From positions 1-31,027 of the IMG/VR virus record IMGVR_UViG_3300050120_000335: a stretch of 31,027 bases of DNA. One strand, given 5' to 3'. Source of the stretch: a virus. This document shows, one piece after another, positions 1 to 31,027 of this stretch. How positions within the stretch are numbered: position 1 is the stretch's first letter; every line of letters starts with the position of its first letter. The notes under the pieces are model-generated. The model ran no database searches. It was not told the origin of the DNA and saw only the letters and a program-made list of their open reading frames with translations. A program made the position numbers and the translations under genes.

Positions 1-3000
1 CGACATACCGGGATAGGCCGCGAGGACCTGCTGCGCGAGCATCGCCTGCGCCGAGCTTTGCGTGGCTTCGATCAGCTTGAGTTGGGCGTTCCGCTGTGCG
101 TCGTGGAGCGCGCCTTCGTCCTTCAGTTGGTCGAGACGCAGGGCATTGGCGACGAAGCGCGCATGCTCTTGATTCAGGATTTCCTGGCTCAGAGTGTAAC
201 CCTGCTCGGCCAGCGCGTTGGTCTTGGTGAGCCAGTCGGCTTCGACCACCTTGCCGGACATGCGCAGGAAGTCGGCCTGATAGGATTGGTCGGCGAGCCG
301 GTTGTCCTTACCGAGAGGATTCGACTTATCGATCGATTCCTTAAGCTGTTGCTCCCCAGCTTGCCGGATCATCGCAAGCTGCTCTGGGGTATAATGGGCG
401 CCTGGAGTCCCCTTGTTCACTTCTTGGAGTTTCAGGGAGAGGTCGTTGAGCTTTTCCAGGAATTCGTTGTAGATAGCCTGTCCGCCCAAACCAGGATCGT
501 GGCTCAGCAGGGCTTCTCCCTCCTTTTGGAGGGCCAGGATGCTCTTGTCAGCCTTGTCCATGGCCGCGTCGGAAGCGGTAGCAGCCGCGACATCAGTATT
601 GGCCGGGTCTGGACCCATCGCCGCCAATGCCGCACCGGCGACTGCCGCATTCGGCGCGCCGGAAACCAAAGGGGCGGAATTTACGGTCGTGGTCCGCGCT
701 TCGCCCATGGTCGAGAGCAGGTTCTTGTCGAGTTGGCCTGCGGTCGCGTTGCCATTGGCGAAGATTTCCTTATTCGCAAGGACGCCCTTGGCCGTGGTCG
801 ACCCGTAGATCGCCATGGCGGCGTTGATGCTCGGGTTCTTGGTTACGGCGTTGATCAGCTTCCCGGCGCCAACGGGGCCAAGGAAGTGAGCTTCGTAGAT
901 TTCGCCGGCCGTCGGCAGGCGCCCGATCTCGGCCTTCAGCTTGAGTTGGTTCTGCTTGACGAGCTTGATGAAGGCTTCGGTGGCGATCTCCGGGTTTTCG
1001 CGCTCGCTCAGCGCGTGCCCTTGCATGATCCCTGTGCCCTTGTCGTTGGTCCAGGTGTCGTTGGTGAATTGGAACAGGCCGGTGGCGTTGCTCGTCTTCG
1101 AGTGCGCGTGCGGATCGAAGGAGCTTTCGCGGGCGGCGAAGAGACGCAGCATGTTCGGATCGATGCCCGCCGCCGCCGCCATCTTGACGAACATAGCTTC
1201 AAGACCGCCCGGCGCAGAGGTCATCTTCTTGCCGGCTAGGCCGCTGAAGACCCCCGGCGCGAGTTCGATGCTCGACTGATCGGTGGCCACGGAAGGCTGG
1301 GACGCCACGACATGGAGTGCTGCCGCCAAGGTGTTGCCGGCATCGGTGACCGTTTTGGCGAAGGTCGCGCCGGCGTCCACGGTGTGCTTGGCCGCATCCT
1401 TCGAGGCATCGACGGCAATCTCGGCCGGCGTCTTCGATGCGCCGGACAGGTCACTGTGGTTACGCTTGTACGCACCCGCAGGGTCCGCGAGGTCCTTCAT
1501 GATGGATTCGAAGTTCAGCGGTGTGGTAAAGAGGTCCAGCGTATGAGCGCCACGGGCGTCAGCTTCCTTCTGGCCTTCGGCGAGAGCGGCGGCGTCTTGG
1601 GCGCGCATCGCGGCGAGCGGGCCCTCCATCGCCTTGGCCAAGTTGGCAAGGTCATTGTCGTGGTTGGGCGCTGCGCGCGCATCCGCGCGCTTAGCGGCAT
1701 CGGCCATGGCGTCGGCAACGCTCTTCTTGAGGTCGATATCGTCACGGATAGTGGCGCCGGTCTTCTTGTCGTAGTCCTCAGACGCCTTCTTTTGCTGGGC
1801 CGCGTTCTGGTCCCACAGCGTCTTTGCCGCACCGAGCTTGCCCTGGGCGATGTCCTTAATGATCTCGCCGAAATGGATAATGTCGACGATGAACAGCCCA
1901 AAATGCTCGCCCATGTCCTGGACGACTGCGAAGATGGTACCGAACACGGCTTTGACCGACGCACCGAGCAGGGCGATGTAGGTAGCGAAGGTTTGGGTCG
2001 AGCCACCGGTGTCGTCGACGACGATGCCGAGCGTCTTCAGCCAATGCGCTAGGCCGCCAAAGATCATGTCGAAGGCGCCCATCACGACATCGGCGAAGTT
2101 AATGGCGTTGCCGGCTGCCGTTTGGAAACCCGTCATCTTGTCACCAAACACGGCGAGTGCGATCGCACCTCCCACGAGCAGGGTCGAAATGCTGGGCATC
2201 AATTGGCCGATAGCCATGAAAGCGTTCTTGGCGAGGCCCAGGCCGCCGGCGGCGGCGCGCGCGACGCCGCTGAGTGCGCCTGCGCCTGCGCCCGTCATTT
2301 GGGTCCGCATGGCCATGGCGGTCGCCATGCCGGGAGACGAGCTTTGGCCGCCGAAGCTCGCGGCGCCAACAACGCCCGCAGCAGCAGAGGGCTTCATCGC
2401 GAATTGGGCGGCGATTGCGGCGCCCTTGGTCTTGACAAGCTGATCGACGAAACCTGCCGCGCCGTGAGACCAATTCAGGAACGTCGAGGCGATGGACAGC
2501 GTGGCGATGCCCTTCAAGGCGCTGACGACGTCATGGATGTGGGTGACGAGGAAGCCCAGGCCCTCGGCGAGGATGTGAACGCCCGAGGCGAGGTTCTTTC
2601 CCAGCGTGTCGGCGAGTTCTTTCGCCTGACTCGACAGGTTGCCGTCAGGGGAGATGATTTTGCCAAACAGACCGTGGAGTTCGGTGGTGAGGGCCGCGAT
2701 GAACCCCGAGTCACCGACTTCCTTCTTGAATTGGAAGAAGGCGTTCCCGATGTTGTTCAGTTGGGCGTCCGGCCGGATCGAAGCCAGTTTCTTCATCTGG
2801 TTGATCGTCCCGTCGAGTTGCTTCGCCAACTCAGGCAAGAAGGTCATCGGGTTGATCTGCTTCTTCGCCATCATCTCAAGCAATTCGCCGGTCGTGACGA
2901 TGTGACCCTTGAGAACGGTCATGGCTTGTGCGCCGGCGGACACGGCGCCGGGGACTTGGGCCGCGAACTGACGAATGAATTCCTTGGACTGAACGGTGCC

Positions 3001-4155
3001 CTTCTGAAACATCTCGGTAAGGGCGTAGAGGGCGAGACGGGCTTGATCCGAATTCGCGCCAACGACCTGCAACGCCGTCGAGATCGACTTGTAGATCGGG
3101 AACGACTGAGCGACGGTCATACCAGAAGCCGCCGTGGCGAGGCTGAAACGCGAGTACGAATCGGCGGTCTTATCGATCGAGAGGCCCATCGACGTCGCGA
3201 AGGCAAAGAACGCCTTCATCTGGTCCTGGGCGCCTTGCATGGTCCCAGTCGCGAACTCCAGCGACTTGGCCATCTTCTGGACTTGGACGCCTACCTCGTA
3301 GACGCCGCGCACGAACTCACCGATCGTGAAGCTCGCGAACATCGAGGTGAAGAGCGTGCCGAGTTGGTAGCCCATGCTGAAACGGCCGTTGAGGACGTTG
3401 ATCCCCTCAGCGGCTTCGCGGGTCTTGACGCCGGCTTGCTGCGCCGCGTTCGACATGGCGCGGAGTTGCGGCGGGGTGCGCGCGAGTGCGGCCGAGGCGC
3501 GGCCGGCGGCGGCTGCGACCAAGTCGAGGTCGCGTGCGATCTCCTTCGCACCGGGAATCTGCTTCGCGCCCGCGAGCACGTTCAGCATTTCCTTCAGGCG
3601 GGTGGTCGTGGCCTGCGGAATTGGCTTGATTGCCGCGATCTCGCGCAGCGTCTGGACCATGCCAGCCGAGATCGCGGTCCCGCTGATCTTCTTGCCGTCG
3701 ATGACCTGGAGAAACTCGCGCAGGCGCGTGATCGTCGCGGCGCTCGGCGCACGGATGCTGTCGATCGTCTTCACGAACGCCGCGAGACTGCCGATATTGG
3801 AGGGCGGCTTGATCGCTGCCACCATCACCAAGAACTGGCGGATGGACGTGATCTTCTGTTCACTGATCGACTTGACACGGCCGAGTTGGTCGAGCGCCGC
3901 AGCGAACTCGCGGACACCGCCGGCGGCGGCGGGGTCGACCTTGACCTTGTTCAGGAGATTGGCGACGGCGGCGGCGCGTTCGGCCGCCTTGACCGCGCCT
4001 TGGAGGGCCGCTTCGGTCTTCGCCCCGCCGGCCTCGAACTTCTTCTCCATATTGGCGAAGGCAGTCCCGGTCGCACCCAAGGCACGCGAAAGGGCGCCGA
4101 GGTCAGCGACGGCGCCCTTTGCGTTTACCTGAAGTGAAAGTGCAGCGGTTTCCAT
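1..4155 (-). CDS. Tape measure protein with internal lytic transglycosylase domain (3' end outside window)
   Basis: Open from an ATG at 4155 to the window edge, 1385 codons without a stop. It starts 12 bases after the chaperone fusion, with AGGA six bases upstream. The first ~350 residues are Ala/Lys/Gln-rich and helical; a hydrophobic stretch lies near residues 645-665 (LLVGGAIALAVFG); the tail end is again helical. Around residues 985-1110 there is a soluble lytic transglycosylase-like domain: AARESSFDP with the likely catalytic Glu near residue 1010, then GLFQFT and a later EIYEAHFLG. Tape measure proteins set tail length and are delivered with the DNA; an embedded transglycosylase would open peptidoglycan during entry. 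The position right after the frameshifted chaperones is the standard siphovirus order. Identification is strong; the true length is unknown because the gene is cut. Confidence 0.93.
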   Translation of the reverse strand, partial: METAALSLQVNAKGAVADLGALSRALGATGTAFANMEKKFEAGGAKTEAALQGAVKAAERAAAVANLLNKVKVDPAAAGGVREFAAALDQLGRVKSISEQKITSIRQFLVMVAAIKPPSNIGSLAAFVKTIDSIRAPSAATITRLREFLQVIDGKKISGTAISAGMVQTLREIAAIKPIPQATTTRLKEMLNVLAGAKQIPGAKEIARDLDLVAAAAGRASAALARTPPQLRAMSNAAQQAGVKTREAAEGINVLNGRFSMGYQLGTLFTSMFASFTIGEFVRGVYEVGVQVQKMAKSLEFATGTMQGAQDQMKAFFAFATSMGLSIDKTADSYSRFSLATAASGMTVAQSFPIYKSISTALQVVGANSDQARLALYALTEMFQKGTVQSKEFIRQFAAQVPGAVSAGAQAMTVLKGHIVTTGELLEMMAKKQINPMTFLPELAKQLDGTINQMKKLASIRPDAQLNNIGNAFFQFKKEVGDSGFIAALTTELHGLFGKIISPDGNLSSQAKELADTLGKNLASGVHILAEGLGFLVTHIHDVVSALKGIATLSIASTFLNWSHGAAGFVDQLVKTKGAAIAAQFAMKPSAAAGVVGAASFGGQSSSPGMATAMAMRTQMTGAGAGALSGVARAAAGGLGLAKNAFMAIGQLMPSISTLLVGGAIALAVFGDKMTGFQTAAGNAINFADVVMGAFDMIFGGLAHWLKTLGIVVDDTGGSTQTFATYIALLGASVKAVFGTIFAVVQDMGEHFGLFIVDIIHFGEIIKDIAQGKLGAAKTLWDQNAAQQKKASEDYDKKTGATIRDDIDLKKSVADAMADAAKRADARAAPNHDNDLANLAKAMEGPLAAMRAQDAAALAEGQKEADARGAHTLDLFTTPLNFESIMKDLADPAGAYKRNHSDLSGASKTPAEIAVDASKDAAKHTVDAGATFAKTVTDAGNTLAAALHVVASQPSVATDQSSIELAPGVFSGLAGKKMTSAPGGLEAMFVKMAAAAGIDPNMLRLFAARESSFDPHAHSKTSNATGLFQFTNDTWTNDKGTGIMQGHALSERENPEIATEAFIKLVKQNQLKLKAEIGRLPTAGEIYEAHFLGPVGAGKLINAVTKNPSINAAMAIYGSTTAKGVLANKEIFANGNATAGQLDKNLLSTMGEARTTTVNSAPLVSGAPNAAVAGAALAAMGPDPANTDVAAATASDAAMDKADKSILALQKEGEALLSHDPGLGGQAIYNEFLEKLNDLSLKLQEVNKGTPGAHYTPEQLAMIRQAGEQQLKESIDKSNPLGKDNRLADQSYQADFLRMSGKVVEADWLTKTNALAEQGYTLSQEILNQEHARFVANALRLDQLKDEGALHDAQRNAQLKLIEATQSSAQAMLAQQVLAAYPGMS

Positions 4156-4167
4156 GGGTTCCTAAGA

Positions 4168-5024
4168 TCACCGCTTCTTCTGCGGTGGTCGCGGCGCAGA
4201 GCGCGGCGTGTGGTCACCCTTAGCTAGGCGACGCTTCTCTTGTTCGTCTTCACGGAGTTCTTCGACGTGCTTCATCCAAAGGGCGTCTAGTGTGTCGATG
4301 TACAGGAGGAGTTCTTTGGCCTTCGACGGGATGAACCCGTAGAGATCGGCGTATGCTTTAACTTCACCGACCGTAATGCGGAGTGGGCCATTGAAACCGA
4401 CAGGCCGGGAGACACTGAGTCTCCAGAACGCGTTCCATGCCCAAATCAGGTCCTGATGGACCTCGATCTTGGTGCGCTCGGGCGCAGGGGTCTTGAGAAT
4501 CCCCTGCGCCCGGAGGTCGTCCAACCAAGCCGCGTTTGGGTCGCCCTTTTGATCAAGGGCGCTGTCGAGCGCCTCAGTTAGTTTTTTACCGCGCCGGCGA
4601 GGACCTCGTCCTTGTAGAACTGGGCGTCGGTCGAGATGCCGACGACGAAGTTGGCCAGACGGGGCAGCCGCTTCAGAACCGCGTAGGCTTCGTCGGCCGA
4701 ATAGGCGATCGGCGCCGGGGCGACTTCGTTCTGGCCGGTTTCCTCGTCGGCTTCGACGCCCTCGGACTCGATGCCGTCCCAGTCCGAGAGCACGCCGCCG
4801 GCGATGACCTTCAGGCCGATGTCGTCGCTGGTTTCGTCCGGGATTTTCTGGCCCGAGCGTTGCAGGAGCACGTACGGCTTCATCAGCTTCTCGCGCAGAT
4901 CGGTGACGACCTTGGCGTTGAAGGCGCGGATTTTGAGCCGGATGGTCGGGGTCAGGTTGACCCAGGCGCCGTCTTCTTCGGTCGTCTTGTTGGTCGCGAA
5001 AATGTCGTCGAGTGCGCTGGACAT
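4168..5024 (-). CDS. Tail assembly chaperone GT fusion made by -1 ribosomal frameshift
   Basis: The upstream frame (4578-5024) ends in TAA directly after an A AAA AAC heptamer at 4587-4581. A -1 slip there reads AAA AAA CTA and continues for 137 codons to a TGA at 4170-4168, giving about 285 residues in total. The second part has no start of its own; in frame it begins KKLTEALDSALDQKGD and is rich in Trp and charged residues (WAWNAFWRLSVSRP, LWMKHVEELREDEQEKRR), ending in a basic tail. In lambda-like phages the G and GT proteins bind the tape measure protein and recruit tail tube subunits; the same order tail tube, G/GT, tape measure is seen here. The frameshift itself is inferred from the signal and gene order. 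Confidence 0.88.
4558..4587 (-). promoter_or_regulatory. Programmed -1 frameshift signal: slippery heptamer plus downstream hairpin
   Basis: The heptamer AAAAAAC (4587-4581) is in the correct phase of the upstream gene (GTA AAA AAC TAA). Seven bases downstream, 4573-4558 can fold as GGCGCT-CGAC-AGCGCC, a six base-pair stem at a usual distance for a stimulator. An alternative stem CGCCCTT/AAGGGCG (4561-4542) overlaps it, so the two may compete. Confidence 0.85.
4578..5024 (-). CDS. Tail assembly chaperone G (unshifted product)
   Basis: 148 residues from an ATG at 5024. The N-terminal half (residues 1-80) is a compact acidic/basic mix with TPTIRLKIRAFNAKVV and LREKLMKPYVLLQRSG, followed by an acidic linker (ESEGVEADEETGQNEV) and a Tyr/Ala-rich end. 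The reading frame stops immediately after the slippery heptamer, so this is the abundant product when ribosomes do not shift. The family diverges quickly and is recognised here mainly from its position before the tape measure gene and from the frameshift signal. The Shine-Dalgarno is weak (AAGAAAG about ten bases upstream), and a hairpin lies 38 bases upstream of the start, so initiation may be limited. Confidence 0.85.
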   Translation of the reverse strand: MSSALDDIFATNKTTEEDGAWVNLTPTIRLKIRAFNAKVVTDLREKLMKPYVLLQRSGQKIPDETSDDIGLKVIAGGVLSDWDGIESEGVEADEETGQNEVAPAPIAYSADEAYAVLKRLPRLANFVVGISTDAQFYKDEVLAGAVKN

Positions 5025-5061
5025 CGGGGGATGCTTTCTTGGTTGGGTTTTGGGGATGGGT

Positions 5062-5093
5062 GGGCAGCGCAGGCCCCGACTCCCGCGCTGCCC
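5062..5093 (-). other. Hairpin in the chaperone mRNA leader
   Basis: GGGCAGCGC pairs perfectly with GCGCTGCCC (nine base pairs, 14-base loop) 38 bases upstream of the chaperone start. A perfect 12-base palindrome (CTCACCGGTGAG) follows at 5096-5107. No U tract follows on either strand, so a leader structure or processing site is more likely than a terminator. Confidence 0.4.
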
Positions 5094-5182
5094 TGCTCAC
5101 CGGTGAGACTCTCTGTGGAGGGTGAGGTCTCGGTTCTATTGTCGGGGAAAGGTTTGAGCGCCGAGCCCGCAGGCCCGGCGCA

Positions 5183-5223
5183 CCGGCCGAAGCCGGCGGC
5201 GGAACGTCCCGAGGGACGTCCGC
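5183..5223 (-). terminator. Tandem hairpins after the tail tube genes; possible attenuator
   Basis: On the minus strand, 5223-5199 folds into an 11-bp stem (GCGGACGTCCC/GGGACGTTCCGC, one bulge). It is followed by CCGGC-TTCG-GCCGG (5196-5183) with a stable C(UUCG)G loop. They begin eight bases after the stop of the small membrane gene. Neither has a U tract, so full termination is doubtful; lowering chaperone and tape measure mRNA relative to tail tube mRNA is a reasonable guess. Confidence 0.4.
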
Positions 5224-5230
5224 ATGTTCG

Positions 5231-5344
5231 TTATCGACCGATGATCGCGCGAACGATCCGGCGGTAGAGCCAAGCCGCAAGGCCCACCGCCAGTGCGGCG
5301 GTGGTTGCAAGTGTCAGGAGGACGACAACCGCCGCCTCCAACAC
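5231..5344 (-). CDS. Tiny single-span membrane protein after the tail tube gene
   Basis: 37 codons from a GTG that starts one base after the tail tube stop (TAAC GTG), so translation probably depends on re-initiation; no Shine-Dalgarno is present. Residues 4-26 form one hydrophobic helix (AAVVVLLTLATTAALAV, then GLAAWLY), followed by a basic tail RRIVRAIIGR, a positive-inside end. Size and topology fit small phage membrane proteins such as holin-like or tail-accessory peptides, but no family is recognised. The same TAACGTG junction occurs at 20262-20256. Confidence 0.55.
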   Translation of the reverse strand: MLEAAVVVLLTLATTAALAVGLAAWLYRRIVRAIIGR

Positions 5345-5345
5345 G

Positions 5346-7172
5346 TTAGGCCGTGACGGGCAGCAGGCTGGAGAAGCGATCGACCTGGAGTTGGCAGGCG
5401 GTCGTCGGGTCGCGGAAGGCGATGTATTCAAAGTCTTCCATCACGTCCTGATTGCCGGCGGCCGGGTTGACGGTGTCGGTCGAGAACTTCGCCGAGGGAA
5501 CGGTGAAGTAATAGGTGTGGCCGTCGACGTCCTGGACGTCGAAGGAGATCGACACCGTGGTGTGGTTGTTGAACTGATCCCACAGGCTGCCGTCGGCGAA
5601 GTACGCCTTGACGGCGCCCTTGATTTCCTGACGGCCCGCGCCGATGCCGGCCGGGTACTTGTAGCCCACGGCGTTTTGGTCACGCAGGGCGTTGTCGCCG
5701 GTGACCGTGATCGATTGGATCGCGGTGGAGAGGACTTGATCGTTGACGTGGATGAAGCCGACATTGACGGTCGAGTTGGCGATCTCCGTGGAGGTCGTCC
5801 CGAGCACGGTGAAGGTATCGGCGTTGCCGAGCATGCTCGACGTCAGCCGCTGCATGCCGCGCCCGGAGAAGGTGAAGTCACCCTTCAGGATGGCGTTGGC
5901 CGAGAAGTCGAGCGTGAAGCCGCCGACCCGTTGACCGTCGGCGACGAAATACTGGCTGACGTCTTCGAAGCCGGTTTCGATCACATAGTCCTGCGGAATG
6001 ATCGTCTGCGCGGTGGTTGGGTTCCGGAGCATGGAGCCCTTGATCGTGACCGGCAGATCGCCACCATTGGCCAGCGTCGGCGGCTGCGGCGAAACCGTCA
6101 GCACGTCGTTGGTCAGGTCATCGATGGTGAAGACGCCACGCGCGGTGGCGTTGCCACCGGTGAAGTTGGTGACCGTGGCCACGTCGCCCGCGTCCGTCGT
6201 CTTGACGATGGAGCCGCCCGACAGGTTGGTGTTCTGGAAGGTGACCGTCAGGGTCGAGAGCGACGCCGTCAGGCCGATGTTGCCAGCCACACGTTGGGCG
6301 TTGACCGCCGCGACGAGATTGGCCAGCGTGACCGAGTCGGTTCCACCGATGACGACGGCGACCGTACCGATCGGCGCGACGCCGCCGAATTGGAAGGCCA
6401 GCGTCTGGACGCCGTCCGAAAGGGTCAGGACGTCGCCGGCGGCAGGTTGGCCGGTGTAGACGACAGAGCCGCTCTCACGGCCGAGGCCTTCAACCCAAAT
6501 CTTCTGACCGACGTTGAGTTGACCGGCCGTGATGGCGGAGGCGAACGCGTTGGTCGAGTTGGAGTCGATCGTCGACGCGCCGCCGGTGCCGATGCGGAAC
6601 GCGGTGTTCTTCAGGACGATGACGTCGTTAGCGTCATACAACGAGGTCTTGATCGAGCCCGCTTCGACGACGGCCGTCGCGGTGGTGACGGTGATCGTGG
6701 TCACGCCGCCGGCGAACGCGATGGCGCTGATCTGGAAGTAGTCGTTGTTGGAGGGATTGAGGAAGCCGACGGTGCGGATGCGACGACCGACGAAGAAGTA
6801 GTCCGTCACGTCGCCCGGATAGGTCAGCGTGCTCGACGAGGCCCAGGCAAGGGCGTTGCCAGTCAACGAATCGAACGTCATCGGGCGCGTCCAGGCGCCC
6901 ATCATGAAGGATTCGAGGAAGTCGTCGTGCGAACCGGCGCTGAACTCGATGTTGACCTGACCGGCGGACTTCGCCGAGGTCTCGATGACGTCCGGGATCA
7001 TCCGGTCGGCGCGGATTTCGTCCGAGATGACCGTCTGCTTCGAGGCAGTGACGGTCGAGCCGGTATAGCGGAGTTCGCGCGTCGAACCAGCGGTCGGGAT
7101 CGTGCCCCAGCCGTCGGTCGTTCGGATGTAACGCATGCGCGCGCGATTGGAGTCAGCGAAAATCGCGACCAT
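5346..7172 (-). CDS. Major tail tube protein with inserted surface domain
   Basis: 608 residues from an ATG at 7172, with AGGTGG seven bases upstream. The N-terminal ~230 residues (ISDEIRADRMIPDVIE, SAGQVNIEFSAGSHDDFLES) and the C-terminal part (GDFTFSGRGMQRLTSS, SISFDVQDVDGHTYYFTVP) look like the beta-sandwich fold of siphovirus tail tube subunits. Residues about 235-345 hold an extra module (AAGDVLTLSDGVQTLAFQFG, NLVAAVNAQRVAG), a type of insertion seen in phage virion proteins, probably displayed outside the tube. At 608 residues it is much longer than the 150-250 of simple tube proteins. It heads the tail operon behind tandem promoters, as expected for a protein needed in many copies. Confidence 0.85.
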   Translation of the reverse strand: MVAIFADSNRARMRYIRTTDGWGTIPTAGSTRELRYTGSTVTASKQTVISDEIRADRMIPDVIETSAKSAGQVNIEFSAGSHDDFLESFMMGAWTRPMTFDSLTGNALAWASSSTLTYPGDVTDYFFVGRRIRTVGFLNPSNNDYFQISAIAFAGGVTTITVTTATAVVEAGSIKTSLYDANDVIVLKNTAFRIGTGGASTIDSNSTNAFASAITAGQLNVGQKIWVEGLGRESGSVVYTGQPAAGDVLTLSDGVQTLAFQFGGVAPIGTVAVVIGGTDSVTLANLVAAVNAQRVAGNIGLTASLSTLTVTFQNTNLSGGSIVKTTDAGDVATVTNFTGGNATARGVFTIDDLTNDVLTVSPQPPTLANGGDLPVTIKGSMLRNPTTAQTIIPQDYVIETGFEDVSQYFVADGQRVGGFTLDFSANAILKGDFTFSGRGMQRLTSSMLGNADTFTVLGTTSTEIANSTVNVGFIHVNDQVLSTAIQSITVTGDNALRDQNAVGYKYPAGIGAGRQEIKGAVKAYFADGSLWDQFNNHTTVSISFDVQDVDGHTYYFTVPSAKFSTDTVNPAAGNQDVMEDFEYIAFRDPTTACQLQVDRFSSLLPVTA

Positions 7173-7246
7173 CAGGTGCCACCTAAAATCTGGAATGCAG
7201 GGGGTGGGCGCGCCGACCCGGTGAGCGCCTATGAGCTTAGGGTCGG

Positions 7247-7294
7247 AAGGTATCCGAAACCGATCTTCATGTCAAGAATCGTGACGTGAGTCAA
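7247..7294 (-). promoter_or_regulatory. Tandem overlapping promoters for the tail tube operon
   Basis: Two -35 boxes, TTGACT (7294-7289) and TTGACA (7275-7270), each have a -10-like hexamer exactly 17 bases downstream: CATGAA (7271-7266) and TACCTT (7252-7247). The second follows CACGTCACGATTC, the best example of the promoter family of this window. The transcript would start 70-100 bases before the tail tube gene. Confidence 0.75.
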
Positions 7295-7323
7295 GACCTA
7301 CGACATGGCAACGAGAGGAAAGT

Positions 7324-7773
7324 TTAGCTCTCTCGGTAGTGGAAAATGTAGGTCGCTTCGGCCAGGACGCAGAACCAGCCGTTCTTCGCGCCGCCAGGGT
7401 GCGGACGCACGCTGGATGCATAAAAGGTGACGGAGCCTGCGCCGGGGACGCTCAGGCCTTTACGGTTGATGCGCTTGCGGAAGGCTCCCGCCGCGCGCGT
7501 TGCTGGGCCGTCCCCGCTGTCCTCGGGCGCGTAGACCTCGAACTGGACGATCCCGGTCGCCTTGTTCATCGCGGTCTCGCGGTCGCCGAGTTCGGCCGGA
7601 ATGGAGCCGCCGGCGATGATGTGGAAGGCCGCCCAGAGCGGGCCCTGGGGATCGGATTTGGGCTGTTGGAACGGGAAGTTGGGAAGCTTGAGGTTAGCGA
7701 TCCCCGCGTCAGCACAGGCCGCTACGGCTTGAGCTTCGAGCGTTTCTCGCAACAGGTCAAAGGGATCGCTCAT
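7324..7773 (-). CDS. Putative tail terminator / tail completion protein
   Basis: 149 residues. The N-terminus is a helix (DPFDLLRETLEAQAVAACA) and the rest is predicted beta-rich (LWAAFHIIAGGSIPAELG, GIVQFEVYAPEDSGDG, GSVTFYASSVRPHPGG). Length, fold pattern and location between a gp10-like gene and the tail tube gene match the lambda gpU-like tail terminators, including the DUF4128 type. These cap the tube and form the joint with the head. There are 20 bases between it and the gene upstream, and AAGG lies about ten bases before the ATG. The function is inferred mostly from position. Confidence 0.65.
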   Translation of the reverse strand: MSDPFDLLRETLEAQAVAACADAGIANLKLPNFPFQQPKSDPQGPLWAAFHIIAGGSIPAELGDRETAMNKATGIVQFEVYAPEDSGDGPATRAAGAFRKRINRKGLSVPGAGSVTFYASSVRPHPGGAKNGWFCVLAEATYIFHYRES

Positions 7774-7793
7774 TCGGTGTAGCCTTGCATGTC

Positions 7794-8285
7794 TTATACC
7801 GCGCCGATCGCCATCAGGGTCTCGGCGAGCGAGACGCGAAGCATGCCTTGTGGGGCCTTCTTGCCGATCAGGCCGTACTCAAGGTCGATCGCTGTGTCGG
7901 CCGTGTTGGTGAGCCAGATCGATGACGGCATCGCATTCATGCTTAGCTCCATCAGGAACTCGGCAAACTCCTCACGCTGCGCGTCCTCGTTCGCTGAACG
8001 GCGCGGCTCAGCGCCGAGGGCGATCCGGCTCGGAGGTGTCCCGCCTTCGCTGGGATCGTCTGGCTCGGCCACGGGATCGTCATGGCGCATGCTCGGTCCA
8101 CCGAGGCTCCAGTGCCAGTTCCGGACCGTGTCGCCCTCCCAGACCGGGGTCTTGGCTAGGACGAGTTCGTTCATATCGACGGCGAACCGCGTCAGCATGC
8201 GGAAGAACGCCGCGTGCGTCTGGGCTTCGAACTCCTTCAGGGCTTTGAGGAAGGATTGGCCACCGGAGATCGTGACGAGCGCCAT
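7794..8285 (-). CDS. HK97 gp10-like tail completion protein
   Basis: 163 residues from an ATG at 8285, two bases after the stop of the gene upstream (TAACGATG), so it is likely translationally coupled. A longer in-frame start would overlap that gene and is not favoured. The sequence has an N-terminal helix (FLKALKEFEAQTHAAFFRML) and the segment LVLAKTPVWEGDTVRNWHWS, resembling the L.....TPVDTG.lr..W motif of HK97 gp10 family proteins. It ends with DLEYGLIGKKAPQGMLRVSL, also typical (E.G....apGmvr.a). These proteins act at the head-tail interface. Confidence 0.75.
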   Translation of the reverse strand: MALVTISGGQSFLKALKEFEAQTHAAFFRMLTRFAVDMNELVLAKTPVWEGDTVRNWHWSLGGPSMRHDDPVAEPDDPSEGGTPPSRIALGAEPRRSANEDAQREEFAEFLMELSMNAMPSSIWLTNTADTAIDLEYGLIGKKAPQGMLRVSLAETLMAIGAV

Positions 8286-8287
8286 CG

Positions 8288-8662
8288 TTAGGAGGCGCGG
8301 ACCCGCAAAACCGTCACAGTGCCCGAGGGTTCGAGATAGACCTGCTTGACCACCCACTTGCGGCCGGCGGCATCAACGAGGAAGTCGGTCGTATCGGGCT
8401 GAGCCGCCATATCGGACTTCGGGAAAAGCACCTTCATGTCGTCCACGGTGACGTCACTCGAATCCATCTCCGCTTCCCTGATCTTGGTGAAGATCACGCG
8501 CGGAAGTGTGTAGTCGGTCTTCGCCACGATGGGCGTCCCGGTCGCAAGGTCGATGCCCGGCTGTCCATTGATTTTGGAATAGGTGCAGACCACGGCTACG
8601 TCGCCAACGGCCTTGAACGCTGCCTGCACTGAGGCGGCGATCTGCTTTCGAAGGCTCGCCAT
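8288..8662 (-). CDS. Putative head closure / head-tail connector protein
   Basis: 124 residues. It starts at an ATG overlapping the upstream stop (TAATG). A helical start (LRKQIAASVQAAFKAVGDVA) is followed by beta-rich sequence (CTYSKINGQPGIDLATGTP, DYTLPRVIFTKIREAEMD, KWVVKQVYLEPSGTVTVLRV). Size and order (adaptor, closure, gp10-like, terminator) match the connector block of HK97- and SPP1-type phages, where the head closure protein plugs the portal. There is no catalytic motif. The assignment relies on synteny and fold pattern. Confidence 0.6.
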   Translation of the reverse strand: MASLRKQIAASVQAAFKAVGDVAVVCTYSKINGQPGIDLATGTPIVAKTDYTLPRVIFTKIREAEMDSSDVTVDDMKVLFPKSDMAAQPDTTDFLVDAAGRKWVVKQVYLEPSGTVTVLRVRAS

Positions 8663-9183
8663 TAAGTCCGGACGATCGGCTTGAAGGCCGGGCGGCGGCC
8701 AGTGGTGACGTAGCCAAGCTCCGCGAGCATGAACACGACGGTGTCCGGCAGAGCGGGGCGGATGTAGTTGAGTTGGTATTTGATGTCGATGACATCGACC
8801 TGAAGCTCGCGCAGCCCGAGTTGGGCGATGGGCGCGGTCCAGTCGTCATCCATGAGGTAGGTGGCGAACTCGCACACTGCCTGCATGACGATGGTCGGGA
8901 CGCAGTCGTCGCCGATCTGGAAGCCATCTTCGTCGTAGGCGCCGTGGCGGGGCCACTTCAGGCCTTGATCTTGGAAGGCGCGTTGGCCCTTCCACTTGGT
9001 CAGCACGTCAATATTTTGGCTCGACCGGACGAGCAGATATTGCTTTTGCGCGACGTCGAGGCCCATCCACTCCTGCGACGCATAAGTGTTCGCGACGATG
9101 TAATCGTCCGCGAACTCCACCGTTGCGTAGGCGTTGGCGTCGGAAACCCCCGCGCCCGTCTCGACGGTGAAAATGAACGACAT
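8662..9183 (-). CDS. DnaT-like / head-tail adaptor protein
   Basis: 173 residues, first gene of the connector operon. The N-terminus VETGAGVSDANAYATVEFAD, then YIVANTYASQEWMGLD and KWPRHGAYDEDGFQIGDDCVP, is the pattern of a phage family called DnaT-like single-stranded DNA binding protein in databases and found at the head-tail adaptor position. The pattern is an SDANAY-type start, then W...D...K...L.rA...ID, then W.R.g..d.dG..i....iP. A structural adaptor role fits this place better than DNA binding. The Shine-Dalgarno GGGGA lies within a hairpin (9211-9193). Confidence 0.75.
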   Translation of the reverse strand: MSFIFTVETGAGVSDANAYATVEFADDYIVANTYASQEWMGLDVAQKQYLLVRSSQNIDVLTKWKGQRAFQDQGLKWPRHGAYDEDGFQIGDDCVPTIVMQAVCEFATYLMDDDWTAPIAQLGLRELQVDVIDIKYQLNYIRPALPDTVVFMLAELGYVTTGRRPAFKPIVRT

Positions 9184-9192
9184 GGAGAGAGT

Positions 9193-9211
9193 CCCCGCAT
9201 TCGGCGCGGGG
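9193..9211 (-). promoter_or_regulatory. Leader hairpin overlapping the ribosome binding site
   Basis: CCCCGC and GCGGGG pair around a seven-base loop directly upstream of the adaptor gene. The GGGGA that would serve as Shine-Dalgarno is in the 3' arm, so translation may be damped unless the stem opens. Confidence 0.4.
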
Positions 9212-9244
9212 AGAGTTTCAACCCGCGCTCAAAATACCGCTTGC

Positions 9245-9273
9245 ATTGTTGCGGGAAATGCGCTTGGGGTCAA
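9245..9273 (-). promoter_or_regulatory. Promoter for the head-tail connector operon
   Basis: TTGACC (9273-9268) preceded by ACGTCACGTTTC, 17-base spacer, then AACAAT (9250-9245). It lies about 60 bases before the adaptor gene and belongs to the shared promoter family. Confidence 0.75.
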
Positions 9274-9322
9274 GAAACGTGACGTCTGAACGTTTGTCAA
9301 CGCATAGTCCAGACACGACAAA

Positions 9323-9342
9323 GGCCGAGGTTTCCCTCGGCC
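9323..9342 (-). terminator. Terminator after the phoH-like gene
   Basis: GGCCGAGG/CCTCGGCC with a GAAA loop, followed on the minus strand by TTTGTC, seven bases after the phoH stop. Confidence 0.75.
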
Positions 9343-9348
9343 AAAATG

Positions 9349-10185
9349 TCAAGAAGCGCGGCGCTCGGCGAGGAAGGAGACATTGGTCAGGTCGACCGGC
9401 GGTCCATCGTCGACGCGGTTGTGGAATTCAAAGGCCTTGACCCAGGCCTTGGCCATCGCCGAACGCACGACGTCATCGGAAGTGAATTGCACGACCTCCA
9501 TCGGCACATCATGGTCGAGCGCCATCCCGATGACCGTATTGAGTCCACTGTCGTGGATGTCGATCTGGTCCATGTCGCCGGTGACGACGACTTGGGCCTC
9601 CTCACCGATCCGGGTGAGAAACAGCCGAAGGTCCGGCAGCGTGGCGTTCTGGGCCTCATCGAAAAGGACGAAGGCATTCGAGAATGTGCGCCCGCGCATG
9701 TGCTCGAAGGAGACAATCTCGAACCTGCCGTCCTTCTTCCAAAGGTCAAGCGTGGCGGCCGAAACCTCGGCCTTGATCCCATCCATCACGGGGACGAGCC
9801 AAGGCTCCAGCTTCTGATCGAGCTTGCCCGGCAAGAACCCGAGCGCATGCCGTGGGTTGGCCACGGTCACTCGGCAGACGATGATCTTGTCGACGCGGCC
9901 CTCGACTAGGCGGCGCGCGGCGATCCGTGCCGGAAGGTAGGTCTTACCCGTCCCCGCGCCGCCGACGGCGAACACGCTGCGGCCTGCAAAAAGGTGATCG
10001 AGATAGGTCCGTTGGTTCGCTGTCTTCGCTTCGAGAGGCTTGCCGCCGGGCTGTCGCCCCTGGCGATCCTGGCGCCGCATTGCGCGCGCCTGCGCTTTGG
10101 TGAGAGGACGATCACTGACGTGATCTTCGAAGGGCGAATTGGTCAAGCGGACCCCATGGGCACTAAAAGCTGTCGGGACCTCCAT
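9349..10185 (-). CDS. phoH: PhoH-like P-loop ATPase
   Basis: 278 residues. Walker A is GGAGTGKT (residues 75-82), Walker B FVLFDEAQN (172-180), with the family signature HALGFLPG (113-120) and the sensor-like TGDMDQID (202-209). VQFTSDDVVRS near 232-242 is the usual PhoH C-terminal arginine region. The first ~50 residues are a basic, probably flexible extension (RRQDRQGRQPGGK). PhoH-like proteins are common in large phages and may act as RNA helicase/ATPases; the phage role is unresolved. The ATG at 10185 overlaps the gene upstream by 23 bases; a start at residue 36 is possible. It ends at its own terminator. Confidence 0.93.
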   Translation of the reverse strand: MEVPTAFSAHGVRLTNSPFEDHVSDRPLTKAQARAMRRQDRQGRQPGGKPLEAKTANQRTYLDHLFAGRSVFAVGGAGTGKTYLPARIAARRLVEGRVDKIIVCRVTVANPRHALGFLPGKLDQKLEPWLVPVMDGIKAEVSAATLDLWKKDGRFEIVSFEHMRGRTFSNAFVLFDEAQNATLPDLRLFLTRIGEEAQVVVTGDMDQIDIHDSGLNTVIGMALDHDVPMEVVQFTSDDVVRSAMAKAWVKAFEFHNRVDDGPPVDLTNVSFLAERRAS

Positions 10186-10381
10186 TTGCCATGGAGATCA
10201 ACGAATCGAGATGCTCGTTCTGCTGAACAAGCAGGCGGGACATGCGGGCGATCGTTCCTGGGGTGATCTCCTCCGATGCGACTTCGCTGAATTCGTGGCT
10301 CGTGACGATCATGGCTGCTTGCGTGCATTCCATGCCGGGGCCCTGAGCAAATGGCCGCACTGATTTTGATTGGATACCCAT
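10163..10381 (-). CDS. Small helical protein of unknown function upstream of phoH
   Basis: 72 residues from an ATG at 10381, chosen because AAGGGGGG lies seven bases upstream; internal ATGs at residues 17 and 24 are alternatives. The C-terminal two thirds is acidic and helical (SHEFSEVASEEITPGTIARM, SRLLVQQNEHLDSLISMANG). Its last codons overlap the start of phoH by 23 bases, so the two are probably co-translated. No family is recognised. Confidence 0.65.
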   Translation of the reverse strand: MGIQSKSVRPFAQGPGMECTQAAMIVTSHEFSEVASEEITPGTIARMSRLLVQQNEHLDSLISMANGGPDSF

Positions 10382-10621
10382 TTGGGCGCCCCCCTTGCGT
10401 TACTAAGTACGGGGCAACCTTACGGCGCATTCACGGGGTAGCAAGAGAGAACCGCAAAATTATTTCGCCGGTGACGGAACTTTTCACGTCACACGGTTTT
10501 TGGCTAGGCCTGCGGCATATTGGACTGCTCATTTTGGGAAGTTTTCTATTGGCTCCCCTCAACCGCCGTACGGCGGTTGGACCATCGGATGCGAGCACCG
10601 ATTGCGCCTCGGAATTCTACC
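10382..10621 (-). other. AT-richer intergenic region with a 20-base palindrome
   Basis: No credible gene. A perfect palindrome (CAACCGCC-GTAC-GGCGGTTG) covers 10560-10579, shortly after the stop of the XhlA-like gene, without a U tract. The phoH unit must start in this region, but no good copy of the family promoter is seen; TTGCTA with AAGGTT 17 bases on is the nearest match and is weak. Confidence 0.5.
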
Positions 10622-10972
10622 TTAAATATGGGTCCCGAAGTGCGCCGGGATCAAACTGAAGACCCAGGTCCCAAGGCCCGCGACCAGGGCCGCGCCCAGG
10701 CCGGTGATCGGCAGGAAGAGGGTCTCGATCTTGGTGAGGCGTGCGCCATGCTCTTGGCCGGCGCGTTCGATCCCGGCGATGCGGCCGGAGAGATCGGTTG
10801 ACTCGATTCGTGCGAGTCGCTCCGCTACCTTGCCTACGTCCTTGGAGAGGGAATCGAACCGGCCGTCGAAGCGATCGAACCGGTTGCTGAGGCTGTCCAA
10901 AATGGTGTTGAGCATGTGGCTCTGGTCACCAACACCCAGCAAGCGCGGGGCGTGTACGTCGTCATCCGACAT
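10622..10972 (-). CDS. XhlA-like coiled-coil membrane protein
   Basis: 116 residues from an ATG at 10972; the frame extends upstream but into the promoter. Residues 20-85 are an amphipathic coiled coil with heptads (LNTILDSLSNRFDRFDGRFD, VAERLARIESTDLSGRIAG). It is followed by one transmembrane helix at about 88-108 (FLPITGLGAALVAGLGTWVF). This architecture matches the haemolysin XhlA / phage small membrane protein family, often linked to lysis or membrane anchoring. No endolysin is adjacent, so a lysis role is only a possibility. It has its own promoter about 40 bases upstream. Confidence 0.6.
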   Translation of the reverse strand: MSDDDVHAPRLLGVGDQSHMLNTILDSLSNRFDRFDGRFDSLSKDVGKVAERLARIESTDLSGRIAGIERAGQEHGARLTKIETLFLPITGLGAALVAGLGTWVFSLIPAHFGTHI

Positions 10973-11012
10973 GGCTCGCGTCCCCGACTGAGCGTTTCTA
11001 GTTGTGGGGCGA

Positions 11013-11041
11013 AGAGTAGGGCCAAAGGGCCCCAAAGTCAA
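11013..11041 (-). promoter_or_regulatory. Promoter for the XhlA-like gene
   Basis: GCCGCGATTC then TTGACT (11041-11036), 17-base spacer, TACTCT (11018-11013). Predicted start is about 30 bases before the ATG. Confidence 0.7.
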
Positions 11042-11147
11042 GAATCGCGGCACATGTCATGTACGGTGTCAACCCCCTTCAGTCGAGGTCGGCGGAACTT
11101 TCGCGCATGTGAGATGCGTGATAGTTCCAGATCGGCGCTCTGGCCCC

Positions 11148-11208
11148 GCGCAGCCGCCTTTGATCCGCGAAAATTCTCGGGATCGGCTGCGCGAGGCCGC
11201 GAATTTTC
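11148..11208 (-). terminator. Mutually exclusive hairpins downstream of tRNA cluster 1
   Basis: GCGCAGCCG (11148-11156) pairs with CGGCTGCGC (11184-11192). GAAAATTC (11169-11176) pairs with GAATTTTC (11201-11208). The two stems interleave, so they are alternatives. They begin just after the last tRNA and could end or process the tRNA transcript; there is no clear U tract. Confidence 0.35.
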
Positions 11209-11209
11209 T

Positions 11210-11292
11210 TGGCGCCCAGGACAGGGGTCGAACCTGCCTCTGCCACTCCGTCTACGGCTCCCGCGTTCGAAGCGCGGACCGGTTACCTGGGC
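11210..11292 (-). tRNA. Atypical tRNA-Arg(UCG) lacking a D arm
   Basis: Acceptor GCCCAGG/CCTGGGC with discriminator G and encoded CCA, and a normal T arm (GCAGG TTCGACC CCTGT). An anticodon arm CCGCG-CTTCGAA-CGCGG follows the acceptor after only eight bases, so the D arm is missing. A 23-base insert with a D-loop-like stretch (GTAGACGGAGTGGCAGAG) sits between the anticodon and T arms. It may be a large variable arm (GCC/GGC). Anticodon is likely, function uncertain. Confidence 0.55.
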
Positions 11293-11296
11293 AAAT

Positions 11297-11376
11297 TGGC
11301 AGCGACGGAAGGGATCGAACCTCCGACCTCTCCCTTCGCAGGGGAGCGCTCTTGATTTCCGCTGAGCTACGTCGCT
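11297..11376 (-). tRNA. tRNA-Arg(GCG)
   Basis: Complete cloverleaf: acceptor AGCGACG/CGTCGCT, anticodon loop CTGCGAA on a CTCCC/GGGAG stem, T loop TTCGATC, G73 and CCA encoded. GCG is unusual for bacteria, which normally read CGC with an inosine-modified ACG tRNA. Confidence 0.92.
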
Positions 11377-11386
11377 ATATAGGTAT

Positions 11387-11462
11387 TGGCTGGACAGGCT
11401 AGGTTCGAACTAGCGGCCCTCGGAGTAACAGTCCGGTGCTCTACCAACTGAGCTACTGTCCA
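11387..11462 (-). tRNA. tRNA-Asn(GUU)
   Basis: Acceptor TGGACAG/CTGTCCA, D arm GCTC/GAGC, anticodon loop CTGTTAC, T loop TTCGAAC, G73, CCA encoded. One mismatch at the base of the anticodon stem. Confidence 0.93.
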
Positions 11463-11473
11463 ATAGAATAGAA

Positions 11474-11547
11474 TGGTTCGGGGAGTAGGACTCGAACCCA
11501 CAAAGACGGCACCAAAAACCGCCGTTTTACCATTAAACTATCCCCGA
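11474..11547 (-). tRNA. tRNA-Gln(UUG)
   Basis: Acceptor TCGGGGA/TCCCCGA, anticodon loop TTTTGGT on GCGGT/GCCGT, T loop TTCGAGT, CCA encoded. Discriminator A rather than the usual G. Confidence 0.9.
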
Positions 11548-11582
11548 TCAGCGAGTGATAACTTCGCTTAAAGTGCATGCAT

Positions 11583-11657
11583 TGGTAGGCGATGGGTGGA
11601 TCGAACACCCGACACCCGGTATGTGACACCGGTGTTCTACCGCTGAACTAATCGCCT
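11583..11657 (-). tRNA. tRNA-Val(CAC)
   Basis: Acceptor AGGCGAT/ATCGCCT, anticodon loop GTCACAT on a CCGGT/ACCGG stem giving CAC, T loop TTCGATC, A73, CCA encoded. It reads GUG, common in GC-rich genes. Confidence 0.88.
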
Positions 11658-11662
11658 GTTGT

Positions 11663-11738
11663 TGGTCGCAGATATAGGACTCGAACCTATGACCTACCAG
11701 TTATCAACTGGGCGCTCTACCGACTGAGCTAATCTGCA
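11663..11738 (-). tRNA. tRNA-Ile(GAU)
   Basis: Acceptor TGCAGAT/ATCTGCG with a U-G first pair, anticodon loop TTGATAA, T loop TTCGAGT, A73, CCA encoded. Confidence 0.93.
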
Positions 11739-11745
11739 TTGGTAT

Positions 11746-11820
11746 TGGTGGACACGGGTACCATCGAAGTACCGACCTCGGGGGTTTCAAGCCCGCGCTC
11801 TACCACTGAGCTACGCGTCC
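11746..11820 (-). tRNA. tRNA-Phe(GAA)
   Basis: Acceptor GGACGCG/CGTGTCC, anticodon loop TTGAAAC (GAA) on CGGGC/CCCCG with one C-C mismatch, T loop TTCGATG, A73, CCA encoded. Confidence 0.88.
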
Positions 11821-11825
11821 GTTGA

Positions 11826-11909
11826 TGGTGGGCAGAGAAGGTATGCGCGCCTTCACAGTCGAAACGGCGGATTTACAGTCCGCTGGGCTCACTCGTGCCC
11901 GGTCTACCC
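11826..11909 (-). tRNA. tRNA-Tyr(GUA) with non-canonical T loop and D loop
   Basis: Acceptor GGGTAGA/TCTGCCC, A73 and CCA; anticodon arm GCGGA-CTGTAAA-TCCGC; variable region CGTTTCGACTGT close to that of bacterial tRNA-Tyr. The T stem GAAGG/CCTTC is intact, but its loop is CGCGCATA instead of TTCGANN. The D loop (ACGAGTGA) lacks the GG pair that contacts it. The tRNA is recognisable but its elbow is altered. Confidence 0.8.
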
Positions 11910-11964
11910 GTGAATTACTATCAGCCGCCCGTCATGGGGAACTCCTTGGAAATTTGGACAAAAG

Positions 11965-11999
11965 AAAAGGCCCGCCGGTGGGAAACCGGCGGGCCTTTT
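11965..11999 (-). terminator. Strong terminator between the 12-kb mini-unit and tRNA cluster 1
   Basis: A 14-bp stem (AAAAGGCCCGCCGG with CCGGCGGGCCTTTT) around a short loop, followed on the minus strand by CTTTTG. The symmetric A/T flanks make it potentially bidirectional. Confidence 0.85.
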
Positions 12000-12025
12000 G
12001 CAGGAATGAAGTTGAGGTCTGGGAC

Positions 12026-12121
12026 TTAGATTTCGGTCCCACCATCAGCCATGCGCAAAAGGCCCGCTCGGAAATTCCGGCGAACTCGAATCTGCTGCAC
12101 GTTGATATAGGTCTTGCTCAT
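12026..12121 (-). CDS. Possible leaderless 31-residue basic peptide
   Basis: Frame MSKTYINVQQIRVRRNFRAG then LLRMADGGTEI, from an ATG at 12121 to a TAA at 12028-12026. It is the only frame between a family promoter and a strong terminator. The -10 ends five bases before the ATG, so the mRNA would begin at or next to the start codon; there is no Shine-Dalgarno. Leaderless translation is known in some bacterial groups. The alternative is a small RNA of about 150 nt with no protein. No homologue recognised. Confidence 0.4.
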   Translation of the reverse strand: MSKTYINVQQIRVRRNFRAGLLRMADGGTEI

Positions 12122-12126
12122 AGGGT

Positions 12127-12155
12127 CTTGTCTCACATCTAGCTGGGGCTGTCAA
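12127..12155 (-). promoter_or_regulatory. Promoter of the 12-kb mini-unit
   Basis: CACACGTCATGTTTG then TTGACA (12155-12150), 17-base spacer, GACAAG (12132-12127). A clear member of the promoter family. The eight-tRNA cluster lies downstream of the terminator and may rely on read-through from here. Confidence 0.72.
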
Positions 12156-12171
12156 CAAACATGACGTGTGG

Positions 12172-12645
12172 CTACGGATCGCTGTTGATGCCGGCCCATT
12201 CAAGCTGGCGCATGAAACGCCTAACCAGGACATTGACCTCAAGCAGAGTCTCCGCATGAAGCTCGTCGACGGGCATCTGGTTGACGAGAATTCCGCCTTT
12301 CACCCGATGGCAGTGACCGCGCTCGATCAGCCTGCGGACGTGTCGTCGCGTCGTCTCTACTGGCAGCCCTACCGCGCGCGACACGGCAAGGACGCTCACC
12401 GGGCGCCGTTCCTTATCAGGCGGGACATCACCAATGCCGAGGTAGCGGGGCGGCTGCGACTGATTGCGGTCGATGTTGACATTGTTGGCTTGGATGATCG
12501 CGAGCGAAATCAGGGCCGTGATGAGTTCGCCGTGGTGGGCCTTGGCGAAGCAGGTCATACTGCGGGCGATGAATGCGGCGGTGATCCTTACCGCGATGCG
12601 TGTTCGTCGCTGGCGCTCGTTGCCTGCATCCTCGCCTACAGACAT
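12172..12645 (-). CDS. Helix-turn-helix DNA-binding protein
   Basis: 157 residues from an ATG at 12645, preferred over a GTG 15 bases upstream because GAGGGG lies seven bases before this ATG. The N-terminal part has a helix (ELITALISLAIIQANNVNID). Residues about 83-122 form a winged helix-turn-helix: VSVLAVSRAVGLPVETTRRH then VRRLIERGHCHRVKGGILV, with the recognition helix near 95-108. The type resembles marR/gntR-like winged helices, but no exact family is claimed. It could regulate phage or host promoters. It is downstream of the protease gene, 90 bases apart. Confidence 0.7.
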   Translation of the reverse strand: MSVGEDAGNERQRRTRIAVRITAAFIARSMTCFAKAHHGELITALISLAIIQANNVNIDRNQSQPPRYLGIGDVPPDKERRPVSVLAVSRAVGLPVETTRRHVRRLIERGHCHRVKGGILVNQMPVDELHAETLLEVNVLVRRFMRQLEWAGINSDP

Positions 12646-12734
12646 TTTTACGCCCCTCACAAACCCGTGTTCGGCTTAGCTGTAGTGTCAGACAGGAGTT
12701 AGATCATTCAACCGCCGGGGTATGCGGCGTCTTG

Positions 12735-13499
12735 TTACACGCGAATCGTCCACGCGTCATCCGCGAGATTTTGATTCTCTACATACGCAGCGGGTAGCCA
12801 GCCATAGCCGTGATTTCCCCAATCGGCGCCCCAGGAATTGCGGAACTTATAATAGTCTCCGACGCCGTTGGTTCCGACCTTATGGTGGGTGTCGTAGCCC
12901 ACGATGCAGATGCAGTGACCCCCGATAAGCTGGTCATCGACCTGTGGCATCATTACGACGCCATTCTCGGCCGTGGCCTCACTCTCGAAACTTTCGTAGA
13001 CGGAAATCCCGAGGACGAACGGAAAGCCCTCAGCGAGACAGGTGCGGAACTCGTCGCGCCCTTTCAACCGCATATAGCTGCTGATCTTGTGCTTCGCGGC
13101 CTCGACCATGACGTCGGCCGGCGGCGCCGTGAAGAGCTTGGTCTCGTCGTATGGCCATAGCTTTTCCGGCGCGAGGCCGATCTGGTGCAGGACCTTGATG
13201 CCGTCCCTGATCTGGGCCCCGGAATCGGTATTGGTCGTCTTCTCGATCGCCCGTTCGTCGTAATAGAGTTGGAGCGGCGAGCCGACGAAATTGGGATGGA
13301 GGAAGCCGTAGGCGCCGGTGAGGCCGAAGCCGGTGCAGCAGCCGCTCTGGTCCTGGTCGCGGACCGCCTGGAACCGCGCGCTCAGGTCGGTCTTGTCCGG
13401 CAGCTTCTGCGGCTTGGCCGCGCCATAGGTGCGGTCGCGCAGGTCGGGAAGATCGGGCGACCAGCCATACTTTTTGATCTTGCGTGGTTGGATAGCCAT
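12735..13499 (-). CDS. Papain-like (C1 family) cysteine protease
   Basis: 254 residues from an ATG at 13499, with AAGGA seven bases upstream. The start KKYGWSPDLPDLRD is typical of C1-like peptidases of microbes and viruses. All active-site elements are visible: the oxyanion Gln49 and nucleophile Cys55 in DQDQSGCCTGF, His195 in GGHCICIVGYD, and Asn221 in FRNSWGADWGNHGYG. There is no signal peptide and no long pro-region. It may process phage proteins, act on host proteins, or be a virion component. The 410-base leader before it is unusually long for this genome. Confidence 0.9.
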   Translation of the reverse strand: MAIQPRKIKKYGWSPDLPDLRDRTYGAAKPQKLPDKTDLSARFQAVRDQDQSGCCTGFGLTGAYGFLHPNFVGSPLQLYYDERAIEKTTNTDSGAQIRDGIKVLHQIGLAPEKLWPYDETKLFTAPPADVMVEAAKHKISSYMRLKGRDEFRTCLAEGFPFVLGISVYESFESEATAENGVVMMPQVDDQLIGGHCICIVGYDTHHKVGTNGVGDYYKFRNSWGADWGNHGYGWLPAAYVENQNLADDAWTIRV

Positions 13500-13910
13500 C
13501 GATGTCCTTGGGGATGGGCGGCCAACGTGGACCCGCCGAGGTTCGCGGGCCTCGGCGGGTCTCCGTCGTGCGCGCACTCTCACCGAGTACGATCCCAGGC
13601 GATGTGGGGGCTCTGCCGAGGCCGCCATTTCGGGCGTCGGACAGTTCACCAGGACGTGCAACATCCACGCCTATCGCTCCCCGTCTTTCCGGGGCATGTC
13701 AGCGCTGTTCCGCCCAGGCGACCGTCGCCACCTTTGAACGCGAGGCAGAGCCCTCGTATGACGGCCATCGGCCGCCTCCGGGGTATGGAGCCCGGTCTCC
13801 TCGTGATCGTCTCTTGCGCAGCGGTACTCGATGGTCGGGACTAGCCGCGACCTGAGACGGGTGCGCCGTCTGACGATGCTTCCACCGACACTGCCGGCTT
13901 TCACGCTCCT
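13500..13910 (-). other. Long untranslated leader of the protease gene
   Basis: About 400 bases between the family promoter and the protease start without a convincing gene. One GTG-started frame (13897-13671) is Arg-rich, has AAGGAG only one base before the GTG, and is not accepted. A stem CCCGCCGAGG/CCTCGGCGGG (13532-13559) lies just upstream of the ribosome binding site and could attenuate expression. Confidence 0.5.
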
Positions 13911-13939
13911 TGTATGACCGCGTGCGCCTATGAGGTCAA
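13911..13939 (-). promoter_or_regulatory. Minus-strand promoter for the protease / HTH unit
   Basis: ATGTCGCGTTTC then TTGACC (13939-13934), 17-base spacer, CATACA (13916-13911). It is back to back with the plus-strand promoter at 13996. Confidence 0.68.
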
Positions 13940-13995
13940 GAAACGCGACATGTGGCAGCCCGGACAGAATTCTTCGAGTCAACGCGTTTTTGGCG

Positions 13996-14023
13996 TTGAC
14001 GAATGATCCGGGTGCTGTAGAAA
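13996..14023 (+). promoter_or_regulatory. Plus-strand promoter of the large RNA
   Basis: TTGACG (13996-14001), 16-base spacer, TAGAAA (14018-14023). The -35 is half of an inverted repeat GTCAACGC/GCGTTGAC (13978-14000), so a TTGAC occurs on each strand. Confidence 0.6.
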
Positions 14024-14029
14024 GACATC

Positions 14030-14899
14030 GTCGCTTGTGACTAACAGCCCTGGGCAACCAGGGTCAAAGGACCGGACGCTAAGCCGGTCCACCAGCCCTC
14101 GGGGTGGTGAAGCAAGCAGGCACCAAGGACCGCTCTAGCCAAGCGTCCGTCTGGTCTCGGCCAGGGGGATAGCGATGTAGTCGGGCCCCTCTCGATAGGC
14201 CGTGGTCGGGTAATTCCACCATGTCCGGCGTCCCGTGACAGGGACCGGGATAGGCATGTCAAACCGGCGAGTTCGCGAGGACTTAGGTGTAAGGGATCGG
14301 CGGGGCGACAGCCCTTTCCGGATAGTTCGAACGGCTTAGGACAGGCCGCCAGAGCGACTCCCAGATTCACAGGGTCGAGCCTACCGTCGGCGACGTCCTG
14401 GGGCATCGAGACCTCGTCAAGGGTCTACTGCGACGCTCGGTATTTTGTGGCCAAAAGCCATGAAGCCTTGTTGAGCGTGTCGCAATGGCAAACCCGGTCC
14501 GCCGAAAGGCGGACCAATCACAGGCAGTTGATGCACAAGCAAAAGCCTCAACGATCGTGTGTGATGAGATGGCTCCTGGCCGTGGTCTTCGGACGTGCGG
14601 TCGATCCCAAGCTCGCAAGGCACGGGATACGCTTCGAAAGCTTCCTTTGAGGGCTGGCCGGCTCTTGGTGGTAGTGGATGGGGTGAGTAGCACACGGTGA
14701 CGAGCGGATGCACCGCTCGGGCGATCTTCGGGTCGACCAGTAATGCGCCATTGGCGGAACAGAGGCCTCGAAAGGGGCCTGGACACCCAGGGGAACCCAT
14801 AATCCCTGAGGTTTCGTCGTGAAGGCCCAAGTGTCTCAAGCCTTCAAACAGGAGGGCCCTTCCGGTGCTGGATTCGTTCCGACCGTGGGGCCCTTTTTT
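14030..14899 (+). ncRNA. Candidate large structured non-coding RNA (about 870 nt), the only plus-strand unit
   Basis: This is bounded by a plus-strand promoter and a plus-strand terminator and has no frame with a ribosome binding site. Many local stems fold on this strand: CCCTGG-GCAA-CCAGGG (14048-14063), GGACCGG/CCGGTCC (14069-14090), GTCCC/GGGAC (14230-14245), GGTCCGCC-GAAA-GGCGGACC (14496-14515), CGAGCGG/CCGCTCG (14701-14719), CGATC-TTCG-GGTCG (14722-14735), CCTGG/CCAGG (14778-14791). Two GNRA loops and one UUCG loop are typical of tightly folded RNA. It interrupts no gene, so an intron is unlikely. Length, phage origin and nearness to tRNA genes resemble GOLLD and ROOL ornate RNAs; membership is not shown. 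Confidence 0.6.
14853..14899 (+). terminator. Plus-strand terminator of the large RNA
   Basis: AGGGCCC (14853-14859) pairs with GGGCCCT (14888-14894) and is followed on the plus strand by a run of T to 14899. The other strand lacks a comparable T run, so it acts mainly on plus-strand transcription, facing the convergent gene that stops at 14901. Confidence 0.78.
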
Positions 14900-14900
14900 G

Positions 14901-15143
14901 TTATGTCAGGAATGGCGCGGACTTGCGCGCGGACTCCATCGCCGCGACGGGACAGAGCCGCTGCTCCAGGGCCCGGAATGCTTTCCAGAGATCACCGCGC
15001 CAGGGCTTCGACGACACAAGCGCGAACTCAGCTTCGTCATCCTCCAGGATCACGCCGTCGGCGTCGATCGCATAGAAGCCCTCGGTGAGGAGCTTGCGGA
15101 ACTCCGCGCATGCGATCTCATTCGACGTCGGGCGCCGACCCAT
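14901..15143 (-). CDS. Small acidic/helical protein of unknown function
   Basis: 80 residues from an ATG at 15143 that overlaps the upstream stop (TAATG), hence coupled translation. The middle is EFRKLLTEGFYAIDADGVIL then EDDEAEFALVSSKP, followed by RGDLWKAFRALEQRL. Last gene of a three-gene operon of virion-type proteins, it ends two bases from the plus-strand terminator, a convergent arrangement. It resembles the small chaperone-like or accessory genes often found at the end of phage structural operons, but no family is recognised. Confidence 0.7.
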   Translation of the reverse strand: MGRRPTSNEIACAEFRKLLTEGFYAIDADGVILEDDEAEFALVSSKPWRGDLWKAFRALEQRLCPVAAMESARKSAPFLT

Positions 15144-15886
15144 TATGCAGAGAGGGTCGGCAGGAACGACGGGTCTTGCAAGGCATAGACCGCGAGGTAG
15201 CTGAACGTGGTCGATCCCAGGCCGTCGTCCGCAGGATGGCTGCCGGCGCCGGGTGATGCGAAGGAGACTTGTCCCCATGGCGCGCCGATGTTCGACGGAG
15301 TCGTGTCAGATTGGACTTCCCCGCCGGCGGCTGACGCGAACACGCCGGCGGCCGAGAAGCTCCATGCCATCTTGACGAATTGGTTCCCCGCCACATTGAG
15401 GGCGACGCTCGCGACATCGCCTGTCCCCGCATTCCGCCGCGTCCCGACGAGACTGCCCTGCGGGCCCCCGTCACCGTTGGCGTTCGTATAGGTGATGTTC
15501 TCCACGTTCCCGAAGTCGGTCGAGTACATGTTGAAGGCGTAGCCGCCGTCGGGATTCGCGTCTTCGAAGTCCATCGTCAGCACGATCGTGAAACCGCCAG
15601 TCGCTTGCATCTGCGCGAGCAACTCATTGAGCGGCGTCGGCGCAGCGTCGGCGGCATCCATGAGTAGGACGCCGGCCGCGATTTCCGTGGTGCTGCTGAG
15701 GAAGTGATCAGCCGTGGTCACGACGCCGTTGAGCTTGTAGACGCCCGTGGCGAAGTTCAACTCAGCGACAGGCGTGCCGAGCACGGGCCCTGTGGGACCG
15801 GGGCCGCTCGCGGGGTTCGCACGAAGCGTGCGCCGGCGGCTGATCAGGAGGTTGGTGGAGTGGGTCGTGCGCCGAAGCGTCGCCAT
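15143..15886 (-). CDS. Virion protein, probable beta-sandwich
   Basis: 247 residues from an ATG at 15886, overlapping the upstream stop (TAATG). After a basic N-terminus (MATLRRTTHSTNLLISRRRT) the protein is beta-rich: AELNFATGVYKLNGVVTTAD, FTIVLTMDFEDANPDGGYAF, NQFVKMAWSFSAAGVF, FSYLAVYALQDPSFLPTLS. The layout resembles lectin/glucanase-like jelly-roll domains of phage virion proteins, where such a domain may bind surface glycans. This is a fold-level guess; no catalytic residues are recognised. Confidence 0.65.
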   Translation of the reverse strand: MATLRRTTHSTNLLISRRRTLRANPASGPGPTGPVLGTPVAELNFATGVYKLNGVVTTADHFLSSTTEIAAGVLLMDAADAAPTPLNELLAQMQATGGFTIVLTMDFEDANPDGGYAFNMYSTDFGNVENITYTNANGDGGPQGSLVGTRRNAGTGDVASVALNVAGNQFVKMAWSFSAAGVFASAAGGEVQSDTTPSNIGAPWGQVSFASPGAGSHPADDGLGSTTFSYLAVYALQDPSFLPTLSA

Positions 15887-16245
15887 TAGTTTGCCACGGT
15901 ACCGGAGACGGAGGTGGTGAGGTTGCCGCCGGTGACCGTGGTGACGGCCGCACGCCACCAAGCGTGGTCGGACTCGACATAAACGCTGGCGTTGACGCCG
16001 GCCGTCAGATCGCCGGTGATGGCGTCATCGACGGGAGCCCAATTGCCCAGGCTGCCATCGGCGCCGGGATAGACGGTCGAGCGTTGCAGGCGGACGCTGA
16101 TCGCGGTCGCGGTACCGGAGACCTGGACGGTGACGTCACACTTGCTAACCTCGATCACCGCGCCCGCGCCGGAGGCGGATTCGGCGAAGGTGTCGACGGC
16201 GGCAATGAATTCGCCGTTGGCGTCCTTGGTCGTGATGATGGGCAT
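15886..16245 (-). CDS. Small beta-rich virion protein
   Basis: 119 residues, first gene of its operon, with AGGA about ten bases upstream of the ATG. The sequence alternates short strands (AVIEVSKCDVTVQVSGTATA, ISVRLQRSTVYPGADGSLGN, SVYVESDHAWWRAAVTTVTG) as in small immunoglobulin-like or decoration proteins. Head decoration or fibre accessory roles are possible. No motif fixes the function. Confidence 0.68.
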   Translation of the reverse strand: MPIITTKDANGEFIAAVDTFAESASGAGAVIEVSKCDVTVQVSGTATAISVRLQRSTVYPGADGSLGNWAPVDDAITGDLTAGVNASVYVESDHAWWRAAVTTVTGGNLTTSVSGTVAN

Positions 16246-16281
16246 TAAGGTGTCCTGGCAAGCGATGAAGTATGGCCGGAC

Positions 16282-16310
16282 AGTGTGTCGTCAAACGTGA
16301 CGTGAGTCAA
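16282..16310 (-). promoter_or_regulatory. Promoter for the 16.2-14.9 kb operon
   Basis: GTCACCTTTTC then TTGACT (16310-16305), 17-base spacer, CACACT (16287-16282); predicted start is about 30 bases before the first gene. A second CACGTCACGTTTGACG block lies inside the spacer. Confidence 0.7.
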
Positions 16311-16345
16311 GAAAAGGTGACTTGACGAGGTACTCATTCTGTGTA

Positions 16346-16435
16346 TGGAGGCGGGGGTGGGATTCGAACCCACGGAGCCCTTGCGGGCCCTCCGGAATAG
16401 CACCCCGGCGCGATCAGCCTCTCTGCCACCCCGCC
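16346..16435 (-). tRNA. tRNA-Ser(GCU)
   Basis: Acceptor GGCGGGG/CCCCGCC, anticodon loop GTGCTAT, long variable arm (GGGCCCGCAAGGGCTC), T loop TTCGAAT, CCA encoded. Confidence 0.93.
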
Positions 16436-16546
16436 ATTTCGTAGCCGTGGTTCCGAGGCTCTCCCTGCCCTCAGACTTAGCCCCGTGCGTATCTTGGACG
16501 GGGACCCGTGCATCTCGTGCGCTCTTGAACGCGCCTTAAGTCGGTT

Positions 16547-16568
16547 GATGCGCCATATATGGCGCATC
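16547..16568. repeat. Perfect 22-base palindrome between tRNA-Ser and tRNA-Ala
   Basis: An 11-base arm GATGCGCCATA and its exact complement, with an ATAT centre. It lies in an otherwise empty 138-base gap within a cluster whose tRNAs are usually 1-40 bases apart. It may be a binding site for a dimeric protein or a processing hairpin. Confidence 0.6.
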
Positions 16569-16573
16569 GGAAT

Positions 16574-16648
16574 TGGTGGACGAGGTCGGGATCGAACCGA
16601 CGACCGCCTGCTTGCAAAGCAGGAGCACTACCGCTGTGCTACTCGCCC
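16574..16648 (-). tRNA. tRNA-Ala(UGC)
   Basis: Acceptor GGGCGAG/CTCGTCC, anticodon arm CCTGC-TTTGCAA-GCAGG, T loop TTCGATC, A73, CCA encoded. Confidence 0.95.
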
Positions 16649-16649
16649 G

Positions 16650-16722
16650 TACTGGGTCACGGGCTCGAACCGTGCTCTCCGCGTCCACAACGCAGCGCTG
16701 TCACCTGGACGGCTTCCCCAGT
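16650..16722 (-). tRNA. tRNA-His(GUG), no encoded CCA
   Basis: Anticodon loop TTGTGGA on CTGCG/CGCGG and T arm CACGG-TTCGAGC-CCGTG. The acceptor ACTGGGG/ACCCAGT has a mismatch at pair 7. There is no G at -1 opposite C73, the usual His identity element, and no encoded CCA. Its 3' end is one base from tRNA-Ala, so it depends on precise processing and CCA addition. Confidence 0.82.
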
Positions 16723-16731
16723 GTAGATAGT

Positions 16732-16818
16732 TGGTGCGGCCGGGAGGACTCGAACCTCCAAGAACTTTCGCCCATCGGTTTCTGAAACCGACGCGTCTAC
16801 CATTTCCGCCACGGCCGC
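16732..16818 (-). tRNA. tRNA-Leu(CAG)
   Basis: Acceptor GCGGCCG/CGGCCGC, anticodon arm TCGGT-TTCAGAA-ACCGA, long variable arm, T loop TTCGAGT, A73, CCA encoded. Confidence 0.95.
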
Positions 16819-16851
16819 GTGGACTTTGATCGTCTTCCCGCTCGGTGTGTT

Positions 16852-16938
16852 TGGTGCCCGAGGCAAGACTTGAACTTGCACGCCCCGAAGGGCGCCGAGG
16901 TTTGAACCCGGTGCGTCTACCGGTTCCGCCACTCGGGC
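16852..16938 (-). tRNA. tRNA-Leu(CAA)
   Basis: Acceptor GCCCGAG/CTCGGGC, anticodon loop TTCAAAC, variable arm CGCCCTTCGGGGCG, T loop TTCAAGT, A73, CCA encoded. Confidence 0.95.
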
Positions 16939-16943
16939 ATTGT

Positions 16944-17033
16944 TGGTGTGGGCGAGAGGGGTCGAACCTCCATAGAGCTTGCGCCCCGCTGGCTACTCAG
17001 GCCAGTGCGTCTACCGTATTCCGCCACGCCCAC
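16944..17033 (-). tRNA. tRNA-Leu(GAG)
   Basis: Acceptor GTGGGCG/CGCCCAC, anticodon arm CTGGC-CTGAGTA-GCCAG, long variable arm, T loop TTCGACC, A73, CCA encoded. Confidence 0.95.
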
Positions 17034-17063
17034 GTGGTCTTAATGCAAGGCTCCTTGCTGAAT

Positions 17064-17155
17064 TGGAGGCAGGACTGGGATTTGAACCCAGGGAGGTCTT
17101 TCAACCCCTGTAGTTTTCGAGACTACCGCCATAAACCGGACTCGGCCACCCTGCC
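17064..17155 (-). tRNA. tRNA-Ser(CGA)
   Basis: Acceptor GGCAGGG/TCCTGCC, anticodon arm GTAGT-CTCGAAA-ACTAC, long variable arm (AGGGGTTGAAAGACCTCC), T loop TTCAAAT, CCA encoded. Confidence 0.95.
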
Positions 17156-17176
17156 AGGGATGGTATTATTGAAGAT

Positions 17177-17257
17177 TGGAGGGAGACGGCAGAGTCGAAC
17201 TGCTTGGTCATGACTTAAGAGGACAGCCCCAGCCACCCGGAGTAAACCTCGTCTCCC
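17177..17257 (-). tRNA. Atypical tRNA, perhaps Lys(CUU)
   Basis: A perfect acceptor GGGAGAC/GTCTCCC with T73 and CCA, and a T arm GCAG-TTCGACT-CTGC. The middle is irregular: eight bases follow the acceptor, then a possible D arm CTCC/GGGG, then CTCTTAA, the usual Lys(CUU) loop, on a weak stem (TGTC/GTCA with a mismatch). A CAU reading (GTCATGA loop) is also possible; neither Lys nor Met is found elsewhere in the window. Confidence 0.55.
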
Positions 17258-17268
17258 TAAGTTTGTAT

Positions 17269-17344
17269 TGGTGCCGGAGGTAAGATTCGAACTCACGACC
17301 TTCTGTTTACGAGACAGTTGCTGCTACCCCTGAGCTACACCGGC
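17269..17344 (-). tRNA. tRNA-Thr(CGU)
   Basis: Acceptor GCCGGTG/CTCCGGC with one mismatch, anticodon loop CTCGTAA, T loop TTCGAAT, A73, CCA encoded. Confidence 0.92.
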
Positions 17345-17418
17345 GAAGATTTGCCCGAAGAATGCGGTACCGTTCGGACAAATGTCCGATCGGCGCCTAC
17401 AAATTTCGGACTGTGAAA

Positions 17419-17495
17419 TGGTCAGGAAGACCGGCTTCGAACCGATGACCCCCGTGTCCCGAACACGGTGCTCTACCAAACTGAGCTACTTCCCG
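17419..17495 (-). tRNA. tRNA-Pro(CGG)
   Basis: Acceptor CGGGAAG/CTTCCTG, anticodon arm CCGTG-TTCGGGA-CACGG, T loop TTCGAAG, A73, CCA encoded. First tRNA of the ten-gene cluster. Confidence 0.94.
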
Positions 17496-17753
17496 TTGAA
17501 GAGGAAGCACCCGTTGGGTCGACTTGGGGATGTCAGACGAAGCGGGTGCGGCGAACGGCCTGCACCCGGACGATCCTTAGGATCGTAGATGCAGCCGTAG
17601 TGACGGCGCGGTCGCTGGCGTCGAGGCAAGCAACAGCGCGCCGCTGGGGGCGTGGCTGGTGGTGCTTGGCTTTGTTTTCGACGTGGTCATGATGACGACT
17701 CAGCGATGGACCCCGCTAGGGGTTTGCCCCAAGATGGGGACTTTCGACTTGTA
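17496..17753 (-). other. Leader of the ten-tRNA cluster
   Basis: About 250 bases with no accepted gene between the promoter and tRNA-Pro. Stems include ACGATCC/GGATCGT (17570-17586) and CCCCATC-TTGGGG type pairings near 17720-17740. A 38-codon frame (MTTSKTKPSTTSH...) from 17692 lacks a ribosome binding site and is not accepted. Confidence 0.45.
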
Positions 17754-17782
17754 CGTTTGCCACAGGTCGAGACCCGTGTCAA
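17754..17782 (-). promoter_or_regulatory. Promoter of the ten-tRNA cluster
   Basis: TTACGTCACATTCC then TTGACA (17782-17777), 17-base spacer, CAAACG (17759-17754). The -35 block is strong, the -10 weak. Confidence 0.65.
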
Positions 17783-17796
17783 GGAATGTGACGTAA

Positions 17797-17831
17797 GGGG
17801 CGAGAGAGGAGCTTGACCCTTCTCTCGCCCC
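17797..17831 (-). terminator. Hairpin between the two tRNA-cluster promoters
   Basis: GGGGCGAGAGA/TCTCTCGCCCC, 11 perfect pairs around a 13-base loop, without a U tract. It lies about 20 bases after the predicted start of the upstream promoter and could make a short RNA or attenuate it. Confidence 0.5.
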
Positions 17832-17854
17832 CGAGCGGCCGAAGCCGTAGTCAG

Positions 17855-17883
17855 AACCTGGGCGCGCGGCGCGGAAATGTCAA
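17855..17883 (-). promoter_or_regulatory. Second, upstream promoter of the tRNA region
   Basis: GTATGTCGCAATTC then TTGACA (17883-17878), 17-base spacer, CAGGTT (17860-17855). Confidence 0.65.
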
Positions 17884-18247
17884 GAATTGCGACATACAAG
17901 CCAATTTGGTTGTTTTTCGGGATAACAAGCGAATGGGCTTGTGGACGGTGCGGAGCGGCTCCTGTCTCCAGGGTCCAAGGCTAAGTAGCCGCTCCGCTGT
18001 CGCGCGTCTCAAGCGAGAGCATAGTGCCTCGGAATCGAAACGGCGGCAAGGTTCCCCTCACCGCCGCCTCGTAACGCATGCATCCCACTAACGCTGGGTT
18101 CTCGCAGCCCTGATACTCCCAGGCTGACCCCGGCTCCCATCTACGGCTCACTGTCTCGGGCAACCCGAAGGCTTAGATGTCCCGCCGTTCCTGCCTGCCA
18201 GGGCGCATGGGCGATGCCTCGCCTTACCGCTGCGGCTTCCGTTGTGT
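17884..18247 (-). other. Structured intergenic region between tRNA-Cys and the cluster promoters
   Basis: No accepted gene. It contains an 11-base perfect inverted repeat GCGGAGCGGCT/AGCCGCTCCGC (17950-17997) and a stem CGGCGG/CCGCCG near 18041-18066. A 56-codon GTG-started frame (18151-17981) lacks a ribosome binding site and uses rare codons. It may be the 3' trailer or processing region of the Cys-Asp-Glu transcript, or a separate RNA. Confidence 0.45.
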
Positions 18248-18334
18248 TGGAGATGGTGGTGGGACTCGAACCCACGATGTGCTTTCGCTCCTGGGGTTGC
18301 AATCCAGGTCCTTCGCCGCTCGGATCACACCATC
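18248..18334 (-). tRNA. tRNA-Cys(GCA)
   Basis: Acceptor GATGGTG/CACCATC with U73, a Cys identity base, and CCA encoded. Anticodon loop TTGCAAC, T arm GTGGG-TTCGAGT-CCCAC. The variable region (GAGCGAAAGCACATC) is longer than usual for Cys and contains a small AGC/GCA-like stem. Confidence 0.85.
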
Positions 18335-18358
18335 ATGGTGGAGAGGGCACGAGAGATT

Positions 18359-18433
18359 TGGCGGTTCATGGCGGAGTTGAACCGCCCTTCCCTGATCGAC
18401 AATCAGAAGTCCTAACCGATAGACGAATGAACC
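18359..18433 (-). tRNA. tRNA-Asp(GUC)
   Basis: Acceptor GGTTCAT/ATGAACC, anticodon loop TTGTCGA on TCTGA/TCAGG, T loop TTCAACT, G73, CCA encoded. Confidence 0.93.
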
Positions 18434-18440
18434 GAGAAAT

Positions 18441-18515
18441 TGGAAGAGCGTACCAGATTTGAACTGGCGTTTTCCGGGTGAAAACCGGAGGTCCTAACCG
18501 CTAGACGAACGCTCC
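18441..18515 (-). tRNA. tRNA-Glu(UUC)
   Basis: Acceptor GGAGCGT/ACGCTCT, anticodon loop TTTTCAC on TCCGG/CCGGA, T loop TTCAAAT, CCA encoded. Confidence 0.93.
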
Positions 18516-18665
18516 CTGGGGAGCCGCGTCTATGCTTGCCGGTTAGGCACGCATATCTCGGCTCACGATCGGAGCCTCGCTCTCTCGTGCACACGCGAGA
18601 TCGCAACAGCCCAGGAGGGCTGAGCGGGTCGCCGAACGAAGGTGAGCGGTGAAGGTCATAGTCAG
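18516..18665 (-). other. Structured leader before tRNA-Glu
   Basis: About 140 transcribed bases with successive stems CAGCCC/GGGCTG, GGCTC/GAGCC and GGCTCCC/GGGAGC-like pairs; no gene seen. Confidence 0.4.
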
Positions 18666-18694
18666 CTTATGTCACACGCAACGGCACGTGTCAA
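18666..18694 (-). promoter_or_regulatory. Promoter of the Glu-Asp-Cys tRNA unit
   Basis: TTTCCACTTC then TTGACA (18694-18689), 17-base spacer, CATAAG (18671-18666), one of the best -10 boxes of the family. Confidence 0.72.
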
Positions 18695-18849
18695 GAAGTG
18701 GAAACGGGTGGACGCGGTATTATGGCGCAAACACACCTAGCTGCTTGAGCCGGTCTGCGCCGAGCTACGCAGGCAGCGTGACGGTTGAGTCACCCTCACG
18801 TATGTCATCCGCGCGCGGCGGCCAATGACAGTTTGGTCCGATAGTATAC

Positions 18850-18920
18850 TCGTCGGCGCAGGAATCGAACCCGCGCACGAGCGTTGGCAACGCTCTGCTC
18901 TACCCCTGAGCTACGTCCGC
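18850..18920 (-). tRNA. tRNA-Gly(GCC) with a broken acceptor stem (possible pseudo-tRNA)
   Basis: D arm GCTC/GAGC, anticodon arm GAGCG-TTGCCAA-CGCTC and T arm GCGGG-TTCGATT-CCTGC are normal. The 5' acceptor strand GCGGACG faces GCCGACG and cannot pair in register, and no CCA follows. Either the gene has decayed or its 3' end was replaced. Confidence 0.7.
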
Positions 18921-18928
18921 ATATTGTT

Positions 18929-19081
18929 TCAGTGGTCCCAGCCGAGAAGGTGGCGCCAGCCTTCGGTGCCGAACATATCGTCCTGATCCCCTTCGTCGAG
19001 CAAATCGATCATCTCGGCGATCGTGCTTCGGAGTTCGTCCTCGGACATCGCCTTGATCATGGCTGCGTCGATCTTTCTCAT
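18929..19081 (-). CDS. Small acidic protein of unknown function
   Basis: 50 residues (MRKIDAAMIKAMSEDELRST, then IAEMIDLLDEGDQDDMFG, ending TEGWRHLLGWDH) from an ATG at 19081, chosen because GGAG lies six bases upstream. The frame extends further, but the extension is basic and unlike the rest. It is helical and acidic with a Trp-rich tail. It lies eight bases from tRNA-Gly, in the operon of small genes downstream of the P-loop protein. No family recognised. Confidence 0.65.
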   Translation of the reverse strand: MRKIDAAMIKAMSEDELRSTIAEMIDLLDEGDQDDMFGTEGWRHLLGWDH

Positions 19082-19406
19082 ACCGTCTCCGCTGAATTGT
19101 CCCGCGCTTTGCCAGACCCGCGCTGCTGTGCGGATCACCTCGTCACCCGTCCCCGAAGGGACACTGGGCCGGAGGCGGTTACGGGCCACCGATCTGAAAT
19201 TTTGCCGAGTGAGTGATAGCTTTCGCATTTCTGCCTAGCCGCCCTTCCCTGCTGGCTCGGCGCCAGCGCTCTTTCGCGGTCAGCCGCGCCCTCAGGGCAT
19301 AGGTCTTCCCTGCATAGACGTTTCTGACGAAAGACCAGGAAGCATGTCCGAGAGGCCGCGCGACCAGGGCGACATCAGGTCAGAGGCCTCGCCGGGCACC
19401 AAGTCT
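19082..19406 (-). other. Intergenic region without a supported gene
   Basis: A stop-free frame of about 60 codons (in it YAGKTYALRARLTAKERWRR) runs near 19350-19150 but has no ATG, GTG or TTG start. No tRNA or terminator was found. Confidence 0.4.
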
Positions 19407-19634
19407 TTATGCGGCGCGCCTCAAAAACTGCACCGCTCCTTCGATATCTGTGACCTCTTCGCCGCCGCCATCACCATCGCCGGAGATGTGACGCAGGAAC
19501 CGCATGAAGGCGACCGCCGCTTGCTGCGTGGTCAAGCCGACTTCGCGTCCGACCTGCTCGGCCAGGGCCTCGAATTGCGGGAAGCACTCCAGGAAGTAGC
19601 CGTAGTGTTCTTCAATGATTTCTTCGGTGGTCAT
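19407..19634 (-). CDS. Small acidic protein of unknown function
   Basis: 75 residues. The N-terminus is helical and acidic (MTTEEIIEEHYGYFLECFPQ, FEALAEQVGREVGLTTQQAA), followed by VAFMRFLRHISG, a Gly/Asp linker (DGDGGGEEV) and a short helix. No clear Shine-Dalgarno. It sits 16 bases downstream of tRNA-Trp, in the same direction. No homologous family is recognised; acidic proteins of this type are common among phage early genes. Confidence 0.65.
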   Translation of the reverse strand: MTTEEIIEEHYGYFLECFPQFEALAEQVGREVGLTTQQAAVAFMRFLRHISGDGDGGGEEVTDIEGAVQFLRRAA

Positions 19635-19650
19635 GCTGACTCACATGCAA

Positions 19651-19726
19651 TGGCAGGGGTGGAAAGGATCGAACTTCCGGCCTTCGGTTTTGGAGACCGC
19701 TGCTCTACCGACTGAGCTACACCCCT
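19651..19726 (-). tRNA. tRNA-Trp(CCA)
   Basis: Acceptor AGGGGTG/CACCCCT, anticodon loop CTCCAAA, T loop TTCGATC, G73, CCA encoded. It lies seven bases after the P-loop gene, within a protein-coding operon. Confidence 0.95.
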
Positions 19727-19733
19727 ATCGGGG

Positions 19734-20258
19734 TCAGGCCAGTTCGACGGCCGGCAGACCCAGAAGATTCATGATGCGCGCGGGCGCCTTGGCGTCACCC
19801 GGTACGAAGAGGTCGATGCGTTGGCCCATCAGCCGCCGGATGCGGCTATCGAGCACCCTCGCCTCGTCCTCAGTCTCGGAGCGACCATAGGCGGCATACG
19901 GCTTGACCCGTTCGAGGAAGATGTTGACGTTGTCGTAGCCGTCGAAGACGCGCCAGACCTCATCGTGCCACACGGGATCGTCGAACTCGCCCCGACCGTA
20001 GATGATCGAGAGCGGCAGCGGACTATCGGTGATAACCCAATCGACCTTGCCTTTTAGCCGGCGCAGCCTGTGCTCTTGCTCAGCAAAGACGAAACGCTGG
20101 TTCGACAGGGTCCCCCAGGACTCGGTCCAGGTAAGCTCCTTGGCGAACTCTGGCACGTCCTCCACCTTATGGCCGCCAAGCTTCATCAGCCCGAAGAGCA
20201 GGGAGCGAGTGGTCGACTTACCGGTGCCGGGCCCTCCGTAGAGATTGAGGGTCCGCAC
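19734..20258 (-). CDS. P-loop nucleotide kinase / AAA-like ATPase
   Basis: 174 residues from a GTG at 20258, one base after the upstream stop (TAACGTG); an ATG at 20306 would add 16 basic residues but overlap the acidic gene by 47 bases. It begins RTLNLYGGPGTGKSTT with Walker A at residues 8-16. Further on are DVPEFAKELTW, QRFVFAEQEHRLRRL, the Walker B-like VDWVITDSPLPLSIIYG and RVKPYAAYGRSETEDEARVL, typical of a phage family related to NadR/thymidylate-type kinases (AAA_28-like). The substrate is unknown; nucleotide, NAD precursor or RNA phosphorylation are possible. Confidence 0.85.
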   Translation of the reverse strand: MRTLNLYGGPGTGKSTTRSLLFGLMKLGGHKVEDVPEFAKELTWTESWGTLSNQRFVFAEQEHRLRRLKGKVDWVITDSPLPLSIIYGRGEFDDPVWHDEVWRVFDGYDNVNIFLERVKPYAAYGRSETEDEARVLDSRIRRLMGQRIDLFVPGDAKAPARIMNLLGLPAVELA

Positions 20259-20259
20259 G

Positions 20260-20493
20260 TTAGGCGACGGGCTCGTCGTCTTCCGCTTCCTGCTCGTCGT
20301 CTTCATCCTCGTCGTCGATCTCCTCGACGTGAGGCGGTTCTTCCTCGTAGACCACGGGTGCGGGCTCAGCCGCGATCGCGACGGTCTCCGGCTTTTGCTG
20401 GCTCCAGCCCTTGTTCAGGACGAGTTCGCCGACCATGTGCTCCTGCACCTCGAACGGCTCGCCGTCGGGCGCGTAGATCATAACGTGGCTCAT
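20260..20493 (-). CDS. Small protein with strongly acidic tail
   Basis: 77 residues from an ATG with GGAG eight bases upstream. A compact N-terminal part (MSHVMIYAPDGEPFEVQEHM, VGELVLNKGWSQQKPE) is followed by a Glu/Asp tail (EEEPPHVEEIDDEDEDDEQE). The N-terminal pattern, ending in a GW motif, resembles the start of the 30363-30902 protein and other small phage proteins. It is the first gene of its operon, 18 bases after the predicted transcription start. Confidence 0.7.
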   Translation of the reverse strand: MSHVMIYAPDGEPFEVQEHMVGELVLNKGWSQQKPETVAIAAEPAPVVYEEEPPHVEEIDDEDEDDEQEAEDDEPVA

Positions 20494-20517
20494 GGAAGGT
20501 CTCCGAATTGAATCCGC

Positions 20518-20546
20518 AGACTAAGTGCGGAGTACCACGGAGTCAA
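20518..20546 (-). promoter_or_regulatory. Promoter for the small-protein / P-loop / tRNA-Trp operon
   Basis: GATGTCATGATTC then TTGACT (20546-20541), 17-base spacer, TAGTCT (20523-20518). It begins within 15 bases of the last fibre gene stop. Confidence 0.73.
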
Positions 20547-20561
20547 GAATCATGACATCAG

Positions 20562-21326
20562 TCATGTCCACTGGATTAGGAGCGAATGCAGCGCTCCTGG
20601 CTCGTCGCCGTCTTCGGTCCCATTGACCGTAGGGACTTCAAAGGCTGAGGTCATGTCGATCGGCGCCGTGGTCAGTCGGAGCGCGAACGATGGAACTCCT
20701 GTATCGGATTCCGTCCAGCCCTGCTCGATGCGGTAGCCTGTGATCTGGCTGAACGAGGCTGCCGCCTGGGACCAGAGGACAGCATAGTAGGCGCCGCGCG
20801 GTAGGGTCGCGGACAGCGCCACGGTGTTGGTTCCCGCGCCCGGCGTGGTTACCTCCGCCGACGCGACGATCGCACCGGCTTCGGTGCAGATGCCGACCCT
20901 GATGATGCCGGCGGGCGCGGAGGCCGTCTTGAACGAGAGCGCTTGCACGGTGATTGCGTCGGACGCGACGTAGAACGGCTCCATAAGGACCCCTGAGGCT
21001 CCCAACACGACGTTCGTCGCCGCGCCGAGTACCTGGAGCCCCGGCACGCCCCAGCCCGGCCTGTCAACCGCTACGACGCCATCAACGAGACACGATGGCG
21101 CAAGCTGGGTATCAAAGAACAGTCCGTCGGCTTCCTGGCGCAACGGCGCGCCAATCGCGCCGACGCCTGGGACACCTCGAAGTCGCCACCGAGCAAGGTC
21201 GACGCTCACCTTCGTGCCGCCGGCGCGGAGCCAGAGCACCTCGTCCTTCAGGTTCACCGCGACTTGACCCGGCGCGAGGTTAGGAATGGCGCCCGACGTG
21301 CGCGAGTGTTGGTTTTGAAGGGGCAT
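20562..21326 (-). CDS. Fibre-tip paralogue 3 (virion/tail protein)
   Basis: 254 residues from an ATG overlapping the upstream stop (TGATG). It starts with SGAIPNLAPGQVAVNLKDEV then LWLRAGGTKVSVDL, the LaxGElavN..d..lw motif of phage tail fibre N-terminal segments. The C-terminal half (LMEPFYVASDAITVQALSFK, IIRVGICTEAGAIVASAEV, LPRGAYYAVLWSQAAASF) matches a segment in the two genes before it. This sandwich-like segment may be a receptor or trimerisation domain. Last gene of the 10-kb tail operon. Confidence 0.75.
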   Translation of the reverse strand: MPLQNQHSRTSGAIPNLAPGQVAVNLKDEVLWLRAGGTKVSVDLARWRLRGVPGVGAIGAPLRQEADGLFFDTQLAPSCLVDGVVAVDRPGWGVPGLQVLGAATNVVLGASGVLMEPFYVASDAITVQALSFKTASAPAGIIRVGICTEAGAIVASAEVTTPGAGTNTVALSATLPRGAYYAVLWSQAAASFSQITGYRIEQGWTESDTGVPSFALRLTTAPIDMTSAFEVPTVNGTEDGDEPGALHSLLIQWT

Positions 21327-21964
21327 CAGAAACTCAGCGCGACTGGATGGCCAGGGAAGTCTGGCGTGTTGCGGCCGAGATAGGCTCCGCAGTGGAGTAC
21401 CCGCGCTTGCACCGGCGCATCCGTGCTGAAGAAGGTCGCGTAGACACCCGGCGAGAGGGTGACCGAGACGTCCGAGATGTTGGGCCCGACTGTGGTTGCG
21501 CTCGTGCTGGTGAGCACCGTACCCGCACCCGTCCCTGACCATTCGCAGATGCCGAACGTCACGTTCGCCGTCCCGATCAGCACGACACGCTGCCGCGTGA
21601 CGGTCTTGGCCTCGGACATCTCGAAGAGGCCATAATAGTTGATGCCGGGCGAGAAATCCGAGACGCCCGCGAGGATCGGCGAGCGCCCTGGGATACGCCA
21701 AGGCTGACTGTCGAAGGGACGGCCGCCGGCGCCCGCCGCCATTGCGCTAAACTCAGCGCCCGTGTCGGTCTTCACCAGAGCAAGCGTCGCGTCTCCCGGC
21801 GCGTCGGGCGGCGCGATCACCGAGAGCGGAACCCCATAGATACCGTTTTCGGTGCTGACGTAGAGCAGGCCCGCCTCTTCGTCGACGTAGAGTTCCGCGT
21901 CCGCGAGCGCGTCCGGCGCGCCAGAGCCGCCATTCAGTTGGATATGTTCGGCGTTGATGATCAT
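21326..21964 (-). CDS. Fibre-tip paralogue 2 (virion/tail protein)
   Basis: 212 residues from an ATG overlapping the stop of the giant gene (ATGA); the longer frame is a shadow. The N-terminus MIINAEHIQLNGGSGAPDAL then ADAELYVDEEAGLLYVSTE is again the fibre start motif. The C-terminal segment (YYGLFEMSEAKTVTRQRVVL, NVTFGICEWSGTGAGTVL, VTLSPGVYATFFSTDAP) aligns with those of the neighbouring proteins. Strict coupling of the three genes suggests subunits of one fibre or alternative tips. Confidence 0.75.
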   Translation of the reverse strand: MIINAEHIQLNGGSGAPDALADAELYVDEEAGLLYVSTENGIYGVPLSVIAPPDAPGDATLALVKTDTGAEFSAMAAGAGGRPFDSQPWRIPGRSPILAGVSDFSPGINYYGLFEMSEAKTVTRQRVVLIGTANVTFGICEWSGTGAGTVLTSTSATTVGPNISDVSVTLSPGVYATFFSTDAPVQARVLHCGAYLGRNTPDFPGHPVALSF

Positions 21965-24900
21965 GCAGCGATTTCCGCAACAACAAAGGCAAGCTCGGGC
22001 GTCAGGTTGAAGTCCGCGTCGACGGTGGTGGCCGTGATCGCGGCGTCGAGCGTCGGTGCGCTCGAACCGGTCAATTCGATCGTGGAGGCAAACCACCCCG
22101 GCCCGACCGAGGCATACTGTGGAGTGAGAGCCTCGCCTGGATCAGCGCAATCGACTGTCCCGCTAGCGACTGCCGCGCCCAACGTTCCTGTCACCGGGTC
22201 CCAGGGACAGATCGAAACGGCAGCCATGCTCGGCGCACCGAGGACGACCTTGACCCCGATGGTGCTGATCGTCATCGGCTTGGCGACGAAGAAGGGCTGG
22301 ACCAGAACCTCGTTAAGCGCTGGCTGGGCCGTGACAAACCCGAGAGAGCCGTTCGAGAAGACGATCAATTCGCCCGGCGCCGTCTTGGGGAGTCCGGCGC
22401 GTACGGGTGCGTCGTAACTGATTGGCGCCGCGCCCCAGGTTCCGTTGCCGAGGAGGACGTCGCCGGCTGAACCACCGTCGGGCGCGAACGCCCCTTGGCT
22501 GAGCGTGAGGTAGGATGACGACGAGACGTCGCCACCGGGATCGCGGAAGAAGATGATGCCATCGACTTCGTTCAACGCGATCTCGCGCGACGCCAAGACG
22601 TCGGGGGCGTTCCCCGCCGTGGCGCTCCGCTTGAACCAAAGCTTGCCCGGCATGCCGTCGGCGACCCAGCTTTCGGGCGACTCGATTGAGATCGAAGGCA
22701 GCAGTGCCGAGGTGCTTGCCGGAATCCCCGTGCCGGTAAAGACCGAAGGTGCCGGCGCTGAGACGGTCACCGTTCCAATTCCGATCAGCAGTCCGGCGCT
22801 GGCTCCAACAGCGGGGACCGGTGCTTCCACCGAGATCGAGCCGAATCCTGCCGCCGTCGCGTTGCCAATCTCGAAGACGCTCGCGCCTGCATCGGGCACG
22901 GAAACCGTTACTGTCGAGATATTCCCGACATCCTGGGTCCAGGCTTGGCTGGCGCCGCCGGCGGCCGGCGAAACGGTGATCGAACTGAACGCTCCCGCCG
23001 TCGCGTTGCCAATCTCGAAGGCGAGCGCATTCGCATCGGGCTCGGAAACCGTAATCGTCGGGATATCCCCAACGTCCTGGCTCCACGCTTGGCCGCCGGT
23101 ACCGTCCGGCGCCGAAACGGTGATCGAGGTATCCGAAACGGGGACGTGGACAGTTGCGCCTTGTCGCGCGATCCCCGTCGGGACCACGACTTCGATCGCA
23201 TCGGGCAATGCGAAGACACGGTCCTGTCCATAAGCGACTGTCGCGCTGGGCGAGACCGTACTGATGACGAGCGACGTGGGTACGCCGACTCCTCCCAAAG
23301 TGACATCAGCGTTCCCCACGCTGGCCGCGTCCGGTGCGCTCACGACAATGGGGTCGGCGAGCGCCACAATATAGAGTTGTCCGCCACTGACCGCCCCTTC
23401 CGGGACGCTGACGCCGATCGACGTGCCAAGATCGCCAGTCGCGTCGGCTTCATCGCCGCTGACAAAGCCGTCTACGACGTCGACCGAAACGGTACCGATG
23501 GAAACATCGAGACTTTGGCCGATGCTCAGACCAGCAATCGGCGCGGCCACGGAAATCGTCGGAATCGTCGAGATCGTTTCCGTCGTGCTGGTATACACCG
23601 TCGGCGTGATGACCGAGACCGTCCCAATGTTCCCCCACGTGGCGCCGGGGACAAGACCTGTGACATTGCCGACGGTGATCGTCGCGAGATTGGGCGCCAC
23701 TGAGACCGCACCGGCGGCTGTCGCCGTGGGTGTCTCGCTGACGGTGATCGAATAATCCAGCAAGGGCTGGACAATAGTCGCGCTCGTTTGGACGGCCGTG
23801 CCCGGCGCGTTGGCGACCGTGATCGTACTGAGGTTGGCCGTCACGGAGATGCCGGCGTCGATCGAGCCTGCATCGACCTCGCTGACGGCAATGTTCCCGA
23901 TCGCCCCAGACGCAGAAGCGGGTACGCCTGCATGGCCACCCGGCGCGGACAGGGTGATATTGGCCAGTGGCACGCTGAGGGTCTGGCCGTATGCCTCTGC
24001 GGTCGAGGGAGCGCTTACACTGATCGTGCCGACTACGACGGTCTGGCTGACCGAGATGGCCGCCAAAGCCGAAGCGGTCGGGTACGACACCGTGAGCGTG
24101 CTGATGTTGCCGAACGCCAGGGTCTCAGCAATGAAGCTCTGAACGACGAACCCATTGCCACCCGGATTGCCGGCCGTGGTGCTCGACGGCTGACCTTGGG
24201 CGAAGTTGTGCCCGATGGGCAAATAGGAATCTGGGTCCGCTGGCGTGGCGCCCGTGGCGCCTGTATTCGAGGAGGTGATCGCCGACGGCGAGACCCACGA
24301 CGAGCCGCCACCACCACCGCCCTCGCCGAAGTTCGTCGTCGATGTGCCGCCGCCGCCGCCGAAGTAGCCGCCACCACCACCAGCCCCGTTACGTTGGTCG
24401 GATGAGGTCGACGACGACGACTGAACCCAACCGTTGCCGCCCTGCAAACTACCGCCGGTCGAAGACGCGTCAGTGGGATAGGCGATCGAAGCGCCGCCTG
24501 CGGTCTGCGTACCGCCCGTGGCGCCGCCAACGAACGTGGGCAATTCGATTCCCGACGCACCACCCGTCGTACCACCACCGGGACCGCCAGAATAGCCGCC
24601 ACCCGCGCCACCGCCGGCGGCGGCGACGCCGACGAGCACGCCGTTGAGGTAGATTCGCGTCGAGCCGCCGCCCGCGCCAAAGCCGACGTTTCCCGCTGTG
24701 GTAATGAGACCGCTGGCGCCGCCGTCGGGGTAGCCCCCGACCCACGAGGTCTTTACAGCGCCGACTTGACCGCCTTGGCCAACCTGGACCGTGATGACGT
24801 CGCCGCTGAGAACGGGGATCGAAAACTTGATGCGACCGCCAGCGCCGCTGACTACGCCATTTGCCGTCCCGACCTGCGGGCCCGAGCCTGCGCCACCCCA

Positions 24901-26454
24901 GGCCGTCGCCGTGTAGACACCGTCCGCTGGTGCGGTCCAGGTCTGGTTGCCTCCGGTGTAGCCAAAGACACCGTCGGCATAAGGGTCCGTCGTGGAGAAC
25001 GAGTAGAGCGCAGCACCGTTGCCGCCGTCTGTGAGACTGGCGAGGGCCGAGTAGCCACTGATACCACCGACGCCGACGCCGCTCGGGGCGTCGGTAGCAT
25101 TCGCCGGCGCGTTCGAAGACGCTGGCGCGGCCGTGGTGAAACCCAGCGAGGGATCGCTTAGCCAGCCCGAGCCGCCGCCGCCGCCGAAATAGGACCGGAT
25201 GCCGTTCTGACCGTAATAGGCGCCGCCGCCGTAATAACCGCCGCCACCACCACCGCCAGCGTTTCCATCCTGCGTCGTCGGCCCGAGCGGCGCGGAACCG
25301 CCTTGCAGGAACCCACCGCCATGCAGGCCGCCAGCGGTCTGCGAAGCGGCTTCACCGCTGGTGCTGGAGGCATTCCCACCCGTCGTGCCACCGCCGACGC
25401 CGCTATAGCCACCCGCACCGCAACCGCCGCCGGAGGCACCCGCGACGGCGACCAACGTGCCGTTCAGATAGACGCGGGTCGATCCGCCGCCGCCGCCGCC
25501 AGCGTAGCCGACATTCGTGCCGATGCCGCCAGCGCCACCATCGGGCCAACCGCCAGAACCGCCATCAGAAAATGAGGAGGGTTTCAGGCCGCCGCCGCCG
25601 ACGTCGATGGTGAGGACATCACCAGCCGTGACGGGAAGCAGCAGGAAGGTGTAACCGGCGCCACCGGCCCAACCTTCGATATTATTCGTCGACGAGCCGC
25701 CGGCACCCGCGCCAGCCCAGAGCTTCAGGGTCAGCAGCCCTGAGGCCGTGATCATGGCGGTCTGAGCCGAGCCGGTGTAGGAGAAGGTCCCCGTCTGACC
25801 GTTGGTGGTGATCGGGATTACCGCAGACGCCGTGACGCTGGGCGCGCTTACGGCGATCGTGCCGATAGCCCCAGTGGCGGCTGCGGAAACCCCGGCGTGA
25901 GCCGCAGGCGCGCTCACCGACACTGTGCCGACGGCGGCAGCGCCATGCGCGGTAGCTGTCACATTAGCCGCAGGCGCGCTTACCGACACGATGCCAACGG
26001 CAGCCGTGCTGTGGGCGGCGCCTGTCGCGTTGCCCGTAGGCGTGCTGACCGTAACCGTGCCAACGGCGCCTGTGCCATGCGCGGTGGCCGACACGTTGCC
26101 CGCTGGCGCGCTCACTGTCACCGTGCTAACGGTGGGGGTCCCATGCACGCCAGCCGACACGCTGCCCGCAGGCGCGCTCACCGTTACCGTACCAATGGCG
26201 GCGGACCCATGCGCGGTGCGTGTCACATTGGCCGTCGGTGCGCTGACTGTCACCGTGCCAACGGCGGCGGTCCCATGCACGCCAGCCGACACGCTGCCCG
26301 CAGGCGCGCTCACCGTTACCGTGCCGACGCCGCCACTTGCGTTGACGAGAACCGTTTCGCTGACGAGAATGCCAGGACGTGCGGTTTGATCGCCAGAGTC
26401 TTCGCTGACGAGGATTGGAAAGGGGAATCCCGGCCGAAAGACCTGATTCGTCAT
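21961..26454 (-). CDS. Giant glycine-rich repeat tail fibre / adhesin (1497 residues)
   Basis: Starts at an ATG overlapping the upstream stop (TGATG). Residues about 40-215 hold eight 22-residue repeats of the form GTVTVSAPAGSVSAGVHGTA. Residues about 220-490 and 493-780 are two related Gly-rich domains (WAGGAGYTFLLLPVTAGDVL, GSTRVYLNGTLVAVAGASGG and, in the second, GGSTRIYLNGVLVGVAAAGG) with long GG runs. These recall the polyglycine-type adhesin tips of some phages. A long beta-repeat region of I-V-S-x-P units follows, then a fibre motif REIALNEVDGIIFFRDPGG and a C-terminal sandwich segment shared with the next two genes. It is probably a receptor-binding fibre; the exact fold is inferred. 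Confidence 0.85.
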   Translation of the reverse strand: MTNQVFRPGFPFPILVSEDSGDQTARPGILVSETVLVNASGGVGTVTVSAPAGSVSAGVHGTAAVGTVTVSAPTANVTRTAHGSAAIGTVTVSAPAGSVSAGVHGTPTVSTVTVSAPAGNVSATAHGTGAVGTVTVSTPTGNATGAAHSTAAVGIVSVSAPAANVTATAHGAAAVGTVSVSAPAAHAGVSAAATGAIGTIAVSAPSVTASAVIPITTNGQTGTFSYTGSAQTAMITASGLLTLKLWAGAGAGGSSTNNIEGWAGGAGYTFLLLPVTAGDVLTIDVGGGGLKPSSFSDGGSGGWPDGGAGGIGTNVGYAGGGGGGSTRVYLNGTLVAVAGASGGGCGAGGYSGVGGGTTGGNASSTSGEAASQTAGGLHGGGFLQGGSAPLGPTTQDGNAGGGGGGGYYGGGAYYGQNGIRSYFGGGGGSGWLSDPSLGFTTAAPASSNAPANATDAPSGVGVGGISGYSALASLTDGGNGAALYSFSTTDPYADGVFGYTGGNQTWTAPADGVYTATAWGGAGSGPQVGTANGVVSGAGGRIKFSIPVLSGDVITVQVGQGGQVGAVKTSWVGGYPDGGASGLITTAGNVGFGAGGGSTRIYLNGVLVGVAAAGGGAGGGYSGGPGGGTTGGASGIELPTFVGGATGGTQTAGGASIAYPTDASSTGGSLQGGNGWVQSSSSTSSDQRNGAGGGGGYFGGGGGTSTTNFGEGGGGGGSSWVSPSAITSSNTGATGATPADPDSYLPIGHNFAQGQPSSTTAGNPGGNGFVVQSFIAETLAFGNISTLTVSYPTASALAAISVSQTVVVGTISVSAPSTAEAYGQTLSVPLANITLSAPGGHAGVPASASGAIGNIAVSEVDAGSIDAGISVTANLSTITVANAPGTAVQTSATIVQPLLDYSITVSETPTATAAGAVSVAPNLATITVGNVTGLVPGATWGNIGTVSVITPTVYTSTTETISTIPTISVAAPIAGLSIGQSLDVSIGTVSVDVVDGFVSGDEADATGDLGTSIGVSVPEGAVSGGQLYIVALADPIVVSAPDAASVGNADVTLGGVGVPTSLVISTVSPSATVAYGQDRVFALPDAIEVVVPTGIARQGATVHVPVSDTSITVSAPDGTGGQAWSQDVGDIPTITVSEPDANALAFEIGNATAGAFSSITVSPAAGGASQAWTQDVGNISTVTVSVPDAGASVFEIGNATAAGFGSISVEAPVPAVGASAGLLIGIGTVTVSAPAPSVFTGTGIPASTSALLPSISIESPESWVADGMPGKLWFKRSATAGNAPDVLASREIALNEVDGIIFFRDPGGDVSSSSYLTLSQGAFAPDGGSAGDVLLGNGTWGAAPISYDAPVRAGLPKTAPGELIVFSNGSLGFVTAQPALNEVLVQPFFVAKPMTISTIGVKVVLGAPSMAAVSICPWDPVTGTLGAAVASGTVDCADPGEALTPQYASVGPGWFASTIELTGSSAPTLDAAITATTVDADFNLTPELAFVVAEIAA
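25810..26337 (-). repeat. Eight tandem 66-base repeats inside the giant fibre gene
   Basis: Each unit codes for 22 residues of the type GTVTVSAPxxxVxxxxHGTAAV. Two units, near 26144-26192 and 26275-26322, are almost identical in DNA, pointing to recent duplication or recombination between units. Confidence 0.85.
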
Positions 26455-28259
26455 CAGGTCAACTGCGGCATGGGGTCAATTCGGAGAGTTTGCGAGGGCT
26501 TGGCGATCTTGATGCGGATCAAATAGTCGCCGACTTGCTCCGGCGTGAAGCTGACACTCAGCATCTGCTTGACCGGACCGGTTACGCCGGTCGTGGTCCA
26601 GCTAGAGACACTGTCAAGCGCCCAACTCGTTGGGGTTGTCGTCTGGAGCAAATCCGCCACGCGGCCATTTGCGAGAGTGCCGAGCGGGGTCGACGTGCTT
26701 CCCATGTAGAGGACTTCGGGCCAGACGTCCGCGTTAGTGAGCGTCGCATTGCTCATGATCGGAATCGAGACCGTTCGCGTCGAGCCGACGAGGGTGCTCT
26801 TCACCGCGATCAACGGGCATTCGAACGGGAACGCCTTGGTATTGTTCGCGGTGGTGGTGACTTCCCAAGCGAAAGCCGTTCCATTGGCGGCAGCGCCCCC
26901 GGAGCGGACGTCGGTCGTGTCAGTGATCAGCGTGCCTTCGTAGGTGTATTTCTCGGCCCTAGTGGTGGTGTTGGCGCTATCCGAGTTAGTAACGTACACC
27001 TCGGGGCCCGCAGCGTTCAGGGCCGCGCCCGCGACAGTGACGCCGGACCCGAATTTGCAATTGATGAAGCTGTAAACCAGGGCCTGCCCTATACCGGCTG
27101 CCACCAAGGTTTTGCCCGACCCGGCCGCACTCAAATCCACGCCTTCCAAGGTCACATTGGAAGTAAAAACGAGGGTCGAGCCTACAGAGTTAAATAGATT
27201 GGTCGGAACAGCGGCTCCAGCCAGCGCGGACGGTGTATTATCCCACCGAACATCCGCGTTCGCGACGGCGATCGTAGAGCCAACCGCTGCAAAACTTATA
27301 GTGCAGTTGGTAAGCCTAAGGCGTCGGCCAGCATTTACGGTGACGGCGTTTCCGCCCCCGATGTTAAACACTTGTGTCGAAGTAGAACTCAAAACAAACG
27401 AACAGGACTCCATGTGGATAAATCCAGCAGTAGAGGCACCGAAGAAACTAATGCCGCCAGACGTATCCGTGGAGGAGGACTGAAAAGTGATTCCGTAAAA
27501 ATAACCGAAGCCATTGAAAGCAATGTCGGTTGATGTAGCACCCGTCAGGGTAACCGTAGCGCCGGTGGTGACGTCTGCGCTTACTGGAGGGTAGGAACCC
27601 GCATGCTTGGCGCAAATGACGTAAACCGGTGTGGTGGACGTACCCGGAAAGGTATACGCCTCACCAAACGTCGACGATGTTTGGCTGTGATTATCACTGA
27701 CATAGATATAGTTGCCGGACGCCGCCCACGTGGACTTGATTGCAAGGCTGAGTCGGGCAGCAGCCGCAGCGCCTTTCGTCAGACTGCTGATCGGCCCCAA
27801 GCTGGTCCAGACGTTCGAGGCATCGGCCGTCGTCGCACCGAGCGTCTTGTTCCAGGTCGGTTCGGTGGTGGTGGTGTTGCCGCTGCTCGTGGTGCAGATG
27901 AAGATGGTGTCGGCGCCGCCGCTGACATTCTTGATGATCAAGCCGAGTCCAGCGGCCGACGAAGCCGCCCACGGCATCGTGTTTGTCGTGTCTGCACAAA
28001 GCGCAGCATGACCCGAGACTTCCATCCAGGTCGCGGAAGCGTCGACGGTCTTCGCGCCTCGGGTCAAAACCCATGTCGGTTCAGTCGTCGCGCCACCGGC
28101 GCCGGCGACAATGCATACGAAGACCCGTTCGTTGCCCTGCGTCGGCGAGACTTGCCGGATCAGTTGCCCAACTGTCCAGGTCTGGGCTGCGGACCATGCA
28201 GTGATCGCAGCGTAGGAGACCGAGTTGACGTACCAAGCGGTACTGAGGAGAGAAGCCAT
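26454..28259 (-). CDS. Tail fibre protein with two TEPTW modules and a beta-helix-like body
   Basis: 601 residues. The ATG overlaps the upstream stop (TAATG). Residues about 25-85 and 95-155 are two modules: TWTVGQLIRQVSPTQGNERV with TTEPTWVLTRGAKTVDASAT, and LGLIIKNVSGGADTIFICTT with TTTEPTWNKTLGATTADASN. These small modules are common in phage fibres. The body (residues 190-450) has short Asn/Ser/Thr-rich strands like a right-handed beta-helix (FNGFGYFYGITFQSSSTDTS, ESCSFVLSSTSTQVF). The C-terminus ends TPEQVGDYLIRIKIAKPSQT. A structural or host-binding role is likely; no depolymerase residues are recognised. Confidence 0.8.
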   Translation of the reverse strand: MASLLSTAWYVNSVSYAAITAWSAAQTWTVGQLIRQVSPTQGNERVFVCIVAGAGGATTEPTWVLTRGAKTVDASATWMEVSGHAALCADTTNTMPWAASSAAGLGLIIKNVSGGADTIFICTTSSGNTTTTEPTWNKTLGATTADASNVWTSLGPISSLTKGAAAAARLSLAIKSTWAASGNYIYVSDNHSQTSSTFGEAYTFPGTSTTPVYVICAKHAGSYPPVSADVTTGATVTLTGATSTDIAFNGFGYFYGITFQSSSTDTSGGISFFGASTAGFIHMESCSFVLSSTSTQVFNIGGGNAVTVNAGRRLRLTNCTISFAAVGSTIAVANADVRWDNTPSALAGAAVPTNLFNSVGSTLVFTSNVTLEGVDLSAAGSGKTLVAAGIGQALVYSFINCKFGSGVTVAGAALNAAGPEVYVTNSDSANTTTRAEKYTYEGTLITDTTDVRSGGAAANGTAFAWEVTTTANNTKAFPFECPLIAVKSTLVGSTRTVSIPIMSNATLTNADVWPEVLYMGSTSTPLGTLANGRVADLLQTTTPTSWALDSVSSWTTTGVTGPVKQMLSVSFTPEQVGDYLIRIKIAKPSQTLRIDPMPQLT

Positions 28260-28459
28260 TAGCTGCCCTCTGCCTGCTGCGCGAGTGACGTATTGTCAGC
28301 CTCGACCATCAGGTCGAGGTGGGCCTGATAGTCGGCGCCTTGATCGGCGAGGTAGCTGCTGACAATGACCGAGCCGTCATCCGCGTTGCGGGTCTCCGTG
28401 ACCCAAGTGCGGCCATCGTCTTGAGCGACGCCCACGGCAAACGACGATGAAATGATCAT
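28259..28459 (-). CDS. Small virion-operon protein
   Basis: 66 residues (MIISSSFAVGVAQDDGRTWV, TETRNADDGSVIVSSYLADQ, then GADYQAHLDLMVEAD). GAGG precedes the ATG by about eight bases and its stop overlaps the next start (TAATG). This is a recurrent small gene before fibre genes in phages; the Asp/Gly-rich strand pairs suggest a small beta fold. The function is unknown; it may be a fibre assembly factor. Confidence 0.7.
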   Translation of the reverse strand: MIISSSFAVGVAQDDGRTWVTETRNADDGSVIVSSYLADQGADYQAHLDLMVEADNTSLAQQAEGS

Positions 28460-28529
28460 GGGTGCGCCTCATGGCGGGTGAATGCCTTCGCGGAGGCCCC
28501 AGGAGGGCCGTGGAGAGGCGTGAGCTTGA

Positions 28530-28565
28530 AAAAGGCAAAGGGCGCCGTCCCGGAGGTCGGCGCCC
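28530..28565 (-). terminator. Terminator within the tail fibre operon
   Basis: GGGCGCCG/CGGCGCCC with a ten-base loop, then TTTGCCTTTTTC on the minus strand. It lies ten bases after the small membrane gene and would lower expression of the fibre genes beyond it; no new promoter is visible between it and 28459. Confidence 0.75.
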
Positions 28566-28573
28566 TGGAGCGG

Positions 28574-28681
28574 TTAGCCTTGGCCTTCCCACTGGGCCCA
28601 ACCGGTCACCCGGCTGAGCCAGCCCCAGAAGAAGGGGCCAATGCAGAAGCCGGCCAGGAATGCCGGGACTGTCCAGAACAT
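28574..28681 (-). CDS. 35-residue membrane peptide
   Basis: MFWTVPAFLAGFCIGPFFWG then WLSRVTGWAQWEGQG, starting three bases after the upstream stop (TAAGCCATG). Residues 3-22 form one hydrophobic, aromatic-rich helix. Its tight spacing to the upstream gene and the terminator right behind it support a real gene. No family recognised; small membrane peptides in tail operons can be holin-like or infection-related. Confidence 0.6.
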   Translation of the reverse strand: MFWTVPAFLAGFCIGPFFWGWLSRVTGWAQWEGQG

Positions 28682-28684
28682 GGC

Positions 28685-29110
28685 TTAGTTCTGGAAACGC
28701 AGCGGCGAGGAGAAGGTCACCGAGAAGGTCGCGGCCGTGGACGAGACGGTCGAACCGAAGTCGACGAAGGCCACGAGGTTGTCGGCGCTCGATGCGCCGC
28801 CACGGCTCTTGTAGATGACGCCGCCCGAGGCGGAGATCGTCGCAGTGGTCCAGGAGACCGAGCCGAAGGTGACGTCCGAACGGTTGTTGGTCGTGTCGAG
28901 CGAGACGGTCGCGGTCGTCGCCGCGCCGCCGGCGGTGTAGCCAGTGCCGGTGATTTCGCCGCTGACGATGCCAGAGGCGTTGCGCTTGGTATCGGTGCCC
29001 TTGTTCGGCGTGTAGCCGAGCGTGAGCAGGAGGAAGAACGTGTCCGTGTTCGGGACAATGTTCCCCTTCTGGAGGTCATCGAGATAGGAGTCGTAAACGA
29101 TAGAAGCCAT
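28685..29110 (-). CDS. Virion structural protein, beta-rich
   Basis: 141 residues, with AGGTGA eight bases upstream of the ATG. The start MASIVYDSYLDDLQKGNIVP then NTDTFFLLLTLGYTPNKGTD, the later RNASGIVSGEITGTGYTAGG and the end SSTAATFSVTFSSPLRF form a pattern seen in many phage head-tail and tail operons. The role is unknown, possibly a decoration or fibre-connecting protein. Between it and the next gene upstream (29111-29215) two GC-rich stems occur (CCGGCTC/GAGCCGG, GCGGAC/GTCCGC), but no clear terminator. Confidence 0.75.
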   Translation of the reverse strand: MASIVYDSYLDDLQKGNIVPNTDTFFLLLTLGYTPNKGTDTKRNASGIVSGEITGTGYTAGGAATTATVSLDTTNNRSDVTFGSVSWTTATISASGGVIYKSRGGASSADNLVAFVDFGSTVSSTAATFSVTFSSPLRFQN

Positions 29111-29215
29111 TGGGATTCACCTGCGAGCAGTGGGTTTGACGTGATTGGTGACCACGCCCCCGGCGCAGGTCGTTCGGGTCCGGCTCAGAGCCGGGCGGAC
29201 TACGGGGAGGTCCGC

Positions 29216-29656
29216 TTAGAATTCGCCGCCGTCGATCGAGACGTCATAGAAGGTGACATTTCGAATGGTGCCGCCTTCGATGTCGACGGATGACGGGTCT
29301 TGGTAGGCCATCCCCATCAGGGGACCTTGGCCGCCGTCCGCGATGGCCGCTTCGGGCGCGCCATCCAGGTCAGCGGGAAATATGAACGAACCGAGGGTCG
29401 AGAGCCCAACGCTGAACTCGCCAACGATCGGCTCGACGGTGTCCTCGCTCCAGATCGCAACACCGGGCCACGGCAACCCACCATCGCTGGTGAAGTCGAA
29501 GCCCATCGCGAGCGTATTGCCTCGGCTGAGGGCTCGGGTCAGATTGAAGTCGGGACAGTTCTCTGCGGAGAACGCCAATGGTTGAACCGAACCCACAACG
29601 CTGACAGCGAAATCGCTACCCGACGTGCAGCCCCAGGCGAGCACCTGGACAGTCAT
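29216..29656 (-). CDS. Virion-operon protein of unknown function
   Basis: 146 residues from an ATG one base after the upstream stop (TAACATG), so coupled. Predicted strands throughout (MTVQVLAWGCTSGSDFAVSV, LAMGFDFTSDGGLPWPGVAI, EFSVGLSTLGSFIFPADLDG, GGTIRNVTFYDVSIDGGEF). It looks like a small carbohydrate-binding or fibre-associated beta protein, but no motif is decisive. Confidence 0.68.
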   Translation of the reverse strand: MTVQVLAWGCTSGSDFAVSVVGSVQPLAFSAENCPDFNLTRALSRGNTLAMGFDFTSDGGLPWPGVAIWSEDTVEPIVGEFSVGLSTLGSFIFPADLDGAPEAAIADGGQGPLMGMAYQDPSSVDIEGGTIRNVTFYDVSIDGGEF

Positions 29657-29657
29657 G

Positions 29658-30044
29658 TTACTTCAGGCGCCACTGGACGGAGTTGGCGCCGATCGAGAAC
29701 GAGTCGCCCACGACGCAGACCTTGGGCGAAGGCAATGGCGAATACGCCAGCAGCGTACCGTCACCGCCGATGAGTGCGGCATAGGTGACCTGGGCCCAGT
29801 CGGTCGTGACGCAGGGTCCGAAGACGATGGCGTTCGTATTGGTCGTCGTTGAGATGCCTGCGCTGCGCGTGAAGCTGCTCAGAGTCACGCTCTGACGGGA
29901 ATACCCGCTACCGCCGCTCGGCTCGGTGATGCCGGTGCCGTCCGGACCTGGAGCAACCGTCAGCAGCGCGATCGACGGCGTCTTGGAATTCCAAAACGCC
30001 AGGATCGCATCGTGACTTGCATAGGACAGAACTGGGTTCGACAC
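29658..30044 (-). CDS. Virion-operon protein, probable tail accessory
   Basis: 128 residues from a GTG at 30044, three bases after the upstream stop, with AAGGT about nine bases before. The sequence has an N-terminal helix-strand part (SYASHDAILAFWNSKTPSIA), a GYSRQSVTLSSFTRSAGIST segment and a C-terminal strand pair (SPKVCVVGDSFSIGANSVQW). This three-part pattern recurs in small phage virion proteins upstream of fibre genes. The function is not known. Confidence 0.7.
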   Translation of the reverse strand: MSNPVLSYASHDAILAFWNSKTPSIALLTVAPGPDGTGITEPSGGSGYSRQSVTLSSFTRSAGISTTTNTNAIVFGPCVTTDWAQVTYAALIGGDGTLLAYSPLPSPKVCVVGDSFSIGANSVQWRLK

Positions 30045-30047
30045 GTC

Positions 30048-30359
30048 TTATACCTTCGGATTGCAGGGGGTGAGGCGCAGCGTGCCATCCGACGCGGCGT
30101 CGCCGACGACCCACGAAATCGACTCCGCCGCTGCTCGGTCGATGTAGACCGTGGCATAGACGCCAGGGAGCAGCATGAAATCGTCCGTGGTCGCGGTGCC
30201 GCTGGTCGAGATGTGGCAGACGGTGTCAGAGAGCAGCACGAAGCTGGTCTCGGAACCCGTCGGCTCATACGAACCGGGCGTCGCGTTGACGGTCTCCACC
30301 ACCGTGGTGACGCCGAGGTGGCCCAGAAGGACCGCACCCCCTGGAGTGATGGCCGTCAT
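30048..30359 (-). CDS. Small beta-rich virion-operon protein
   Basis: 103 residues, three bases after the upstream stop (TAAGAGATG). Strand-rich sequence: GHLGVTTVVETVNATPGSYE, TSFVLLSDTVCHISTSGTAT, DFMLLPGVYATVYIDRAAAE. The LPGVYATVY segment resembles the LSPGVYATFF and LPRGAYYAVL strands of the fibre-tip paralogues downstream, suggesting a shared sandwich fold. Function unknown. Confidence 0.7.
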   Translation of the reverse strand: MTAITPGGAVLLGHLGVTTVVETVNATPGSYEPTGSETSFVLLSDTVCHISTSGTATTDDFMLLPGVYATVYIDRAAAESISWVVGDAASDGTLRLTPCNPKV

Positions 30360-30362
30360 CTC

Positions 30363-30902
30363 TTAGCTCTTGTTCTTCGGGGCGCGTTGTTGGCGCGCGG
30401 GCTTGTCTTGGCCGGTCGCGGCCTTGAACTGCTCATCCGTCAGCGGTTCGGTCGCGTCGGCGGGGATCAGGCCGGCGAGCTTCTCGTCTTCGAGTTCGCC
30501 TTCCTTCATGTCCTTGGCGACCTCTTCCTGGGTCTCGGGCGCTGGCGCGGCTTCTGGGGCGGGAGCCGCCGGAGCTTCAACCACGGGCGCAGCGGGAGCG
30601 GCTGCCACCGGTGCAGCTACGGGCGCGGGCGCGGCTTGCGGGGCCTTGAACACCACCGGTGCGGCTGCCGTCGCAGCGGCTGCGGCGGAACCGCTGCCGT
30701 AACGATCGAGCACGGCGGTCGCCGGTTCGGGCGACCCGGCCGGCGGCGCGGCGCGAGCATAGGGGGAGTTGTCGACCGGGCTCGCTTGGCGGCCGTTGCC
30801 GTAGCTATAGCCCGCCACATGCAGCACCAGATCGCGCGCGTTCGCGACGGTGTGGGTTTCTTCCCCGTTGGGGCCTGAGACGACGACGACGAGATCGGTC
30901 AT
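30363..30902 (-). CDS. Alanine/proline-rich protein heading the tail operon
   Basis: 179 residues. The first 30 residues form a small domain (MTDLVVVVSGPNGEETHTVA, NARDLVLHVAGYSY). A long Ala/Pro linker follows (residues about 70-125, repeated APA/VAAP units), then an acidic segment (EVAKDMKEGELEDEKLAGLI) and a basic tail (PARQQRAPKNKS). The Ala/Pro linker would be extended and flexible, as in scaffolding or linker proteins. Its place as first gene of a 10-kb virion operon suggests an assembly role; this is inference only. Confidence 0.7.
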   Translation of the reverse strand: MTDLVVVVSGPNGEETHTVANARDLVLHVAGYSYGNGRQASPVDNSPYARAAPPAGSPEPATAVLDRYGSGSAAAAATAAAPVVFKAPQAAPAPVAAPVAAAPAAPVVEAPAAPAPEAAPAPETQEEVAKDMKEGELEDEKLAGLIPADATEPLTDEQFKAATGQDKPARQQRAPKNKS

Positions 30903-30949
30903 GAATTGTTCCGAGTGCAGCTACAAATTGGGGATGTTGGGGAGCACCC

Positions 30950-30978
30950 TTCATGTCATGAAAGGTGGAGAATGTCAA
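30950..30978 (-). promoter_or_regulatory. Promoter for the 10-kb tail fibre operon
   Basis: GCCGTCATTC then TTGACA (30978-30973), 17-base spacer, CATGAA (30955-30950). The same -10 hexamer occurs at the tail tube operon. About 40 bases of leader follow. Confidence 0.72.
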
Positions 30979-30995
30979 GAATGACGGCGAAATCC

Positions 30996-31024
30996 TTGAC
31001 ATAGGCTGGGGCGCGTTCTAAGGC
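30996..31024 (+). promoter_or_regulatory. Divergent plus-strand promoter at the right edge
   Basis: GGCGAAATCC then TTGACA (30996-31001), 17-base spacer, TAAGGC (31019-31024). It faces out of the window, so a plus-strand unit is expected just beyond the edge. Confidence 0.5.
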
Positions 31025-31027
31025 CTG

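What the first reader, a model, noticed from the sequence alone, without database searches (positions are those of the whole stretch)
13996..14899. An ~870-nt ornate non-coding RNA transcribed against the rest of the region
A plus-strand promoter and a plus-strand terminator frame 870 bases with no gene but many stems, including GCAA and GAAA tetraloop hairpins and a C(UUCG)G hairpin. Everything else here is minus-strand. It lies between two tRNA clusters in a large phage. GOLLD and ROOL, large RNAs of phages and prophages often near tRNA genes, are the closest known analogues; it could be a divergent member or a new class.
Basis: partly seen in the sequence, partly recalled or inferred. Interest (0 to 1): 0.85.

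Follow-up and report, generated by a model that had tools for sequence, protein, structure and literature searches.

The report
Divergent GOLLD RNA of a jumbo phage
The stretch encodes a giant folded RNA of the known phage family called GOLLD (whose one solved member builds hollow RNA cages); it is a divergent member that scores below the database's reporting cut-off, and relatives with the same front-end structure sit unannotated in well-studied lab phages such as Caulobacter phage phiCbK, where its unknown function could be tested.

Summary
Window 14030-14899 (+) is a non-coding gene between two tRNA clusters, against minus-strand neighbours. It is a GOLLD RNA (Rfam RF02032): the whole 416-position model matches at 14428-14843 (80.9 bits, E 5e-21), below the curated cut-off of 150, so routine annotation misses it. 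81 of the 85 comparable Rfam pairs are standard pairs, 32 with both bases changed.
Syntenic homologues occur in Caulobacter bertelyviruses; others in Brevundimonas phage Bajun and, above the cut-off, in phiCbK, Karma and BL57, a Mesorhizobium and a Sinorhizobium phage.
The 5' region that Rfam does not model is also conserved: a covariance model of three 5' ends finds the same three-hairpin head 390-430 nt upstream in eight further lineages, with strong covariation, but in none of three other GOLLDs tested. A TTGAC-N16/17-TANANN promoter lies at a fixed distance from the head in nine loci.
Cage assembly is inferred from the published GOLLD structure; cargo and function are unknown. Useful consequence: phiCbK carries an unannotated GOLLD and its relative CcrRogue lacks it at the matching site, a natural plus/minus pair.

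The parts
13996..14023 (+). sigma-70-type promoter, TTGACG-N16-TAGAAA
   Evidence: TTGAC-N16/17-TANANN ends 8-9 nt before the CGCTT that opens the head in 9 loci of the clade; not significant in a single-sequence scan
14030..14899 (+). GOLLD RNA gene (whole predicted transcript, about 870 nt; start inferred from the promoter)
14031..14117 (+). 5' head: closing helix GCUU/AAGC around three hairpins (loops GCAA, ACGCUAAG, CUCG in this sequence)
   Evidence: model R1 (built from this and two other sequences) finds the head in all other clade members tested; covariation score 0.708 against 0.198 shuffled
14118..14427 (+). rest of the 5' domain
   Evidence: consensus fold over 5 phages: 34 of 91 pairs with compensatory change, 84.8% of cells paired against 74.7% shuffled
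14428..14843 (+). 3' domain, full-length match to Rfam RF02032 GOLLD
   Evidence: 80.9 bits, E 5.3e-21, model 1-416 of 416; 81 of 85 comparable pairs standard; covariation within the clade
14496..14515 (+). GAAA hairpin with 8-bp stem in the variable linker (the slot that holds a tRNA in phiCbK, Cp1R7A-A1 and L157)
   Evidence: read from sequence; linker position; tRNAs in the slot
14650..14665 (+). single hairpin in the P21 region, loop UGGCCG with a self-complementary GGCC
   Evidence: relatives CGGCCA in bertelyviruses
14834..14838 (+). UCUCA of the last conserved loop (position of L27 in GOLLD)
   Evidence: aligned to model consensus GUAaUCUCA; present in all homologues printed
14853..14899 (+). 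intrinsic terminator: AGGGCCC/GGGGCCCU stem with an inner stem, then a U tract
   Evidence: sequence; hairpin, usually with a U tract, follows UCUCA in homologues

Best explanation
This is a GOLLD RNA gene of a jumbo phage related to the Dolichocephalovirinae. SHOWN here by comparison: a two-domain structured RNA with conserved promoter position, 5' head and 3' domain, followed by a terminator hairpin. INFERRED from the published structure of another GOLLD (env-38, PMC12286853): the 5' domain forms the cap and the 3' domain the ring of a closed RNA-only homo-oligomer (14 copies in env-38), joined by kissing loops and A-minor contacts, with the variable linker facing the hollow inside. PROPOSED and untested: the RNA accumulates late in infection and its cage encloses, protects or sequesters parts of the translation machinery (tRNAs in members that carry one in the linker, or ribosomal parts). 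In this phage the linker carries a plain hairpin, so a covalently attached tRNA cannot be its cargo here. Probabilities: GOLLD homologue 0.95; forms an RNA multimer 0.6; translation-related cargo 0.25.
For: Full-length RF02032 match, E 5.3e-21, with 0 of 14 control genomes ringing. 81 of 85 comparable model pairs standard against 37.6 +/- 4.5 after shuffling partners, 32 with both bases changed from the Rfam consensus. Homologues: bertelyviruses RB23, CcrSC, CcrBL9 between the same tRNA clusters; Bajun, phiCbK, Karma, BL57; Cp1R7A-A1 and Phosso. The head model finds all of these, on the same strand and 390-430 nt upstream of the 3' domain, and nothing else in 165 kb. Promoter spacing conserved. 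Literature: GOLLD forms a 14-mer nanocage, is induced at lysis and is often near tRNA genes (PMC12286853).
Against: Score 80.9 is below Rfam's gathering cut-off of 150. A sequence-only HMM of the members above the cut-off finds the bertelyvirus copies (E 9e-9) but not the window's, so the link by sequence alone runs through those copies. No transcript data. The alignments were fitted to the structure. The P21 region has one hairpin where RF02032 has two (the site of two self-kissing loops in env-38), so the cage could differ. Functional steps rest on one solved structure and on gene neighbourhood.
Confidence: 0.85

Rival explanations
1. A new class of large RNA unrelated to GOLLD that only resembles it.
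For: Score below Rfam's cut-off; its 5' head is not detected in three other GOLLDs tested.
Against: The full 416-position model matches at 5e-21 with compensatory pair changes, and phages with the same head carry 3' domains above the cut-off (phiCbK 165, Cp1R7A-A1 193, Phosso 187 bits).
Confidence: 0.03
2. A decayed GOLLD pseudogene.
For: Lower score than the relatives; one P21 hairpin missing.
Against: 81 of 85 pairs intact, head, promoter and terminator intact; the single P21 hairpin is shared with the bertelyviruses and two metagenomic GOLLDs (L159, L040).
Confidence: 0.05
3. GOLLD, but acting as a monomeric or protein-bound regulator (for example binding ribosomes) rather than as an RNA cage.
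For: Ribosomes have been reported to bind GOLLD in pull-downs (cited in PMC12286853); the P21 contacts that join half-shells in env-38 are altered here.
Against: env-38 is a 14-mer down to 12.5 nM, and its intermolecular contacts covary (PMC12286853).
Confidence: 0.25
4. An accessory, possibly mobile tRNA-associated element with no important role for the phage.
For: Absent at the matching site of CcrRogue and not detected in Colossus, CcrPW, BL10 and several Brevundimonas phages; reported dispensable for phage production in one Lactobacillus brevis prophage (cited in PMC7567579).
Against: Strong structural constraint across divergent phages needs selection.
Confidence: 0.15

Closest known systems
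GOLLD RNA, Rfam RF02032
   Same: Full-length 3' domain, conserved loops (CAAAAG, GCAAAAG, GGGGAA-N3-AUAAUCCC, UCUCA), roughly 420 + 420 nt two-domain layout, phage genome, tRNA neighbourhood
   Different: Scores below the cut-off; one hairpin instead of two in the P21 region; no tRNA in the linker; transcribed against the neighbouring tRNA genes; own type of 5' head
GOLLD env-38 (cryo-EM 14-mer, PMC12286853)
   Same: Same 3' domain family, variable linker in the same place, 5' region of similar size
phiCbK / Karma / BL57 GOLLD (found here, unannotated in the phiCbK record)
   Same: Same head, same promoter position, same 3' domain; above the Rfam cut-off
   Different: A complete tRNA (Gly or Lys) in the linker; lies beside a permuted tmRNA gene
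ROOL RNA
   Same: Large phage RNA near tRNAs, forms a cage (PMC12286853)
   Different: No ROOL match in the window at E <= 10

Membership tests
GOLLD (RF02032) | Full-length match to the covariance model, significant | tested here: met
   E 5.3e-21, positions 1-416 of 416
GOLLD (RF02032) | Score at or above Rfam's curated cut-off (150 bits) | tested here: not met
   80.9 bits. This is a reporting threshold, not a biological feature; direct relatives with the same head exceed it: phiCbK 165, Cp1R7A-A1 193, Phosso 187
GOLLD (RF02032) | 3' domain secondary structure kept | tested here: met
   81 of 85 comparable pairs standard, 32 compensatory; clade covariation
GOLLD (RF02032) | Both hairpins of the P21 region (L21a, L21b) present | tested here: not met
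   One hairpin in the window, bertelyviruses and L159; L040 (227 bits, accepted by Rfam) also folds with one, so two are not required for family membership
GOLLD (RF02032) | Large, less conserved structured 5' region and variable linker | tested here: met
   linker 14484-14552
GOLLD (RF02032) | Encoded by phage or prophage, often near tRNA genes | tested here: met
   virus record, 20 tRNAs in the window, phage structural genes
GOLLD (RF02032) | Expressed during lysis | not testable with these tools
   needs strand-specific RNA-seq
GOLLD (RF02032) | Homo-oligomeric RNA cage | not testable with these tools
   I know it only for env-38 (PMC12286853)
ROOL / OLE / HEARO / RNase P / group I and II introns | Rfam covariance model match | tested here: not met
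   no match at E <= 10 in 13650-15000

The most novel reading that the evidence does not exclude
Alphaproteobacterial-phage GOLLDs form a distinct subtype with their own 5' cap domain (head of three hairpins) and, in the window's branch, a single half-shell contact hairpin, so that they build a cage of different size, symmetry or openness from the 14-mer of env-38, with a linker slot that is loaded with a swappable tRNA in some phages and with a plain hairpin in others.
Probability: 0.35. Interest if true: 0.6.

Novelty: new member of a known kind. Interest (0 to 1): 0.42.

Why it matters
GOLLD RNAs form very large natural RNA-only cages, and their function is open. This work places unannotated GOLLDs in cultured, tractable phages of Caulobacter, Brevundimonas and rhizobia (phiCbK above all), supplies a structural model of the 5' end that Rfam lacks, and points to a natural GOLLD-less relative (CcrRogue) with matching flanks. 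That makes the question 'what does GOLLD do' directly testable in a laboratory system.

Tried and rejected
Protein-coding readings of the segment: no Pfam or PHROG match for the ORFs tested. Other Rfam families (anti-hemB, mir-298, aceE-II): far below their cut-offs, chance. Viral-contig searches with the neighbouring proteins found no GOLLD-bearing relatives. The pattern GGGGAANNNATAATCCCY was mostly unspecific (103 stretches, of which L040 rang with the HMM and L104/L155 with Rfam). The first nhmmer run used unoriented loci and is void. MAFFT alone misaligned the first hairpin of the head, hence the covariance model from three sequences that align without a gap there. A sequence-only HMM of members above the cut-off mostly found tRNAs in the window, because those members carry a linker tRNA. 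I considered a 'lost L21a' claim as a hallmark of this branch and downgraded it because L159 and L040 also show one hairpin. Mycobacteriophage Bxz1 was not in the collection.

Full report
WHAT IS THERE. Window 13996-14899 (+) holds a promoter (TTGACG-N16-TAGAAA, 13996-14023), about 870 nt without a recognisable gene, and an intrinsic terminator (14853-14899). It lies between a cluster of 6 and a cluster of 14 tRNA genes, all on the minus strand; every window ORF with a PHROG match (tail assembly chaperone, tail terminator, minor tail protein, PhoH, a cysteine peptidase, head decoration and others) is also on the minus strand. ORFs inside the segment match no Pfam or PHROG family. The plus strand folds 3.3 sd better than shuffles, the minus strand 1.6 sd. 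Promoter and terminator mean nothing as single consensus matches; their weight comes from comparison.

IDENTITY. At gathering thresholds Rfam finds only tRNAs in the window. With permissive thresholds GOLLD (RF02032) matches 14428-14843 (+) over its full length, 80.9 bits, E 5.3e-21 (E 2.9e-23 in the one-genome search, 0 of 14 control genomes ringing); the cut-off is 150 bits. Of 94 model pairs, 85 have letters on both sides in the window; 81 are standard pairs (shuffled partners: 37.6 +/- 4.5), and 32 of them differ from the Rfam consensus on both sides. That alignment was fitted to the model, so the E-value and the independent homologues carry the weight.

HOMOLOGUES. blastn finds the RNA in eight Caulobacter phage and two Bertelyvirus records, at a position where nothing is annotated, lying between the corresponding tRNA clusters; all three examined ring with RF02032 at 104-120 bits. 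Of 16 phage genomes searched, 7 have GOLLD: the three bertelyviruses, Brevundimonas phage Bajun, and phiCbK, Karma and BL57, the last three above the cut-off. Mesorhizobium phage Cp1R7A-A1 (193 bits) and Sinorhizobium phage Phosso (187 bits) also carry it, as do five further IMG/VR contigs, two of them over 460 kb, a 372-kb contig and a 635-kb metagenomic phage. The phiCbK record annotates only the tRNA that sits inside the RNA.

THE 5' DOMAIN. Rfam models only the 3' domain. I built a covariance model (R1, 90 positions, 24 pairs) from the 5' ends of three sequences: the window, L159 and Bajun. Over 165 kb it finds, apart from its training sequences, only the bertelyviruses (E 3e-7 to 5e-6), L157 (4e-6), L158 (3e-4), phiCbK, Karma and BL57 (6e-4 to 1e-3) and L156 (0.03), each on the same strand and about 390-430 nt upstream of the 3' domain; then Phosso (2.5e-5) and Cp1R7A-A1 (9e-5), but not L155, L040 or L164, which are GOLLDs of another branch. 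Across 11 distinct sequences 92.2% of pair cells are standard (shuffled 63.9%), 65 cells have changes on both sides (shuffled 24.4), and the covariation score is 0.708 (shuffled 0.198; slid partners at most 0.173). The rest of the 5' domain, on a plain MAFFT alignment of five phages, has 34 of 91 pairs with compensatory change (shuffled 14.1) and a score of 0.374 (shuffled 0.218); the 3' domain gives 30 of 101 and 0.386 (shuffled 0.207). These two structures were derived from the same alignment, so the slid-partner control is biased in their favour.

TRANSCRIPTION UNIT. TTGAC[GC]-N16/17-TANANN ends 8-9 nt before the CGCTT that opens the head in the window, CcrSC, BL9, RB23, Bajun, phiCbK, Karma, BL57 and L159. 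UCUCA, the last conserved loop, is followed in these phages by a strong hairpin, in most of them with a U tract. The RNA therefore has its own promoter, and in the window it runs against its neighbours.

HOW IT PROBABLY WORKS. The one GOLLD with a solved structure that I could read about, env-38, is a closed 14-mer whose 5' regions form the caps and 3' regions the rings, with a variable linker inside; two self-kissing hairpins (L21a, L21b) and an A-minor contact join the half-shells (PMC12286853). The window RNA has both domains and the linker (14484-14552), so multimer formation is the best inference. Two differences bear on it. The linker holds a plain GAAA hairpin, whereas phiCbK-type phages, Cp1R7A-A1 and L157 hold a tRNA there, the anticodon differing (Gly or Lys) between phages whose RNA is about 99% identical. 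And the P21 region has one hairpin (14650-14665, loop UGGCCG, self-complementary GGCC) in place of two; bertelyviruses have CGGCCA there. Since L159 and L040 also fold with one hairpin, this is variation inside the family rather than a mark of this branch. My matching of these hairpins to L21a and L21b rests on the order of helices in the Rfam model and the text of the paper, not on a structural alignment. Function remains unknown; cargo related to translation is a guess from the company the RNA keeps (tRNAs, linker tRNAs, a neighbouring tmRNA in phiCbK and Bajun) and from reported ribosome binding (PMC12286853).

PRESENCE AND ABSENCE. phiCbK and CcrRogue share the flanks (83% and 76% identity), but the 1,155 nt of phiCbK between tRNA-Cys and the tmRNA that contain GOLLD are replaced by 215 nt in CcrRogue. 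RF02032 (stricter filters) and R1 find nothing in CcrRogue, BL10, CcrPW, Colossus, Kikimora or Bambus, so GOLLD is an accessory of this phage group; a very divergent copy cannot be excluded.

NOVELTY. New member of a known kind. The published survey searched INPHARED phages with RF02032 at 1e-5 (PMC12286853), so some of the cultured relatives are probably in its set; no paper in the library mentions GOLLD together with Caulobacter phages. What I have not seen described is the shared 5' head of this branch and the phiCbK/CcrRogue natural pair.

Noticed in passing
L020 2496-2814 (phiCbK), L023 2452-2764 (Bajun), and other Dolichocephalovirinae records: Permuted tmRNA genes (RF04321, above cut-off) in every Dolichocephalovirinae genome searched, with or without GOLLD; in phiCbK, Karma, BL57 and Bajun the tmRNA is divergently transcribed from just upstream of GOLLD. 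Annotated in Bajun, not in the phiCbK record.
   Followed up: partly
L018, L019, L020 1850-1923 (-): The tRNA inside the GOLLD linker has a Gly anticodon (tcc) in phiCbK and BL57 and a Lys anticodon (ctt) in Karma and similar phages whose RNA is about 99% identical to phiCbK's: an apparent anticodon swap.
   Followed up: partly
L160 versus L165: CcrRogue lacks GOLLD at the site matching phiCbK (1,155 nt against 215 nt between conserved flanks).
   Followed up: yes
L144/L156, L135/L158 (462- and 465-kb contigs), L163 (Phosso, 469 kb): GOLLD RNAs with the same head in three phage records over 460 kb.
   Followed up: partly
window 12735-13664 (-): Papain-family cysteine protease (PF00112, E 6e-13) encoded next to the RNA; the family matches begin about 70-90 residues into the ORF, so the true start may be internal.
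   Followed up: no
L040 11344-11427 (-): A match to the bacterial small SRP RNA just above its cut-off (42.3 against 40) about 470 nt upstream of the GOLLD 3' domain in a 372-kb phage contig, i.e. near the 5' end of its RNA.
   Followed up: no
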